From Leucobacter chironomi DSM 19883 (lineage in GTDB: Bacteria; Actinomycetota; Actinomycetes; Actinomycetales; Microbacteriaceae): DNA of 64,000 nucleotides. The position numbers and the translations under genes are program-made. Shown in pieces: positions 1 through 64,000 of this stretch. Position 1 is the first letter of the stretch. Every line of letters begins with the position of its first letter. The stretch covers positions 248,001 to 312,000 of the forward strand of contig NZ_ATXU01000002.1 in NCBI RefSeq assembly GCF_000421845.1, read 5' to 3'. Below the pieces are notes generated by a model that saw only the letters and a program-made list of their open reading frames with translations, ran no database searches and was not told the origin of the DNA.

Positions 1-1866
1 CTGAGCGTGGGCGCCCGTGCGCGAGAGCACATCCTCGGTGTCGGCGGCCTCGCGCGCGAGCATCTCGGTGATGTCGCCGATCTTCTTGCGCAGCGGCTGC
101 GGGTCGATGCCGCGTTCGGCGTTGTAGGCTTGCTGGATCTCACGCCGGCGGTTGGTCTCGTCGATCGCCTCGCGCATGGAGCGGGTGACGGTGTCGGCGT
201 ACATGTGCACCTGGCCCGACACGTTTCGGGCGGCGCGGCCGATCGTCTGGATGAGCGAGGTGGAGGAGCGCAGGAAGCCCTCCTTGTCGGCGTCGAGGAT
301 CGCCACGAGCGAAACCTCGGGGAGGTCGAGGCCCTCGCGCAACAGGTTGATGCCGACCAGTACGTCGTAGACGCCCGCGCGCAGCTCGGTGAGCAGTTCG
401 ACGCGGCGCAGCGTGTCGACATCGGAGTGCAGGTAGCGCACCCGGATGCCGGCCTCCTCCATGAAGGTGGTGAGCTGCTCGGCCATCTTCTTCGTGAGGG
501 TGGTGACGAGCACGCGCTCGTCGCGCTCGGCGCGCACTCGCACCTCTTCGAGGAGGTCGTCGATCTGGCCCTGGGAGGGCTTGACCACGATCTCCGGGTC
601 GATGAGACCGGTGGGACGGATGATCTGCTCGACGACGCCGTCGGCGCGATCCATCTCGTAGCGGCCGGGGGTGGCCGAAAGGTACACGGTCTGGCCGACG
701 CGCTCCTTGAACTCGTCGAACTTCAGCGGCCGGTTGTCGAGCGCGCTCGGCAGACGGAAACCGTGGTCCACGAGCGTGCGCTTGCGGGATGCGTCGCCCT
801 CGAACATGGCACCGATCTGCGGCACGGTCACGTGCGACTCGTCGATCACCACGAGGAAGTCGTCGGGGAAGTAGTCGAGCAGGCAGTGCGGGGCCTCCCC
901 CGGCTGGCGGCCGTCGATGTGGCGCGAGTAGTTCTCGATGCCCGAGCAGAAGCCGATCTGCTCCATCATCTCGAGGTCGAAGGTGGTGCGCATGCGCAGG
1001 CGCTGCTCTTCGACCAGCTTGTTCTGCTGCTTGAGCTCGCGGGTGCGACCGTCGAGCTCCTCGGCGATCGTGTCCATGGCGCGGTTCATCACATTGCGGC
1101 TCGCGACGTAGTGCGAGCCGGGGAAGACGGATACCGTCTCGACCTGCTTGATCACGTCGCCGGTGACCGGGTGGAGATAGTAGAGCGCCTCGATCTCGTC
1201 GCCGAAGAACTCGATGCGGATCGCCAGCTCCTCGTACATGGGGATAATTTCGACGGTGTCGCCGCGCACCCGGAAGTTGCCGCGCACGAACTCGATGTCG
1301 TTGCGTTGATACTGCATATCGACGAAGCGCCGCAGCAGCACATCGCGATCGAGCGTGTCGCCCACCACGAGCGGCACCATCGCCTCGTAGTACTCTTCCG
1401 GCTTGCCGAGGCCGTAGATGCACGAGACGGTGGAGACGACCACTACGTCGCGGCGGGAGAGCAGCGCGTTGGTGGTGGAGTGGCGCAGGCGCTCGACCTC
1501 GGAGTTGATCGAGGAGTCTTTCTCGATGAAGGTGTCGGTCTGCGGCACGTAGGCCTCGGGCTGGTAGTAGTCGTAGTAGCTCACGAAATATTCGACGGCG
1601 TTGTGGGGCATGAGCTCTTTGAACTCGTTCGCCAGCTGCGCCGCGAGGGTCTTGTTGTGGGCCAGGATGAGAGTGGGGCGCTGCACCTGCTCGATGAGCC
1701 AGGCGGTCGTGGCGGACTTGCCGGTGCCGGTGGCGCCGAGCAGCACGATGTCGGTCTCGCCCGCGTTGATGCGCCCGGCCAGCTCTTCGATGGCCGCCGG
1801 CTGATCGCCGCTGGGCTCGTACTCGCTGACCACTTCGAAGGGGCGAACGCTGCGCGTGGGTTCCAT
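1..1866 (-). CDS. uvrB: UvrABC system protein B, 3' end cut by the window edge
   Basis: UvrB is the damage-verification helicase of nucleotide excision repair; it is loaded by UvrA and then recruits UvrC. The start reads [20 protein letters not shown], followed by DQPAAIEEL and a Walker A loop, GATGTGKS, near residue 40. These are typical UvrB N-terminal landmarks. About 622 codons are in view, so roughly the last tenth of the protein lies outside the window. An in-frame ATG also exists 10 codons upstream at base 1896; it falls inside the repeated motif AATGTCAGTGGT, so ATG 1866 is preferred because it gives the usual family N-terminus. No operon partner is visible: the next gene on this strand lies upstream and ends 73 bases away. 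Confidence 0.96.
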
Positions 1867-1885
1867 GATTCCGAGGGTACTCGGC

Positions 1886-1897
1886 ACCACTGACATT
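1886..1897 (-). repeat. AATGTCAGTGGT motif, copy 1 (ahead of uvrB)
   Basis: The exact 12-mer AATGTCAGTGGT, read on the minus strand, lies 20 bases upstream of the uvrB ATG. It is one of four exact copies in the window, all in the same orientation and all upstream of minus-strand genes. Function unknown. Confidence 0.7.
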
Positions 1898-1938
1898 CTC
1901 GCGTCGGTTCGCGGGAGGCGGATGCCGGACCTGGCGCC

Positions 1939-3144
1939 TCAGGCCGCGTCGAAGCTCGCGGGCAGCGGCAGATTGCCCACGCCGGTCACCCGCACCGCGT
2001 CGAGTCCCTGCCAGCGCGCCGCGTTCGCCAGCAGCGACACCGCGGTCTCCGCAGTACGCGCAGGCGCCCGATCCTCCATCCACGCGGCCTGCACCAGCAG
2101 CGCGCCGCGCTCCCCCGGCTTCCGGGGCCGATCCGCCTTCAGATCGATGCGGCCGGCGAGCCGGCCGCCCACCATCAGCGGCAGGCAGTAGTAGCCGTAG
2201 CGCCGCTTCTCCTTCGGCGTGTAGATCTCGATGCGGTAGTGGAAATCGAACACGCGCTCGGCCCGCGGCCTGAACCACACCACCGGGTCGAACGGGGTCA
2301 GCAGCGCGTCAGGGGCGAGCCGCGCAGGCACACGGGCATCCCGGTGCAGCCAGGCCGTCTCGGGTGAACCGTCGCCCCGAAGCCACCCGGAGACGGCCAC
2401 CGGGATCAGGGCCCCCTGCTCCTCCAAGCCCTGCACCGCCGCACGCGCATCGGCAGGCTTCAGCCGGTGATAGTCGGCGAGATCCGCGAGCGTCGCGACC
2501 CCGAGAGAGCGGGCCGCCTGCTCTACGAGCGCGCGCTGCGCCTCCTCCCGGCCCACCGGTTGCAGCGCCTCGGCGGGCAGCACCTGCTCGGCGAGCGCGT
2601 AGCGCCGCTGGAACCCCTCACGGCCCGCAGCAGCCACCTCGCCCCAGGCGAACAGCATCTCCACTGCGAGCTTCGTGTCGCTCCAGTCCCACCACGGCCC
2701 GCGACCACTGCGCGGACCGTCCTCCAGCTCGCGCACGAACTGCGGGCCGTCCGAGGCGAGCGCCGACCGCACCTGATCGATCGTCGGCGCCAGCGCCTCG
2801 GCGCGACCATCGCGGCGGTAGCGGTCGCGGAACTCGCCCATGCGCCACCCGAACAGCGCCCGATCGCGCACCGGAATGAACGCCGCCTCGTGCGCCCAGT
2901 ACTCCGTGAACTCGCCGTCGCGCCACAGATGACGGTCGAGCGCCGCCGCGTCGTAACCGCCGTGGCGGGAGAACACGGGCAGGTAGTGGCTGCGGGCGAA
3001 CACGTTCACCGAATCGATCTGCAGCACGTGCAGTGCGTCGAGCGCGGCGTCGAACGGGCGCCGCCGACGTAGCCGCGGCGCGTTCGAGAACCCCTGGGCC
3101 GCGAGCCCGACGCGTCGCGCCTCGGCGGCGCTCAGGGAATCCAC
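1939..3144 (-). CDS. YcaQ/AlkX-type winged-helix DNA glycosylase
   Basis: A 401-residue protein of the HTH_42 (YcaQ/AlkZ) family, which unhooks DNA interstrand crosslinks and removes bulky alkylated bases. The family active site is a Q-x-D or Q-x-Q motif near the N-terminus; here it is QID at residues 42-44 (LQIDSVN), the form typical of the YcaQ/AlkX branch. Other family marks are YWAHEAAFIP (about residue 82) and YCLPLMVGGRLAGR (about residue 310). The start is GTG, 10 bases after the ndk stop codon, so the two genes are probably co-transcribed. Standing beside uvrB, it forms a small DNA-repair neighbourhood. The substrate range cannot be read from sequence. Confidence 0.85.
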   Translation of the reverse strand: MDSLSAAEARRVGLAAQGFSNAPRLRRRRPFDAALDALHVLQIDSVNVFARSHYLPVFSRHGGYDAAALDRHLWRDGEFTEYWAHEAAFIPVRDRALFGWRMGEFRDRYRRDGRAEALAPTIDQVRSALASDGPQFVRELEDGPRSGRGPWWDWSDTKLAVEMLFAWGEVAAAGREGFQRRYALAEQVLPAEALQPVGREEAQRALVEQAARSLGVATLADLADYHRLKPADARAAVQGLEEQGALIPVAVSGWLRGDGSPETAWLHRDARVPARLAPDALLTPFDPVVWFRPRAERVFDFHYRIEIYTPKEKRRYGYYCLPLMVGGRLAGRIDLKADRPRKPGERGALLVQAAWMEDRAPARTAETAVSLLANAARWQGLDAVRVTGVGNLPLPASFDAA

Positions 3145-3154
3145 GAGCGTGGAA

Positions 3155-3571
3155 TCAGGCGAACCAGAGCCCGAGCTCGCGCTCGGCGGACAGCGTGGAA
3201 TCGCTGCCGTGCACGAGGTTCTGCTGCACCTTCAGACCCCAGTCGCGGCCGAGATCGCCGCGGATCGTGCCAGGGGCGGCGGCGGTCGGATCGGTGGCGC
3301 CCGCCAGTGAACGGAAGCCCTCGATCACACGCTCGCCCTGGGCGCGAACCGCTACCACGGGGCCCGAGCCCATGAACTCGATGAGCGGCTCGTAGAAGGG
3401 CTTGCCCTCATGCTCGGCGTAGTGGGCGGCCAGCAGCTCGCGATCCGCGTGCACCATGCGCAGATCGGCGATGGTGTACCCCTTCGCCTCGATGCGGCGC
3501 AGGATCTCTCCGGTGAGGCCGCGGGCCACGCCGTCGGGCTTCACCAGGATGAGGGTCTCTTCAGCGGACAT
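3155..3571 (-). CDS. ndk: Nucleoside diphosphate kinase
   Basis: A 138-residue enzyme that transfers the gamma phosphate of ATP to NDPs through a phosphohistidine. It has the complete NDK layout: ETLILVKPDGVARG at the N-terminus, MGSGPVVAV in the middle, and the active-site histidine at residue 121 in NLVHGSDS. Length is normal for a bacterial NDK. The ATG is preceded by a GGAGCG ribosome-binding site. It lies 84 bases after the DUF4233 gene and 10 bases before the glycosylase gene. Confidence 0.97.
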   Translation of the reverse strand: MSAEETLILVKPDGVARGLTGEILRRIEAKGYTIADLRMVHADRELLAAHYAEHEGKPFYEPLIEFMGSGPVVAVRAQGERVIEGFRSLAGATDPTAAAPGTIRGDLGRDWGLKVQQNLVHGSDSTLSAERELGLWFA

Positions 3572-3655
3572 GCACGCTCCTTCGGTACAGGGTCGGCGGG
3601 GTGCGTGTCACCCCGCCACAGATTCTATCGAGGCCGCAGACCCGGCGAGACGCCG

Positions 3656-4162
3656 TCACCCGCCCTGCGCGGCGATCCAGGCCGCACGGTCGCGGTCGAT
3701 CTGGGCGCCCTTCACCATGCAGTAGACCCAGAGCGCCGTGAACACCAGCCCCACCAGCAGAGCCATGGGCAACAGGATCGCGGTCGCGAGCATGAGGGCG
3801 TGCACCACCCAGCCGAGGATGATCCCCACCCGGCCCGTGCGCATGAGACCCAGCGCCACGATGATGAGCAGCCCGAGGCCGCCGCCGATGACGAGGCCGA
3901 GCTCGCGAGGCTCCAAGGTGCTGAGACCGAAAAGCGAAAGGCCGATCAGGACGACGACGATGAGTTCGAAGCCGAGCACGATCGAGGCGAGCGCCTTCTG
4001 AGTGGACTGGCCGCCGCGGCGCGCACCCGCCACGCGCATCGCCGAGTTGTGGGCCATTGTCTCCGAGGGCGAGAGTTGCAGCTCCTCGGGGGATTCCGGG
4101 TTCACCGGGTTCTCCGATCCGCTGTTCACGCCGTCGGCGGGGCCGGTGCGCTTGTCGGTCAT
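3656..4162 (-). CDS. DUF4233 membrane protein coupled to folC
   Basis: A 168-residue protein. The first 50 residues or so are polar and rich in P, E and S; the rest holds about four hydrophobic segments (ALASIVLGFELIVVVLIG, LGLVIGGGLGLLIIVAL, a segment around VHALMLATAILL, and LVGLVFTALWVYC). This matches DUF4233, which in actinobacteria sits directly behind folC and before ndk, as here. Its ATG overlaps the folC stop by four bases (ATGA), which implies translational coupling. Its role is not known; the conserved linkage with folate polyglutamylation is the only clue. Confidence 0.8.
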   Translation of the reverse strand: MTDKRTGPADGVNSGSENPVNPESPEELQLSPSETMAHNSAMRVAGARRGGQSTQKALASIVLGFELIVVVLIGLSLFGLSTLEPRELGLVIGGGLGLLIIVALGLMRTGRVGIILGWVVHALMLATAILLPMALLVGLVFTALWVYCMVKGAQIDRDRAAWIAAQGG

Positions 4163-5514
4163 GCGATGCCCCAGCCCTCGGCGCGGGCGTGCGCGATCGC
4201 CTCGCCCGCGAGCAGCACCGAGCCGACGACGAGCACACCGCGCCCCTCGGCGCGGCCGGCCCAGGCGCGGGCTTCGTCGAGCGCTTCGGGCAAGCCGTCC
4301 GCGATCTCGATCGGCGTATCCGGGATCGCCTCCTCTGCGACCTCGCGCAGCGCCGAGGCGTCGAGCGAGCGCGGCGACTCGACGGGGGTGACGGTGACAC
4401 GGTGCGCGATCGGCGCGAGCGCGCGCAGCAGCCCGAAGGCATCCTTCTCTTCGAGCACGCCCGCAACGAGGGCCAGCTCCTCGAAGTTGAACGACTCGGC
4501 GACGGCCCGCGCGAGCGCCTCGGCGCCGTGCGGATTGTGCGCTGCGTCAACGTAGACCGCCGGGTCGGTGCCGATGAGCTGCAGACGGCCGGGGGAGGTG
4601 AGCTGGCCGAGGCCCTCGTCGAGCACCTCCTCGGGAACGGGGCGCTCCGCGCCGAAGAACACCTCGACGGCCGTGACGGCGAGCGTGACGTTCTCGGCCT
4701 GGTGCCGGCCGAACAGCGGCACGAAGGCCGGATCGTAGGGGCGGCCGGTGATGCCGACGAACTGGATCTGGCGGCCGCCCACGGCGACCCGATCTTCGAT
4801 GAGACGGAAGTCGCGCCCCTGCACGATGAGGGGCGCGCCGGCTCGTTCGGCGGCGTCTTCGAGCTCGGCCAGCGCCTCGGGCGCCTGCTCGGCCGACACG
4901 ACGGCGGTGCCCCGCTTCACGATGCCGGCCTTGGTGCGCGCGATGGTCTCGATGTCGGGGCCGAGGATCGCCGTGTGATCGAGATCGATGGGCGTAAAGA
5001 CGGCGACACGGGCGTCGGCGATGTTGGTCGCGTCCCACTCCCCGCCCATGCCGACCTCGATGACAGCCACCTCGACGGGGGCGTCGGCGAAGGCAGCGTA
5101 GGCCAGCACTGCGAGCGCTTCGAAAAAGGTGATCGGACCCTGGCCGTCGGCGGCGAGTTCGGCGTCGACCACGTCGAGCGGCAGCCGCAGCTCGTCCCAA
5201 GCCGAGGCGAGAACGGTGCCGTCGATCGGGGCGCCGTCGATCTGGAAGCGCTCCGTGAAATCGACGAGGTGCGGGCTCGTGAAGAGGCCGGTGCGCAGAC
5301 CGTGCGCGCGCAGCAGCGACTCGATGGCGCGGCTCGTGGAGGTCTTGCCGTTGGTGCCGGCGATCTGGATCACCGGGTACGACAGCTGCGGGCTGCCCGC
5401 GAGCTCGGCGAGCCGGCGCACCGGTTCGATGCGCGGGCGAGGGCTCGCCTCGCCGACGCGGGTGAGCAGTTCTTCGTAGACGCGCGCGGCGGCGTCGGCG
5501 TTCATCGGGTTCAC
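4159..5514 (-). CDS. folC: Bifunctional folylpolyglutamate / dihydrofolate synthase
   Basis: A Mur-ligase-family enzyme that adds glutamate to dihydropteroate and to tetrahydrofolates, trapping folates in the cell. The 451 residues include the ATP loop [14 protein letters not shown] near residue 50, [14 protein letters not shown], the [14 protein letters not shown] segment and [14 protein letters not shown], all expected of FolC. The GTG start overlaps the ileS stop (GTGA), so translation is coupled to ileS. An ATG three codons further in is an alternative start. Confidence 0.95.
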
Positions 5515-8500
5515 TCTGCGTCCTGCTTCCAGTGCTCGGTGACATCGATCGTGATGACGAGCGGATCCTTGCCCGTGCCGAGCGCGTCGGCACGAGAGAT
5601 GAACACCCCGGGGCCGGTCTCGGGCAGCGCGGTCAGCAGCTCGGCGAACTCGTCAGAGGGCAGGGCGCTGGCGGCGAACCCGACCGCCAGCGTCTCCGCT
5701 GCGATGAGCTCGGCGTGCGCTTCGAGGGCGTTCGCGTGGTCGGGCGTCGCGTTCAGGGCGAGCACGATGCGGTCGCTCACGTCGAGGCCGGCGTTCTTGC
5801 GAGCCTCCTGTACGGCGCGGATCGCGTCGCGCGCGATGCCCTCGGCCTCGAGCTCAGCGGTGGTCTCGGTCGAGAGCAGGATGAAGCCGCCGCCGGGGAT
5901 CAGCGAGAGCGCGGGGCCGCCGTCGGAGCCCGCCGCATCACCGGCGCCGGCGCTCAGCGTCAGCTCGTACTCGTGGGGCTCCAGCGCGATGCCGCCGGCC
6001 ACCACCACGCCGGCCTCCTCGGACCAGTCGCCCGACTTCGCGGCCTTGATGGCCTGCTGCACCTGCTTGCCGAGCCGCGGGCCCGCGGCCCGCGCGTTGA
6101 CCGCGAGGGTCTGCACGATGCCGTGTTCTTCGGCGCTCGTCTCGGTCTGCTGCACGAGACGCACGGCCTTGACGTTGAGCTCGTCGCGCAGGATGCCTGC
6201 GAAGGGCTCCAGGGCCTGCGGGCGGGCCGTGACGACTGTGAGTTCGGCGAGCGGCAGTCGCACGCGCAGACGGCGGGCCTTGCGCAGCGCGAGCGCCTGA
6301 GAGGTGATGAGGCGCACCTCGTCCATGGCCGCGACGAGCTCGTCGTCGACGGGGAACGCGTCGGCGGCGGGCCAGTCCTCCAGGTGCACCGAGCGGCCGT
6401 TGCTCGCGCCGTCGGTGTAGCCGAGGCCCCGCCACAGCTCCTCCGTGACGAGCGGGGCGAGCGGGGCGGCCACCCGCGCCACGGTCTCGAGTACCGTGTA
6501 CAGGGTGTCGAATGCCTGCTGGTTATCGGGCTTGCCGTTCTCGCCGTGTACGCCCTCCCAGAAGCGGTCTCGCGAGCGACGCACGTACCAGTTGGTGAGC
6601 ACCTCGGCGTAGGCTCGCAGCGCCTCGGCGGCCGAAGTGGTGTCGAGCCCTTCGAGGTGGGCCTCGACGTCGCGCACGAGCCGCCCGGTCTTCGCGAGGA
6701 TGTAGCGGTCGAGGGGGTCGCTCGAATCGGTGCGCCACTCCCCCGTCGCGCCGTCGGCGTTGGCGTAGAGGCTGAAGAAGTACCAGGTGCTCCAGAGCGG
6801 CAGGATGAACTGGCGCACGCCCTCGCGGATGCCCTCCTCGGTGACGATGAGGTTGCCGCCGCGCACCACGGGCGACGCCATGAGGAACCAGCGCATGGCA
6901 TCCGAGCCGTCGCGGTCGAACACCTCGTTCACGTCGGGGTAGTTGCGCAGGCTCTTCGACATCTTGTTGCCGTCGCTGCCGAGCACGATGCCGTGGCTGA
7001 CCACGTTCTTGAACGCCGGGCGGTCGAAGAGCGCCGTGGCGAGCACGTGCTGCACGTAGAACCAGCCGCGGGTCTGCCCGATGTACTCGACGATGAAGTC
7101 GGCGGGCTGGTGCGTGTCGAACCACTCCTGGTTCTCGAAGGGGTAGTGCACCTGGGCGAACGGCATGGAGGCGGAGTCGAACCAGACGTCGAGGACGTCC
7201 TCGATGCGGCGCATCGTCGACTTGCCCGTGGGGTCGTCGGGGTTCGGCCGCGTCAGCGAGTCGATGTAGGGACGATGCAGATCCACCTCGCCGGAGGCGC
7301 CGCGCGGCAGCTCGCCGAAGTCGCGCTCGAGCTCGGCGATCGAGCCGTACACGTCGACGCGGGGGTACTCCGGGTCGTCGCTCTTCCAGACCGGGATCGG
7401 GCTGCCCCAGAAGCGGTTGCGGCTGATCGACCAGTCGCGCGCACCCTCGAGCCACTTGCCGAACTGGCCGTGCTTCACGTTCTCGGGTACCCACGTGATC
7501 TGCTCATTCGTCTCGATCATGCGCTGCTTGAGATCGGTGACGCGCACGAACCAGCTCGAGACGGCCTTGTAGATGAGCGGGTTGCGGCAGCGCCAGCAGT
7601 GCGGGTAAGAGTGCTCGTAGCTCGCCTCGCGCAGCAGGCGGCCGCGCTCGCGCATCAGCCGGATCAGCGGACGGTTGGCGTCCATCCAGAGCTGGCCCGC
7701 CACATCGGAGACGGCCTTCAGGAAGCGGCCGCCGTCGTCGACGCTCACGATGACGGGGATGCCGGCGGCGGCGGTGATGCGCATATCGTCTTCGCCGTAG
7801 GCGGAGGCCTGGTGCACGATGCCCGTGCCGTCGCCCGTCGAGACGTAGTCGTCGACGAGGATCTGCCAGGCGTTCTCGGTGCCCCACTCCTCGGCGTCGG
7901 CGTAGTAGTCGAAGACCCGCTCGTAGCGCACGCCGGCCAGTTCGGCGCCCGGCAGCGTGCGCACGGCGGCCTCGCGTGCGGCGTCGGCCGACTCGTAGCC
8001 GAGATCCTTCGCGTGGTTGCCGACCAGCTCGCCGGCGAGCAGGTATCGGGCCTCGCCGGGGGCTCCCCCGTCGGCGGCGCCGGCCGGGCCCGCAGGCACG
8101 ACCGCGTAGGCGATCTCCGGGCCGACCGCGAGCGCGAGGTTGGTGGGCAGGGTCCAGGGCGTGGTCGTCCAGGCCAGGGCGCGCACGCCCTGCAGGCCCA
8201 GCTCAGCGGCGCGCTCTCCCGTGAGGGGGAAGGTGACGGTCACCGAGGGGTCCTGTCGCATCTGGTAGACGTCGTCGTCCATGCGCAGCTCGTGGTTCGA
8301 CAGCGGGGTCTCGTCGCGCCAGCAGTAGGGCAGGATGCGCGAGCCCTCGTAGGCGAGGCCCCGATCGTAGAGCTGCTTGAACGCCCAGATGACGCTCTCC
8401 ATGTAGTCGAGGTTGAGCGTCTTGTAGTCGTTCTCGAAGTCGACCCAGCGGGCCTGGCGGGTGACGTACTCCTGCCACTCGCGGGTGTACTGCAGCACCG

Positions 8501-8936
8501 ACTCACGGGCCTCCTCGTTGAAGGCGGCCACGCCCATCTGTTCGATCTCGGCCTTCTCGGTGATGCCCAGCTGCTTCATCGCCTCGAGCTCGGCGGGGAG
8601 GCCGTGGGTGTCCCAGCCGAAGCGTCGCTCGACCTTCTTGCCGCGCATGGTCTGGAAACGCGGGAACACGTCCTTGGCGTAGCCGGTGAGGAGGTGGCCG
8701 TAGTGGGGCAGGCCGTTCGCGAAGGGAGGGCCGTCGTTGAAGACCCACTCCTCGTGGCCCTCGCGGCGGCGAATCGACTCGCGGAAGGTGTCGTCGCGCT
8801 TCCAGAACTCGAGCACCTGCTGCTCGATCTCGGGGAGCCGCGGTGACGGGCTCACGCCGGCGGGGACCGCCTGCGCGTCAGCGGGCGACGAAGCGCCGGA
8901 AGGGCTGGTTCCGGTCGACTGCTGGGGGTACGGCAT
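5511..8936 (-). CDS. ileS: Isoleucyl-tRNA synthetase
   Basis: A class I aminoacyl-tRNA synthetase charging tRNA-Ile. With the ATG at 8936 (MPYPQQ) it has 1,141 residues. That start is chosen because AGGAGCG lies just upstream; an in-frame ATG at 8993 would begin inside the AATGTCAGTGGT repeat and has no ribosome-binding site. The HIGH-type motif is HYGH in [14 protein letters not shown], the CP1 editing domain follows, and the KMSKS loop is intact in [13 protein letters not shown]. The length and the extended C-terminal anticodon-binding region fit the long actinobacterial/eukaryotic-like IleRS type, which is known to be less mupirocin-sensitive; resistance here is inferred, not shown. Expression is controlled by the T-box leader upstream. 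Confidence 0.97.
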
Positions 8937-8982
8937 TGCTCGCTCCTGGCTTCTCGGTCTGTCTGCCGCCAGTCTGACTGAG

Positions 8983-8994
8983 ACCACTGACATT
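8983..8994 (-). repeat. AATGTCAGTGGT motif, copy 2 (in the ileS leader)
   Basis: An exact copy of the 12-mer, between the T-box antiterminator sequence and the ileS ribosome-binding site, 47 bases upstream of the start codon. Same orientation as the other three copies. Confidence 0.7.
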
Positions 8995-9039
8995 GCTGGG
9001 TCTCGGTGTCGGATCGGCGGTGTGTCAGTGCCGGGACGA

Positions 9040-9222
9040 GCTCGGGGATGCTGGACCCCTCACCCGCGGTACCACCCCGCTTGCCCGGCGCGCTCGGGAG
9101 CACGCGGGCCTCTTGATTCGGCTGTGACGGGCCGTACCCGTTCGGGTCTAGTGAGTGCGCGATCCGGAAATCGCACACCGTTCTTCCGAAGACTCACCGG
9201 TGATGGCCGGATCGCAGTCGAT
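9040..9222 (-). promoter_or_regulatory. T-box leader of ileS
   Basis: On the minus strand the leader contains the T-box core GGGTGGTACCGCG (bases 9080-9067), whose TGGNACCGCG block pairs with the acceptor end of uncharged tRNA. Upstream is a compact Stem I: GCGATCCGG pairs with CCGGATCGC (ends at 9215 and 9159), enclosing an inner helix CACCG/CGGTG capped by a TCTTCGGAAGA hairpin. The 3' side of the internal loop reads TGCGATTT, which offers the Ile codon ATT as a candidate specifier. Stem I is far shorter than in Firmicutes, as known for actinobacterial ileS T-boxes, which act on translation initiation. No U-rich terminator is evident before ileS, consistent with translational control. Confidence 0.85.
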
Positions 9223-9229
9223 GAGCACC

Positions 9230-9235
9230 AGTCTA
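9230..9235 (-). promoter_or_regulatory. Probable -10 box of the ileS leader
   Basis: TAGACT on the minus strand, about 15 bases before Stem I of the T-box. The same hexamer followed by GG precedes valS. No clear -35 box is visible. Confidence 0.5.
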
Positions 9236-9283
9236 CCGCACGGTGACTCCGCCCGATCATAAGCGGGATCGCCGTGCCGGCGC

Positions 9284-10315
9284 TCATGCGTGGTGACGCA
9301 GTTGCTCTTCGAGCTCCGCGATGACCGCGTCGGTGGTGCGGGCGGCCTTCCGGCGGTTGACGAACTCCTGCACGTAGTCCATCTCGCCGCGCATCTGCTC
9401 CAGGCGGGTGAGCGCCCGGCCGAAGAGACGCTCCGAGAACTCCTCCGACTCGCGCGTGACGGCCTCGGCCTGCAGCCTCGCCGCCTCGACCAGATTGTGG
9501 GCCTTCTCGAGCGCGTCGCGGCGCTGCTGCTCCACGTACTGCTGCACGCGCGTGTGCAGCGACTCGCTCTCCTGGGAGACCTCGTAGGCGCGTCGGTTGA
9601 TCTCCGCAGCCTTCGCGTTCGACTCGTCGAGCACGGCCTGCGCCTCGCTCAGCGCGGCCTCGTGACGCTGCGCGTACTCGGCCTCCGCCTCCTCCTGACG
9701 GTGGGCGATCGAGCGCTCGGCGGCGAGCACGGCGTGCTCGGTCTCCAGACGCATGCGGTTGATCTCGGTGCGCTGCTCGTCGATCTGCTGCTTCGCGGCG
9801 GTGCGCATCTGCACGATCTCGCTCTCGGCCTCGGCCTGCAGGCGGGACACCTCGCGTTTCGCCGAAGCCAGGTTCTCGCCGGCTTCTGTGAGGCGCTTGT
9901 TGGCGAGGCTCGACATCTCAGCGGCGTGGGTCTCACTGGAGAGGCGGATCTCCTCGGCGCGCGCCGTGGCATCGCCGATCAGCTGGTTCGCGCGCGACTC
10001 GCTCTCGCGGGTGCGGCGCTGCGCCTCGGCCGCGGCCTCCGAGGCGATCTGCTCGGACTCGGCGTGCGCGTCGGTGATCATCTTCTCGGCCTGCGACTCG
10101 GCGATGCGCAGCACCTCCTCGAACTTCGAGCCGAGGCCCGAGAAGTTCGGCTTGCTCTGCTGAGCCTTCGACAGCTGCTTCTTCGCAATGTCGAGCTGCG
10201 CCTCGAGATCGAGCAGACGATCGGCGATGCCGTCGCGCTCGCTCTGCATCTGCTGCACTTTCGACTCGAAGTTGCGGAGGAGTCGATCGACAGCGTGGCG
10301 AGAGTACCCGCGCAC
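9284..10315 (-). CDS. DivIVA-like coiled-coil protein
   Basis: Predicted as 343 residues from a GTG start. The N-terminal segment (RGYSRHAVDRLLRNFES) followed by one almost unbroken coiled coil rich in E, A, Q and R to about residue 300 resembles actinobacterial DivIVA/Wag31-type cytoskeletal proteins, which mark poles or septa. The start is doubtful. In-frame codons upstream of the GTG spell EYDIPREV, which continues the DivIVA-like N-terminus, yet the open frame back to base 10411 has no ATG, GTG or TTG. Only a CTG (10363) and an ATA (10348, six bases behind AAAGAG) are available. A rare start codon or a base error is therefore possible. Confidence 0.7.
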   Translation of the reverse strand: MRGYSRHAVDRLLRNFESKVQQMQSERDGIADRLLDLEAQLDIAKKQLSKAQQSKPNFSGLGSKFEEVLRIAESQAEKMITDAHAESEQIASEAAAEAQRRTRESESRANQLIGDATARAEEIRLSSETHAAEMSSLANKRLTEAGENLASAKREVSRLQAEAESEIVQMRTAAKQQIDEQRTEINRMRLETEHAVLAAERSIAHRQEEAEAEYAQRHEAALSEAQAVLDESNAKAAEINRRAYEVSQESESLHTRVQQYVEQQRRDALEKAHNLVEAARLQAEAVTRESEEFSERLFGRALTRLEQMRGEMDYVQEFVNRRKAARTTDAVIAELEEQLRHHA

Positions 10316-10404
10316 TTCGCGGGGGATGTCATATTCGTGTAGCGATATGCTGTGCTCTTTCAGTCTGCGTGAACAGGGGTGTCGGTGCTGAGCGCTCGGT
10401 TGAG

Positions 10405-11550
10405 CTATTCAGCCTGCGGAACTTCTTCAGCAGTAGGCTCGACCGCTTCCTCTAAGGGAGCTTGGTCAGACGCAGCAGGATCCAATGCGATACTCAGTGC
10501 ACCGGCGTTGACGATGATGTGCTGCGATTCCCGGTAGAGAACTGCGAGGCGGCTCTCCGGAAAGATGAGAACGCGGTCGCCGGTCTCGGCTCGCGCGAAG
10601 AACGGCTCGGTGCTCAGAGTCGCCGGATCTTCGACGGTGGCGATCGTCGGAGTCTCCTCGGGCAGCACCATCAGGGTGCCGACCTCGGCGAGCAGATCCT
10701 CACCCGACAGACCCTCCGCGGCGCCCGCCTCCGTCGCATCGCCGGCGCCGGAGCGAGTGGCGAACTGCGTCACCACCGGCGCGGCGACGGCTGCGAGGAT
10801 CAGCGCGCCGCCCAGCGCGAGCGCCACGATGCGCGCCCGGCGGATCCGCCACAGCTCGCCCAGAGAGCCGAGGCGATCGGCGAGGCGGATCCGCGCACGC
10901 GTGTCCGCTGCGGGCTTCCGCTGCGGCTTCGGGGCGGGCACGGCAGCGCTGCGTTTCGAGGTGCGCCGCGGTCGCGGCTCGCGCTCCGGCTTCGGTTCGC
11001 GCCTCGGTGGCGGTTCCGCGAGGGGTCTCGGTGCAACCGCGCCGGCGTGCGCGACGGGCTCATCGAAGCTGACGGAGTCGATGTCGGCCGCGGCAGACGG
11101 GGTGGGCAGCGGGTCGGGCTCGATGGCCGGGAGTGTGGTGGAGGCGGCGGGTCGTGCGGAGTGGCTCGCGCTCGGGCGACGGGGCGACGCGGCTCTCGGC
11201 CGCGGTGTCGTCGGCTCGATACGGGCGTGGCTGCCCGTGTGAAGCCCCGGCGAGGTCGCGCTCGCGGTCCCCGGCACGGTGCGAGGCGTCGGTGAGTCGA
11301 CGCTCGGAGCGGGTCGAGCCGGGCCGGCGCTGGGCGTGCGAGGCGGCTCGGGCTCACCCGCGGGGGTCGGGTCGGCGGCTTCTGCGAGAGCGCTCTTGCT
11401 CTCGGCGAGCACGCTGCGCAGGCGCGCCATGGCCTCGTCGAGCGCGGTCGAGGCGTCCCACGGCACGCGTTCCGCCGAGGCGGGCTCGCCGGGGTGCCGG
11501 GCCGGCTCGTCCGGTGCGGACTGCGCGGCGCGCGGGGGTGGCGTGGTCAT
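10405..11550 (-). CDS. Single-pass membrane protein with long proline-rich cytoplasmic tail
   Basis: 381 residues. The first 235 or so are low-complexity, rich in P, A, R, S and E, and predicted cytoplasmic. One transmembrane helix (IVALALGGALILAAVAAPVV, residues 241-260) is followed by about 115 exported residues ending in an acidic tail. The C-terminal part has short beta-like stretches (LLAEVGTLMVLPEE, DRVLIFPESRLAVLY). No known domain is recognised. The ATG overlaps the stop codon of the out-of-register sortase tail (CGATGACC), so it was once, or still is, translationally coupled to the sortase. A role in surface-protein assembly is inferred only from that neighbour. Confidence 0.7.
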   Translation of the reverse strand: MTTPPPRAAQSAPDEPARHPGEPASAERVPWDASTALDEAMARLRSVLAESKSALAEAADPTPAGEPEPPRTPSAGPARPAPSVDSPTPRTVPGTASATSPGLHTGSHARIEPTTPRPRAASPRRPSASHSARPAASTTLPAIEPDPLPTPSAAADIDSVSFDEPVAHAGAVAPRPLAEPPPRREPKPEREPRPRRTSKRSAAVPAPKPQRKPAADTRARIRLADRLGSLGELWRIRRARIVALALGGALILAAVAAPVVTQFATRSGAGDATEAGAAEGLSGEDLLAEVGTLMVLPEETPTIATVEDPATLSTEPFFARAETGDRVLIFPESRLAVLYRESQHIIVNAGALSIALDPAASDQAPLEEAVEPTAEEVPQAE

Positions 11551-11735
11551 CGAGCGGCCTCCGATCCGGAGCGGGCGGCATCGTCTGGAGCGGCGGCGGA
11601 AGAATCGCCAGTGCTCGCTCGCAGGCGGGCGAGTTTCGCTTCGAATGCCGCGAGTTTCTCGCGCTTCGCTTCTCGGTGGGCGTGCACGATGACGGCCAGC
11701 AGAGCCAGCGTGGCGGCACCGGCGCCGACCGCCCA
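11547..11735 (-). pseudogene. Detached C-terminal membrane anchor of the sortase
   Basis: In the same frame as the sortase, immediately after its TGA stop, 62 codons read WAVGAGAATLALLAVIVHAH, then a basic helix EAKREKLAAFEAKLARLRAS, ending at a TGA that overlaps the next gene's ATG. This is the C-terminal transmembrane helix and cytoplasmic tail expected of a class C sortase. A single G-to-A change (TGG to TGA) would explain the break. Confidence 0.75.
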
Positions 11736-12416
11736 TCAGGGGAACCTGGGGAGGGCCGACGGCTGCCCCGAGCTCTGGTGCACGGGCGGCGGTTCCAGGC
11801 GTTCCGCGGTCACCACGAAGCGGTGGGAGTTCACGCCGAACGGAGTGCAGGTGATGAGCGAGACGACATCGCGATCCGGATAGACCGGGTGCATCGCAGC
11901 CTGCTCGGGCTCGAGCACTTCGGTGGTGATCACACGGTAGGTGAGGACCTCGTCCATGACCTCGATGTGGATCAGATCGCCCTTCACGACCTCGGGCAGG
12001 TGGGTGAAACCCACCGACTCCGCAACCCCTCGGTGCGCGCCGAGCACGGCGTGCGTGCCGTCGCCCCCGACCGGGAGCGACGAGTTCTCGGAGTGTCCGA
12101 CGCCGCGAACGAGCACGCTCTCGGCGAGCGTGTGCCGGATCGGCTGGTCGAGGTCGATAGACGGCACTCGGAGCCGCGCGATGACGTCGGTATCCGGCAG
12201 CAGCAGCGTTGTGCGGTAGTCGTCTCCCGGCAGACCGGAGCCCGTGGCGAAGCGCTGATTGTAAGCGCGCGCGGCCTCGAGTAGCTGGTGTCGCTGGGTG
12301 GGACCGGCCTTCTCGACGGTGCTGGAGAGCTCCCGGGTGGCGATGGCCTGGTCCCGCTGCTCGAACCACTGCGCAGCCGAGGGGTACAGCAGCACGAGCA
12401 CACCCAGCCAGACCAT
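11736..12416 (-). CDS. Class C (pilin-type) sortase, C-terminus truncated by in-frame TGA
   Basis: Sortases cleave LPXTG-like signals and join surface proteins or pilins; class C enzymes build pili. The 226 residues carry an N-terminal membrane helix (VWLGVLVLLYPSAAQW), the VPSIDLDQPIRHT segment with the class C style lid region, HAVLGAHRG with the catalytic His, VVSLITCTPFGVNSHR with the catalytic Cys, and the Arg of the same block. The catalytic core is complete. After LPRFP a TGA cuts off the second membrane helix, which continues in the same frame downstream. The start at ATG 12416 is uncertain: the frame stays open to 12590 and reads RAGLSLSPGRRVIVAAM, a plausible cytoplasmic leader, but contains no usual start codon. 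An ATG at 12541 with GGAG lies in another frame. The gene may be decaying. Confidence 0.75.
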   Translation of the reverse strand: MVWLGVLVLLYPSAAQWFEQRDQAIATRELSSTVEKAGPTQRHQLLEAARAYNQRFATGSGLPGDDYRTTLLLPDTDVIARLRVPSIDLDQPIRHTLAESVLVRGVGHSENSSLPVGGDGTHAVLGAHRGVAESVGFTHLPEVVKGDLIHIEVMDEVLTYRVITTEVLEPEQAAMHPVYPDRDVVSLITCTPFGVNSHRFVVTAERLEPPPVHQSSGQPSALPRFP

Positions 12417-12725
12417 CGCGGCGACGATGACGCGGCGCCCCGGGGAGAGCGACAGCCCCGCGCGGGGTCGCCGCGGAGCCGCTCCCGGAACGGGATCGGC
12501 GACGGCGGAGCTCTGGGCTCCGCTGCTGCGGTTGCGGTCATGCTCTCCTGCGTCGCTCTCTGGTGGAACAGCGGGTGGAATCGATGGTGTTCATCTTATA
12601 CGTCTGCCGATTTTGTGTTGAGTGCTTGCGATGCACTAACACTGTGTATCGTTTGCGATCGCTGATCGTCTGCGCGGCCGTGCTGCGGGTCTCCGGCCCT
12701 GCTGTCGAACGGGAGACCCGCAGTC

Positions 12726-12881
12726 TCATGCTTCTGCGGTGTCGTGCTTGCGGCGGCCGAAGATTGCGAAGAGCGCGCCGCCGGCGATGAGGATCGCTCC
12801 CCCGATACCGATCGCGGCCATGCCTGCCCCACCGAGGACCGGGAGGGCGCCGGCCTGGCGCATCTGGTTCGGTCCGTGAAG
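12726..12881 (-). pseudogene. Remnant of a sortase-substrate (pilin-like) C-terminus
   Basis: An open frame of 51 codons with no start codon of its own ends in a cell-wall sorting signal: LPVLGG, a hydrophobic helix (MAAIGIGGAILIAGGALFAI) and the basic tail FGRRK. The LPXTG threonine is replaced by leucine, and a TGA lies 13 codons before the motif. This looks like the end of a pilin or surface protein whose body has been lost, next to the sortase that would have processed it. Confidence 0.65.
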
Positions 12882-12884
12882 TCA

Positions 12885-13309
12885 GCGGTCGAGGTGCTCG
12901 CCACGCGAGGGCGGTGCGGATCGCGCAGCGGAAACGGTGCCCGGCGCGTATGCGCACAGCACTCCCATTTCCAGCCCCCATAGCTGAGCTCTCCCCTGGT
13001 TGGATCTGTACAGCAGCGTCTTCGTCGCCGCGCCGCTTCCGGGCAACAACCAGTACGAATTGCTGTTCGACGTTCAAGGTTAGCTATGCGGAGTCCATAT
13101 CTAAGCATTCAGATGGTGAATATCACCTCATCCGGAGCGTTTTTCACCCGCCATGCGTTCGAGATTCACCCGCAGGGGTAATTCCGGGTGCTCTCTTTCG
13201 CATTCCCCTGGGTCTGCGCCGCGTCTTTCGAAGCGGCAGCTGATCTCTGCAGCTGATCTCTGCAGCGGATCTCTGCAGCGGATCGGGGCGCCTTCGAAGG
13301 CTGTTCAGC
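12885..13309. other. Degenerate intergenic region of the surface locus
   Basis: 425 bases without a convincing gene. On the plus strand, a short stretch ending at 13083 translates as VFVAAPLPGNNQYELLFDV, but it has no start and a stop lies close upstream. Towards the right end lies a 13-base tandem repeat. The rest shows no recognisable feature and probably derives from the deleted pilin gene. Confidence 0.5.
13238..13289. repeat. 13-base tandem repeat, four copies
   Basis: AGCTGATCTCTGC twice, then AGCGGATCTCTGC, then AGCGGATCGGGGC, directly abutting. It lies 20 bases downstream of the collagen-like gene and contains repeated CTGCAG. Confidence 0.9.
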
Positions 13310-15205
13310 TCACTCGCGCAGTTGAGCGAGTGGCATCCACCGGATCTTGCCGTCGATCACGGTGAGAACCTCGCCCTCCTCGCCGATCCGGCCCTCGGAG
13401 TCGCGCAGCGTCTCCACCTGCAGCGCCTTCGCGAAGAGGCCCGTGGCGTGGTCGAAGCGCAGCACCGATGGATCGGCCCAGGCCGTTGCGGTGCCATCCC
13501 ACGGGAGGATCTGGCCGCGGTTGTCGGAGCGGGTGGTCGCCTGCTCGCCGCTCGTGCAGGCCGACTCGCTGCGGGTGTAGGGCTGCAGGCCGTCGACAGG
13601 CGGCATCGCCATCAGATTGCGGTGGTGGTCGCTCGCGTGCAGTAGCCGCAGCTCGAGCACCGCGGCCGCCGTCGCTCCCGCGGCTGCGCGACTCATCACG
13701 AGACGATACTGGCCGAACTGCTCCGGCGAGATCACCTCGAAGGTCTTCTCCTCGAACGGCGCCCAAGTCAATCCGGATCGCGTGTCGAGGGCCGTCCACG
13801 CTGCACCGTCGTTCGAGCCCTCGAGCCTGAATTCGGCGGGGGCCGATGCGGGATCGCCTGACGCCCGCAGCACGTAGTGCGTCACCGTGCGCTGCTCGGG
13901 CAGCGAGACCGCGAGCCACTCCCCGAGGGGCGGAGTACCCGTCTGCCACGCCGGCAACGAGGCGGGATCGATCCCCAGTTCACCCGCACGGCCGAAGACC
14001 GAGAACGCGGGGGCGGCCTCGGGACTCGCGGTGCCCGACGCAGTCGACGACGTGACCCGGAACCCGCCCACCACCTCGGCATCCATGGCGGGCATCACCA
14101 CGGGTGTGGCCTCTGCGAAGAGCGCGTCGGGTACCTCCGCGAAGTCGCCGCGCACCAGCTCCTGGCCGTTGAGACGCAGCCAGCCGCGCCCCTGAGCGTC
14201 GGTGAAGCGGAGGGCGCGCTCGTCGAGGTAGCGGACCTCGCCCGGCGCTGGGCAGACCTCGGCCGGGATCTCCGGCGAGATCCCGCATTCGTAGGCGGCC
14301 CCGGTCCACCGGATGCGCTCGCCCGACTCGCAGCTCGGCACCGCAATGCCGAGCACCCCGCCGATCTCGGGGCTGAGCGAGAGCTGTGCGAGGGGCGAGC
14401 GGGGCTGCGCGGCGGCGACTGCGCTCTGACCGACACGCGGCTCCACGGAAGGCTCCTCCGCGGGTGTCGCCTCGTCCGGCGTGGAGTCCGAGACGGGCAG
14501 GGGGGTTCCGGAGGCGTCGGCCGGGGGCGCGCTGCAGGAGAGCGCACCGTCGACCAGGGTCAGACCCTGCGACATGTCGGCCCCGCAGCTCTCGGTCGTG
14601 AGGGGGAGGTCGGCCTCGTCGGCCGCACTGCCGGAGCACTCCCAGCCACCTTCGGCCGTGGCGACGAGCGTGTGCCCGGCAGGGCAGATCATGAGGCCCA
14701 GGCCGCCGGCGTCGATCCGCAGCCCGGATCCTTCTCCGAGCAGCGCCGGCGGGGTCGACACCCCCGCCGCGCCCTGCGCCCCGGTGGCTCCCTGCGCCCC
14801 GGTGGCTCCGGTCGTTCCGGTCGCGCCGCGCGACCCGTCGGCCCCTGTGGCGCCGCTCGCTCCCGTCGCACCGGTGGCGCCGACGGCTCCGGTCGCGCCG
14901 GGCTTCCCCGGGCGACCGACCTCTCCGGCTTCGCCCCGCTCCCCGCGCTCGCCCGCAGGCCCCTGGGGGCCCGTCACGGACAGTGCGCTGAACGTGTCGA
15001 TGGTCTGCGGCAGCAGGACCACGACGGCCCCGCCGAGCACGAGGGCCGCAGCTGCCGCGCTGCAGACGAGCACTGTTCGTCGGCGTCGCTGCAGGCGCTC
15101 CAGTTCGGCGAGGTCGTCGTGGCTGAAGCCCACCGAGAAGGCATCCGTCTTCCACGCGCCGTCCGTCGCGCCGCGGCCGATCCGCTCCATCCGATGATCG
15201 CTCAT
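13310..15205 (-). CDS. Membrane-anchored collagen-like protein with discoidin-type domain
   Basis: 631 residues from ATG 15205; a GTG four codons upstream is possible but lacks a ribosome-binding site, while GAGG lies about 12 bases before the ATG. It has a short cytoplasmic part, a basic stop (RRRR), one transmembrane helix at about residues 44-66, then about 23 collagen-type Gly-X-Y triplets (residues 79-148, first [10 protein letters not shown]-like, then GATGATGA-like). Three cysteine-containing segments follow. Near residues 430-525 there is a beta-sandwich that resembles F5/8 type C (discoidin) modules: [35 protein letters not shown] and QYRLVMSRA. It is probably a surface adhesin or stalk. 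No LPXTG signal is present, so it is not a sortase substrate. Confidence 0.75.
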
Positions 15206-15217
15206 GCTGATGCGCAC

Positions 15218-15736
15218 CTCGGCGTCATCGCAGCTGCTGCGTGCGATATCGAGAGAGGGAGCACGGAAACCTCATCGCTGAAAGATAGACGAATACCGAC
15301 TCAACTGTACCGGCACCGCCCACTGCATGGCGAGCCGTTGCGCTGTTGACGCTTCGATAGGCCCCCGCCAGGCGTCGAGTGTAACGTCCGCGTAACGATG
15401 ACGAATGTGTGAAAAGCCTGATCGGGGCAAGGTACGCCGCCGGTTTCGGTGGTCTGAGCGCACCGCTCGCCTTGCATGTTACCTCTCGACGTTGTTAGCG
15501 TCGAGGCAGCGTCGAGTGCACATCTGATGTCGCTCGTCGCGCCCCTCGGAACGAAATCGCTGAGCTACAGCGAGCCGGAGGCGGGCGCGACGGTAGGTGG
15601 CCGATGAACACTCCGCAATACGATATCCGGCCTGTTGGGAGGCCGTGGATCTGGGCTGCCGTTTTCCGGCGCCCGACACGGGCCGCGCTTCGGAGCGCCC
15701 GCGATCCGCATCCTCCCGCGCCAGAGGAGTTGAGAA
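15218..15736. other. Divergent intergenic region between collagen-like gene and opuA operon
   Basis: About 520 bases without a gene. It must hold both promoters. One imperfect inverted repeat, CTCGACG-7-CGTCGAG, lies at 15485-15505. A GAGGAG ribosome-binding site precedes the GTG at 15737. Nothing else is recognised. Confidence 0.5.
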
Positions 15737-17074
15737 GTGAACAGTACAACTGAACAGTCCGACCGGGCGCGCGACGATGCGCTCGCCATCGAAGTGGAGC
15801 ACGCCACCAAGGTGTTCGGGCGACGCCCGAAAGAAGCGGTGAAGCAGCTCAAACGAGGTGCGTCCCGCGACGAGGTGCGCTCGCACGGCACCGCCGCGGT
15901 GATCGACGCGAGCTTCACCGTGAGCCGGGGCGAGATCTTCGTGGTGATGGGCCTCTCGGGATCCGGTAAGTCCACGCTGATCCGCATGCTCAACGGCCTC
16001 AACCCCACCAGCGACGGTTCGATCAAGGTCAACGGCCGAGAGGTCGTCGGCCGCACCGCGGCCGAGCTGCGCGAACTGCGCCGAGACCACATGTCGATGG
16101 TGTTCCAGCACTTCGCGCTGCTCCCCCACCGGACCGTGCTCGACAACGTCGCCTACGGCCTCGAACTGCAGGGCGTTCCCGTGGCCGAACGCCAGGAGCG
16201 GGCCCGCGGCTGGCTCGACCGGGTCGGGCTCGCCGGCTGGGAGCGCAGCCTCCCCGGCGAACTCTCCGGCGGCATGCAGCAGCGCGTCGGCATCGCCAGG
16301 GCACTCACCGCCGACACCGACATCTTGCTCATGGACGAGGCGTTCTCGGCGCTCGACCCCCTGATCCGGCGCGAAATGCAGGAGCAGCTCATCGAGCTGC
16401 AGCAGGAACTCGGGAAGACGATCGTGTTCATCACCCACGATCTCAACGAGGCGATGTTCCTGGGCGACCGCATCGCGGTGATGCGCGACGGCCGCATCGT
16501 GCAGGTCGGCACGCCCAACGACATCCTTACCGACCCCGCGAACGACTACGTCGCCCAGTTCGTGCAGGACGTGGATCGGGCCCGCGTGCTCACCGCCGGC
16601 GACGTCATGGAGCCGCCGCACGCCGTCGTCTTCGCCTCGGCCGGCCCCCGCACCGCGCTGAAGACGATGCGCGACCTGCAGACCTCGGCCTGCTTCGTCA
16701 CCGACTCCGCACGCCGCCTGCTCGGCGTGGTGCGGGACAAGGACGTGCTGCGCCAGGTGCGCGAGGGCAGCACCGACCTGACCGAGCGGCTGCGCCCCAC
16801 GCCGTCGATCGTGCAGCGCGACCAGCTCATCGCCGACCTCTTCGAGCTCGCGGTCGAGAGCCCGCTGCCCGTCGCCGTCACCGATGCGCAGGGCCGGCTC
16901 ATCGGCGTCGTGCCCCGCGTCACGCTGCTCGCAGCCCTCGCGGATCTGCCCGCCACCACCACCGAGATCCCCGTCATCGAACCCACCCCGGAGGTGCCCG
17001 CCGCCATGATCACGCAAACACTCGAGGAGAGCGCGATCGCCGGCGCCGCGACCGCGAGCGGGGAGGTGCGCTGA
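15737..17074 (+). CDS. opuAA: Glycine betaine/proline-type ABC transporter ATP-binding protein with CBS domains
   Basis: 445 residues. It is the motor of an osmoprotectant importer. The Walker A is GLSGSGKSTL, the signature LSGGMQQRVGIAR, and Walker B ILLMDEAFSALDPLIRREM is the classic ProV/OpuAA form. After about residue 280 two CBS-like segments follow (AGDVMEPPHAVV and the PLPVAVTDAQGRLIGVV region), the part that senses ionic strength in OpuA. An unusual insert (RRPKEAVKQLKRG, about residues 30-45) separates the first strand from the P-loop region and is also seen in ProV proteins. The GTG start has GAGGAG 8 bases upstream. It overlaps the permease gene by one base. Confidence 0.93.
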   Translation: MNSTTEQSDRARDDALAIEVEHATKVFGRRPKEAVKQLKRGASRDEVRSHGTAAVIDASFTVSRGEIFVVMGLSGSGKSTLIRMLNGLNPTSDGSIKVNGREVVGRTAAELRELRRDHMSMVFQHFALLPHRTVLDNVAYGLELQGVPVAERQERARGWLDRVGLAGWERSLPGELSGGMQQRVGIARALTADTDILLMDEAFSALDPLIRREMQEQLIELQQELGKTIVFITHDLNEAMFLGDRIAVMRDGRIVQVGTPNDILTDPANDYVAQFVQDVDRARVLTAGDVMEPPHAVVFASAGPRTALKTMRDLQTSACFVTDSARRLLGVVRDKDVLRQVREGSTDLTERLRPTPSIVQRDQLIADLFELAVESPLPVAVTDAQGRLIGVVPRVTLLAALADLPATTTEIPVIEPTPEVPAAMITQTLEESAIAGAATASGEVR

Positions 17075-17988
17075 TGGAGGGGTTCCGCATTCCCCTGGGC
17101 GACTGGGTCGCCGATGCGCTCGACTGGTTCAAGAGCACCTTCACCTGGCTGCTCGACTTCATCACGCTCGTGGTGGGTTGGCTCGTCGAAGGGCTCGCGG
17201 ACACGCTCGTCGCGATCCCGTTCGCCGCGCTGATCCTCGTCTTCGCGCTGATCGGCTGGCTCGTGCGCTCCTGGCAGCTGGCCGTCGGCACGGCCGTGAC
17301 GATGCTGCTGATCGTCGCGATGGATCAGTGGGAGAACGCCATGCTCACGCTCGCGCTCGTGCTGGTGGCCGCCGTGATCGCCGTGATCATCGCGGTGCCG
17401 CTCGGCATCCTCGCCGCTCGGAACGACAGATTCAGTGCGGTGATCCGCCCCGTGCTCGACTTCATGCAGACCATGCCGTCGCTGGTGTATCTGATCCCCG
17501 CCGTGGTGTTCTTCAGCGTCGGCTTCGTGCCCGGCGTCTTCGCGACGCTGCTGTTCTCGCTGCCCCCGGGCGTGCGCTTCACCGAACTCGGCATCCGCGG
17601 GGTCGACTCCGAGACCGTCGAGGCCGGTCAGGCCTTCGGCGCGACCCCCGGCAAGATCCTGCGCGGCATCCAGCTGCCGCTCGCCACTCCCACTATCATG
17701 GCCGGCATCAACCAGGTGATCATGCTCGCGCTGTCGATGGCCGTGGTCGCGGGCATGGCCGGTGCGAACGGACTCGGCAAGGAGGTCGTGGCGGCGCTGT
17801 CCACCCTCAACATCGCGAAGGGCGTCGAGGCCGGCCTGAGCGTCGTGATCCTCGCCGTCTTCCTCGACCGAGTGACCGCCGCGCTCGGCAACCCCGCCGA
17901 GTACAAGTCGTCGCTGCTCGGCGTGCTGCGCAAGCAGCGCAACGAGCGCACGCCCTCCCCCGCGCCCGTGCCGGCCGCGGCCCAGTGA
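17074..17988 (+). CDS. opuAB: Glycine betaine/proline-type ABC transporter permease
   Basis: 304 residues with about six membrane helices and the permease coupling loop EAGQAFGATPGKILRGIQLP (the EAA motif). The N-terminal part WVADALDWFKSTFTWLLDFI matches the ProW/OpuAB amphipathic start. TGATG overlap with the ATPase gene couples translation. It forms the membrane pore of the importer with the ATPase and the lipoprotein. Confidence 0.94.
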   Translation: MEGFRIPLGDWVADALDWFKSTFTWLLDFITLVVGWLVEGLADTLVAIPFAALILVFALIGWLVRSWQLAVGTAVTMLLIVAMDQWENAMLTLALVLVAAVIAVIIAVPLGILAARNDRFSAVIRPVLDFMQTMPSLVYLIPAVVFFSVGFVPGVFATLLFSLPPGVRFTELGIRGVDSETVEAGQAFGATPGKILRGIQLPLATPTIMAGINQVIMLALSMAVVAGMAGANGLGKEVVAALSTLNIAKGVEAGLSVVILAVFLDRVTAALGNPAEYKSSLLGVLRKQRNERTPSPAPVPAAAQ

Positions 17989-18012
17989 CCTGCAAGACCA
18001 CGAATGAACAGT

Positions 18013-18050
18013 CGGGGCGGCAAGCCCCGTTCCGCGCCACCGGGCGCGGA
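18013..18050 (+). promoter_or_regulatory. Two consecutive hairpins between opuAB and opuAC
   Basis: CGGGGC-5-GCCCCG (18013-18029) followed at once by TCCGCGCC-4-GGCGCGGA (18031-18050), just before the opuAC ribosome-binding site. Such stems between permease and binding-protein genes commonly protect or separate transcripts so that more binding protein is made; that role is inferred. Confidence 0.6.
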
Positions 18051-18065
18051 GAGAAAGGAAACACG

Positions 18066-18965
18066 ATGATCAAGCGCAAGCTCACCGGAATCCTCGCCCT
18101 CGGAGCGGCGGCCAGCCTCGCCCTCGTCGGCTGCTCCAGCGACGGCGGATCCGCCAACGGCGACGGCGGCGACAAGGGCACCATCACCCTCGGCTTCCTG
18201 CCCAGCTGGACCGACGGCCTCAGCACCGCCTACCTGCTCGAGAATCAGCTCGAGAAGCTCGGCTACGACGTCGAGATGGAGGAGCTCACCGAGGCCGCCG
18301 TGCTCTACACCGGCCTCGCGGGCGGCGACATCGACGTGTACCCCTCGGCCTGGTCCGAGAAGACGCACGCCACCTACATGGAGCAGTACGGCGACCGCCT
18401 CGAAGACCTCGGCGCCTACTACGACAATGCGGTGCTCACCATCGCGGTGCCCGAGTACATGGATGACGTGAACTCCATCGAGGATCTCGTCGGCCAGGCC
18501 GACCGCTTCGACGGCGAGATCATCGGCATCGAGCCGAGCGCGGGCCTCACCGAGCAGACCGAGACCGTCATGATGCCGGAGTACGGCCTCGACGACTACT
18601 CGCTCGTGACCTCGTCGACCGCGACCATGCTCGCGACGCTGCAGGAGAAGATCGACAAGAAGGAAGACGTCGTGGTCACCCTGTGGCGTCCGTTCTGGGC
18701 GAACGACGCGTTCCCCGTGAAGGATCTCGAGGACCCGAAGGGCGCGATGGGCGAGCCCGAAGCGCTGCACTTCCTGGCGACCGACGGCTTCTCGGCGCAG
18801 TACCCCGAGGCGGCAGAGCTCATCAAGGGCATTCAGCTCGACGACGCCGCCTATGGTGCGCTCGAAGCGCTCGTGACCGGCGACGAGTACCAGGGCGACC
18901 CCGAGGGCGCCGTGGAGGCGTGGCTCGCCGAGCACCCCGACGCCTTCCCCGGCCTCATCGCCTGA
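18066..18965 (+). CDS. opuAC: Glycine betaine/choline-binding lipoprotein
   Basis: 299 residues. The signal peptide ends in a lipobox, LALVGC, so the mature protein starts at the cysteine in CSSDGG and is anchored outside the membrane. The body is an OpuAC-type fold: ITLGFLPSWTDGLSTAYLLE, AWSEKTHATYMEQYG, IIGIEPSAGLTEQTE and VVTLWRPFWA contain the aromatic residues that form the quaternary-amine cage in this family. An AAAGGA site precedes the ATG. It is last in the opuA operon; a strong hairpin follows. Confidence 0.93.
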   Translation: MIKRKLTGILALGAAASLALVGCSSDGGSANGDGGDKGTITLGFLPSWTDGLSTAYLLENQLEKLGYDVEMEELTEAAVLYTGLAGGDIDVYPSAWSEKTHATYMEQYGDRLEDLGAYYDNAVLTIAVPEYMDDVNSIEDLVGQADRFDGEIIGIEPSAGLTEQTETVMMPEYGLDDYSLVTSSTATMLATLQEKIDKKEDVVVTLWRPFWANDAFPVKDLEDPKGAMGEPEALHFLATDGFSAQYPEAAELIKGIQLDDAAYGALEALVTGDEYQGDPEGAVEAWLAEHPDAFPGLIA

Positions 18966-19005
18966 GCGATCCGCTGAGGGGTGCGGGCACCGCGCCCCTC
19001 TGATC

Positions 19006-19060
19006 GACGGGGAGCCCCGTGCTGCTGCTTCGGCGAGGCCGCAGCACGGGGCTCCCCGTC
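19006..19060 (+). terminator. Strong hairpin terminator after opuAC
   Basis: A perfect 20-base inverted repeat (arms 19006-19025 and 19041-19060, loop of 15) beginning 40 bases after the opuAC stop. No T-tract follows, as is common in high-GC actinobacteria. Confidence 0.75.
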
Positions 19061-19108
19061 GCTGCGTCGACGGTTCGCTGCGTCGACGGTTCGCTGCGTC
19101 GACGGTTC
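19061..19108. repeat. 16-base tandem repeat, three exact copies
   Basis: GCTGCGTCGACGGTTC three times head to tail, abutting the opuAC terminator hairpin. Confidence 0.95.
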
Positions 19109-19187
19109 GCCCAGCCCCGCCGAAAACCGGCTATGGTGGCCAGCAACCAACCCGGGTGGTTCGCACGACGAGAGCGTGGGAGGCGCG

Positions 19188-19706
19188 ATGGACACGGAAA
19201 CGGCGCGAAGACGCGCGAAGCAGGTGGCCGGCATGATCGGCGCCGCAGTGGTGATCGGGGCGATCATCTGGATCGACGTCGCCACCGGCCTGTGGCAGGA
19301 GCTGGTGATCGTCGCCGGGCTCGCCGCGGGCCTCGTCACCTTCCTGCTCACCGTGCTCGTGCTCGACCGGGTGATCGCCCGATCCACCGCCAGACGGTGG
19401 GCGCCCCTCAACAGGCTCGCGCTCTCCGAGTTCCTGCATGCGATCGCGGACGAGCAGCGCAGCGAGATCTCCCGCGGCGCGGTCGTGCCGCGCGCGCTCG
19501 CACCGCCCGCCTCCACGCTCGACGTCGAGGCGGCACCGCACGATCCGCTGATCCGCGAGCGCCTGCACGACGAACTCGCCGCCTGCAACACTGCGCTGCA
19601 CGCGCTGGCAGCCGAACTCCGGGATCGCCTCAGCGTGGCCGACCGAGGTGCGGCGAGCCGACGCGCTGCGAGCCGAGGCGCGGCCGCAGCTCGCCCCGCA
19701 GCCTAG
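19188..19706 (+). CDS. Small two-helix membrane protein of unknown function
   Basis: 172 residues. The ATG is preceded by GTGGGAGG. Two hydrophobic helices (VAGMIGAAVVIGAIIWIDVA and LVIVAGLAAGLVTFLLTVLV, about residues 13-60) are followed by a soluble C-terminal region with helical, charged sequence and an alanine/arginine-rich end (SRRAASRGAAAARPAA). No family is recognised. It stands alone between the opuA operon and a GyrI-like gene. Confidence 0.65.
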   Translation: MDTETARRRAKQVAGMIGAAVVIGAIIWIDVATGLWQELVIVAGLAAGLVTFLLTVLVLDRVIARSTARRWAPLNRLALSEFLHAIADEQRSEISRGAVVPRALAPPASTLDVEAAPHDPLIRERLHDELAACNTALHALAAELRDRLSVADRGAASRRAASRGAAAARPAA

Positions 19707-19740
19707 ACTGCCGATGCTGCCCGTGTTTCGGGGCTCACCC

Positions 19741-19778
19741 GTGTTTCGGAGCGGCACCGGCGATCGTATCCGAAACAC
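19741..19778. repeat. Inverted repeat containing GTGTTTCGGA
   Basis: GTGTTTCGGA-18-TCCGAAACAC, with another GTGTTTCGG just upstream at 19722-19730. It lies between the membrane protein gene and the GyrI-like gene and may be a terminator or operator; this is unproven. The remaining intergenic bases to 19972 show nothing else. Confidence 0.5.
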
Positions 19779-19972
19779 GTGCGAGATCCGAGACTCGGGC
19801 CGGTGCCAGAACTCGCACGAGCGGGCCTCGAAGCAAAGATGGGCGCCGCAACACGGCTCGGCGCCGACCCCTCGCGCGGCGGCCGATGGGTGCGTAGGAT
19901 CGGGCGTGACGCAGCAACGTGCGGCGAGGGGTCGCCGAGCACCGTCGAGCACGCCGAGCAGAGGAGCCCACC

Positions 19973-20446
19973 GTGACCGAGCAGTTCCCCGTTCCCGAGA
20001 TCGTCGAACGCCCCGAGCAGCATCTCGCGGTCGTACGCGAGACGGTCGCCTTCGACGCCATCCCCGGGCTCTACGACCGGGCGTACCCGGAGATCTTCGG
20101 CGCGCTCGGGCGGGCGGGCATCGCCCCCGCCGCGGCTCCCATGGGCGTGATGCACGGGCAGCCCGGCGCCGAACTCGACCTGTCGGTCGCGGTGCCAGTG
20201 GCGGCGCCGTTCGCGGGCGACGGGATGGTCTCGGCCGAGACGATTCCCGCCGGCCGCGCGGCGACTCTGCTCGTGCGCGGCGACTACGGCCTGCTCGCCG
20301 CGGCCTACGAGCACCTCTTCGCGTGGATCGCCGAGCAGGGGCTCACGCCGACGGGACTCTCCTGGGAGCAGTACCTCACGGAGCCCGAGCCGGGCGGCGA
20401 TCCCGCCCAGAACGAGACGCTGATCGCGGCCGGGCTGCAGGACTGA
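19973..20446 (+). CDS. GyrI-like small-molecule-binding domain protein
   Basis: 157 residues from GTG 19973, with GAGGAG about 7 bases upstream. It has the pattern of the GyrI/SOUL-like effector-binding domain found in transcription activators (BmrR, Rob) and as stand-alone proteins: FPVPEIVERPEQHLAVVRET, a paired half around VETIPAGRAATLLVRGDY, and a conserved acidic end LSWEQYLTEPEPGG. Stand-alone forms bind or hydrolyse small toxic molecules; the ligand is unknown. No DNA-binding domain is attached. Confidence 0.75.
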   Translation: MTEQFPVPEIVERPEQHLAVVRETVAFDAIPGLYDRAYPEIFGALGRAGIAPAAAPMGVMHGQPGAELDLSVAVPVAAPFAGDGMVSAETIPAGRAATLLVRGDYGLLAAAYEHLFAWIAEQGLTPTGLSWEQYLTEPEPGGDPAQNETLIAAGLQD

Positions 20447-20520
20447 GCGCCCAGCCGCTGGGCGGCGCCGCACGCGCGGCCCAGCCGCGCGTCCGGCGAT
20501 CCGCGCCCGACACGCTCCGA

Positions 20521-20526
20521 TAGACT
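20521..20526 (+). promoter_or_regulatory. Probable -10 box of valS
   Basis: TAGACT, followed by GGCCGGG, 87 bases before the valS ATG. A GC-rich hairpin (GCCGTCC-4-GGGCGGC) lies in the leader between this box and the start. No T-box sequence is present here. Confidence 0.45.
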
Positions 20527-20613
20527 GGCCGGGTTGACCATTCAGGCACCAGAGCCGTCCCTTCGGGCGGCGCACTGACGCGGTGCCGCCCATAGCGAAG
20601 ACGGAGCCCCTGC

Positions 20614-23202
20614 ATGAGCGCGATCCCCGACAAGCCGAAACTCGAAGGCCTCGAAGCCAAGTGGGGCCCGGTATGGGAGGAGACGGGCACCTACCGTTTC
20701 GACCGCGACGGGGCCGAGCGAGCCGAGGTCTACAGCATCGACACTCCCCCGCCCACCGCTTCGGGTTCGCTGCATGTCGGCCACGTGTTCTCCTACACCC
20801 ACACCGACACCATCGCCCGCTATCAGCGCATGCAGGGCAAGCGCGTCTTCTACCCGATGGGCTGGGACGACAACGGCCTGCCCACCGAGCGCCGCGTGCA
20901 GAACTACTACGGGGTGCGCTGCGACCCGTCGCTCCCCTACGTCGAGGGCTTCGTGCCCCCGCACGAGGGCGGTGACGGCAAGAGCGTCAAAGCGGCGGAT
21001 CAGCAGCCCATCTCGCGCCGCAACTTCATCGAGCTGTGCGAGAAGCTCACCGTCGAAGACGAGAAGCAGTTCGAGGATCTCTGGCGCACGCTCGGTCTCT
21101 CGGTCGACTGGACCCAGACCTACCGCACCATCGGCGCCGAGTCGCTGCGGGCGTCGCAGCTCGCATTCATCCGCAACGTCGAGCGCGGGGAGGCGTACCA
21201 GGCACAGGCTCCCACGCTGTGGGACGTGACCTTCCGCACCGCGGTGGCCCAGGCCGAGCTCGAGGATCGGGATCAGCCCAGCGCGTACCACACGCTCGCC
21301 TTCCACCGCACCGACGGCGGCGGCGACATCCTCATCGACACGACGCGCCCCGAGCTGCTCGCCGCGTGCGTCGCGCTCGTGGCGCACCCCGACGACGAGC
21401 GATTCAAGCCCCTCTTCGGCTCGACCGTGCGCACGCCGCTCTTCGAGGTCGAGGTGCCGATCGTCGCGCACCACCTCGCGCAGCAGGACAAGGGCACCGG
21501 CATCGCGATGATCTGCACCTTCGGCGACGTGACCGACGTGGTGTGGTGGCGCGAGCTCGATCTGCCGAACCGCGCAATCCTCGGCTTCGACGGCCGCGTG
21601 ATCTCGGAGGCCCCCGAGGCGATCACGAGCGAGCGGGGTCGCGAGGCCTACGCGCAGATCGCCGGGAAGACCGTGTTCAGCGCGAAGGCCGCCGTCGTCG
21701 AGGCCCTGCAGGCCTCGGGCGAGCTCGTCGGTGAGATCCGCAAGATCAACCACCCGGTCAAGTTCTTCGAGAAGGGCGACAAGCCGCTCGAGATCGTCTC
21801 GACCCGGCAGTGGTACATCAAGAACGGTGCCCGCGACGAGCAGCTGCGGGATCGCCTGCTGGCGCACGGCCGCGAACTCGCCTGGCACCCCGACTTCATG
21901 CGGGTGCGCTACGAGAACTGGGTCGAGGGCCTCTCGGGAGACTGGCTCATCTCGCGCCAGCGCTTCTTCGGGGTACCGATCCCGGTCTGGTACCCGCTCG
22001 ACGCCGAGGGCAACCCGGTGTTCGACGAGCCGATCCTGCCGGCCGCAGAGCAGCTCCCCGTCGACCCGTCGAGCGACCTGCCCGCGGGCTACACCGAGGA
22101 GCAGCGCGGAGTGCCGGGCGGCTTCCTGGGCGAGGTCGACGTGATGGACACGTGGGCGACCTCCTCGCTCACGCCCCAGCTCGCCGGCGGCTGGGAGCGG
22201 GATCCCGAGCTCTTCGATCTCGTGTACCCGTTCAGCCTGCGCCCCCAGGGCCAGGACATCATCCGTACCTGGCTCTTCTCGACGCTGCTGCGCTCCGAGC
22301 TCGAGGCCGGGCAGCTGCCGTGGCAGAACGCCGGCATCTCGGGCTGGATCCTCGATCCTGACCGTAAGAAGATGTCGAAGTCGAAGGGCAACGTGGTGAC
22401 CCCGGCCGGGATGCTCGAGCAGCACGGCTCAGACGCGGTGCGCTACTGGGCGGCCTCCGCGAAGCTCGGCACCGACGCCGCCTTCGATCCGCAGAACCCG
22501 ACGCAGATCAAGATCGGCCGCCGCCTCGCCATCAAGCTGCTGAACGCGGCGAAGTTCACGCTCTCCTTCGACGCCTCCGGCGCGGGATCGGTCACCGAAG
22601 CGCTCGACCGCTCGATGCTCGCGGGCCTCGCCCGCGTGATCGAGGGGGCCACGCGCGCCTTCGAGTCGTACGATCACGCCCGCGCGCTCGAACTCACCGA
22701 GTCGTTCTTTTGGACGTTCTGCGACGACTACCTCGAGCTCGTCAAGGAGCGCGCCCACAACGGCGAGGGGCAGGCGCAGGCCTCGGCCGTGACCGCCCTG
22801 CGCACGGCCCTCTCGGCCTTCGTGCGCCTGCTCGCACCGTTCCTGCCCTACGCGGCCGAGGAGGTCTGGTCGTGGTTCGGCGAGGGCTCCGTGCACCGCG
22901 CGGCCTGGCCCGTCACCTCCGAGGTGGTCGACCTCGCGGGCTGCGATGCCGACGCCGAACTGCTGGGCCTCGTGGGCGGCGCCCTCGTGGGCGTGCGCGG
23001 CGCGAAGACCTCCGCCAAGGCCTCGCAGCGCACGCCGGTCGCCCTCGCCGTGGTGCACGCCCCGGTTGACGTGCGCGACCGACTCGCTCTCGCAGCCGAC
23101 GACCTCGCTGCAGTGGGCCGCATCGCCGAGCTGCGCATCGAGGTCGCCGAGGTCGACGCCGTGACCGTCGCTCAGATCGAACTCGAAGCGGCCGAGGCCT
23201 GA
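20614..23202 (+). CDS. valS: Valyl-tRNA synthetase
   Basis: Class I synthetase charging tRNA-Val, 862 residues. The HIGH-type motif is HVGH in SGSLHVGHVFSYTHTD near residue 53; WDDNGLPTERRVQ follows; and the KMSKS loop is intact in RKKMSKSKGNVVTP near residue 590. The editing domain (IDTTRPELLAACVALVAHPDD) is present. No long C-terminal coiled coil is visible; the protein ends soon after a short helical tail, which fits the shorter actinobacterial form. Confidence 0.97.
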   Translation: MSAIPDKPKLEGLEAKWGPVWEETGTYRFDRDGAERAEVYSIDTPPPTASGSLHVGHVFSYTHTDTIARYQRMQGKRVFYPMGWDDNGLPTERRVQNYYGVRCDPSLPYVEGFVPPHEGGDGKSVKAADQQPISRRNFIELCEKLTVEDEKQFEDLWRTLGLSVDWTQTYRTIGAESLRASQLAFIRNVERGEAYQAQAPTLWDVTFRTAVAQAELEDRDQPSAYHTLAFHRTDGGGDILIDTTRPELLAACVALVAHPDDERFKPLFGSTVRTPLFEVEVPIVAHHLAQQDKGTGIAMICTFGDVTDVVWWRELDLPNRAILGFDGRVISEAPEAITSERGREAYAQIAGKTVFSAKAAVVEALQASGELVGEIRKINHPVKFFEKGDKPLEIVSTRQWYIKNGARDEQLRDRLLAHGRELAWHPDFMRVRYENWVEGLSGDWLISRQRFFGVPIPVWYPLDAEGNPVFDEPILPAAEQLPVDPSSDLPAGYTEEQRGVPGGFLGEVDVMDTWATSSLTPQLAGGWERDPELFDLVYPFSLRPQGQDIIRTWLFSTLLRSELEAGQLPWQNAGISGWILDPDRKKMSKSKGNVVTPAGMLEQHGSDAVRYWAASAKLGTDAAFDPQNPTQIKIGRRLAIKLLNAAKFTLSFDASGAGSVTEALDRSMLAGLARVIEGATRAFESYDHARALELTESFFWTFCDDYLELVKERAHNGEGQAQASAVTALRTALSAFVRLLAPFLPYAAEEVWSWFGEGSVHRAAWPVTSEVVDLAGCDADAELLGLVGGALVGVRGAKTSAKASQRTPVALAVVHAPVDVRDRLALAADDLAAVGRIAELRIEVAEVDAVTVAQIELEAAEA

Positions 23203-23204
23203 TC

Positions 23205-23492
23205 ATGCAGCTGGGGGTGCGCTGGCGGGCGGGCGATCCGCCCCATCGCAGCGTGCCCCCGCTGCTGCACCCGGCCATCGCGGCGCAGGAGGCCGTGCAC
23301 CCGGGTGCCTCCTCCTGGACGCTCACCTGGCTCGAGGGGCGGCCGCGCTGCGCGCTTGAAGACGCCGTGATCGTGACGCTCGACGCGGCCGGAGGCGTTG
23401 CGGTGATCGACGGTTCGACCGCGTCGCTCTCGGGGCACGGTGCGGGCGGCTCCCCGGCCGCCGCAGAGGACGACGACGACTGGCTGCTGTGA
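23205..23492 (+). CDS. Small conserved-looking protein behind valS
   Basis: 95 residues, starting two bases after the valS stop and overlapping the next open frame's GTG. The sequence (LGVRWRAGDPPHRSVPPLLH, SWTLTWLEGRPRCALED, an acidic end EDDDDW) matches no family I know. Position suggests co-transcription with valS. Coding bias and tight packing support a real gene. Confidence 0.6.
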   Translation: MQLGVRWRAGDPPHRSVPPLLHPAIAAQEAVHPGASSWTLTWLEGRPRCALEDAVIVTLDAAGGVAVIDGSTASLSGHGAGGSPAAAEDDDDWLL

Positions 23493-23503
23493 AAGGCGAC
23501 GAC

Positions 23504-24007
23504 ATGACCACTCCCCTTCGCCCCCGCGCACTGCTCGCCGCCGGGATCGCCGGCCTGCTCGCGGTCTCGCTCGCCTCCTGCGCCCCCGAGCCCGACGAGA
23601 TCGCCGGAGCGAAGTCGAAGGAGCAGATCGCGAACGGCGAGGAGACCGAAGATCCGGGTCAGCGCGCCCAGGTTCCCGAGGAGGCGCTGCAGAAGCAGGC
23701 GGAGCTGCCTGCGGGCTTCCCCTCGGATCGCTTCCCGCTGCCGAAGGACGCCGTCATCGACGACGCCGGCGAGCGCGGCGCGGGCGTGTGGTTCGTGGTG
23801 CTGCGCGCGAAGGACGCCGCGCAGGCGTCGACGCAGTGGTCGGCGATCATCTCGGCCGGCGGCTTCGAGGCCGCCGACCAGCAGGGCGACCCCGCCTCGG
23901 CGGATGCCTCGGCCATGCTGCGAAGCGCGAGCCTCGAAGCGTTCGCCCTGATGCTGGTCCAGGACGACGGCTCGGTGCTGCTCAGCTACGACCTCACCGA
24001 GCAGTAG
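23504..24007 (+). CDS. Putative exported lipoprotein
   Basis: 167 residues from ATG 23504, with AAAGG nine bases upstream; an in-frame GTG at 23489 is less likely. The signal peptide LLAAGIAGLLAVSLASC ends in a lipobox, so the mature protein begins CAPEPDEIAG. The exported part has FPSDRFPLPKDAVIDDAGE and VVLRAKDAAQASTQWSAIIS, a layout seen in small actinobacterial lipoproteins of unknown role. It probably shares a transcript with valS. Confidence 0.7.
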   Translation: MTTPLRPRALLAAGIAGLLAVSLASCAPEPDEIAGAKSKEQIANGEETEDPGQRAQVPEEALQKQAELPAGFPSDRFPLPKDAVIDDAGERGAGVWFVVLRAKDAAQASTQWSAIISAGGFEAADQQGDPASADASAMLRSASLEAFALMLVQDDGSVLLSYDLTEQ

Positions 24008-24144
24008 CGCTCGGAGCGCCGCTGCTCTGTACCGCTCTGCGTCGCTGCCGGCCGAGCGAGACCCTGCCGAGGCGAAGCCGGGCCGAGGCTGCGGTCAGGC
24101 GCTCTCGCGAGCAGGCGCGCGTCGGGATATAGCGTGTCGTACTG

Positions 24145-25416
<1,272 letters not shown>

Positions 25417-25468
25417 GCGGGGCTCCTTCACACTCGAACGGAAACGAGACACTCAGAGACTATCCGGG

Positions 25469-25480
25469 ACCACTGACATT
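25469..25480 (-). repeat. AATGTCAGTGGT motif, copy 3 (ahead of clpX)
   Basis: An exact copy between clpP2 and clpX, 52 bases upstream of the clpX ATG. The next bases on the minus strand are CCCGG, shared in part with copy 4 (CCGGGG). Confidence 0.7.
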
Positions 25481-25567
25481 CACCGGAGGGGCGCGCCGTG
25501 CGAAGGCCGCCGGACGGAGGCGGCGGGTCCGGGCTGGAAGGCCCGAACCCGCCGCGATCCGTCGAAC

Positions 25568-26206
25568 TTACTGGGAGATGACTGGCTGCGGGTTCTTGCG
25601 GCTGGTCAGCACCTGATCGACGAGGCCGTACTCGAGGGCCTCCTGCGCGCTGAGGATCTTGTCGCGATCGATGTCGCGGTTGACCTCTTCGATGCTGCGC
25701 TTCGAGTGCTTCGACAGGGTCTCCTCGAGCCACTCGCGCATGCGCAGGATCTCGCGGGCCTGGATCTCGATGTCGGAGGCCTGGCCGTGACCCGCCTGCC
25801 CCGTCGAAGGCTGGTGGATCAGCACGCGCGCGTTCGGCAGCGCCAGGCGCTTGCCCGGCGTTCCTCCGGCGAGCAGCACCGCAGCGGCGGAGGCGGCCTG
25901 CCCGAGGCACACCGTCTGCACGTGCGGACGGATGTACTGCATCGTGTCGTAGATCGCCGTCATAGCGGTGAACGACCCGCCGGGCGAGTTGATGTACATG
26001 GTGATGTCGCGCTCGGGATCCTGGCTCTCGAGCACGAGCAGCTGCGCCATCACGTCGTCGGCCGAGGCGTCGTCCACCTGCACGCCGAGGAAGATGATGC
26101 GATCCTCGAACAGTTTCGCGTAGGGGTCCTGGCGCTTGTAGCCGTAGGCGGTGCGCTCCTCGAAGGAGGGCAGCACGTAGCGGGCGCTGGGCATCTCGAT
26201 CTTCAT
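25568..26206 (-). CDS. clpP2: ATP-dependent Clp protease proteolytic subunit 2
   Basis: 212 residues from ATG 26206, with GAAGG just upstream; an in-frame GTG five codons before is less favoured. The serine of the triad is in [12 protein letters not shown], the histidine in VLIHQPSTG, and the aspartate in VNRDIDRD. The N-terminal [17 protein letters not shown] extension is typical of actinobacterial ClpP2. With the adjacent ClpP1 it forms a mixed tetradecamer. Confidence 0.95.
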
Positions 26207-26233
26207 ATGACCTTCGTTCACTTTCTTTCGCGC

Positions 26234-26818
26234 CTACCGGTTGGTGCCGCCGCCGCCGACCACGTCGGCCGCCGAGTCGCGGATGAAATCGACGAAGCCG
26301 TACGCCAGCGCCTCATCGGCCGTGAACCAGCGGTCGCGGTCGCCGTCCTCGTTGATCTGCTCGACGGTCTTGCCCGTCTGAGCAGCGGTGATCTCGGCGA
26401 GGCGGTTCTTCATCGAGGTGATGAGCTGGGCCTGGGTCTGGATGTCGCTCGCGGTGCCGCCGAAGCCGCCGTGCGGCTGGTGCAGCAGTACGCGCGCGTT
26501 CGGGGTGATGTAGCGCTTGCCCTTGGTGCCCGCGGTCAGCAGGAACTGCCCCATGGAGGCCGCCATGCCGATGCCCACCGTCACGATGTCGTTCGGCACG
26601 AACGACATCGTGTCGTAGATCGCCATGCCCGCGGTGATCGAACCGCCGGGCGAGTTGATGTACAGGTAGATGTCGGACTCGGGATCCTCGGCGGCGAGCA
26701 GCAGGATCTTGGCGCAGATCTCGTTCGCGTTGTCGTCGCGCACCTCGGATCCGAGCCAGATGATGCGATCCTTCAGCAGGCGTTCGAACACGCTGTTCGG
26801 TGGCGTCTGTTCTGCCAT
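26234..26818 (-). CDS. clpP1: ATP-dependent Clp protease proteolytic subunit 1
   Basis: 194 residues. The triad is visible in [12 protein letters not shown] (Ser), VLLHQPHGG (His) and [10 protein letters not shown] (Asp). It lacks the longer ClpP2 N-terminal segment. It sits 27 bases upstream of clpP2, in the usual actinobacterial tig-clpP1-clpP2-clpX order. Confidence 0.95.
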
Positions 26819-26925
26819 TCGGTGCTCCTTCGTAGTTGCTTGATTCGAGCGTATCGACTCGACGCGGATCGAGCGCCCGTGTTCGCCCTAGGCGTGTTTC
26901 GGCGCCGGATACGAAGATCCCCCGG

Positions 26926-26937
26926 ACCACTGACATT
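26926..26937 (-). repeat. AATGTCAGTGGT motif, copy 4 (ahead of clpP1)
   Basis: An exact copy between tig and clpP1, 107 bases upstream of the clpP1 ATG. Confidence 0.7.
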
Positions 26938-26983
26938 TCAGTGCTCCGGGGGATCCGCAGATCTCGCGAACGAGACGCGAGAG

Positions 26984-28342
26984 TTACTTCTCGTCGGCCG
27001 CCTCGGCCTCTTCGACGATCTCCTCGGCCTCTTCGACGACCTCGGCCGCGGCCTCGTCGTCGGAGTCGACCGCGGTGAACTCGCTCAGGTCAACCGCGTT
27101 GCCGGCCTGGTCGACGACCTTGGCCTTGGCGAGAGCGATCGCCAGCGCCTTGTTGCGGGTGACCTCGCCGAGGATGACGCCCATCTGGTTGCCCTGGCTG
27201 ATCGCCTGCAGGAACTGGGTGGGCTCCATGCCGTACTGCTGAGCCGACTGGAAGATGTACTGCGACAGCTCGTTCTGCGTGGGGGTGACGCCCTCGGCCT
27301 CGACGATCGCGTCGAGCAGCAGCTGCAGCTGGATCTGCTGCTCGGCCGACTTGCGCACCTCGGCGCGGTGCTCGTCGTCCTCCAGACGACCCTCACCCTC
27401 GAGGTGACGGTGCACCTCCTCCTCGACGAGCTCCTCGGAGACCGGGATGCCGGCCTTCTCGATGAGGGTCTCGGTGAAGAGGTCGCGAGCCTGCTGGCCC
27501 TGAGCGAAGACCGAGGCGCGTGCGACCTGATCCTTCAGGCTCTCGCGCAGCTCGGCGATGGTGTCGAACTCGCTCGCCAGCTGGGCGAACTCGTCGTCGG
27601 CCTCGGGAAGCTCGCGCTCCTTGACCGCGGTGAGGGTGACCTCGACCTCCGCGTCGCGGCCCTCGTGCTCGCCGCCCAGCAGCTGCGAGGTGAAGGTGGT
27701 CGATTCGCCGGCGGTGAGAGTCTCGATGGCCTCGTCGGTGCCGGCGAGCAGGTTGCCCGCGCCGATCTCGTAGGAGACGCCGCTGGCCTGATCGACCTCG
27801 TTGCCGTCGATCTTGGCGGTGAGGTCGAGCTCGACGAAGTCACCCGTCTTGGCGGGGCGCTCGACGGTCACGAGGGTGCCGAAGCGCTCGCGCAGCTTGG
27901 TCAGCTCGGCCTCGACGGCCTCGTCGTCGATCTCGGCGTTGTCGACGGTCAGCTCGATGCCGTCGTAGTCGGGGAGGGTGAACTCGGGACGCACCTCGAC
28001 CTCGAAGGCGAGCACGAGGGTGCTCTTCTCGTCCTGCGCGTCGGGCCACTGCTCGACATCGGCGGTCGGGCGGCCCATGGGGCGCTCGTCGGCCTCGGCG
28101 AGTGCGGACTGGTAGAAATCGTCGAGCGAGGCGTTCACGGCCTCCTGCACCACGGCCTCACGACCGACGCGCTGGTCGATGATCTGGGCCGGCACTTTGC
28201 CCTTGCGGAAACCGGGAATCGAGACCTGCTCGGCGATGGTCTTGTACGCCTGCTTGAGGTACGGCTCCAGTTCGTCGAGCGTGACCTCGACGCTCAGCTT
28301 GGCGCGGGTCGGAGTGAGCTTCTCAGCGGTCGTCTTCGGCAA
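26984..28342 (-). CDS. tig: Trigger factor
   Basis: A ribosome-bound chaperone and prolyl isomerase, 452 residues. The ribosome-binding signature appears as GFRKGKVP in the N-terminal domain (about residue 44). The FKBP-type isomerase domain follows ([16 protein letters not shown], about residue 165), then the helical C-terminal domain. The end is very acidic (about 35 residues rich in E and A). It lies upstream of clpP1, as in most bacteria. Confidence 0.96.
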
Positions 28343-28397
28343 TTTGGCCTCTCATCGTCGGTGTGTCGTGCTGCTTCTCGGGCCGGGTGGCCCTGGT

Positions 28398-28471
28398 CGG
28401 GGCGACAGGATTCGAACCTGCGACCTCCCGCTCCCAAAGCGGGCGCTCTAGCCAAGCTGAGCTACGCCCCG
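28398..28471 (-). tRNA. tRNA-Pro (UGG)
   Basis: A 74-base cloverleaf on the minus strand: acceptor CGGGGCG/CGCCCCG, D-loop AGCTTGGCTAG, anticodon loop TTTGGGA giving UGG, T-loop TTCGAAT. No CCA is encoded. Confidence 0.95.
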
Positions 28472-28640
28472 AAACCGGCAGGTTTCACGGTCGAGACGCG
28501 CGAACGCGCGCAACCCGAGCAAGTCTAGCCGAAACTGTCCCGAAAGACGCATACCGACGGGCGCCCGTCGCCGGAGAGGCAGGCTCCCTCCTTGACGCGG
28601 ACGGGTGACGAGGGTAGACCGGAAGACGAGGTGAGTCGCC

Positions 28641-29270
28641 ATGCGAATCCTGCAGGATCGGATCGAGGCCGGCCGTATGCTCGGTGAGCGGCTGGCGCGC
28701 GACTACGCGGGTGCGGACACGGTCGTGCTCGGCTTGCCCCGGGGCGGAGTGCCCGTGGCCGCGGAGGCGGCTCGCAGGATCCGAGCGCCGCTCGACGTGC
28801 TCGTGGTGCGCAAGCTCGGCCTGCCCCACCACGAAGAGGTGGCCATGGGCGCCGTCGGCGAGGGCGGCGCGATCGTGCGGAACCCGGGGGTGATCCGCTC
28901 GGCCGGAGTGTCCGAGGCCGACTTCGAACGTGCGGAGCGGCGAGAGCGGGCCGAAGTCGCGCAGCGCGTCGAGCGTTTCAGGGACGGCCGGCCGCCGGCA
29001 CCGCTGGCGGGGCGCACCGCGATCGTGGTCGACGACGGGATGGCGACGGGCGCCACTGCGGCCGTGGGGTGCCGGATCGCGCGGGAGCGCGGAGCGGCGC
29101 GGGTGGTGTTGGCCGTGCCGGTGGCGGCCCCCGACGCGCTGGCGGAGTTCGACGCCGCCGACGCGATCATCTGCCTCCTGGCACCCGCGGACTTCATGGC
29201 CGTCGGCCAGTTCTACGCCGACTTCACCCAGGTCGAAGACGAAGAGGTGGTGCGCCTGCTGACCGAGTAG
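28641..29270 (+). CDS. Phosphoribosyltransferase-domain protein
   Basis: 209 residues. A PRTase fold is indicated by TVVLGLPRGGVPVAAEAARR, VVRKLGLPHHEEVAMGA and the PRPP-binding loop TAIVVDDGMATGATAA. This belongs to the ComF/xanthine-PRTase-like group, often found alone or fused to a dienelactone hydrolase-like domain in actinobacteria and of uncertain substrate. A GAGG ribosome-binding site precedes the ATG, and TAGACC about 27 bases upstream may be its -10 box. It is transcribed against the surrounding tRNAs. Confidence 0.85.
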   Translation: MRILQDRIEAGRMLGERLARDYAGADTVVLGLPRGGVPVAAEAARRIRAPLDVLVVRKLGLPHHEEVAMGAVGEGGAIVRNPGVIRSAGVSEADFERAERRERAEVAQRVERFRDGRPPAPLAGRTAIVVDDGMATGATAAVGCRIARERGAARVVLAVPVAAPDALAEFDAADAIICLLAPADFMAVGQFYADFTQVEDEEVVRLLTE

Positions 29271-29273
29271 GCC

Positions 29274-29345
29274 CAGCCCCGAAACACGAAACCCTCCTTC
29301 GTGAGAAGGAGGGTCTCTGCGGAGGGGCTGACGGGAATCGAACCC
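29274..29345. repeat. 72-base direct repeat, copy A (spacer plus 3' part of tRNA-Gly)
   Basis: Identical to 29438-29509, 164 bases away. It contains, in order on the plus strand, CAGCCCC (complement of a tRNA-Gly 5' acceptor end), a hairpin ACCCTCCTT-6-AAGGAGGGT, and the complement of the tRNA-Gly acceptor and T-arm (AGGGGCTGACGGGAATCGAA). Confidence 0.95.
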
Positions 29346-29444
29346 CGGCCGGCCGCTCGGGGCAACGCGCCAGCGTTGCGCGGCCACGCCGCTGGTGCCG
29401 CCCTCGGCGCCAGTTCCGGGTTCTGGAAGATTCCCGGCAGCCCC
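29321..29444 (-). pseudogene. Degenerate tRNA-like sequence between the two 72-base repeats
   Basis: On the minus strand it begins GGGGCTG and ends with the intact T-arm and acceptor of tRNA-Gly, discriminator base included. The 70 or so bases between carry neither a D-arm nor an anticodon arm; instead there are hairpins such as GCAACGC-3-GCGTTGC. It looks like a broken tRNA-Gly copy, or a foreign insert in one. Confidence 0.55.
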
Positions 29445-29509
29445 GAAACACGAAACCCTCCTTCGTGAGAAGGAGGGTCTCTGCGGAGGGGCTGACGGGA
29501 ATCGAACCC
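29438..29509. repeat. 72-base direct repeat, copy B (overlaps the intact tRNA-Gly)
   Basis: The second copy. Its right end is the 3' part of the functional tRNA-Gly gene; its hairpin serves as that gene's terminator on the minus strand. Confidence 0.95.
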
Positions 29510-29557
29510 GCGTAACCAGTTTGGAAGACTGGGGCTCTACCATTGAGCTACAGCCCC
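29487..29557 (-). tRNA. tRNA-Gly (UCC)
   Basis: A 71-base cloverleaf: acceptor GGGGCTG/CAGCCCC with U as discriminator, D-loop CAATGGTAG, anticodon loop CTTCCAA giving UCC, T-loop TTCGATT. Confidence 0.95.
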
Positions 29558-29634
29558 GAGCTGCGAGCAGCTGGGGTGTGCCGAAGCACCTCACCGATCA
29601 TAGTGCATCACGGGTGCCCCTCAGTACATCGGGG

Positions 29635-30186
29635 TCACGGCTCGCGCGTGGCGGCGCGGTGGTTGTCGGTGTACGCGGCGTAGACGTCGGCGTTCTGCCG
29701 CACGCTCTCGCGATCCGCCTCTCGCAGTTCCCGCACCACGCGGCCGGGAATGCCGGCGACGAGGGAGCGTGGCGGGATCACGGCGCCCTGCGGCACGAGC
29801 GCCCCGGCCGCGATGAGCGATCCCTCCCCCACCACGGCACCGCTCAGCACCGTCGAGTTCATGCCGATGAGGCAGCCGTTCTCAATGACGGCGCCGTGCA
29901 CGACGGCGTTGTGGCCGATGGAGACGTCGTCGCCGATCACGGCGGCACCGCCCTCGCCGCGCTGGGTGTGGATCACCACGCCGTCCTGCACGTTGCTGCG
30001 CGCGCCGATGCGCACGGAGTTTGAGTCGCCGCGCACGACGGCGTTGTACCAGACACTCGCCTCAGCGCCGATGGTGACGTCGCCGACGACGACGGCGCCG
30101 GGGGCGATCCAGCTCGACTCGTGCACGCTCGGAGCGCCGTACGGTTCGACCGCGATGATGCGGCCGTGGTGGTCGGGGTGCTGCAT
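29635..30186 (-). CDS. Gamma-carbonic-anhydrase-like left-handed beta-helix protein
   Basis: 183 residues from ATG 30186, with GGAGG six bases upstream. The open frame extends further back through the tRNA-Asn gene, but that part is not coding. Hexapeptide repeats (IAPGAVVVGDVTIGAEASVW, RIGARSNVQDGVVIHT, VIGDDVSIGHNAVVHGAVIE) build a trimeric beta-helix. The three zinc histidines of the gamma-CA family can be placed in VVIHTQRGEGG and SIGHNAVVHG. Relatives include PaaY and YrdA; activity cannot be decided. Confidence 0.85.
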   Translation of the reverse strand: MQHPDHHGRIIAVEPYGAPSVHESSWIAPGAVVVGDVTIGAEASVWYNAVVRGDSNSVRIGARSNVQDGVVIHTQRGEGGAAVIGDDVSIGHNAVVHGAVIENGCLIGMNSTVLSGAVVGEGSLIAAGALVPQGAVIPPRSLVAGIPGRVVRELREADRESVRQNADVYAAYTDNHRAATREP

Positions 30187-30209
30187 CGGATCCTCCCTCG
30201 GATAGCAGA

Positions 30210-30236
30210 AAACCCTCACCGTGACGGTGAGGGTTT
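30210..30236 (-). terminator. Intrinsic terminator after tRNA-Asn
   Basis: AAACCCTCACC-5-GGTGAGGGTTT; read on the minus strand it is followed by a T-rich run (TTTTCT). It lies 6 bases after the tRNA-Asn 3' end. Confidence 0.8.
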
Positions 30237-30242
30237 CGATTG

Positions 30243-30315
30243 CTCCCCCGGCTGGGCTCGAACCAGCGACATCCTGATTAACAGTCAAGCGCTCTGCCAA
30301 CTGAGCTACAGGGGA
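30243..30315 (-). tRNA. tRNA-Asn (GUU)
   Basis: A 73-base cloverleaf: acceptor TCCCCTG/CGGGGGA with G discriminator, D-loop CAGTTGGCAG, anticodon loop TGTTAAT giving GUU, T-loop TTCGAGC. Confidence 0.95.
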
Positions 30316-30407
30316 TCATTGCCGCAGCAACCCTTCTATGTTAGCAAGCGTGATCGAAGCGGTGCAAATCGGTGCGGGCACCCCGGGCGAGGCGCGGCCG
30401 GAGCCGT

Positions 30408-31256
30408 CTACTCGTCGGCGATCTCGTCGTAGGCGGTCGCCCGCAGCGCCTGCGCGAGCCGCTGCACGTAACCGTGATCGGCGTGCCTGAAGATCTCGTT
30501 GATGTCGCCCTGCCCCACCAGGCGACCGTGCTGCATGACGAGCACCTCCTGCACGAGCGCTTCGAGCATGCCGATGTCGTGGCTGATGAGCAGCATCGTC
30601 GCGTTCGTGCGCTCGCGGTACCAGCGCAGCAGCTCGACGATCTTCGGACGGTTGTTGGCGTCGACGCCGAGCGTGGGCTCGTCGGCGATGAGCAGGGCGG
30701 GATCGAGCATCAGCGAGCGCATCACGGCGACCCGCTGGCGCTGTCCCTTCGACAGCTCGTACGGGTACTCCTGCAGCTTCGCGAGGGGCAGCGCGACGAT
30801 GTCCATCATCTCGGCGATGCGCTCGCCGAGGGCCTCGCGGTCGAAGTGCTTGCTGCGCTCCACGATCGGTTCGAAGAGGATGTCGCCCACGTTCAGCTCG
30901 GGTGTGAGCGTCGCGCCGGCGTCCTGCGCGAGGTGGCCGACGTAGGCGGTGAGCCGCGACCGAGTGCGTCGCCCCAGTCGGCGCATGGGCACGTCGAACA
31001 CCGTCGCGGCCCCGCCCGTGAGTTTGATGCGGGCCGCCTTCTCCCCCGCGTCGGCGGCGCGGCCGGCGAGGAAGCGGGTGAGCGTCGACTTGCCGGATCC
31101 GCTCTCGCCGAGCAGCCCCACGACCTCGCCGCGGGCCACCTCGAAGCTGACCCCCTCCACCGCCTGGAACGCGCGCCCGCCGGCGTGCGCCGGGTATGCG
31201 AGCGAAAGGTCGGAGACCTGTACCGTCGGATCAGCGTCGAGTACCGGGTGTGCCAT
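30408..31256 (-). CDS. Orphan ABC transporter ATP-binding protein (oligopeptide type)
   Basis: 282 residues. Walker A is GESGSGKSTLTRF, the signature LSKGQRQRVAVMRS (LSKGQ rather than LSGGQ), Walker B LLIADEPTLGVDANN and the H-loop LLISHDIGML. It resembles the first or second ATPase of Dpp/Opp systems, but no permease or partner ATPase lies nearby. It begins 11 bases after dnaG ends, so both are probably on one transcript. The substrate cannot be inferred. Confidence 0.85.
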   Translation of the reverse strand: MAHPVLDADPTVQVSDLSLAYPAHAGGRAFQAVEGVSFEVARGEVVGLLGESGSGKSTLTRFLAGRAADAGEKAARIKLTGGAATVFDVPMRRLGRRTRSRLTAYVGHLAQDAGATLTPELNVGDILFEPIVERSKHFDREALGERIAEMMDIVALPLAKLQEYPYELSKGQRQRVAVMRSLMLDPALLIADEPTLGVDANNRPKIVELLRWYRERTNATMLLISHDIGMLEALVQEVLVMQHGRLVGQGDINEIFRHADHGYVQRLAQALRATAYDEIADE

Positions 31257-31267
31257 GGTTGACGATC

Positions 31268-33139
31268 TTACTCCTCGCGCAGACCGCGTCGCGCAGCCTC
31301 CAGCGCGACGAGCTGCTGCTGGATGCGGCGCGCGCCGGGGTCGGCGGAGTCGCCGATGCGCTGGTGGCGCGCCAGCAGCTCCTGCTTCAGCGCGAGCAGG
31401 TCGCGGTCGAGCAGCGAGATCACCACGTCGCGGGCGTAGGCCGCGATCAGCTCGGGTTTGCGCTGCGGCACGGGGGCGATCGCGAGCTCGCGTACGAGGC
31501 CGCGGTGGCTCTCGGGTGCGGATCCGATCACGGTGTCGAGCCAGGCCGGCGTCCCGAGTGCTGGCAGCGCCTCGGCGACGGCGTCGCGCACCACGCGCAG
31601 ATTCGGCTCGCTCACCTGCGCGGTGACGGCCTGCTGCAGCAGCTCGGCCCCCACTGCCTCGCTCTGCTGCAGCATCGCCATCAGGGCGTCACGTTCGAGC
31701 CAGGTCGTCGGGGAGTTGCGCAGCGAGGAGAGACCGATGCGGGGACGGGCGGGGTCGGGCGCGGGGCCGGGCCCCGCCTGGACCGGGTCGTGCTGGGGGC
31801 CGGATCCGCCCCGTCCGCGCGGGTTCCGCTCCGCCGCGCGCACCGCCTGCTGCACCTCGGCCAGCTCGCTGCCGAGCATGCGCGCCAGCTCCCGCGTGTA
31901 GCCGGGTCGCAGCGAGGGGTCCTTGATTTCGGCGATGATGGGCGCCGCGGCGCGCAGCCCGTTCACCCGGCCCTCGACGCTGTTGAGGTCGAAGCGGGAG
32001 ACGGCCTGGCGCAGCGCGAACTCGAACAGCGGCGTCTTGCGCGTGAACAGCTCGCGCACGGCGTCGTCTCCGCGGTGCAGCCGCAGGTCGCAGGGGTCGA
32101 GGCCGCCCGGCGCGACGGCCACGTAGGTCTGCGCGGTGAACCGCTTCTCCTCGCTGAACGCCCGCAGCGCGGCCTTCTGACCGGCCTCGTCCGGGTCGAA
32201 GGTGAACACGACCTCGCCCGCGGCGTCGTCGCCCATGATACGGCGCAGCACCGCGATGTGGTCCTTGCCGAAGGCGGTGCCACAGGTGGCGACCGCCGCC
32301 TCCTCGCCCGCGAGGTGACAGGCCATCACATCGGTGTAGCCCTCGACCACGATGGCGCGCTTGCCGCGCGAGATCGCCTTCTTCGCGAGGTCGAGCCCGT
32401 AGAGCACCTGCGACTTGTGGTACACCGGCGACTCGGGCGTGTTGAGGTACTTGGGGCCGTTGTCGTCGTCGTAGAGCTTGCGGGCGCCGAAGCCGAGGGT
32501 CTGGCCGCTCGTGTCGCGGATGGGCCATACGACGCGCCCGCGGAAGCGGTCGTAGATGCCGCGCTGCCCCTCGGAGACGAGCCCGGCCTGCGTGAGCTCC
32601 TGCGGGGTGAAGCCCTGCTGCCGCAGATGATCGGTGAGGTGGTTCCAGCCGCGCGGCGCGTAACCGACGCCGAAACGCTCGCAGGCCGCCGGATCGAAGC
32701 CGCGCTGCGACAGGAACTCGCGGCCGGCCGCGCCCTCGTCGCTGGCGAGCTGAGCGACGCAGTAGGCGCCGGCGGCCTGGTTGGCGGCGAGCAGCCGGGC
32801 CCGGTTCGGTCCGTCCTGCCGACGTTCGCCGCCCTCCTCGTAGGTGAGCACGTAGTGGATGCGGGCCGCGAGGCGCTCCACCGACTCCGAGAAACTGAGA
32901 TGGTCCATCCGCTGCAGGAAGGTGAAGGCGTCGCCCGATTCGCCGCAGCCGAAGCAGTGGTAGTAGCCGAGCGCGGGCCGCACGTGGAAGCTCGGGCTGC
33001 GCTCGTCGTGGAACGGGCACAGGCCCTTCATCGAGTCGATCCCGGCGTTCTTCAGGGTGACGTAGTCGCCCACCAGATCGGCGAGATTGGTGCGGCGCTT
33101 CACTTCCTCGATGTCGCTCGCCCGGATCCGCCCTGCCAT
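31268..33139 (-). CDS. dnaG: DNA primase
   Basis: 623 residues; it makes RNA primers at the replication fork. The zinc-binding CHC2 module is visible in LCPFHDERSPSFHV ... YHCFGCGESGD. The TOPRIM core follows with IVVEGYTDVMACHLAGEE and FTFDPDEAGQKAA (metal-binding acidic residues). The C-terminal helicase-binding domain ends the protein. Length is normal for actinobacteria. Confidence 0.97.
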   Translation of the reverse strand: MAGRIRASDIEEVKRRTNLADLVGDYVTLKNAGIDSMKGLCPFHDERSPSFHVRPALGYYHCFGCGESGDAFTFLQRMDHLSFSESVERLAARIHYVLTYEEGGERRQDGPNRARLLAANQAAGAYCVAQLASDEGAAGREFLSQRGFDPAACERFGVGYAPRGWNHLTDHLRQQGFTPQELTQAGLVSEGQRGIYDRFRGRVVWPIRDTSGQTLGFGARKLYDDDNGPKYLNTPESPVYHKSQVLYGLDLAKKAISRGKRAIVVEGYTDVMACHLAGEEAAVATCGTAFGKDHIAVLRRIMGDDAAGEVVFTFDPDEAGQKAALRAFSEEKRFTAQTYVAVAPGGLDPCDLRLHRGDDAVRELFTRKTPLFEFALRQAVSRFDLNSVEGRVNGLRAAAPIIAEIKDPSLRPGYTRELARMLGSELAEVQQAVRAAERNPRGRGGSGPQHDPVQAGPGPAPDPARPRIGLSSLRNSPTTWLERDALMAMLQQSEAVGAELLQQAVTAQVSEPNLRVVRDAVAEALPALGTPAWLDTVIGSAPESHRGLVRELAIAPVPQRKPELIAAYARDVVISLLDRDLLALKQELLARHQRIGDSADPGARRIQQQLVALEAARRGLREE

Positions 33140-33179
33140 AGCTGCAGTCTAGCCAGTTCCCGCTCGGGAGCCCGTCACG

Positions 33180-34439
33180 CTACGCCAGCGGTGCGTCGCA
33201 GAGGCGCTTGTACCAGGCGATCGCCGACTGATCGGTGAGCGAGGCCACCTGATCCACCACTGCGCGCCTGGCCGTCGCCTCGTCGGACGCAGCCCGCAGA
33301 TCGGCCGCGTAGGCCGGTTCGAGTTCGTGCGCCCCGGTCTCCCAGAGCGTGTGCAGCAGCTCGATGAGCAGGCCGCGCTGCCGACGATACGTGGGCTGGC
33401 GCCGTCCGCTCTGCATCACGAACGCGGCCACCACCCCCTTGAGCACCGCGATCTCGGCCCGGATCTCGCGCGGCACGACCACCTCGGCGCCGTAGCGCGC
33501 GAGCGGGCGGCCGTCGGCCGCGTCGAGCGTGGCAGCGATCGCGACGCGGGCGAAGCGGCCGATCATGTCGCTCGTGAAGTTCTTGAGCTGGGCCTGGTGC
33601 CGGCGCGAGCCGTCCCAGCGGGTGAGCCAGTTCTCACTCTCCGACATGCGATCGAACGCGGCCCCCAGCTCGTCGGCGGTGTAGCTGCCGCCCGCCCACT
33701 CCGCGACGGCGCGGATGAGCGCGCCGTGGCCGGAGCGGGCCGTGAGGAACTGCGGATCGATGTGCTCCGCCACGATCGCGTCCTCGAAGTCGTGCACCGA
33801 GTACGCGATGTCGTCCGAGAGATCCATCACCTGCGCCTCGACGCACTTGCGGCGCTCGGGCGCTCCCCGTCGCAGCCAATCGAAGACGGGTGCGTCGTCG
33901 GCGAAGTAGCCGAACTTCGCGCTGCCAGGCTCCGCCTCCGAGAGCGCCCACGGATACTTGCAGCTCGCGTCGAGCGTGGCCCGCGTCAGGTTGAGGCCCG
34001 CGCTCTCGCCGTCGGCGGCGAAGTGCTTCGGTTCGAGGCGGGTGAGGATGCGCAGGGTCTGCGCGTTGCCCTCGAAGCCGCCGAAGTCGGCCATCCACTC
34101 GCTCAGCGCCCGCTCGCCGTTGTGACCGAACGGCGGATGCCCCAGGTCGTGCGCGAGGCAGGCCGTGTCGACGACGTCCTGCGAGACGCCGAGCGCCACC
34201 GCGAGCTCGCGGCCGATCTGCGCCACCTCGAGCGAGTGCGTGAGGCGGTTGCGCGCGAAGTCGACGCCGGCCGTCGGGCTCAGCACCTGCGTCTTCGCGG
34301 CGAGCCGCCGCCAACCGCTCGAGTGCAGCACGCGGGCGCGATCCCGCGCGAAGTCGCTGCGGTGACCGCTGTGCTGCTCGGGGACGAAACGCTCGGCGTC
34401 GGCGGCCGTGTAGCCCGCGGGGAGCGCGGGATCAGCCAC
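33180..34439 (-). CDS. dgt: Deoxyguanosinetriphosphate triphosphohydrolase-like protein
   Basis: 419 residues from GTG 34439, chosen because GGAGG lies eight bases upstream; it overlaps the end of dus by eight bases. The HD-domain metal ligands are visible in FARNRLTHSLEVAQI and CLAHDLGHPPFGHNGE, with a further aspartate in DLSDDIAYSVHDFED. It hydrolyses dNTPs to the nucleoside and triphosphate. It lies between dus and dnaG, the usual actinobacterial arrangement. Confidence 0.93.
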   Translation of the reverse strand: MADPALPAGYTAADAERFVPEQHSGHRSDFARDRARVLHSSGWRRLAAKTQVLSPTAGVDFARNRLTHSLEVAQIGRELAVALGVSQDVVDTACLAHDLGHPPFGHNGERALSEWMADFGGFEGNAQTLRILTRLEPKHFAADGESAGLNLTRATLDASCKYPWALSEAEPGSAKFGYFADDAPVFDWLRRGAPERRKCVEAQVMDLSDDIAYSVHDFEDAIVAEHIDPQFLTARSGHGALIRAVAEWAGGSYTADELGAAFDRMSESENWLTRWDGSRRHQAQLKNFTSDMIGRFARVAIAATLDAADGRPLARYGAEVVVPREIRAEIAVLKGVVAAFVMQSGRRQPTYRRQRGLLIELLHTLWETGAHELEPAYAADLRAASDEATARRAVVDQVASLTDQSAIAWYKRLCDAPLA

Positions 34440-35628
34440 CGTCGGATCCTCCGTCGACCCGCTCCGCCTCGGCGACCACCGCGCGGGCGGCGAGATCGGT
34501 CGTGCGGTTGTCGAGCCAGCCGTCCGGCAGGTGCACCCGCTTCGGGCTGCCGGCCCGGCCGCGCTGCCCCTCCGCCCCCTCTCCCGGGTAGGGCATCGAG
34601 GCGTCCATCGTCGCGAAGATCTCGTCCATCTGCTCCAGCGACTCGACCGCCGCCAGGGCGCGCCGGGTGTCGCCGCCCACGCCGTAGCCCTTGTAGTACC
34701 AGGCGACGTGCTTGCGGATGTCGCGGCAGGCGCGATCCTCCTCGCCGTCGAAGAACTCGACGAGCAGCTCGGTGTGCCGGCGCATCGCATCCATCACGAA
34801 GCCGAGCGGGGGCCGCGCCATCGACGCCTCGGCCTCCTCGCGGCTGATCTCCCCCGCCTCCGCGCGGAACGCGGCGGCGAGATCTCCGAACAGCCAGGGC
34901 CGTCCCAGGCAGCCGCGGCCCACGACGACGCCGTCGCAGCCGGTCTCGCGCACCATGCGGATCGCGTCGTCGGCCGACCAGATATCGCCGTTGCCGAGGA
35001 TCGGCACGCTCGTGATGGTCTGCTTGAGGGTTGCGATCGCACTCCAGTCGGCGTGCCCCGAGTAGAACTCGTTGGCGGTGCGGCCGTGCAGCGCGATCGC
35101 CGCCACCCCCGCCTGCTCGGCGGCCTTCGCCGCGTCGAGGTAGGTGAGGTGATCGGGGTCGATGCCCTTGCGCATCTTGACGGTGAGCGGGATGTCGCCT
35201 GCGGCCTGCACGGCGCCCGTGACGATCGCCTCGAACAGGTCACGCTTCCACGGCAGCGCGGATCCGCCGCCCTTGCGGGTCACCTTCGGCACGGGGCAGC
35301 CGAAGTTGAGGTCGATGTGGTCGGCGAGGTCCTGGTCGACGAGGAAGCGCACCGCCTCGGCCACGGTCTTCGGGTCGACCCCGTAGAGCTGGATCGAGCG
35401 CGGCGTCTCGCTCTCGTGGTGCTTGATGAGGCGCAGCGAGGCGGGCGTGCGCTCGACGAGAGCGCGGCTCGTGATCATCTCGCTCACGTAGAGGCCCGCG
35501 CCGTACTCGCGGCAGAGCCGGCGGAAGGCGGTGTTCGTGATGCCGGCCATGGGCGCCAGCACCACCGGCACGTCGAGTTCGAGCGGCCCGATGCGCAGCG
35601 GCGAACCGGTCAGGGTCTGAGAAGTCAT
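34432..35628 (-). CDS. dusB: tRNA-dihydrouridine synthase, DusB type
   Basis: A flavoenzyme that reduces uridine in the tRNA D-loop. It has 398 residues from ATG 35628, two codons inside a possible GTG. The family pattern is clear: VVLAPMAGITNTAFRRLC at the N-terminus, LNFGCPVPKVTRKGGGSAL with the catalytic cysteine, LTVKMRKGID, and the FMN-phosphate region VPILGNGDIWSADDA and GVVVGRGCLGRPW. A GGGGTGG stretch precedes the start. Confidence 0.92.
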   Translation of the reverse strand: MTSQTLTGSPLRIGPLELDVPVVLAPMAGITNTAFRRLCREYGAGLYVSEMITSRALVERTPASLRLIKHHESETPRSIQLYGVDPKTVAEAVRFLVDQDLADHIDLNFGCPVPKVTRKGGGSALPWKRDLFEAIVTGAVQAAGDIPLTVKMRKGIDPDHLTYLDAAKAAEQAGVAAIALHGRTANEFYSGHADWSAIATLKQTITSVPILGNGDIWSADDAIRMVRETGCDGVVVGRGCLGRPWLFGDLAAAFRAEAGEISREEAEASMARPPLGFVMDAMRRHTELLVEFFDGEEDRACRDIRKHVAWYYKGYGVGGDTRRALAAVESLEQMDEIFATMDASMPYPGEGAEGQRGRAGSPKRVHLPDGWLDNRTTDLAARAVVAEAERVDGGSDGG

Positions 35629-35671
35629 AACCACCCCATTCTCTCAGACTCGTCCCCGGTTCTCCCGCAGG

Positions 35672-35720
35672 CTCCCGAGGCGCCCTGACGGTCAGACTCC
35701 CGAGGCACCCTGACCATCAG
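35672..35720. repeat. 24-base imperfect direct repeat
   Basis: CTCCCGAGGCGCCCTGACGG-type unit twice (35672-35695 and 35697-35720), three mismatches. It lies between uppS and dusB. Confidence 0.7.
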
Positions 35721-35742
35721 GCCTCCCGACGCGTGCTGTCGG

Positions 35743-35804
35743 CGCCGAGAGGCGGGTTTCGCATTGCGGGCCGCAATCATACCTGCGAAATCCGCCTCTC
35801 GGCG
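35743..35804 (-). terminator. Long inverted repeat between uppS and dusB
   Basis: Two 21-base arms with one mismatch (CGCCGAGAGGCGGGTTTCGC and its complement) around a 20-base loop that itself contains TTGCGG/CCGCAA. It lies 20 bases after the uppS stop, so it probably ends the recO-uppS transcript. Confidence 0.6.
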
Positions 35805-35824
35805 GATGACCGACGGTGGCCCGG

Positions 35825-36604
35825 TCAGGAGGGCTGGTCGACGGCGCCGCCGAAGCGGCGGTCGCGCGCGTGGTAGATCTGGATCGCGCGCCACAGCTCC
35901 TGCCGCCCGAAATCCGGCCACAGCGTGTCGAGGAACACCATCTCGGCGTACGCCGACTGCCACAGCATGAAGTTGCTGATGCGCTGCTCCCCCGAACTGC
36001 GCAGGAACAGGTCCACGTCCGGCAGTTCCGGCACGTAGAGGTGGCGCTCGATCGTGCGCTCCGTGATCCCGCGCGAACTCAGCCGACCCGCCTCGACCTC
36101 CGCCGCGACCGCCCGCACCGCGTCGGTGAGCTCGTTGCGGCCCCCGTAGTTGACGCACATCGTGAGCGTCAGCCCCGTGTTGCCGGCCGTCGCGCGCTCC
36201 GACGCCTTCAGCTCGCTGATGACCGAGCCCCACAGTCGCGGCCGCCGACCCGCCCAGCGCATCCGCACGTTCCAGGCGTCGAGCTGAGCGCGGCGGCGGC
36301 GCAGCACATCGCGGTTGAAGCCCATCAGGAAGCGCACCTCGTCGGGCGAACGACGCCAGTTCTCGGTCGAGAACGCGTACACGCTCAGGTGCTTCACCCC
36401 GGCCTGGACAGCGCCGGCGACCACGTCGAGCAGCGCCTGCTCCCCCATGCGGTGCCCCTCGACGCGCGGCAGTCCGCGGCGATTCGCCCAGCGTCCGTTG
36501 CCGTCCATCACGATCGCCACGTGCTGCGGGGGCGGGCCGGTGAAGGCGGGCGGCTGCTCGCCGGTCCAATCGACGGGGACCAGGCTGTCCGGGGCGTGAT
36601 GCAT
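35825..36604 (-). CDS. uppS: Isoprenyl transferase (undecaprenyl/decaprenyl diphosphate synthase)
   Basis: A 259-residue cis-prenyltransferase making the lipid carrier for cell-wall synthesis. Signature segments are [17 protein letters not shown] with the catalytic Asp, [11 protein letters not shown], and the C-terminal [20 protein letters not shown] and [14 protein letters not shown]. It starts 10 bases after recO ends and belongs to the same operon. The exact chain length cannot be told from sequence. Confidence 0.94.
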
Positions 36605-36614
36605 GGGTGAAAGT

Positions 36615-37337
36615 CTATTGGCGGCGGGTGTGGATCGAGCGCAGCCCGCGCTCGAGGTGGAACTGGGAGTAGGCCGCCGCGATCCCGGCCGCCTGGCCGC
36701 GTTCCCGCTCGCCGCTCGCGAGCGAGGCGTCCCAGTCCCCTGCGAGCAGCGCTGCGAGCAGTGACACGGACCCGGGGTCGAGCCGCGGCGAGCCCGGCAG
36801 GCGGCAGTTCTCGCAGGTCACGCCGCCCAGCTGCACGGCGACCGCGGTGTGCGGGCCGGGGGCGCCGCAGTTCACGCAGCTGTCGAAACCGGGGGTCCAC
36901 CCCCCAAGGCTCATCGCGCGCAGCAGATAGCCGTCGCGCACGAGCTCCGACGGGATCCTCGCGGCCGCGAGCGTGCGCAGCGCCCCCACGAGCAGGGCGT
37001 ACTGCTCGCGCGACGGCGCACCCTCCGCGAGGCGCTCAGCGGTCTCCACCATGACGCTGCCGGCGCGGTAGCGATCGTAGTCGGCGCTGATCGCGGGACC
37101 GTAGGCGCCCAGCGTCTCGGCCTGCGTGATGGTGTCGAGACTGCGCCCCTCGAAGCACTGGATGTCGGCCACCATGAAGGGCTCGAGCCGCGCACCGAAC
37201 TTCGACGAGGTGCGGCGCACGCCCTTCGCGACGGCGCGCAGCAGCCCGCGCCCGCGCGTGAGCAGCGTGACGATGCGGTCGGCCTCGCCCAGCTTGTGGG
37301 TGCGCAGCACGACGCCTTCTTCGCGGTAGAGGGGCAC
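36615..37337 (-). CDS. recO: DNA repair protein RecO
   Basis: 240 residues from GTG 37337. An OB-fold start, [20 protein letters not shown], is followed by [23 protein letters not shown], then the zinc site CVNCGAPG ... CENCRLPG. RecO loads RecA in the RecF pathway. No Shine-Dalgarno is visible; GAGAAT lies about eight bases before the GTG, so the message may be leaderless. Confidence 0.93.
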
Positions 37338-37499
37338 CCGACCATTCTCGCATTCGGCGGCCGCATGCCGGGTGCCGCGGGCTCGGGCTCGCCCCCCCCG
37401 GCGCATCCGCGATCCGCGATCCGCCGGGATCCCCGCCCCTCCCCGACTCCCGCCGAGGACGCCCTGCGCCGGTCCGGGCGAGTGCGCGAGAATGGACGG

Positions 37500-38321
37500 G
37501 TGCTCGACCAGACGTTCCAGACCCCGCTCGCCGCCGACCTCGTCGCGGTGGCCGCCGGCAGTCTGCAGGGCGCCCTCTTCGCGGCGGGATTCAAGCGCAT
37601 CGACCTGCTCGGCGTCGCGTTCATCGGCGTGGCGACCGGCATCGGGGGCGGCCTGCTGCGCGATATGCTGCTCGGCACGACGCCCGCCGCGTTCTCGAAC
37701 AACCTCTACCTGATCGTGGCGATCGGCGCCGCGCTGCTCGGCATGCTGCTGCCCCGCGTGTTCCGCCGCCTCGACCCGTTCATCTCGCTGCTCGACGCGA
37801 TCGGCATCGGCATGTTCGGCGCCATCGGCACCACGAAGGCGCTCGCGATGGGGTTGCCGATCGTGCCCTCCCTCTTCATCGGCGTGGTCTCCGCCGTCGG
37901 CGGCGGCGCGCTGCGCGACGTGATGCTCAACCTGCCGATCGCCGTGATGCACGTTGGGTCGCTCTACGCGGTCGCGAGCCTGGTGGGGGTCTCGGTGCTC
38001 ACCGTCCTGCTGGCCTTCGACGTGCCGGTCGTGATCTGCGGCGTCGTGTGCGTGGTCGTGACGACGGCCGTGCGGCTGCTCGCCGTGCGCTTCGGGTGGA
38101 GCCTGCCCGAGCAGCGCGCTCTCAGCCGGGTCAAGCTGCGCCGCCAGCGCCAGGTCGAGCAGGTCATCGACGAGGCCCTGCAGACGGGAGCCATCACGCT
38201 GCCGATCGTGCTTCCCGATCCCGCTGCCGCCCACGACACCGACGACGCTCCGTCCGACGTCGACGACGCCGGCGATGACGCCGAAGCCGGCGGGCCGCGG
38301 CCCCGCCGACCCCGCCGGTAG
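37500..38321 (+). CDS. TRIC-type cation channel / UPF0126 membrane protein
   Basis: 273 residues from GTG 37500. The family's two repeated halves are seen in [15 protein letters not shown] and [15 protein letters not shown], each within a block of about three helices; the last 50 residues are an acidic cytoplasmic tail. Bacterial members conduct monovalent cations or are annotated glycine transporters. It is divergent from recO, and GAGAAT precedes the GTG, again suggesting a leaderless message. Confidence 0.85.
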
Positions 38322-38406
38322 GCGCCCCGATGCGGCGAGGGGGCGGCACCGCCTCCGCGATGCCGCCCCCTCGCCCGCGGCGGGCTCCGCCGCGGATATC
38401 GTCGCC

Positions 38407-39462
38407 CTACGGGTGCACGATGATCTTCACCGCGGTCTCGTTGCGATTGATGAGAGTGTCGAAACCCTCGTCGATCAAGTCGTCGAGGGCGATGCGGCCC
38501 GTGATGAACGGCTCGAGATCCACCTTGCCCTCCTGCACGAGCCTGATCGTCGCGGCGTGGTCGCGCACGTACGCGATCGTGCCGCGCAGGTCGATCTCCT
38601 TGAGCACGAGCTTCTGCATGTCGAGCTGGGCGGGCTTGCCCCAGATCGAGACGTTCACGATCACGCCGGTCGGCTTCACTGCGTCGAACAGCTGATCAAG
38701 CACCGCGTTGACGCTCGTGCACTCGAACGCCACGTCGGCGCCGACGCCCCCGGTGATCTCGCGCACGCGTGCGATGAGATCCTCTTGCGAGGGATCGATG
38801 ACGTGATCGGCCACGCCGGTCTCGCGCGCCTTCGCCTTGCGGGCGTCGCTCAGCTCGCTCATGATGACGGTCACACCCTCTGCCTTGAGCACCGCGGCCA
38901 CGAGCAGCCCGATCGGGCCGGCGCCGCCCACGAGCGCGACATCGCCGGCGCTCGCGTCCGAGCGGCGAACCGCGTGGTGCGCGACCGACAGCGGCTCGAT
39001 GAGCGCCGCCTGGTCGAGCGGGATGTCGCCGATCGGGTGCACCCAGCGGCGATCCACCACGATCTTCTCGCTCAGGCCGCCCCCGCCGCCCGCGAGGCCG
39101 ATGAAGCCCATCTTCTCGCACAGGTGGTAGTTGCCGGCTCTGCAGGGACCGCACTCGTCGCACACGAAGTACGGCTCGACCACGACCGAGTCTCCGACGG
39201 CGAGATCGGCGACCCCTTCGCCGAGGGCGCTCACCGTGCCCGAGAACTCGTGACCGAGGGTGACGGGCGACTCCTCGTGCGACAGCGGATGCGGATGGCC
39301 CGGCGCGGGGCAGAAGATGGGGCCGTCGAGGTACTCGTGCAGGTCGGTGCCGCAGATGCCGCACCAGGCCACATCGATGGCCACGGCGCCCGGCCGCAGT
39401 TCCGGCTCCGGTACCTCCTCGATCCGAATGTCCTTGCGTCCGTGGAAGCGTGCGGCTTTCAT
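38407..39462 (-). CDS. Zinc-dependent (2,3-butanediol-type) alcohol dehydrogenase
   Basis: 351 residues of the medium-chain dehydrogenase family. The catalytic zinc ligands are in [11 protein letters not shown] and TLGHEFSG; the structural zinc cysteines lie in [16 protein letters not shown]; the NAD site is [17 protein letters not shown]. The spacing and [17 protein letters not shown] resemble 2,3-butanediol dehydrogenases (BDH). A strong AGGAGGG site precedes the ATG. No pathway partner lies nearby, so the substrate stays open. Confidence 0.87.
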
Positions 39463-39610
39463 CTGGGTTCCCTCCTGATCGCGTGCGCACGGAACCCGAG
39501 ACGACGCCGGCCGATCGACGCCGGCCGTCGAGAGTTCCGTCTGGTGCTGGCCGAACCGGTCGATTCGGTCGCACTCGCCAGTCTACGCCGGTCACCCGCG
39601 CGGGGCTCAG

Positions 39611-39658
39611 GATCGCGTGGCGCTCGACGGCCGGGATCGCGTGACGCTCGACGGCCGG
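39611..39658. repeat. 24-base tandem repeat, two copies
   Basis: GATCGCGTGGCGCTCGACGG-type unit of 24 bases, twice, one mismatch. It lies between ruvC and the dehydrogenase gene. Confidence 0.85.
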
Positions 39659-39681
39659 CCGGCATCGCCGAAGACGCGGGA

Positions 39682-40284
39682 TCAGGACCGCGCGCCGCGC
39701 CGTCGCCCGAGCTTCGACTCGGCTTCGCGCCACGCGCGCTGCGCCGGCGTCTCGCCCGCCGGCGCAGCGGCGGAGCGATCGAAGCGCTCCATGCGCGTGG
39801 CGGCCCCGCCGCGGCCCAGGTGCCAGGCGTGGGTGATCGCAAGCGCGAGCGCGTCGGCCGCGTCGGCGGGTTTCGGCGGGGCTCCCAACCCGAGCAACCG
39901 CGTGACCATGGTCGTCACCTGCGCCTTGTCCGCACTGCCGTAGCCGGTGACCTGCGCCTTCACCTCGTTCGGAGTGTAGAGGGCGACGGGGATGCCCCGC
40001 TCCTCGGCGAGATACATGACCACGCCGCTGATCTGGGCGACGCCCATGACGCTGGCGACATTGTCCTGCGCGAACACGCGCTCCAGTGCGATGCCCGCGG
40101 GCTTCTCGCCGTCGAGGAGGCGCGCGATGCTCGCGCCGATGCGGTGGAGGCGCTCCGGCAGCGGCATATCAGCCGCGCTGCGCAGCACCTCGACGTGTTC
40201 GAAGGCCACCTTGCGCGAGGGGCCCGCGGTGACGATCCCGACGCCGCAGCGCGTGAGACCCGGGTCGATGCCGATGATGCGCAT
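39682..40284 (-). CDS. ruvC: Crossover junction endodeoxyribonuclease RuvC
   Basis: 200 residues from ATG 40284. It resolves Holliday junctions. Acidic active-site residues are in IIGIDPGLTRCGVG, GIALERVFAQDNVAS and ADAADALALAITHAWH. It lies downstream of yebC, the standard order, but no ruvA or ruvB follows within view; the strand continues with the dehydrogenase gene. Confidence 0.95.
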   Translation of the reverse strand: MRIIGIDPGLTRCGVGIVTAGPSRKVAFEHVEVLRSAADMPLPERLHRIGASIARLLDGEKPAGIALERVFAQDNVASVMGVAQISGVVMYLAEERGIPVALYTPNEVKAQVTGYGSADKAQVTTMVTRLLGLGAPPKPADAADALALAITHAWHLGRGGAATRMERFDRSAAAPAGETPAQRAWREAESKLGRRRGARS

Positions 40285-40321
40285 GCCGGTGGCCCTTCGT
40301 CGATCGGTGGAGAGTGCGGGG

Positions 40322-40369
40322 ACGGCGACGGCCGGGCATCGGAAGCGCCGAGTGCCCGGCCGTCGCCGT
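40322..40369 (-). terminator. Hairpin between yebC and ruvC
   Basis: A perfect 17-base inverted repeat (arms 40322-40338 and 40353-40369, 14-base loop) starting 13 bases after the yebC stop. It may end or attenuate the yebC transcript; ruvC then needs read-through or its own promoter. Confidence 0.65.
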
Positions 40370-40382
40370 GTCGAAGCGGAGC

Positions 40383-41147
40383 CTACTCGTCGTTCTCGAG
40401 CTCGGCCTGCACCTCGGCGGACAGGTCGAAGTTCGAGAAGACGTTCTGCACGTCGTCGCTGTCCTCGAGCGCGTCGATCAGACGGAACACCTTGCGCGCG
40501 GTGTCGGCGTCGATCTCGACCTTGAGGTTCGGCACGAACTCGGCCTCGGCCGACTCGTAGTCGATGCCGGCGTCGACGAGCGCGGTGCGGGCGGCGACGA
40601 GGTCGGACGCCTCGGTGAACACCTCGAAGGCCTCGCCGTTCGGGGTGGGCACGACCTCCTCGGCGCCGGCGTCGAGCACGGCCATGAGCACGTCGTCCTC
40701 GGTGGTGTTCGCCGCGGGGACGGTGAGCACGCCCTTGCGCGCGAAGTTGTACGCGACGCTGCCGGGGTCGGCGAGAGTGCCGCCGTTGCGGCTGAGCGCC
40801 GTGCGCACCTCGGCTGCGGCGCGGTTCTTGTTGTCGGTGAGGCACTCGATCATGAGGGCGACGCCGTTCGGGCCGTAGCCTTCGTACATGATCGTCATGT
40901 ACTCGACGGCGTCGCCGTCGAGGCCGGCGCCGCGCTTGATGGCGCGGTCGATGTTGTCGCCCGGCACCGAGTTCTTCTTGGCCTTGTGCACGGCGTCGGC
41001 GAGGGCGGGGTTGCCCGAGAGGTCGGCGCCGCCGATACGGGCCGCGACCTCGATCACCTTGATGTACTTGGCGAAGGCCTTCGCTCGACGCGAGTCGATG
41101 ATCGCCTTCTTGTGCTTCGTGGTCGCCCACTTGGAGTGTCCGGACAC
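40383..41147 (-). CDS. YebC/PmpR-family protein
   Basis: 254 residues. The N-terminus [20 protein letters not shown], then [20 protein letters not shown] and [16 protein letters not shown] are diagnostic of the family. Members act as transcription factors or, as shown more recently, ease ribosome stalling at proline-rich stretches. The GTG start has AGGAG upstream. Confidence 0.94.
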
Positions 41148-41421
41148 GGGAGCTCCTGTTCCTGTCGGTTAAAGTTCAGTAGATCATTCTAGGTTCGGTT
41201 CGGGTGTGTCTCGTGGATCGTCGCCGTTGCGAGCAGCGCCTGGGCGGGGTGCCTTGCAAGGCGGAGGAGGACGGTTTGCTGGGTGTAAATCTGATGCGGT
41301 CCCGGGCGTGATGAGCGGCGCGGCAGCGCTGCTCGCCCGGGCCGCCGCGCCCACAGGCGCGGACGCAGCGAGGCGCCCCGAACAGGCGCGCGCAGTAGGT
41401 CAAGGATCCGCGAGACACGCC

Positions 41422-41979
41422 CTAGGCGGCCGGCCCAGGGTCCACGGGCCAGGCGGCGGCGATCGATGCGCGCACGTCGCCGAGCAGCTGCGGCAGCGCC
41501 TTCGTCTTCGCGATGATCGGGAAGAAGTTCGCGTCGGAAGCCCAGCGCGGCACGATGTGCTGGTGCAGGTGCGCCGCGATCCCCGCGCCCGCGATCTGAC
41601 CCTGGTTCATGCCGAGGTTGAAGCCCTCGCAGCCCAGCACTTCGCGCGCGACCCGCATCGCGGTCTGGGTGAGCGCGCCGATCTCGGCGACCTCCTCGGG
41701 AGTCGCCTCGTCGTACTGCGAGATGTGGCGGTAGGGGCAGACCAGCATGTGCCCGGTGTTGTACGGGAACAGGTTGAGCAGCACGTAGGCCGTCTCGCCG
41801 CGCGCCACGATGAGGGCGTCCTCGTCGCTGCGCGCCGGGGCGGCGCAGAACGGGCAGTCGCTGCGATCGGGCTGGTGGTGATCCTGCACGTAGACCATGC
41901 GGTGCGGCACCCACAGCCGCTGCATGTCGTCGGGGGTGCCGACGGCGGCGGTCTCGCTCAGGGTCTCTACTCGGTCCAC
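41422..41979 (-). CDS. HIT-domain hydrolase (Ap4A phosphorylase-like)
   Basis: 185 residues. The histidine triad is [10 protein letters not shown] near residue 140; [13 protein letters not shown] near residue 42 and [15 protein letters not shown] also fit this actinobacterial HIT group, which resembles mycobacterial Rv2613c-type Ap4A phosphorylase. The GTG start overlaps the end of thrS by 13 bases. The 274 bases after it hold no gene; pgsA and pim genes that often follow in relatives are absent here. Confidence 0.9.
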
Positions 41980-43934
41980 GCCGTCGACACCTGCTCGTGG
42001 GTCTCGATCGCGCGCAGGATCCGGTCGACGGCCTCGTCGACCGGCACGCCGTTCAACTGCGAGCCGTCGCGGAAGCGGAAGCTCACAGCGCCCGCGGCCC
42101 GGTCGTCCTCGCCCGCGATGAGCTGGAACGGCACCTTCGCCTTGGTGTGCGTGCGGATCTTCTTAGGCATGCGGTCGTCGCCGTGATCGACCTCGGCGCG
42201 CACGCCGCGTTCACGCAGCTGCGCGATCACGCCGTCGAGGTACTCGCCGTACTGCTCGGCGACGGGGATACCGACCACCTGCACCGGCGACAGCCACACC
42301 GGGAACGCGCCGGCGTAGTGCTCCAGCAGGATCGCGAAGAAGCGCTCCACAGAGCCGAGCAGGGCGCGGTGGATCATCACCGGCTGCTTGCGGGTGCCGT
42401 CGGCGGCCGCGTACTCGAGTTCGAAGAGCTCGGGCTGGTTGAAGTCGAGCTGCACGGTCGAGAGCTGCCAGGTGCGGCCGATCGCGTCGCGCGCCTGCAC
42501 CGAGATCTTCGGCCCGTAGAACGCGGCCCCGCCGGGGTCGGCGACGAGCTCGAGACCCGACTCCTCGCCCACCTCGCGAAGCGTCTGCTCGGCGACGGCC
42601 CACTGCTCCTCGGTGCCCACCGACTTCTCGGGATCCCGGGTGGAGAGCTCGAGGTAGAAGTCGTCGAGGCCGTAGGCGCGCAGCGTCGCGAAGACGAACT
42701 CCAACTGGCGCTTGATCTCGTCCTTCACCTGCTCGTCGGTGACGTAGATGTGCGCGTCGTCCTGGGTGAGGCCGCGCACGCGGGTGAGACCGGAGAGCGT
42801 GCCGCTCTTCTCGTAGCGGTACACCGTGCCGAACTCGGCCAGGCGCAGCGGCAGCTCGCGGTAGCTGCGCGCGCGGGCCCGGAAGATGAGGTTGTGGAAC
42901 GGGCAGTTCATGGGCTTCAGGTAGTAGTCCTGGCCCTGCTTGACCACGTGGCCCTCGCCGTCGGTCACCTCGTCGAGGTGCATCGCCGGGAACATGCCGT
43001 CCTTGTACCAGTTGAGGTGCTGGCTAGTCTCGAACAGCGTGCCCTTGGTGATGTGGGGGCTGTTGACCACCTCGTAGCCGTTCCTCAGCAGCTCGCTGCG
43101 CATGAACGTCTCGATCTCGTGGCGGATGATGCCGCCCTTCGGGTGGAACACCGCGAGGCCCGAGCCGATTTCGTCGGGGAAGCTGAACAGGTCGAGTTCG
43201 ACGCCCAGCTTGCGGTGGTCGCGCTTCGCGGCCTCCTCGAGCCGGGTCTGGTACTCGCGCAGTTCGTCCTTCGTGGGCCACGCGGTGCCGTAGATGCGCT
43301 GCAGCATCGGGTTCTTCTCGCTGCCGCGCCAGTAGGCGCCCGCCGAGCGCATGAGCGCCCAGCCGTTGCCGATGACGCGGGTGCTGGGCACGTGCGGGCC
43401 GCGGCACAGGTCCTTCCAGCACAGCTCGCCCGTCTTCGGGTCGACGTTGTCGTAGATGGTGAGCTCGGCGCCGCCGACCTCGACGTTCTCGTTGTCGGAG
43501 CCCTGATCCGCACCGCCCTTGAGCCCGATCAGTTCGAGCTTGTACGGCTCGTTCGCAAGCTCCTCGCGGGCCTCGGCCTCGGTGACGACGCGGCGCACGA
43601 AGCGCTGGCCCTGCTTCACGATCTTCTGCATCTCCGCCGAGATCGCCTTGAGATCCTCGGGGGTGAACGGCGCGGCCGGGTCGAAGTCGTAGTAGAAGCC
43701 GTCGCTGATGGGCGGGCCGATGCCGAGCTTCGCCTCCGGGTTAATGCGCTGCACCGCCTGCGCGAGCACGTGCGCGGCGGAGTGACGCAGGATGTTCAGC
43801 CCGTCCTCCGAGTCGATCGCGACGGGCTCGACCGTGTCCGTCTCGGTGACCGTCGTCGCGAGATCCTTGAGTTCGCCGTTGACGCGCATGGCGACGATCG
43901 AGCGATCGGTGAACAGGGAGAAGCCATCGGCCAC
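41967..43934 (-). CDS. thrS: Threonyl-tRNA synthetase
   Basis: 655 residues, class II. The editing domain has [15 protein letters not shown]; catalytic motif 2 lies in [22 protein letters not shown]; zinc and active-site residues in [10 protein letters not shown]; motif 3 in [17 protein letters not shown]. The N-terminal TGS part is short ([14 protein letters not shown]). The GTG has GGAG about 12 bases upstream. It is the last core gene before the island. Confidence 0.96.
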
Positions 43935-44007
43935 TGGGGCACACTCCTTCGAGACGGAAGCACTAACCCCACGATTCTACCGGGTGAGCCGCGGTCGCCC
44001 GGGAACG

Positions 44008-44039
44008 ACGAAGGCCCCCGATCTCTCGGGGGCCTTCGT
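44008..44039. terminator. Hairpin at the core/island border
   Basis: A perfect 14-base inverted repeat (ACGAAGGCCCCCGA, loop TCTC). It lies 74 bases upstream of thrS, so it must end transcription from a gene that once, or in relatives still, converges here on the plus strand, or protect thrS from read-through. Confidence 0.65.
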
Positions 44040-44105
44040 GCTGCGGTGGGCCTTCCCAAGCGATTCTCAAACAAGCGCCCGGCGCTGAGATCGTTGATTT
44101 CCTGT

Positions 44106-44513
44106 GTGCTCAGGGGTTCCGAGCGGCGCGTACCGAGGGGGCGAAGTCCTAAGAGGCACGATTCGCGAGGCGCGGTCGCGAAAAATCCGGCGAAGTCTCA
44201 AACACGATTGACCATCGAGCAGCGCATGGAACTGGTCGCGGACTATGAGGCTGGGATGCCCGTCCGAATCATCGCCGTGAAGTACGGCGTGCATCGCGGA
44301 ACGATTCCGGCCTTCGTCCTACGTTCTGGTGGACAGTTGCGGTCAACAGGGCTGAACAACGATCGCCGTGCGAGCGCGGCCATCCTCTACCGCGACGGGC
44401 ACACGTTGCAGGAGGTCGCCGATCGTCTCGGCATCGACCCGAAGACCGTACGCAACGCCGTAGTTGCTGAAGGCGTAACCCTTCGTCCCCGAGGAAGGAG
44501 ACCAACAACCTGA
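44106..44513 (+). CDS. Double helix-turn-helix protein (recombinase-tail-like)
   Basis: About 135 residues from GTG 44106; the start is uncertain because the frame is open upstream. A basic segment (RRVPRGRSPKRHDSRG) precedes two similar HTH units: VRIIAVKYGVHRGTIPAFV and EVADRLGIDPKTVRNAVVAEG. This layout resembles the DNA-binding tails of serine recombinases (Hin/resolvase HTH_7), but no catalytic domain is present. Such stand-alone proteins are common on actinobacterial islands and their role is unknown. It marks the left border of the A/T-richer region. Confidence 0.65.
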   Translation: MLRGSERRVPRGRSPKRHDSRGAVAKNPAKSQTRLTIEQRMELVADYEAGMPVRIIAVKYGVHRGTIPAFVLRSGGQLRSTGLNNDRRASAAILYRDGHTLQEVADRLGIDPKTVRNAVVAEGVTLRPRGRRPTT

Positions 44514-44634
44514 GACCAAGGGCAACAGGTTTGGATGCTGGGCTCGACACGCCGAAAGTCACAGTGACCGATTTCTGCGCAGTTCTAAAGCGCCAGTGCT
44601 AGGATTGAGGTGTCACCTAGCGTCAGGAGCGTCG

Positions 44635-45417
44635 ATGAACGAGTTGCCCGAACCTTCTCCGTGGTTCAACCGTCACTTCGGAGAGCACAGCCAGAGTGTG
44701 ATGCTTGCGCTCGCTAAGGCCGGTCGTGCAGCTCACGAGCGCTCCCTCGACGCCAAGACCGGAAGCCAACTGGCCTCGAACGAGGCATACGGCTCGTTTT
44801 GGGTGATCTTGCCTGAGGAGGTATCGGCTCACCTTGCATTCCTGCCTGGGCGCGAGGTGATCCGGCCGACAGGCAGCCGTTACGACCTGGTGGTTTTCGA
44901 TGGCACCTTGATCTTTCCGGCCAAGTGTGGACGTGGATCGTCCGGCGCTGACCGAATTAGGCTAGGCCGCTCGGATTTCCGTCGCCGAGTTTTCTCCCTT
45001 GAAGACGACGCTAGCCGCAACATGCAGGAACAGTTGGAGTTCGAACTAGAACTAGGTGGTGACCTAGACGCCTCTGTCAAGGATGGTTCCTTCGGCTCCG
45101 CTACGCGGGCCTCCCTCGTTGCCTACGACGTGTCCGCTCGTGGCGGGCTCCAGCACGTCTATGTCGGCGAGGCGACTCTTGAATCATCCGGGCTCGTCAC
45201 CTGGCACTATCGCGAAGAGTTGATGCTGCACCTGCTCGATGGAGAAGGAGTTGCCCTGGTTGGCCTTGGCGAGCCTTCCTCGGCACGATTCGATGACGCA
45301 CCTCTTCCTGAGAGTGACCTAACGCTTCTGAAGCCGGGCGAACTGCCGAGTACCAACGTGGAGACCGAGGGCGTCCCTGACACGGGAACTGGGGGTGCAT
45401 CAGATGATCTCCCGTGA
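44635..45417 (+). CDS. Unknown 260-residue protein paired with XRE-ImmA gene
   Basis: 260 residues from ATG 44635 with AGGAG upstream. No family is recognised. The N-terminal part (WFNRHFGEHSQSVMLALAKA, then EVIRPTGSRYDLVVFDGTLIFPAK) is compact and alpha/beta in character; the C-terminal 40 residues are acidic and disordered. The last 14 bases overlap the start of the XRE-ImmA/IrrE gene, so both are co-translated and likely cooperate. A possible reading is that this protein is the effector or target of the ImmA-type protease. Confidence 0.65.
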   Translation: MNELPEPSPWFNRHFGEHSQSVMLALAKAGRAAHERSLDAKTGSQLASNEAYGSFWVILPEEVSAHLAFLPGREVIRPTGSRYDLVVFDGTLIFPAKCGRGSSGADRIRLGRSDFRRRVFSLEDDASRNMQEQLEFELELGGDLDASVKDGSFGSATRASLVAYDVSARGGLQHVYVGEATLESSGLVTWHYREELMLHLLDGEGVALVGLGEPSSARFDDAPLPESDLTLLKPGELPSTNVETEGVPDTGTGGASDDLP

Positions 45418-46558
45418 TTCGAGCAGACCGGTCGCGCCCCCCACTGATCTCGACATCGCAAAGACCTTCGATGGTGACCGTCTGCGGCAAGCTCGACAAC
45501 TCGCGTTGCGCACGAAGCAGAGTCTCGCAGAACCACTTGGCGTCTCGGCAGCCGCTATTGGGCAATATGAATCCGGCGCCACGCCACCCCGCGCGGAACT
45601 CATCCCGCTTCTAGCCCGAGAACTTGACGTTCCGCGAGAGTTCTTCGCCGCCGGTCGGCCGCTCGCTCGGCTTGAGACAGCCGATGCCTTCTTCCGGAGC
45701 CTTCGAGCCACGACGGCGAAACAGCGCGCCAAGGCAGTGTCCTATACGGAGCAACTGTGGGAGTTGGTTCATGCAGTCGAGAAGCACGTCCGCTTGCCAC
45801 CCGTGAACCTGCCCGGCTTCGTTGGCGGTGAGGTAGAACCTGGTGTATTCCCAAACGACCCAACAGCGGCCGCGCGGGCACTACGCAAGGCATGGAGGCT
45901 AGGCGCGGAACCGATCCCGCATCTCGTGCGCACCATCGAGAATCAGGGCATCGTCGCAGTCTTGGTCCCCTTCGCCGAAGACGAAGTTGCCCGCATCGAC
46001 GCGTTCTCCACACTTTCGCTGTCGCGACCGATCATCGTCCTGTCACCTGACCGTGCGAACGACATCTACCGACACCGCTTCACCGCTGCACACGAACTCG
46101 GACACCTCGTCATGCATGGCGAACTCGCCGGCGGTGACCCCGCATTGGAACGAGAAGCGGACCGATTCGCCGCCGAGTTCCTGACACCAAGTTTGGTGAT
46201 CCAAGACCTACTCCCTCGGCGGATCGACTTTCGAAAGCTGAACCAGTTGAGCGAACAATGGGGGGTATCCATCAAGTCCCTCATCTACAGGAGCAGAGAG
46301 GTCGGCCTGCTATCCGACGCCACCGCTCGGCGCGCATACATTCAGCTGAACCAGCTCTCAGAGCAAGGTGTGATCGCAACCCAGCCCGTTTACCAGTTTC
46401 CCGGTGAGGTTCCTTCGCTCCTTCGCCGCGCCGTCGAGATGGCCGAAGCAAACGGCGTCACCATCGCATCCTTGGCTCAGGAACTCGCCTGGAAACCAGC
46501 CCAAGTCCGCCGCATGCTCGGCGACGCAGACGAGCGGCCAACTCTAAGACTAGTTTGA
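45404..46558 (+). CDS. XRE-family regulator fused to ImmA/IrrE zinc peptidase
   Basis: 384 residues from ATG 45404. An N-terminal XRE helix-turn-helix (LRQARQLALRTKQSLAEPLG, IGQYESGATPPR; residues 27-80) is followed by an ImmA/IrrE peptidase with the zinc motif HELGH at residues 230-234 and the downstream glutamate in EREADRFAAEFLTP. Relatives cleave or inactivate repressors to switch on mobile-element or stress genes. It lies directly upstream of the Thoeris-like genes in the same direction, 80 bases away, so it may control them. Confidence 0.88.
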   Translation: MISRDSSRPVAPPTDLDIAKTFDGDRLRQARQLALRTKQSLAEPLGVSAAAIGQYESGATPPRAELIPLLARELDVPREFFAAGRPLARLETADAFFRSLRATTAKQRAKAVSYTEQLWELVHAVEKHVRLPPVNLPGFVGGEVEPGVFPNDPTAAARALRKAWRLGAEPIPHLVRTIENQGIVAVLVPFAEDEVARIDAFSTLSLSRPIIVLSPDRANDIYRHRFTAAHELGHLVMHGELAGGDPALEREADRFAAEFLTPSLVIQDLLPRRIDFRKLNQLSEQWGVSIKSLIYRSREVGLLSDATARRAYIQLNQLSEQGVIATQPVYQFPGEVPSLLRRAVEMAEANGVTIASLAQELAWKPAQVRRMLGDADERPTLRLV

Positions 46559-46638
46559 TTCAGCTCATCGACCCAGGACCGTCGATCTATCTACATCTTT
46601 CCGCAGCCCTACCCAGTTCCAGATTTAAAGAGGAAACA

Positions 46639-47148
46639 ATGAGTTACCGCAATAAAACCTATGTCGCTTTCGCCAGCGAGGACATCGGCAAGTACCGTCT
46701 GATGGAAGCATGGAAAGCAAATCCCAACTTCGACTTCAATTTCTATGATGCTCACACCCTGTACGTTTCGCGCGATACGAGCCAGCCTGAAACGATCAAG
46801 CGTAATCTGCGCGAACGAATGAAGAACGCCAAACAGGTGGTTCTTCTCGGGAGTGGTGACGCTAGACGAAAAGGCGGAGACGGTGTCTCGTTTCTCGCGC
46901 ATGAGATTAAGGTGATGATGGAGTTCAATCTTCCGGTGGTCATCGCGAATCTTGATAGTGGTCGTACCGTCAACAAGAACTTCATACCGGCACCGCTATT
47001 GAACGCAAACTATTACACGGTGTCAGTGTCGTTCCAGCCTAAGATCATCAAGCATGCGCTTGACGACTACGCAGTCCAGTTTGGAACCAGCAATAATTCG
47101 GGACCGCACCAGTATCCGTCCGGAACTTACGCGACGCTCGGCCTATAG
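46639..47148 (+). CDS. thsB: TIR-like (MTH538/ThsB) signalling enzyme of a type II Thoeris system
   Basis: 169 residues from ATG 46639, preceded by AAAGAGGAA. YRNKTYVAFASEDIGKYRLM, DFNFYDAHTL, ETIKRNLRERMKNAKQVVLL and FLAHEIKVMMEFNLPVVIAN follow the MTH538 TIR-like fold used by ThsB. The glutamate in AHEI (residue 89) matches the catalytic Glu of TIR NAD-hydrolysing enzymes. In Thoeris, phage infection triggers TIR proteins to make an NAD-derived messenger; type II ThsB makes histidine-ADPR. The stop directly abuts the ATG of the macro-domain gene, the expected partner. Confidence 0.87.
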   Translation: MSYRNKTYVAFASEDIGKYRLMEAWKANPNFDFNFYDAHTLYVSRDTSQPETIKRNLRERMKNAKQVVLLGSGDARRKGGDGVSFLAHEIKVMMEFNLPVVIANLDSGRTVNKNFIPAPLLNANYYTVSVSFQPKIIKHALDDYAVQFGTSNNSGPHQYPSGTYATLGL

Positions 47149-48000
47149 ATGAGAGACCTTGCACACGATCTGCGCACGTGGCGCTTCTGGCGTTGGTTCC
47201 TCATCCAAACGTTCTCCGCAGTCGGAGTTCTTGCGGTTCTGCTCGAACTGACCAACTTCATCTTCGGGAGTCTTCCGATCGAGGGGTGGCCGCTCGCCAT
47301 CATCATTGCTGTCGTTTCGATCGGGTACGGACTTGTCCGTGCTTGGCCGCGCCCCATCCGGCAGGACTACAACTCACCGAACACGATGATTGAGATTGTG
47401 AAGGGCGATTTGTTCGCGCAGGACAGCAACATCGTGGTGGGTACCTGCGACACGTTCGATACGTCCGTTCCTAACATCATCGCGAAGAACAGCGTTCAAG
47501 GTCAGGCGCTCGAACGCCTCTACGGTGGCGATACGGATCAACTGGACCGCGAACTCGCCGCGGCGTTGCAGGGCAAGACGGTAAAGGCGACGATCCAGAA
47601 GCACGGGAAGACTGAGAAGTACGGCGTTGGGGCCGTGGCCACGCTTCGAAACGGTTCTCACCGCCTCTACTTCTTGGCGTACAGCGAGATGAACGAGGCT
47701 AACGAAGCACAGAGCACGCCGGATGGGATCTGGCGAAGTCTTGCGTCGTTGTGGGAAGAGGTCTCGCGGACCGCGAACGGAACTGCGGTAGCTGTCCCCG
47801 TCATCGGCGGAGGACAGTCCCGGTTGTCACAGGTCATGCCGGCGCAAGACTCGATCCGCTTTATCGTGATGTCCTTCATGTTCGCGTCGCGAACGAAGAA
47901 GGTGTGCGATCAGCTGCGAATAGTGGTGCATCCGAGGGATTTCGATCGCCTGGACAGGCTCGAACTCCAAGCGTTCCTGTCATCGATGAGGCCGTCGTGA
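47149..48000 (+). CDS. thsA: Two-TM macro-domain effector of a type II Thoeris system
   Basis: 283 residues. Two membrane helices (about 14-36, WFLIQTFSAVGVLAVLLEL, and 45-65, WPLAIIIAVVSIGYGLV) lead into a macro-like (DUF6430) domain: IEIVKGDLFAQDSNIVVGTC, VPNIIAKNSVQGQ, YGVGAVATL, AVPVIGGGQSRLS. This is the known architecture of type II ThsA, which binds histidine-ADPR through the macro domain and then disrupts the membrane. There are no intervening bases after thsB. The last four bases overlap a HIT hydrolase gene. Confidence 0.87.
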   Translation: MRDLAHDLRTWRFWRWFLIQTFSAVGVLAVLLELTNFIFGSLPIEGWPLAIIIAVVSIGYGLVRAWPRPIRQDYNSPNTMIEIVKGDLFAQDSNIVVGTCDTFDTSVPNIIAKNSVQGQALERLYGGDTDQLDRELAAALQGKTVKATIQKHGKTEKYGVGAVATLRNGSHRLYFLAYSEMNEANEAQSTPDGIWRSLASLWEEVSRTANGTAVAVPVIGGGQSRLSQVMPAQDSIRFIVMSFMFASRTKKVCDQLRIVVHPRDFDRLDRLELQAFLSSMRPS

Positions 48001-48443
48001 GTGAGTCAGCTATTCGGCTTCCTGACGCGCAGCCGTGCGCGTTCTGCGCCTACCTCAAAGGAAGTCGACCGTTCACCTTCGTAACAAGGAACACGTTGAC
48101 AGCGGTTATGGTTACGCAGGAACAGCGTGGGAAACCGCACCTTCTCGTCATCCCTACCAGGCACAGAGAGACCATTCTCGACTTGACAGACGATGAGTGT
48201 GCGGCGCTGATGGTCGAGGTAAGGAACGCAGCGACGGCTATCGATGCCGCTTACCAGCGTCCAGGTATCTCCGTCTGGCAGAACAACGGTGAGGCCGCAA
48301 GCCAGTCGATCAGGCACGTTCACTTCCACGTCGCAGGAACCCTGGACTCTGGCGGCACCGAATGGGGTCCCGTTGAAGAGCTCCCTCTCGCCAAGACAGA
48401 ACTCATTGCCAAGCAAGTTCGAGCCCACTGGCCGTCTTCGTAG
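47997..48443 (+). CDS. HIT-family hydrolase in the Thoeris operon
   Basis: 148 residues from GTG 47997, which overlaps the thsA stop (GTGA). The histidine triad HVHFHVAG is intact (residues 107, 109, 111), with CAFCAYLKGSRPF at the start and KPHLLVIPTRH in the middle, a normal HIT fold. HIT enzymes cleave phosphoanhydride or phosphoramidate bonds in nucleotides and dinucleotides. A HIT protein translated with ThsA could degrade or modify the ADPR messenger, or counter AMP-linked products. That role is inference; I know of no described Thoeris system with a HIT subunit. Confidence 0.85.
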   Translation: MSESAIRLPDAQPCAFCAYLKGSRPFTFVTRNTLTAVMVTQEQRGKPHLLVIPTRHRETILDLTDDECAALMVEVRNAATAIDAAYQRPGISVWQNNGEAASQSIRHVHFHVAGTLDSGGTEWGPVEELPLAKTELIAKQVRAHWPSS

Positions 48444-48527
48444 ACGTCACGTTGACCGGACGAGATCACTAGGGAATCGTCATTCTCTAACGTCTGGCAG
48501 TGGGGTGTTTCGTGTCGCCGCTCAAAG

Positions 48528-49196
48528 CTATGGTGCGGGCGAAGGACTTATGATGTTGACATCCACAGGCGTTGGAGCATCGTCCAGGGGAACCGCCCAA
48601 GATACGGTGTGAGCGATCGCGAGCAGCGTTAGTCCGACTAGCGCGATTAAGAAGCCGTCACGGAAGACCGTGACCATCGCTCGGCGAGTCTTCGACGTCG
48701 TATGCACTGCCAGAACGTACTGTCGAAGCTCCTCTCGGCGGGGATCACGAAGGTGAATGAAGTCTTCTACCTGGACAACTCCAAGGACTTTGTTCGACAC
48801 GGCAACACCGGCAAAAACCAGAACTGCCATGACGACAATGAGAACGCCGACCAACCAGATGACGAGCAAGCTGGTGGAGTTCGAGGCAACGGCCCAGAGT
48901 CGCTCGAAGGCGGCAGTGCTCAGTCCGATGGCCGCAATGATTGCTGTGAGTGCGAACTCTGCACGGCGCCGAACCGCCTCGATGCCCGCTGATTCGCTTT
49001 TCAGCCGCTCGTCATAGGACGAGCGCGCCAAGGGAAGGTTCCGTTTGGGGCACTCGTCTATCCACTTCGTTTTAGGTGCCGCTTCTTTTGGCATCCAAAC
49101 TCTCCGGCCAGCGAAGAGACCCAGCGCCGTACTCACAACCATGCGAACTTCGGCGAATGTACGTCTTGTCTTGTCGCGAAAAGTCTGCTTTCTCAT
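48528..49196 (-). CDS. Three-helix membrane protein of the ATP-grasp peptide operon
   Basis: 222 residues. The N-terminal 80 residues are basic and cytoplasmic. Helices lie near FALTAIIAAIGLSTAAF, LLVIWLVGVLIVVMAVLVFA and FLIALVGLTLLAIAHTVSW. No transporter motif is seen. Its ATG overlaps the ATP-grasp stop (ATGA), so it is made with the peptide-modifying enzyme; an immunity or export role is possible but unsupported by family. It converges with the HIT gene, 84 bases away. Confidence 0.75.
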   Translation of the reverse strand: MRKQTFRDKTRRTFAEVRMVVSTALGLFAGRRVWMPKEAAPKTKWIDECPKRNLPLARSSYDERLKSESAGIEAVRRRAEFALTAIIAAIGLSTAAFERLWAVASNSTSLLVIWLVGVLIVVMAVLVFAGVAVSNKVLGVVQVEDFIHLRDPRREELRQYVLAVHTTSKTRRAMVTVFRDGFLIALVGLTLLAIAHTVSWAVPLDDAPTPVDVNIISPSPAP

Positions 49197-50137
49197 GTGG
49201 CCGCCACGAGTAGATCTGCGAGGGCATCAGTGACCGCAGTACCCACTCGCTCCGGAAGGAAGAGCCACTGCCCCGATGGGTTCACGTCGAGAAGGTACAC
49301 CTCGCCATCAGGCGTTTGGACCCAATCTTGGCTCGAGTATCCGAGTCCGAGATGACTCGCAATTGTCAGCGCGCCTGTGGGCGCTATCGAGCTCGCGTCA
49401 GGGGCTTCTTTGAACGCAGAATGATTGCGTGAACGCCGCCGCCAGTCAGCGGGAGCAGTTAGGTCAACATCTAGCGTTGCCACCCAGCTACGATCGCCGA
49501 CGGTGACAACGCGAAGATGCTTAGCAGCCGGTATCCGTTCCTGGACAATGAATGGCGCTGCGTTCAGAGCGTTAAGTCGAATGTCTGTAGGCATCATCGA
49601 CTCGGCGTAGACCGTCATTGTTTCACCGTCCTGGATGAACTGGCCCGTACCGAGAGGCTTAACAATGACCTCGTTCGAGAAGGATGTCGCGACTGCCTCA
49701 CTACTCGTCGTCACTAGGGTTCTCGGGTATGGAATACCAAGCCTGACGGCCGCCTTCCATTGCCAGAGTTTCGATTCAGCTCTGCGCAGTGCCACTGGGC
49801 TTGTTATCCAACTTACTTTGGAGTCGTCCAGAAGCCATGAGTACGCCGAATACCAAGTGCCAAGCTCCAAAGCTCTCAGTGAGCCTGCTTCGATGCCAAG
49901 ACCCCAGTCTGCCCGGTGAAGACGTCGTAACCACCCAAATCGCGCATCGGTGAGGTCGCGCCAAGCGCCGTCAATTTTCACGGCGTAACCTTCATCGCTT
50001 AACGAAAGACCATCGCTCATGACTGACTCAAGGTCGAAGATCAGTGGGCGATATCCGCATCTTATGAGGGCATCCTCGACAGCTGCGATATGAGGATCAT
50101 CACGTTCACCGATGAGGATGGGTGCTCTGGAACTCAA
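49193..50137 (-). CDS. ATP-grasp ligase, probable graspetide (omega-ester peptide) maturase
   Basis: 314 residues from TTG 50137, overlapping the stop of peptide 2. The start PILIGERDDPHIAAVEDALI and the preATP-grasp fold match RimK-like/MvdD-type peptide maturases. ATP and metal residues are suggested by NEVIVKPLGTGQFI, APFIVQERIPAAKHLRVV and VYLLDVNPSGQWLFLPE. Such enzymes link Thr/Ser/Lys to Glu/Asp side chains in a precursor peptide. Two candidate precursors lie immediately upstream on the same strand and overlap it. Confidence 0.85.
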   Translation of the reverse strand: MSSRAPILIGERDDPHIAAVEDALIRCGYRPLIFDLESVMSDGLSLSDEGYAVKIDGAWRDLTDARFGWLRRLHRADWGLGIEAGSLRALELGTWYSAYSWLLDDSKVSWITSPVALRRAESKLWQWKAAVRLGIPYPRTLVTTSSEAVATSFSNEVIVKPLGTGQFIQDGETMTVYAESMMPTDIRLNALNAAPFIVQERIPAAKHLRVVTVGDRSWVATLDVDLTAPADWRRRSRNHSAFKEAPDASSIAPTGALTIASHLGLGYSSQDWVQTPDGEVYLLDVNPSGQWLFLPERVGTAVTDALADLLVAAT

Positions 50138-50301
50138 CGAGGCCCGACGTAACTTAGGAGGAGCTGCGTGACTGCCTCATCGGTATCGGACGATTCAATC
50201 GTCTCTGTGATCGTTGCTGTCCCGCGAATACCATCGACACCGCTTTGCGGGTAGCTTGCTAACTCGGCAAACAAGGAGGTGGAGGCTTCTCTTGCCTGCA
50301 T
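50134..50301 (-). CDS. Candidate graspetide precursor peptide 2
   Basis: 55 residues. Its ATG overlaps the stop of peptide 1 (TAATG) and its TGA overlaps the TTG of the ATP-grasp gene. It shares two blocks with peptide 1: STSLFAELA (residues 7-15) and TATITETIESSD (28-39). The second block has Thr at 28, 30, 32 and 34 and acids at 33, 36, 39, 41 and 42, the mix that ATP-grasp enzymes join by ester bonds. The end reads VTQLLLSYVGPR. Confidence 0.72.
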   Translation of the reverse strand: MQAREASTSLFAELASYPQSGVDGIRGTATITETIESSDTDEAVTQLLLSYVGPR

Positions 50302-50465
50302 TAGCTCTCCATCAGAGACATCACCAGCGGGGAAAACCCGAACCCGTGATCAGATGTCTCGATTGTGTGCGTCAGCGTTGAAGGCTGCGGACGGGGCCTA
50401 GGTTCGGGCTCATTACGCTGCATGTCCACTGCCAGCAGTCCGAACAACGACGTGGATGTGTTCAT
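50301..50465 (-). CDS. Candidate graspetide precursor peptide 1
   Basis: 54 residues with GGAG four bases before the ATG. The leader-like part STSLFGLLAVDMQ (residues 4-16) is followed by a proline/arginine linker (EPEPRPRPQP) and the Thr/acid block STLTHTIETSD (29-39), then HGFGFSPLVMSLMES. T30, T32, T34, I35, E36, S38 and D39 are identical in peptide 2 at the same residue numbers. It is first in the four-gene operon. Confidence 0.75.
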   Translation of the reverse strand: MNTSTSLFGLLAVDMQRNEPEPRPRPQPSTLTHTIETSDHGFGFSPLVMSLMES

Positions 50466-50593
50466 TGGACTCCAATGGCGGTTTACGACAGGGAACTCTT
50501 GAATCTTACCGTGGATGTCGACAACAGTGCAGTGGAGATGGAGGTCTTTAGGATCACAGCGATGTCTCAGGGACACGAAGCGAGTCGAGCCGG

Positions 50594-50950
50594 TCAGGTC
50601 GCTTGCTCGGCCGACTCGGCCATTGTTCTTCGTTCGGCGCGTACGGCGGCTCCTTCCCGCAGGCGTGCGCGACCCAGCAGGATCAGGCTGACCGGCCCCA
50701 TGATGATGAACTTCATTGTGTTCCACAGGCACAGGAAAACCAGGAGGTTGAGCCAGCCTGGACCACCGTCTGCGATCAGGGTGGTGAATGTGCTCGCGGC
50801 CAGGAGGTAGGGCGCGGCGAGGAGTATCGCTGGTACACCCCATTTCAAGCCTCGGCGGGTGCGGATGGCGTCGAGCAAGATGTTGGTGGGCATGTAGCGG
50901 CGCAGGAATGCGCGGGTGTGGACGCTGACGGTCCAGAGTTCGCGGATCAT
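50594..50950 (-). CDS. Small membrane protein next to the relaxase
   Basis: 118 residues with a basic N-terminus (HTRAFLRRYMPTNILLDAIR) and two or three hydrophobic segments (WGVPAILLAAPYLLAAS, WLNLLVFLCLWNTMKFIIM). Similar small proteins sit beside MobF relaxases on actinobacterial plasmids and islands, often misnamed sulfate permease; that recollection is the only hint. It follows the relaxase gene in the same direction after about 150 bases. Confidence 0.7.
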   Translation of the reverse strand: MIRELWTVSVHTRAFLRRYMPTNILLDAIRTRRGLKWGVPAILLAAPYLLAASTFTTLIADGGPGWLNLLVFLCLWNTMKFIIMGPVSLILLGRARLREGAAVRAERRTMAESAEQAT

Positions 50951-51103
50951 GACGGGGGTTTCCTCTCACATGCACGACGGATCGTCGGAAGCGGTGCGTG
51001 TGTGAGTGGCCTTGCGGCCTGCCCCGAGGAGCGTCATATCAAGGAGAAATCCGCCTCAACTACCAAGATACGACGCACCGGCGACATTCGGAAGGGCAAT
51101 GGG

Positions 51104-54100
51104 TCACAGGCCCAGGCCCGCGCCCTCGCGCCGCGCAGTCCGAGATGGCTCGTCGTGTCGTTCGGCACTAGCGAGGTCGCGGAGTCTTGCGAGAGCGGCT
51201 TTCGCTCGTGCGGCGTCGATCTTCTGTGCGTCACTGTCGGGTGCCGGGCCGAGCGGCGTGCGTGTGGTGATGCCGTAGCGGTCCCGGTACGCGGCCACGG
51301 TTCTCGCCTGCTGTTTCCACGTGGCCACGGCTCTCGTCTCAGGCGGCATGTTTCCGAGTGCGAGCGCCCATTCGTGACGCTCGGTGAGGGCGTGGTCGAG
51401 GACGGCCACGGCGCGTTGTTCGATCAGCTCGCGTCGCTCCGTGAGGGCATTCCGCATCTCGGCGCTCATGGGCCCGGCGGCTTCGGGGATGAGGCCGGAG
51501 ATCAGTCGGGGCGCCTTGCGGGTGCGCCCGGAACCTGCGGGTCTGGCGGTGGCTCGGGTAAGACGGTGGTGGATGACGGAGGCGATGTCGTCGGCGTCGC
51601 CGAAGCCGCGTGCTGCGACGAGCCGCGGGATGAGGGCGTCGATGTTGTGGTGGTTCGCTTCGGCTCTGCGGAGTTCGGCGGTGAGTGCCCCGAACGCGTC
51701 GGAGTGGATCGTGTCTTCTGCTTCGTCCGGGGTGAGGCCGGATTGACGGATGAGGGTGGCGAAGCGGTCGTGTTGGGCGGCTTGCGCGATCGTTTCGTAC
51801 TCCGCCGCGAGCTGCGCCACCGACCCCCAGGCCTCCTGTTCGGCGATGATCGTCTCGTGCGCGGAGAGTTCCGCGCCGACGTGCTGCAGCACTCCATAGA
51901 GCACGCTCCGCGCGGTCGCATCCGGGTCATCCGCCGGGTGCGGGGTGGTGTGGTTGTCGTCGGGGAGGTCGGTGGCGACATATGCGAGGTTCGTGTGCCT
52001 GCCGCGAGTCATCGCGACATACAGGTTCTCCCTGGTCGTAGACGGATCAACAAGGACATGCGAGGTGTCGGTCGTGATGCCTTGCGCCCTATGAGCCGTC
52101 ACTGAGTAACCCAGATCGACGTGATCGGAGACGTAGTCGGCAGGGAGAATCACGGTGCCGCGGCTGTCGGCGCGGCGGGCGGTGAGTGATCCATCGTCGC
52201 GGATGTCGGCAATGGTCCAGCGGTCACCGTTGCGCACCCATCCTCGCGGGGTGCGGAGGCGTCGGTCGTTCTTCCGGGTGATGATCGTGTCACCTACCCC
52301 GGCACGCGCGTCGCCTTGGAGGGCGACTTCGCGACGGGCATCTACTGTGCCGTCGAGGATGAGGTCGGCGCGGGCGCGCTGGTTCAGAGCGTGGACGGAG
52401 TCGTTGGAGTCCGCGATCAACACCGTCGAAGCACCGTTGAGGGTGTCGTTGCGCCAGGCGATGTAGGCGGCGTCGATCATCGCCTCGGTATCGCCGCCGG
52501 TGATGCGGCCATGTTCGGCGTAGGTGTCGATGGCCTCGGGGCGCCCGTGGCGGAGGTCAAGCGAGGCCGTCTTCTCCCACTCGTTGACGAAGCGGTGCAC
52601 GTCGACCAGTTCCGGGGCATCGTCGCGGTCGTGGACGAGGAGGGAGAACGCGCCGCCTGCGGTGACGGATTGCAGTTGCGCCCAATCACCCACAAGCAAC
52701 ACCTTCGCACCCATCTCGGTTGCGTGCTCGGTGATGCGATCCATGGAGAGCGTGCCGGCGAGGGAGGCTTCGTCCACGATCACGAGCTGCCCCTTACGGA
52801 ACGACGCACCCGCGTTCTGGTGGTCTTTCCACCACTTCGCCGTGTTCTCTGTTTTGATACCGAGGTCTTCGGCGAGGACCTGCGCTGCGACCGCTGACGG
52901 GGCGAGGCCGACGACGCTGCCACGCCCGTGCTCCCGCTCCCACGCAGTGCGCAGAGCTCGCATCGCCGTTGTCTTCCCAGCGCCGGCGGGGCCGACCAGC
53001 ACATCGACTGCGCGGCCTGATGCCGCGACGGCGGTGAGCGCTGAGGTTTGGTCGGCGGCGAGGAGTCGGCCGTCGCGATCTGGGCGGCGGGTGACCTTCT
53101 CGATCACTTCGATTGGCACAGTGCGTGCGGTCATGGTTCGGGCGCGCTCGAGGAGTCGATCTTCTGCCGCGAGGATTTCCGGTGATGAGTACACCGTCGA
53201 CGCGATCGGCCGGAACCTGCTGCTGTCATCAGAGCGGCGGAACACGGCCGGGCTCGATGCGAGCTCGGGCGGAGTCAGCTGGAGGGAGGCGCGCTCTGCG
53301 GCATCGACGACCATTCCGACTACGGCTTCGCGATCCCTCGTGGTGGCGAACCGGTAGGGCATGGTCTGGCGGGCAGCCTCGGCGGTGAGGTTCCACCTAC
53401 GCCAGGTCGACCGCTTCTCACCGACTGCTCCAACCACACTGCGGCCCAGAGCGTCGATCACATCCAGGGGCACATCATCAGCGCGCAGCAGTCGCGGTGC
53501 ATCGTTCGCGGTGACGGTGCGTGCCCAGTGGGTGGCGTCTTCACCGAGCAGGTGCGACGCGCTCTCCCGCCACTCGCCGGTGAGGTCAGCGAGCGAACGA
53601 ACCTGCTTCTCCGGTCTGGTTGCCAACGTTGCTTGTGCTCGGAGCTTGATGACCGTCGCAAGCGATGGTTGCCTGCCGTGTCGGGCAACGTACTCAGCGA
53701 TGAGCCGGTTCTTCCCCTCATTAATCTGCCGTGACCGGGATGAGAACTCCGCCACCAACCTCTCCGGCACCGTGCTGATCGCCCAGGCGGGGTTGCGGTC
53801 ACGTCCCATGTCTCTGGCTTCCCACTCGACGCCGAACGCGCGGGTGAGGTGGTCGGCGAACGCGGCTTCGTGGAGTTCTGAGAGGGCGACGGTGGCGGCG
53901 TGGAGGGGCCGGCCGTCGAGGGAGCGCCATTTGCCGTCGTGGACGGTCTGCACCTTGTTCGAGATCACCACATGCGTGTGCAGATGCGGGTCACCCGCTC
54001 GCGAATCGTAGTGATCGAACGCAGTCGCGATCACCCCGGATACATCGGCCTGCGCAACCGCCCCGTTGCGGCCTGCCGCGCCGACGCGGGTTGCGGCAAC

Positions 54101-54652
54101 CTCGCGTTCGATGAATGCAACCATTTCCGCAACCGCCGCGTGATGCGCATCCGCAATCAGCGATTGCGTCCCCGCGTCCGACACCGCCCACAGCACCGAT
54201 GCGGACTTCGGAACCGAGAACGTGAAATCGAACCCCGCAACCGCCTTCCGCACCCCACGCGCACTCTCCTCAGCCGCGATTGTGGCGACCGCGTCGGCAC
54301 GCTCGGTCACAGGAAGGTCTGCGTCGAGCCTCAACGTGCGGTGCTCAATGCGCTCGGTCACGGTCGGATACTTCCGATACGGGCTTCCGAGCGCTTGGCG
54401 TGTCACGGGGTCGCGGCCCTGTCCAATCAGACGTTGAAGCTGCAACTCAGAGACCTCGTCGCCGACGGTGATCGTTCTACCGCCGAGCGCGGGGACGGCT
54501 GATCCGAGCCATCGCCCCGGCGGGGTGCCTTCCTCCGTGTAGTACCTCGTCAACGGCGTTGAGAGCACCCGGTCACCGTCGCCGGTGGCGACGGTACGCA
54601 GAAGGTACTTGTAGCCGTCACCGGCGGACATCACCCGCATCGAAACCGTCAC
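51104..54652 (-). CDS. MobF-family conjugative relaxase (TrwC/TraA type) with helicase domain
   Basis: 1,182 residues from GTG 54652 (VTVSMRVMSAGDGYKYLLRTV), just after GAGGAGAGGTGG. The open frame extends further upstream, but that part is low-quality sequence. The relaxase domain has the N-terminal tyrosine region, DFTFSVPKSASVLWAV and the metal triad HLHTHVVISNK. The helicase half has Walker A VLVGPAGAGKTTAMRAL, Walker B LVIVDEASLAGT and VTAHRAQGITTDTSHV. It nicks oriT and leads the strand into a recipient. No type IV secretion genes lie in the window, so the element may be mobilisable rather than self-transmissible, or continue beyond it. Confidence 0.93.
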   Translation of the reverse strand: MTVSMRVMSAGDGYKYLLRTVATGDGDRVLSTPLTRYYTEEGTPPGRWLGSAVPALGGRTITVGDEVSELQLQRLIGQGRDPVTRQALGSPYRKYPTVTERIEHRTLRLDADLPVTERADAVATIAAEESARGVRKAVAGFDFTFSVPKSASVLWAVSDAGTQSLIADAHHAAVAEMVAFIEREVAATRVGAAGRNGAVAQADVSGVIATAFDHYDSRAGDPHLHTHVVISNKVQTVHDGKWRSLDGRPLHAATVALSELHEAAFADHLTRAFGVEWEARDMGRDRNPAWAISTVPERLVAEFSSRSRQINEGKNRLIAEYVARHGRQPSLATVIKLRAQATLATRPEKQVRSLADLTGEWRESASHLLGEDATHWARTVTANDAPRLLRADDVPLDVIDALGRSVVGAVGEKRSTWRRWNLTAEAARQTMPYRFATTRDREAVVGMVVDAAERASLQLTPPELASSPAVFRRSDDSSRFRPIASTVYSSPEILAAEDRLLERARTMTARTVPIEVIEKVTRRPDRDGRLLAADQTSALTAVAASGRAVDVLVGPAGAGKTTAMRALRTAWEREHGRGSVVGLAPSAVAAQVLAEDLGIKTENTAKWWKDHQNAGASFRKGQLVIVDEASLAGTLSMDRITEHATEMGAKVLLVGDWAQLQSVTAGGAFSLLVHDRDDAPELVDVHRFVNEWEKTASLDLRHGRPEAIDTYAEHGRITGGDTEAMIDAAYIAWRNDTLNGASTVLIADSNDSVHALNQRARADLILDGTVDARREVALQGDARAGVGDTIITRKNDRRLRTPRGWVRNGDRWTIADIRDDGSLTARRADSRGTVILPADYVSDHVDLGYSVTAHRAQGITTDTSHVLVDPSTTRENLYVAMTRGRHTNLAYVATDLPDDNHTTPHPADDPDATARSVLYGVLQHVGAELSAHETIIAEQEAWGSVAQLAAEYETIAQAAQHDRFATLIRQSGLTPDEAEDTIHSDAFGALTAELRRAEANHHNIDALIPRLVAARGFGDADDIASVIHHRLTRATARPAGSGRTRKAPRLISGLIPEAAGPMSAEMRNALTERRELIEQRAVAVLDHALTERHEWALALGNMPPETRAVATWKQQARTVAAYRDRYGITTRTPLGPAPDSDAQKIDAARAKAALARLRDLASAERHDEPSRTARREGAGLGL

Positions 54653-54929
54653 CAGCCGCCACCTCTCCTCACTCCGAAGGTGAGCTCCGCAGCCCGCGGC
54701 GCGGTGACTTCTGAGGTCACTTTCGGACGGTGGCGCGCCTCGCTTGCAAGACGCGTGACAACCCGTTCGAGCGAACCGTGAGGGATCGGCAGCGCTGGGC
54801 GCCGACGGTGCTGGAGCGAGGTGGGAGGCGTCGGCTGAGCGGCGGCGCGTGGGCGGTTCGTGCACCTGGTTGGTGACCAGCTCGGAGTAGCAGCACGGCT
54901 CCGGGATCACCGCTCTAGGAGGTTTACCC

Positions 54930-56126
54930 GTGGCCGACCAGACACTCACCGACCGGGTCGCTCTGCTGCGTGTCGGGTCGCTGTTCTCCGGCTACGGCGG
55001 ACTCGATCTCGCTGTCGAAGAAGTCTTCAATGCCAGAACGATCTGGTTCTCCGAGATCAACGAGCCCGTCGCCCGCATCTTCTCCCACCACTGGCCCGAG
55101 GCCCCGAACCTTGGTGATATCACCGCCATCGACTGGAAAACCGTGCCGCCAGTGGACATCCTCTGTGGCGGGTTTCCCTGCCAGGACGTATCGACCGTCG
55201 GGAAGATGGCCGGTCTGAAGCCCGGCACCCGTTCCGGCCTCTGGGCACATATGGCGGCAGCGATCGACGCGCTGCAACCCGACTGGGTCGTGATCGAGAA
55301 TGTCCGCGGGCTGCTTTCTGCACCAGCTATACGCGCAAACTTCGAAGGAGTCCACGATGAGCAACGCAACATCGCAAATGCAGCCCCCGACGGTGCAACC
55401 CCTCGCGATATGGAACGCGACCCGTGGCATCTGGGAGAAACCACAGCTCGACCTCTTCGAGCAGCAGGAGCAGTTTTGGGAGACCTGGCCGACCTCCGGT
55501 ATGACGCGCAATGGATCGGTCTACCCGCTTCCGCGGTCGGCGCACCCCACCCCCGATACCGGGTCTTCATCCTTGCCCACCGCACTGTTTCGCACTCCAC
55601 TGGCATCCGACGCAGCTCGCGGGGGCGAGAGCTTGCAACAGGTGAAAGCACGCCGCGGCACGATTGCGCTCAGCCACCAGATCATCGACCTTGCCTTGCA
55701 CGGCCCGAATGGGTACCCACGTTCCGAGGAGTCAGAGAGCCTGTGGAGGTTGATCGAGGAATTCTTCGACGATGGGGACGTTACGCCGTGCCAGTGACTT
55801 ACTGGACGCAGATCATCGGTCGGCCCGCACCGGCGCCTGCAATCCTGACCGACGCGACTGGCCCGCGGCCCGCACCGGCATTCGTGGAATGGTTGATGGG
55901 TTTACCGTCTGGTTGGGTGACTGATGCGCGTCACGAACTCACCACGAATAGTCAGATCACGGCGCTCGGGAACGGAGTCGTCCCCAGGCAAGCGGTTTCG
56001 GCCATCTCCAGTTTGTTAAACACCTGGCTGGAGGAGCATCGACCGAGGTCATCCGATCGAGCGGTAAACCCATATCAAGCTGTAGTAGATAGAACCGGGG
56101 TGGAGACGGGGGTAGCCGGGAGTTGA
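54930..56126 (+). CDS. C5-cytosine DNA methyltransferase
   Basis: 398 residues from GTG 54930 with AGGAGG eight bases upstream. Motif I is LFSGYGGLDLAVEE, motif IV GGFPCQDVSTVGK with the catalytic Cys, motif VI VVIENVRGLL, motif VIII near GAPHPRYRVFILA, motif X ALGNGVVPRQA. The middle (about residues 145-285) is atypically low in recognisable structure because a second gene overlaps it in another frame. No restriction enzyme is seen nearby; it probably protects the mobile element. The last 15-20 codons run through a junction with an ABC-gene fragment, so the natural C-terminus may have been replaced. Confidence 0.88.
   Translation: MADQTLTDRVALLRVGSLFSGYGGLDLAVEEVFNARTIWFSEINEPVARIFSHHWPEAPNLGDITAIDWKTVPPVDILCGGFPCQDVSTVGKMAGLKPGTRSGLWAHMAAAIDALQPDWVVIENVRGLLSAPAIRANFEGVHDEQRNIANAAPDGATPRDMERDPWHLGETTARPLRAAGAVLGDLADLRYDAQWIGLPASAVGAPHPRYRVFILAHRTVSHSTGIRRSSRGRELATGESTPRHDCAQPPDHRPCLARPEWVPTFRGVREPVEVDRGILRRWGRYAVPVTYWTQIIGRPAPAPAILTDATGPRPAPAFVEWLMGLPSGWVTDARHELTTNSQITALGNGVVPRQAVSAISSLLNTWLEEHRPRSSDRAVNPYQAVVDRTGVETGVAGS
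55357..55797 (+). CDS. Gene embedded out of frame inside the methyltransferase gene
   Basis: 146 residues entirely inside the methyltransferase gene, in another frame. The ATG has GAAGGAG six bases upstream. The content is protein-like: IWNATRGIWEKPQLDLFEQQ, WETWPTSGMTRNGSVYPLP, SLPTALFRTPLASDAARGG and SLWRLIEEFFDDGD. The WPTSGMTRNG-type block recalls small proteins that accompany phage and island cytosine methyltransferases. Function unknown. Both frames appear constrained, so this looks like true dual coding. Confidence 0.65.
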   Translation: MSNATSQMQPPTVQPLAIWNATRGIWEKPQLDLFEQQEQFWETWPTSGMTRNGSVYPLPRSAHPTPDTGSSSLPTALFRTPLASDAARGGESLQQVKARRGTIALSHQIIDLALHGPNGYPRSEESESLWRLIEEFFDDGDVTPCQ

Positions 56127-56339
56127 GTTAGGGTTCGGCCCGGTTCTGGGACCGACGCAATCAGCGAGCGAGTGTACGGGTGTTGGGGATTTCCCAAGAC
56201 TTGTGAGCTGGGTCCTTGCTCGCACGCCTCACCGCGGTACAGCACCAATACACTCTCGCAGAGCGAACGCACCACGCTGAGATCGTGCGAGACGAACATC
56301 AGTGCCGTTCCGTGCTCCAAGGTGCTGCGATGCAGCAGG
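56075..56339 (-). pseudogene. C-terminal fragment of an oligopeptide ABC transporter ATPase
   Basis: About 87 codons: LEHGTALMFVSHDLSVVRSL holds the H-loop, then VLVLYRGEACEQGPSSQVL and NPQHPYTRSLIASVPEPG, the typical Opp/Dpp ATPase tail. Walker A, signature and Walker B are missing: the IS3-family element begins exactly where the upstream part should lie, and that part is not found on the other side of it. Confidence 0.85.
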
Positions 56340-56398
56340 TTGAATCGGCCTGGGTTTGGTGGAGGGCATGATCTAACACGAAAGAGAGAATTGAGATC

Positions 56399-56731
56399 AT
56401 GCCAGCACCGAAGAAGTACGACCCCGAGACCCAAGCCCGAGCGGTCCGACTCTATGACGAGCGCATTGCTCAGGGCGGTATCTCCCAAGCGGGCGCCCGC
56501 CGAGAGATCGGTGGGCTCCTCGATATCAATCCCGGGACCCTGAGAAACTGGATCCGCCGCGAACACGGCGAAGGCACCACCCCGCCCGCGTCAGCAGCTG
56601 CCGAGCCGGCGAACGAGGAGATCACCCGGTTGCGTCGCGAGGTCTCGCAGCTCAAGCGTGCGAACGAGATCTTGAAGACCTCGGCCGCGTTTTTCGCGGC
56701 AGCGGAGCTCGACCGCAAACTCGGACAGTGA
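56399..56731 (+). CDS. IS3-family transposase OrfA
   Basis: 110 residues: an HTH domain (YDPETQARAVRLYDERIAQG, GLLDINPGTLRNWIRREHG) and a leucine-zipper-like helix (EITRLRREVSQLKRANEILK). It ends with a four-base overlap to orfB (GTGA), the site where OrfAB is made by frameshifting in this family. Confidence 0.92.
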   Translation: MPAPKKYDPETQARAVRLYDERIAQGGISQAGARREIGGLLDINPGTLRNWIRREHGEGTTPPASAAAEPANEEITRLRREVSQLKRANEILKTSAAFFAAAELDRKLGQ

Positions 56732-57360
56732 TCGCGTACATTCGCGAGTATCGGGACCGGTTCGGGGTCGAGCCGATCTGCGCTGTGCTGCGTGAGCATG
56801 GCGTCCAGATCGCCCCGTCGACGTTCTACGCATTCCAGGCCCGTGGTTTCGGCCTCAGCGATCGTGACCTTTCAGATGCGTACCTCGCGAACCAGTTGTT
56901 CGATCTCTGGGTACGCAACCGGCGCCTCTACGGGCGGAGGAAGCTCTGGAAAGCCGCACGCCGAGCGGGGAGTACTGTCGGCCGTGATCAGGTCGAACGC
57001 CTGATGCGACTCCTCGGGGTCAGCGGGATCCGGCGCGGCAAGCGCACCACGGTAACCACAACAGGAGACGCGAAAGCTGCCCGGCATCCTGATCACATCC
57101 AACGGCGGTGGGCGTGGCCGTCGCGTCCGGATCAGTGGTGGGTCGCGGACTTCACCTATGTGTGGACCCCGAGAGGGTTCTGCTACGTCAGCTTCATCAC
57201 CGATGTGTTCTCCCGCAGGATCCTGGGGTGGCGGGTCATGACGGCGAAGACCACGACGTTGGTGCTCTCCGCGCTCGAGCAGTCGCTGTTCACTCGTCGG
57301 CGCACGAATGTGGAGTTCACGACGACCGGGCTGCTGCACCACTCCGACGCGGGCTCTCAG
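56728..57360 (+). pseudogene. IS3-family transposase OrfB, 5' part (split by the IS30-type element)
   Basis: DDE integrase core of the rve type: WWVADFTYVWTPRGFCYVSF (first Asp), FITDVFSRRILGW, and LLHHSDAGSQ (second Asp). The frame is broken at the CAG duplicated by the inner element; joined to 58861 the reading SQ-YTSL is restored, giving 312 residues. Confidence 0.9.
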
Positions 57361-58857
57361 GGCGGATTCAACTGGTCGTCGCAACACCTTGATCATGGAG
57401 GTGTTGCGCGATGGCGACGAAGTACTGGTCTGCGAAGACGAGCGAGGTTCCTGAAGGGGCTCGACGCCAGTGGCGCGCGGATCGCGCGTTGCGGCCGCCG
57501 ATGCGCTCGCCTGGGCGGCCTGAGCCGTCTCGGGCGGTGCAGCGGCAGTTCTGGCGTCTGATCGCGACGGGCATCAACACGGCCGAGGCGGCACTGAAAG
57601 TGGGCGTGTCTGTGCCGGTCGGGAGCCGCTGGTTTCGCCACGCTGGCGGCATGCCACCGATCTCACTGGCCGAGCCCACCGGTCGTTACCTGTCCTTCGA
57701 GGAGCGCGAGGAGATCGCGCTGCTGCGCGCCAAGCAGATCGGGGTGCGTGAGATCGCACGCAGGATCGGCCGTGACCCGGGGACGGTCTCTCGCGAGTTG
57801 CGTCGGAACGCGGCCACCCGTGGCGGGAAGCCGGAGTACCGGGCCTTGGTGGCGCAATGGAAGGCGCAGCAAGCGGCGAAGCGTCCGAAGATGGCGAGGC
57901 TCGCGACGAACGACAGGTTGCGCGAGTATGTCCAGGAGCGGCTCGCCGGCAAGGTCCGCAGGCCCGACGGCAGCATCGTCGTTGGGCCTGAACCGCCGGC
58001 ATGGAAGGGGCTGAACAAACCGCACCGGCAGGACCGACGGTGGGCGACCGCGTGGAGCCCGGAGCAGATCTCCCACCGGCTGAAGGTCGACTTCCCGGAT
58101 GATGAGTCCATGCGCATCAGTCACGAAGCGATCTACCAGTCGCTGTTCATCCAGGGTCGTGGCGCGCTGGGGCGCGAGCTCGTCACCTGCCTGCGAACCG
58201 GCCGCGCACTCCGGCGGCCACGGGCTCGAGCACAGAACCGACCGCAAGGGCATGTCACCGCGGACGTCGTGTTCTCGAAGCGTCCCGCGGAGGCCGCGGA
58301 CCGCGCGGTTCCTGGGCACTGGGAGGGCGACTTGATCATCGGCACGGGCCGCTCCGCGATCGGCACGCTCGTTGAGCGCAAGAGCCGCTCGACCCTGCTG
58401 GTGCATCTGCCGCGGCTGGAAGGCTACGGCGAGACACCGCCGGTCAAGAACGGTCCCGCGCTGGGCGGCTACGGCGCTGTCGCGATGAACGCCGCGCTCA
58501 TCGCGTCGATGACGAAGCTTCCCGAACAGCTCCGCAAGACACTCACCTGGGACCGCGGCAAGGAACTCTCCGCGCACGCCCAGTTCGCGCTCGAGACGGG
58601 CACGAAGGTGTTCTTCGCCGACCCCCACTCGCCCTGGCAGCGGCCAACGAACGAGAACACGAACGGGTTGCTGCGTCAGTACTTCCCGAAGGGCACGGAC
58701 CTCTCACGATGGTCAGCGGAAGACCTCGAAGCAGTCGCTCTCGCGTTGAACAACCGTCCCCGCAAGAGCCTCGACTGGAAGACCCCGGCCGAGGTGTTCG
58801 AGGAGCAGCTACGCTCGCTTCAACAACCCGGTGTTGCATCGACCGGTTGAACCCAGT
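57361..58857 (+). mobile_element. IS30-family insertion sequence inside the IS3-family element
   Basis: 1,497 bases, flanked by CAG on both sides (57358-57360 and 58858-58860), a 3-base target duplication. Imperfect terminal repeats: left GGCGGATTCAACTGGTC, right complement ACTGGGTTCAACCGGTC. One transposase gene fills it. Confidence 0.9.
57411..58850 (+). CDS. IS30-family transposase
   Basis: 479 residues. An N-terminal HTH region (YLSFEEREEIALLRAKQIGV, REIARRIGRDPGTVSRELRR) is typical of IS30. The DDE catalytic residues lie in GHWEGDLIIGTG, LTWDRGKELSAH and RPTNENTNGLLRQYFPKG. It is intact, so the element may still move. Confidence 0.95.
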   Translation: MATKYWSAKTSEVPEGARRQWRADRALRPPMRSPGRPEPSRAVQRQFWRLIATGINTAEAALKVGVSVPVGSRWFRHAGGMPPISLAEPTGRYLSFEEREEIALLRAKQIGVREIARRIGRDPGTVSRELRRNAATRGGKPEYRALVAQWKAQQAAKRPKMARLATNDRLREYVQERLAGKVRRPDGSIVVGPEPPAWKGLNKPHRQDRRWATAWSPEQISHRLKVDFPDDESMRISHEAIYQSLFIQGRGALGRELVTCLRTGRALRRPRARAQNRPQGHVTADVVFSKRPAEAADRAVPGHWEGDLIIGTGRSAIGTLVERKSRSTLLVHLPRLEGYGETPPVKNGPALGGYGAVAMNAALIASMTKLPEQLRKTLTWDRGKELSAHAQFALETGTKVFFADPHSPWQRPTNENTNGLLRQYFPKGTDLSRWSAEDLEAVALALNNRPRKSLDWKTPAEVFEEQLRSLQQPGVASTG

Positions 58858-58860
58858 CAG

Positions 58861-59166
58861 TACACGTCGCTGGCGTTCACCGAGGAGTTGCAAGACGCCG
58901 GGATTACCGGGTCGATCGGGTCGGTCGGTGACGCGCTGGACAACGCGTTGATGGAGTCCACGATCGGGCTCTATAAAGCTGAGGTGATCTGGCACGAACG
59001 GGCCGTGTGGGAGTCTTGGCAGCAGGTCGAGCAGGCGACGGCATCGTGGGTGCAGTGGTACAACGCTGAGCGGCTCCACTCCAGCCTCGGCGATGTGCCC
59101 CCGGTCGAGTACGAAGAGATCTACTACGATCGATCATGCAGGAGCGGCGAGGCTGCTGCTGCGTAA
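58861..59166 (+). pseudogene. IS3-family transposase OrfB, 3' part
   Basis: Continuation of OrfB after the IS30-type insertion: YTSLAFTEELQDAGITGSIG, then NALMESTIGLYKAEV with the catalytic Glu, and WVQWYNAERLHSSLGDVPP. Confidence 0.9.
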
Positions 59167-59293
59167 CACGGCCCTCCAGAGAACCCAGGCCGATTCAATA
59201 CAACCCGTTGTTGGGAGAGACATGCGGGCCGAGAAGAGGAAGTGGTCGCCAGTTCGGCGGGGCAAGAGCGGTCATGTGATCCATCATGCATAA

Positions 59294-59307
59294 GTGGCAC
59301 ATATGCC
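59294..59307. promoter_or_regulatory. Possible operator upstream of the tetR-like gene
   Basis: TGGCA-4-TGCCA, a short inverted repeat 38 bases before the first candidate ATG of the TetR-type gene. It could be an autoregulatory site. The remaining bases between the IS end and the gene show nothing else. Confidence 0.3.
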
Positions 59308-59344
59308 AGTTTGCGTGAGGGTGAACAAGGGATGAACATGCCCC

Positions 59345-59941
59345 ATGGCGGCCATAATGGAGGCGATGACGAACCAAACCGGAGCGCGTGCGCGACACAA
59401 GACCACTACGCGCCGCGCGATCCAGACAGCGGCGATTGAGCTGTATGAAGAACGCGGGTACGACGAAACGAAGGTCGAAGACATCGTTGAACGCGCAGGA
59501 GTATCTCAGCGAAGCTTTTTCCGCTATTTCCCTTACAAAGAACTCACACTCTTCAGCGACGATCACACAGAGCATCTCGCTGAGCTTGTACTTACAGCGC
59601 CTTCACACTTCAACGCGATCGAGACGCTTGACTGGGCGACTGCGCAACTCTTCTTGATCCCGACGACCGAACTGGACAGGCGACGACAGGCGATTCGCAA
59701 TCAGCTTGGCGACGATGCGCGCGTTCAGCGCCAACTCGCCTACCTCCATGAGTCACTTAGCATCCGGCTGCGCGATGCCTACGTTCGCCGCCTCGGCATA
59801 GACCCCGCCGACACATCTGACTTGCGTCCACAGATTCTCGTGGGGCTTTACCTCTCTCTCGCTACTGAGGTGTCGGGCCGGTCACAATCACCGGAAGAGA
59901 CGCGCCAGCGGTGGCTTGCGTCGCTTCGCAGTCTGCTTTGA
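59345..59941 (+). CDS. TetR-family transcriptional regulator
   Basis: Up to 198 residues. Three in-frame ATGs (59345, 59357, 59366) compete; GGAGG lies just two bases before the third, so 59345 or 59357 may be true. The HTH is typical: RRAIQTAAIELYEERGYDET, VEDIVERAGVSQRSFFRYFP. The ligand-binding part (EVSGRSQSPEETRQRW at its end) is not assigned. It stands upstream of the ABC-F/MFS resistance operon in the same direction and may repress it. Confidence 0.88.
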   Translation: MAAIMEAMTNQTGARARHKTTTRRAIQTAAIELYEERGYDETKVEDIVERAGVSQRSFFRYFPYKELTLFSDDHTEHLAELVLTAPSHFNAIETLDWATAQLFLIPTTELDRRRQAIRNQLGDDARVQRQLAYLHESLSIRLRDAYVRRLGIDPADTSDLRPQILVGLYLSLATEVSGRSQSPEETRQRWLASLRSLL

Positions 59942-59971
59942 GAGGTCGGCACTGCTATCGACCTTATGGGG

Positions 59972-60143
59972 TACACTGGAAGCATGCATTTGTATTTCCT
60001 GTGACGGTTGAGTAGGCCTACCGCGCTCGTTGAGCAACTCCGAGCTAGCGACGGCCGCTCGTTCTGACCCTGGAAGGGTCCCCGTCATTTGCGTGCCCGC
60101 TGGCTGTTTGGCTCGTCGCGGTGCGCCTTGCTGAAGGATTTGA
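59972..60143 (+). promoter_or_regulatory. Leader and attenuator of the ABC-F resistance operon
   Basis: A -10 box TACACT (59972) stands a few bases before a six-codon leader ORF. About 45 bases after the leader stop comes an extended stem: GACGG (60050-60054) pairs with CCGTC (60082-60086) around an inner hairpin GACCC-5-GGGTC, followed by ATTTGC. Other pairings, GTAGGCCTAC and GTTG-2-CAAC, could compete. This is the layout of ribosome-stalling attenuation that controls many ABC-F, erm and mef genes; drug sensing is inferred. Confidence 0.65.
59984..60004 (+). CDS. Leader peptide MHLYFL
   Basis: ATG CAT TTG TAT TTC CTG TGA, six residues, too short to be a protein. Its position right after the -10 box and before the stem loops suggests a stalling peptide. 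No Shine-Dalgarno fits between the promoter and the ATG, so it would be translated from a near-leaderless message. Confidence 0.55.
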   Translation: MHLYFL

Positions 60144-61799
60144 ATGCTTACCCCTACTAACCGTCATCCGGCGCGCCATCGCGCGCAACTCACCGCTTCC
60201 GACGTCTCCGTAATGCGAGGCGTAACCCCGGTGCTCAACCATGTCGATCTCGTCGTCACTCCCGCGTCCCGTGTGGCGATCGTCGGAGAGAACGGGCGCG
60301 GAAAGACCACACTTCTGCACGCGCTCGCGGGCACGCTGGTACCTGATAGTGGAACGATCCAGCGCATCGGCACGCTCGGGCTCGCTGAACAAGAGATGGA
60401 CTCCACCGACAACCGAACCGTTGGGCAGGCCGTCGCGGAGGCCATCGCCGAACCGCTCGCAGCGCTGGCCACACTCGACGACGCCGCTGCCGCTCTCGCG
60501 GAAGGGAGTAGCGAGGCCGCAGAGCAGTACGCTGCGGCCTTGGAAGATGCGGAAGCGCTCGACGCTTGGGATGCCGAGCGCCGGGTACAAATCGCGCTCG
60601 AAGCACTCGACGCCGAAACCGACATGACGCGGTTGCTCGCTGATCTGTCTGTGGGGCAGCGATATCGAGTGCGGTTGGCCTGCCTGTTGGGGGCTGAAGA
60701 TGATTTCTTACTGCTGGACGAGCCCACCAATCACCTCGACCGCAGCGGACTTGATTTCTTGACCATGCAACTCCGCACGCGCAACGGTGGTGTCGTCATC
60801 GTCAGCCACGATCGCGCGCTGCTCTCTGACATTGCGGAGACGGTGGTCGACCTCGATCCGACACCTGATGATCGCCCCCGCATCTACGGCAACGGGTACG
60901 CGGGATACCGAGAAGGGCGCGTGGCCGAGCGGGAACGCTGGGAGCAGGAGTACGACCGCCAGCAGCAGGAGCAAGCCCGGCTGCAGGACAGTCTCAGCGC
61001 TGCACAGAACCGACTCGTATCGGGTTGGCGACCGGAGAAGGGGTCACCGAAGCACGGCCGCGCGACGCGCGCGGGCGGGCTGGTGCAGAGCGTGCACCGA
61101 CGCCAGGAAGCACTCGAAGCACACGCGGTGACGGTACCTGAACCACCGCAGCTCTTCCAGTTCCCCGACCTGCCCACACGAAAAGGGGCGGTGCTACTAA
61201 ACGTCGACAACGTGAGCCTTGCCGGGCGGTTAGCGCAGCCAGTGTCGTTCGAACTCTCGCACCGCGGCAGGCTCGTGGTCACCGGCTCGAACGGGGCCGG
61301 AAAGTCGACGCTCCTGAGTATCGCGGCGGGCGAACTACTGCCAGATACGGGAACAGTGCGGACATCCCGTGGCACGCGTTTGGGTTTTCTTCGTCAGGAG
61401 ACGATGCTGCCGCCTGATCGCCGGGCGAACGAGGTATACGCCCGACACCTCGACGAACTCGTCGGTCAAGGAACGCTTCAATCATCTGAGGCGGTCGGTC
61501 TCGGTCAACTTGGACTGCTGCGATCGCGCGAGGCAGGCAAACGAGTGGGTGAACTGTCGATGGGTCAACAACGACGCCTCGATCTGGCGCTCGTACTCGC
61601 GGCACGCCCGCACGTGCTACTACTAGACGAGCCCACCAACCACCTCTCCATCGCGCTCGTTGACGAACTCACCGAGGCACTCGGGGCTACCCAAGCGGCC
61701 GTCGTACTGTCGACCCACGATCGGCAACTCCTGCGCGATGTCGCCCAATGGCCTCATGTACATCTGATGGCGATGGCTGAAGGCGAGGCACTGGTATGA
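60144..61799 (+). CDS. ABC-F protein, probable ribosome-protection antibiotic resistance factor
   Basis: 551 residues with two ATPase domains and no membrane helices. Walker A motifs are [14 protein letters not shown] and [14 protein letters not shown]; signatures [12 protein letters not shown] and [12 protein letters not shown]; Walker [12 protein letters not shown] and [11 protein letters not shown]. The linker between them (about residues 245-300: [20 protein letters not shown], then [18 protein letters not shown]) is the antibiotic-resistance domain that reaches the peptidyl-transferase centre. AAGGA precedes the ATG. It shares a transcript with the MFS gene through an ATGA overlap. The drug class (macrolide, lincosamide, pleuromutilin and others) cannot be read from sequence. 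Confidence 0.85.
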
Positions 61800-63058
61800 G
61801 CAACACCATCAAGCTACGCGCACTCCGCCCATTGGCATCACGTGATTACCGTCTCCTGTTTGCCGCCGTCGGCATCGAGGTATTCGGGACCGGTATGTGG
61901 ACGATCGTCATGGTCTTCCAAGTACTCGCACTCGATGACAGCCCACTTGCCTTGTCGGCGGTTGCAACCGGAATGAGTCTTGGCCTGTTTGCGTTCTCCG
62001 TTCTCGGTGGGGTTGTCGCAGACCGGTTCTCCAAACGGCGGATTCTCATTACAGTGCAGGGCTCAACGGCCGCGATCATGACCGCCGTGGCGGTCCTGTC
62101 GCTCACCGGGAATATCGAACTTTGGCACGTCGCCGCAGCCTCGTTCGCGATGGGTGCCGGGAGCGCCTTTTTCTACCCTGCGTACAGCGCTTACCTACCT
62201 GTGGTCCTTCCGCCGGAGCAACTCCTGGCCGCGAATGGGCTCGAAGGGGCGCTCCGTCCATCGATGGGGCAAGGGCTGGGCCCGGCCCTCGGTGGAGTCA
62301 TCGTCGGTATGTTCTTCCCCGCTATCGGAGCGGTCATCGTCGCGGCTTCGTACGCGATTGCTTTCGTCATCACGTTGTTTCTTAGCCGTCGTGACGAACA
62401 CACTGAGCCCACTCCTCCCGAGGATCGCCCGAGCGTCTGGGGTGACCTTCGTGCGGGGGTTGCCTACGTGGCTCGTACACGCTGGTTGCTTTGGACGCTG
62501 ATCTTCGGGTCTTCGCTTGCGCTCATTGTCCAAGGCCCGATCGAAGTTCTCCTCCCGTTCCTCACCCGCGACCGATTCGAGGATGCTGAAGCTACTTTCG
62601 GGTTCCTTCTGGCCGCCTATGGGATAGGTGGGGCTGTCGGTTCGCTGATCGTGTCGTCGTTGAAGCTTCCTCGTCGGTACTTGACGTTTATGATCCTGTG
62701 CTGGGGTGGAGGAACACTACCTCTTGTGGTCATTGGCGTTGCCGACAATTTGATCCTCATGCTCTCCGCGCTCTTTGTCGTCGGTGCACTCACCGGGGCT
62801 GGCGTTGTCGTGTGGGGAACATTGCTGCAACGGTTGGTGCCGCTCGACATGATCGGCCGAGTCGCCAGCCTCGACTTCTTCGTTTCGATCGCGTTCATGC
62901 CGGTCTCAATCGCCATCGCAGGGCCGCTCTCACTGTTGGTTCCCATCCCCATCATCTTTGTGATTGCGGGAGTCATTCCGCCAGCTCTCGCGTTGATCGC
63001 ATTGCTGGCCGGGCGCATGCGCCAGACCGAGGACAGTCAACCACTAGACGCAGACTGA
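61796..63058 (+). CDS. Major facilitator superfamily drug efflux protein
   Basis: 420 residues with about 12 hydrophobic segments and the MFS loop [14 protein letters not shown] (motif A). [20 protein letters not shown] and [21 protein letters not shown] resemble the Mef/Tet(V)-like MFS-3 exporters. It begins four bases before the ABC-F gene ends, so the two are co-translated; ABC-F plus Mef-type pairs give combined macrolide resistance in other bacteria. A terminator hairpin starts 29 bases after the stop. Confidence 0.85.
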
Positions 63059-63063
63059 CCTCG

Positions 63064-63954
63064 ATGGCTCTGGGAATATCCCGGACGTTCGGCTTCGAGC
63101 CTTTAGTGGCTCGAAGCCGAACTTTTCGTACCGCTGGCCCGATCTCCGCAGAAGACTGCGCGAGGCTGATCTTCGTGCGTGCCGGATCGGTTCTGTTGCA
63201 CAACGAGCTGGGTGTGCAACAGGCGAACGTTGGAGACGTCATCACATTGGGGTCAAATGCCATGTTCGGCTATGAACCGGAAGGCTTCGTGACCGTGACA
63301 ACGATCTGCCTTGATCTCGACTACGTTATCGACCAAGTGTTCTGGCAACATGCCGCCAAGTTCACCGACCGGCTGGAGGCAAGAACCTTTTACGAACTGG
63401 AGTATGTCAAGCCTGCTCAACTTCTTCGGATTGGCGAACATCGAACGGAAATGCTCGCGCCTTGGCTGGACAACCTTGTTGCGTTGAGTCTCGACGGGTT
63501 GTCGTCAGACCGCTTTCACCGGGCGCAATCGTTGCTTTCCGCAATCCTCGACGTCGTCTTTACTTACCACAACATGGAGACTGAACCTGTCGGCGCCGTC
63601 CGGCCTGCGCGTCGCGAAGCCCTACATGTTTCGGGCCTGCTCGCCTCTGATCTCTCGCGCCGCTGGTTAGCCTCTGAACTTGCTGAGGCGGTGTACCTCT
63701 CAGAATCACAGCTGCGACGGGTGTTTTCAGAAGCCTTTGGGAAACCACCGCTTGCATACTTGACGACACTCCGAACGCTCAGAATGGCGCAGCTGCTGAG
63801 AGACACGGCTATGCCGATCGCAGAGATTTCTTTCACGGTGGGGTGGCGTGATCCTGACTTCGCTGCCCGTCAGTTTCGTCGGTATGTTGGGCGTTCACCA
63901 AGTGAGTACCGACGATTCGAGCAGAGCCGAAACTCGCAACCGTACCCGGAGTGA
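63064..63954 (+). CDS. AraC-family transcriptional regulator
   Basis: 296 residues from ATG 63064, six bases after the MFS stop, without a clear ribosome-binding site. An AraC-type N-terminal sensing domain (LIFVRAGSVLLHNELG, LGSNAMFGYEPEGFVTV) is followed by a double HTH: WLASELAEAVYLSESQLRRV and MPIAEISFTVGWRDPDFAARQFRRYVGRSP. Codons 8-20 coincide with a perfect hairpin and T-run that would end the upstream operon, so the start or the expression level is open to question. A GTG at 63174 is an alternative start but would remove part of the sensing domain. Confidence 0.8.
   Translation: MALGISRTFGFEPLVARSRTFRTAGPISAEDCARLIFVRAGSVLLHNELGVQQANVGDVITLGSNAMFGYEPEGFVTVTTICLDLDYVIDQVFWQHAAKFTDRLEARTFYELEYVKPAQLLRIGEHRTEMLAPWLDNLVALSLDGLSSDRFHRAQSLLSAILDVVFTYHNMETEPVGAVRPARREALHVSGLLASDLSRRWLASELAEAVYLSESQLRRVFSEAFGKPPLAYLTTLRTLRMAQLLRDTAMPIAEISFTVGWRDPDFAARQFRRYVGRSPSEYRRFEQSRNSQPYPE
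63087..63126 (+). terminator. Intrinsic terminator after the ABC-F/MFS operon
   Basis: GTTCGGCTTCGAGCC-6-GGCTCGAAGCCGAAC followed by TTTT, a perfect 15-base stem. It lies inside the first codons of the AraC-type gene. Confidence 0.8.
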
Positions 63955-64000
63955 ACACGCAATCCCGCACGGCGAAACGATCGTACTTACAGAGTGGCTC

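What the first reader, a model, noticed from the sequence alone, without database searches (positions are those of the whole stretch)
54930..56126. Cytosine methyltransferase gene with a second gene embedded in another frame
Seen: all main methyltransferase motifs stay in one frame, while a 146-codon frame inside it has its own GAAGGAG site, an ATG and protein-like content (WETWPTSGMTRNG, IIDLALHGPNGYP, LIEEFFDDGD). In the overlapped segment the methyltransferase sequence becomes low in recognisable structure, as expected if the other frame is under selection. This suggests true dual coding, perhaps of a companion or anti-restriction protein.
Basis: partly seen in the sequence, partly recalled or inferred. 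Interest (0 to 1): 0.7.

Follow-up and report, generated by a model that had tools for sequence, protein, structure and literature searches.

The report
Second methyltransferase subunit hidden in-gene
One stretch of DNA is read in two frames at once, giving both a DNA-methylating enzyme and a second protein that probably completes it; the arrangement recurs in many phages and transferable elements, so it looks like a real, widespread case of one sequence coding for two proteins.

Summary
Window 54930-56126 is an intact C5 cytosine methyltransferase ORF (alpha, 398 aa). The +1-frame ORF inside it (beta, ATG 55357 to 55797, 146 aa, AAGGAG Shine-Dalgarno) is a real gene. In close relatives the selected frame switches from alpha to beta and back along the gene (omega alpha 0.10, beta 0.10 over the linker, alpha 0.10). 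In loci fetched with alpha motifs I-VI only, beta lies in +1 in 98 of 110; the beta frame is open in 67 of 67 tested loci, 33.1 expected from alpha-preserving resampling. Beta often has its own start site, partly written into alpha motif VI codons. Its profile, phrog_1008, also covers MTase motifs IX-X, which lie in the beta frame in 55 of 199 loci. Beyond its core, beta consists of exchangeable modules. Best reading: a two-polypeptide C5-MTase with a dual-coded, target-recognising second subunit, working like M.EcoHK31I/M.AquI but laid out differently. In the window's lineage it lies head-to-head with a MobF relaxase gene: probably a self-protection MTase of a conjugative element. The subunit role is inferred, not shown.

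The parts
54930..56126 (+). alpha: C5 cytosine-methyltransferase ORF, 398 aa, motifs I-VIII, linker, IX, X
   Evidence: PF00145 E 1.8e-33; phrog_363 E 1.8e-66, phrog_116 E 2.1e-62; translation
54917..54922 (+). Shine-Dalgarno AGGAGG of alpha, 7 nt before GTG 54930
   Evidence: sequence
55357..55797 (+). beta: embedded +1-frame gene, 146 aa plus stop
   Evidence: phrog_1008 E 2.9e-12; omega 0.29 and 0.10 over overlap segments 1 and 3 in close relatives; found in 24 of 299 family genomes, own genome included
55345..55350 (+). Shine-Dalgarno AAGGAG of beta, 6 nt before ATG 55357; also in L013, L015, L016, L017, L036 and L042 (L014 has AAGGGG)
55300..55302 (+). alternative upstream beta-frame ATG formed by the AAT codon of motif VI (ENV); the only start site recognised in a class of relatives
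   Evidence: start classes
55359..55454 (+). overlap segment 1 (alpha 144-175): beta N-terminus, beta frame selected
   Evidence: close group omega beta 0.29, alpha 2.55; all ten beta 0.68, alpha 1.31; close group mismatch .220/.133/.050 at alpha positions 1/2/3
55455..55580 (+). overlap segment 2 (alpha 176-217): motif VIII read in alpha, WETWPTSGMTRNG core read in beta; both frames constrained
   Evidence: codon resampling with alpha fixed; omega alpha 0.15, beta 0.72 in the close group, beta 1.44 in all ten
55581..55772 (+). overlap segment 3 (alpha 218-281): unconstrained alpha linker, beta module LFRTPLASDAARGGESL...SHQIIDLALHG under selection
   Evidence: omega beta 0.10, alpha 2.95 in the close group; close group mismatch .434/.144/.092; alpha frame kept open in relatives of this layout
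55881..55916 (+). motif IX-like FVEWLMGLPSGW, in the alpha frame here, in the beta frame in other relatives
55962..55985 (+). motif X ALGNGVVP, in the alpha frame here
51104..54949 (-). divergent MobF (TrwC) relaxase ORF; the true start is probably near 54640, head-to-head with alpha
   Evidence: PF08751 E 8.1e-90; its N-terminus is near the MTase in 33 of the 47 loci L124-L170

Best explanation
The locus encodes a two-polypeptide C5 cytosine methyltransferase with same-strand dual coding. Alpha (frame 0) supplies the catalytic domain (motifs I-VIII) and, in this lineage, motifs IX-X after a stop-free but otherwise unconstrained linker. Beta (+1 frame) starts at its own ribosome-binding site and supplies a core domain plus one exchangeable module, in the place where a C5-MTase normally keeps its target-recognition region (between VIII and IX). 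Beta most likely joins alpha and sets or completes target recognition. In the window's lineage the gene is divergent from a MobF relaxase gene, so the enzyme probably pre-methylates the transferring element against host restriction. Shown here: both frames are conserved and selected; beta start sites recur; motifs IX-X move between the two frames; modules are shared between loci with divergent alpha; the MTase and relaxase genes are neighbours. Inferred: that beta is a separate polypeptide in the cell, binds alpha, is needed for methylation, and recognises DNA.
For: (1) Phase flip along the gene in 10 sequences, window included, and omega flip in the close group of 5. (2) Retrieval by alpha motifs I-VI only: beta in +1 in 98 of 110 loci. 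In the 67 of 103 non-redundant loci with an ungapped motif-VIII region the beta frame is open in 67, 33.1 expected; the beta profile score beats synonymous resampling (<5%) in 66 of 67; in GC<0.55 loci 19 of 19 are open, 3.4 expected. (3) Start sites: a beta-frame start codon, mostly GTG, begins exactly 13 nt downstream of the first base of the motif VI Arg codon in 24 of 53 loci. That Arg is AGA/AGG in 36 of 53 against 78 of 290 other Arg codons; for GC>0.65, 10 of 20 against 9 of 134. The window type has AAGGAG-6 nt-ATG, kept in close relatives. (4) Motifs IX-X in the alpha frame in 141, in the beta frame in 55 and in the third frame in 3 of 199 deduplicated loci. When they are in the alpha frame, alpha stays open through beta in 141 of 141 (36.2 expected); when in the beta frame, in 6 of 55 (2.9 expected). 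(5) phrog_1008 covers beta and motifs IX-X in one profile. (6) Module exchange: 1274 module pairs at >=70% identity over >=25 aa between loci whose alpha I-VI are <60% identical (134 loci involved, same-place duplicates not removed). (7) Relaxase next door. (8) Precedent: M.EcoHK31I and M.AquI consist of two polypeptides (PMC3404938, passages).
Against: No expression or binding data. The AlphaFold model of a beta-plus-IX-X relative is only pLDDT 69, pTM 0.43, with no PDB match at E<=0.001; VIA-align gave one weak row (DNMT3B, Z 2.3, 54 residues) over motifs IX-X only. No PDB sequence relative of beta. In segment 2 the plain dN/dS of beta is weak (0.72 close, 1.44 in all ten, against 2.59 and 1.83 for the +1 frame of the alpha-only control region). 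No recognisable start site in 8 of 116 and 7 of 51 scored loci. Several relatives are broken: the second copy in this genome, L006, L017, L024, L027, and in-frame stops in L022/L140 (same place) and L129. Three alpha-retrieved loci lack beta (L254, L256, L311), and Enterobacter phage phiEap-3 (L317), one of nine further loci picked by hand, has no long +1 ORF. A second overlapping family (phrog_16143) lies over MTases whose alpha often looks complete (57 of 83 by a loose pattern), so an overlapping partner need not always supply the target-recognition region.
Confidence: 0.76

Rival explanations
1. Beta is made only as part of an alpha-beta fusion by programmed +1 ribosomal frameshifting near motif VIII.
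For: Beta is +1 of motif VIII in 196 of 198 loci, and in the 55 of 199 loci with IX-X in the beta frame a single +1 shift could give a continuous I-VIII-beta-IX-X chain wherever beta and IX-X share one ORF (39 of 202 loci).
Against: Beta has start codons with Shine-Dalgarno-like sequence after motif VI in many loci. In the window type a second shift back would be needed to reach IX-X, yet alpha is kept open through the overlap. Slippery sites were not searched for.
Confidence: 0.1
2. Beta is a real overlapping gene with a separate job (for example an inhibitor, regulator or anti-restriction protein) and is not part of the enzyme.
For: In the window both IX and X are on alpha. The second overlapping family, phrog_16143, overlaps MTases that often look complete (57 of 83).
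Against: In 55 of 199 loci motifs IX-X are in the beta frame, and phrog_1008 joins them. Alpha 218-281, between VIII and IX, is not selected in the alpha frame (omega 2.95), where C5-MTases keep target recognition. Module exchange behaves like target-recognition domains.
Confidence: 0.11
3. The second frame is a chance long ORF in GC-rich DNA, shaped by alpha codons.
For: Long ORFs in all frames are common in this window (235 of at least 90 aa); the region is about 65% GC.
Against: Codon resampling with alpha fixed, omega below 1 in the beta frame, persistence in GC<0.55 loci, recurring start sites.
Confidence: 0.01
4. A frameshifted or decaying MTase: the C-terminal part was moved to the alpha frame by an indel and the gene is on its way out.
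For: Broken copies exist, including the second copy in the same genome. Parsimony puts 18 changes of the IX-X frame on the alpha tree, some in broken copies such as L017.
Against: The window layout is the commonest (141 of 199) with alpha open in 141 of 141, 36.2 expected, and both ends of alpha have omega 0.10.
Confidence: 0.02

Closest known systems
M.EcoHK31I (two-polypeptide C5-MTase, YGGCCR)
   Same: Two polypeptides; the large one has motifs I-VIII and X, the small one motif IX (PMC3404938, passages). That the small one is read from another frame inside the large gene is recalled and fits this motif layout; the original paper is not held. Relatives Gryphonian (L319) and ShroomBoi (L322) show IX on a +1 ORF and X on alpha, by eye and by weak profile hits.
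   Different: In the window both IX and X are on alpha; beta carries the core domain plus a module in the VIII-IX position. The paper read says that the predicted TRD of M.EcoHK31I is on the large subunit. No restriction enzyme was recognised among the neighbouring ORFs scanned.
M.AquI (C5-MTase of two polypeptides, CYCGRG)
   Same: Large subunit I-VIII plus part of the variable region, small subunit distal variable region plus IX-X (PMC3404938); a like split is seen in relatives such as phages TaylorSipht, Geodirt and Gladiator.
   Different: In the window IX-X are on the large subunit and beta is wholly embedded.
PHROG phrog_1008 ('DNA methyltransferase', function not assigned further)
   Same: Window beta matches positions 62-150 of 329, E 2.9e-12; TaylorSipht beta matches 71-320, Gryphonian beta 28-283.
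   Different: The window beta lacks the IX-X half, which alpha matches instead (281-370 to 230-325).
Multispecific Bacillus phage C5-MTases with tandem target-recognising domains
   Same: Short modules in tandem in many relatives (LPTP modules), shared between loci; tandem domains described in PMC8936443 (passages).
   Different: Here the modules are often read from a different frame from the catalytic part; the window has a single module; no module has a known target.
Orphan MTases in plasmid leading regions
   Same: MTase next to a transfer gene; protective role proposed for orphan MTases (PMC11541004, passages).
   Different: oriT and leading strand were not mapped here.

Membership tests
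C5 cytosine DNA methyltransferases (PF00145) | Catalytic motifs I, IV (PCQ), VI (ENV), VIII (RxR) in one frame | tested here: met
   PF00145 E 1.8e-33, best stretch 14-131; the motif VIII segment alone aligns to PF00145 126-163, E 6.7e-4, 19.6 bits, below the curated cut-off of 22
C5 cytosine DNA methyltransferases (PF00145) | Conserved motifs IX and X | tested here: inconclusive
   Seen by eye (FVEWLMGLPSGW, ALGNGVVP) and matched by phrog_363 and phrog_1008; the 90-aa C-terminal piece alone did not hit PF00145
Single-chain C5 methyltransferase | Target-recognition region between VIII and IX selected in the same frame | tested here: not met
   alpha 218-281: omega 2.95 in the alpha frame against 0.10 in the beta frame, close group
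M.EcoHK31I-type two-polypeptide MTase | Second polypeptide encoded by an overlapping frame | tested here: met
   (as a selected frame; the polypeptide itself was not seen); for M.EcoHK31I the frame relation is recalled
M.EcoHK31I-type two-polypeptide MTase | Motif IX on the small, motif X on the large polypeptide | tested here: not met
   In the window both are on alpha; seen in relatives L319 and L322
M.EcoHK31I-type two-polypeptide MTase | Both polypeptides required for methylation | not testable with these tools
   needs protein work
M.AquI-type two-polypeptide MTase | Motifs IX-X on the small subunit | tested here: not met
   In the window IX-X are on alpha; in the beta frame in 55 of 199 loci
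phrog_1008 | Profile match of beta | tested here: met
   E 2.9e-12 over profile 62-150 of 329
Multispecific tandem-TRD MTases | Several target-recognising modules in tandem | tested here: not met
   The window has one module (read by eye); arrays occur in relatives
Multispecific tandem-TRD MTases | Modules recognise DNA targets | not testable with these tools
   structure search inconclusive

The most novel reading that the evidence does not exclude
Same-strand dual coding over motif VIII is a general, ancient feature of phage and mobile-element C5-MTases. Two weakly related alternative-frame families (phrog_1008, seen in this window, and phrog_16143) both lie in the +1 frame of the catalytic subunit. 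In the first, the alternative frame encodes a cassette-like specificity subunit. The start signal is often written into the conserved motif VI codons, the C-terminal motifs IX-X have hopped between the frames many times, and gene annotation often keeps only one of the two genes.
Probability: 0.6. Interest if true: 0.85.

Novelty: new variant of a known kind. Interest (0 to 1): 0.72.

Why it matters
Long same-strand overlapping genes in bacteria are disputed and few are backed by comparative evidence (general knowledge). Here there are some 200 non-redundant natural replicates (210 of 223 loci with beta in +1), at GC from about 41 to 73% in the alpha-retrieved set, in which both frames are constrained. 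If beta is the specificity subunit, its exchangeable modules would be a ready-made set for reading or engineering DNA-methylation targets, and annotation that keeps one frame would be discarding half of an enzyme. It also links a classic oddity (M.EcoHK31I) to a wide family in phages and conjugative elements.

Tried and rejected
Chance ORF: rejected. alone was not accepted, because most of its loci had been fetched with a beta peptide pattern that covers alpha 181-192; it was repeated on an alpha-retrieved set. It is not disjoint from the first set (the window itself is in it as L282). Of its 103 non-redundant loci 36 had gaps or ends in the tested stretch and were left out. and the tree pooled two sets without removing cross-set duplicates; the counts were repeated after deduplication (223 loci: 210 beta +1, 1 beta +0, 12 without beta; 199 of the 210 could be scored for IX-X). 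Module counts and the 83 loci are not deduplicated. The phase test used 10 of the 20 oriented sequences; left out were near-duplicates (L015, L016) and copies that are partial, broken or of another layout (L006, L017, L023, L024, L025, L026, L027, L037). L022, which has one in-frame TGA in beta, was kept.

Structure: AlphaFold of alpha was sent without its alignment by mistake and is useless (pLDDT 33.7). The beta plus IX-X relative (L148, alignment A5) gave a confident-looking N-terminal strand region and IX-X part but low pTM; Foldseek against PDB gave nothing at E<=0.001 and VIA-align one weak row. Absence there is not used as evidence. Against BFVD six rows reached E<=0.001; the four of them that are named methylase or methyltransferase are phage proteins. 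Sequence search of PDB with the beta alignment: no match at E<=10. Pfam has no family for beta or for four beta-frame relatives.

Literature: ten searches. None returned a paper that describes this overlap, as far as listings, first lines of abstracts and the passages read show. The library holds only open-licence PMC papers, and the original M.EcoHK31I paper is not held. So 'undescribed' is not claimed. Papers seen as passages only: PMC3404938, PMC3439449, PMC2884959, PMC10885494, PMC5723332, PMC5009743, PMC6456624, PMC3025963, PMC8936443, PMC11541004.

Full report
What is there. The window holds a 398-codon C5 cytosine-methyltransferase ORF (alpha, 54930-56126) with its own AGGAGG and a GTG start. 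Inside it, in the +1 frame, is a 146-codon ORF (beta, ATG 55357, stop ending 55797) preceded by GAAGGAG. Alpha matches PF00145 (E 1.8e-33). Beta has no Pfam, NCBIfam or PADLOC family but matches PHROG phrog_1008, 'DNA methyltransferase', at E 2.9e-12. The C-terminal part of alpha (281-370) matches the far end of the same profile at E 1e-27. That was the first sign that beta and motifs IX-X belong to one functional unit.

Selection in the window's own lineage. A search of 299 genomes of the family with beta found it in 24, the window's genome included, in 18 of 85 genera. In ten sequences aligned by alpha codons (window included), mismatches per codon position were counted. In the alpha-only N-terminus they concentrate at alpha position 3 (.139/.091/.362). 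Over the linker they concentrate at alpha position 1, which is beta position 3 (.476/.221/.167). In the C-terminus they return to alpha position 3 (.294/.279/.613). Pairwise dN/dS in the close group of five gives, for alpha and beta frames: N-terminus 0.10 and 2.59; overlap 1 2.55 and 0.29; overlap 2 (motif VIII) 0.15 and 0.72; overlap 3 2.95 and 0.10; C-terminus 0.10 and 1.51. So beta is selected over overlaps 1 and 3, alpha at both ends, and motif VIII is the stretch where both count. With all ten sequences the flip is clear in overlap 3 (2.30 and 0.19), weaker in overlap 1 (1.31 and 0.68), and in overlap 2 the beta ratio is 1.44 against 1.83 for the control, so plain dN/dS is weak there.

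Unbiased test of the motif VIII stretch. The beta profile was found in the +1 frame in 98 of 110. Of the other 12, four have no motif VIII hit in the held DNA (L208, L246, L250, L306), five show a weak or divergent +1 candidate by eye (L255, L261, L262, L271, L305), and L254, L256 and L311 show none. For 67 non-redundant loci with an ungapped stretch, synonymous resampling of the alpha codons predicts 33.1 open beta frames; 67 are open. The beta profile score beats the resamples (<5%) in 66 of 67, the exception being L256. In loci under 55% GC, 19 of 19 are open, 3.4 expected. Codon choice shows the price that alpha pays: Gly190, where present, is GGG in 98% against 17% in the N-terminus, and Leu189 is CTC in 98% against 33%. 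In the larger, mainly beta-retrieved set beta is +1 of motif VIII in 196 of 198 loci, the two exceptions being one broken copy seen twice; same-place duplicates are included there.

Start sites. Three kinds occur. In 24 of 53 alpha-retrieved loci a beta-frame start codon, mostly GTG, begins exactly 13 nt downstream of the first base of the Arg codon of motif VI ENVRG, and the codons for VRG themselves provide an AGAGG- or AGGGG-like site. That Arg is AGA or AGG in 36 of 53, against 78 of 290 other Arg codons; above 65% GC it is 10 of 20 against 9 of 134. Others have an ATG made by an AAT codon of ENV. Among loci without either of the other two start types 39 of 54 use AAT, against 24 of 113 loci with another start type and 72 of 372 other Asn codons (two sets pooled). 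The window and its close relatives have AAGGAG and ATG further down. Over the two sets 8 of 116 and 7 of 51 scored loci fit none of the three types. These independent solutions argue for separate initiation of beta.

Which frame carries motifs IX-X. In 199 deduplicated loci that could be scored, IX-X are in the alpha frame in 141 (as in the window), in the beta frame in 55, and in the third frame in 3. When they are in the alpha frame, alpha stays open through the beta region in 141 of 141 (36.2 expected if only beta were selected). When they are in the beta frame, in 6 of 55 (2.9 expected). Parsimony on one alpha tree gives 18 changes of frame, against a mean of 53.2 for shuffled labels (208 rows, not deduplicated across sets; some changes are in broken copies such as L017). 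Paenibacillus phage Gryphonian and mycobacteriophage ShroomBoi split the pair, with IX on beta and X on alpha, the layout that PMC3404938 gives for M.EcoHK31I (passages). Phages such as Gladiator, TaylorSipht and Geodirt carry IX-X on beta, as M.AquI does on its small subunit.

What beta is made of. After a core (WN..R..WE....L......WPTSGM..NG..Y.LP) come one or more modules of about 30-45 residues that begin like LLPTP or LFRTP. Modules at >=70% identity are shared by 1274 pairs between loci whose alpha I-VI are under 60% identical, for instance 91% module identity at 39% alpha identity (L229/L303) (duplicates not removed). That is how exchangeable target-recognition domains of phage C5-MTases behave; tandem domains in Bacillus phage enzymes are described in PMC8936443 (passages). 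The window's beta has one module. Structure prediction of a relative with beta joined naturally to IX-X (L148) gave pLDDT 69 and pTM 0.43 and no usable fold match, so the assignment to target recognition rests on position, the layouts of relatives and module exchange, not on a fold.

Setting. Alpha lies head-to-head with a MobF (TrwC) relaxase ORF. The relaxase N-terminus is found near the MTase in 59 fetched loci, among them 33 of the 47 loci L124-L170; several of the 59 are the same place fetched twice or short end fragments, and two (L314, L315) are relaxase copies of the window's own genome fetched by DNA similarity to the relaxase end. Orphan MTases are enriched in plasmid leading regions and are proposed to protect incoming DNA (PMC11541004, passages). 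oriT was not mapped. The window genome has a second copy of the MTase gene (contig C3) whose beta is split between two frames.

A second overlapping family. Some streptococcal and other phage MTases have a different +1 ORF, phrog_16143, with an ending like KYYLSPRACQGILxRA. One member matches phrog_1008 only weakly (E 0.0015). In 83 loci (80 fetched with it, plus three phage loci) it is +1 of alpha in 82, while alpha shows both IX- and X-like motifs by a loose pattern in 57 of 83. This widens the phenomenon and also warns that an overlapping partner need not replace a missing part of alpha. Of the nine further loci picked by hand (L317-L325), Enterobacter phage phiEap-3 (L317) has no long +1 ORF.

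Annotation. Records keep one or the other gene or both. In Microbacterium plasmid NZ_CP072877.1 only beta is listed, as a hypothetical protein (alpha is frameshifted there, and the plasmid gene tables are incomplete). In a Streptomyces plasmid (same caveat) and in prophi104-2 only alpha is listed. In Gladiator both are, with a 179-nt overlap. In Gryphonian the embedded gene is noted as not called by any program.

Verdict. Dual coding is established by comparative evidence to my satisfaction. That beta is the second, specificity-giving subunit of the enzyme is the best explanation at about three in four. It works like M.EcoHK31I and M.AquI but does not have their motif layout in this window, so it is a new variant of a known kind.

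Noticed in passing
L320 1805-2209, L324 1631-2056, L318 1790-2152 and L326-L405: A second alternative-frame family (phrog_16143 by profile for the first two) overlaps motif VIII of other phage C5-MTases in the same +1 frame (82 of 83 loci), over alphas that often look complete.
   Followed up: partly
window 46555-48000 (+): A Thoeris defence pair: ThsB TIR-like protein (46555-47148, PF08937) followed by ThsA macro-domain protein (47149-48000, PF20016) in the same lower-GC stretch.
   Followed up: partly
own genome G000:C3:153468-154503; L169 2519-3145; L170 2519-3145: The second, frameshifted copy of the MTase gene in the window's genome gives the same printed first 60 residues and the same length as loci from Leucobacter chromiisoli and Tessaracoccus caeni, which suggests recent transfer of an already broken copy.
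   Followed up: partly
L136, L159, L166, L172, L185: In five loci motifs I-VI run in frame straight into beta while motif VIII lies in the other frame: frameshift ruins or another working split.
   Followed up: partly
L056, L058, L067, L077, L123: Phage contigs with a three-ORF layout: alpha with I-VIII, beta, and a separate third ORF with IX-X.
   Followed up: no
window 56399-58850 (+): An IS3-type transposase gene pair (56399-57561) whose end is overlapped by an IS30-like transposase ORF (57411-58850; IS family names recalled); an oligopeptide-transporter ATPase C-terminal remnant lies on the other strand at 56075-56566.
   Followed up: partly
window 54001-54652; G000:C14:19746-20389; G000:C3:140435-141087: The relaxase N-terminal region has two more copies at about 71% DNA identity in the same genome, one of them about 12 kb from the second MTase copy.
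   Followed up: no
L131, L132, L133: Loci from Brachybacterium, a Microbacteriaceae isolate and Janibacter give the same beta match figures, which suggests very recent transfer.
   Followed up: no
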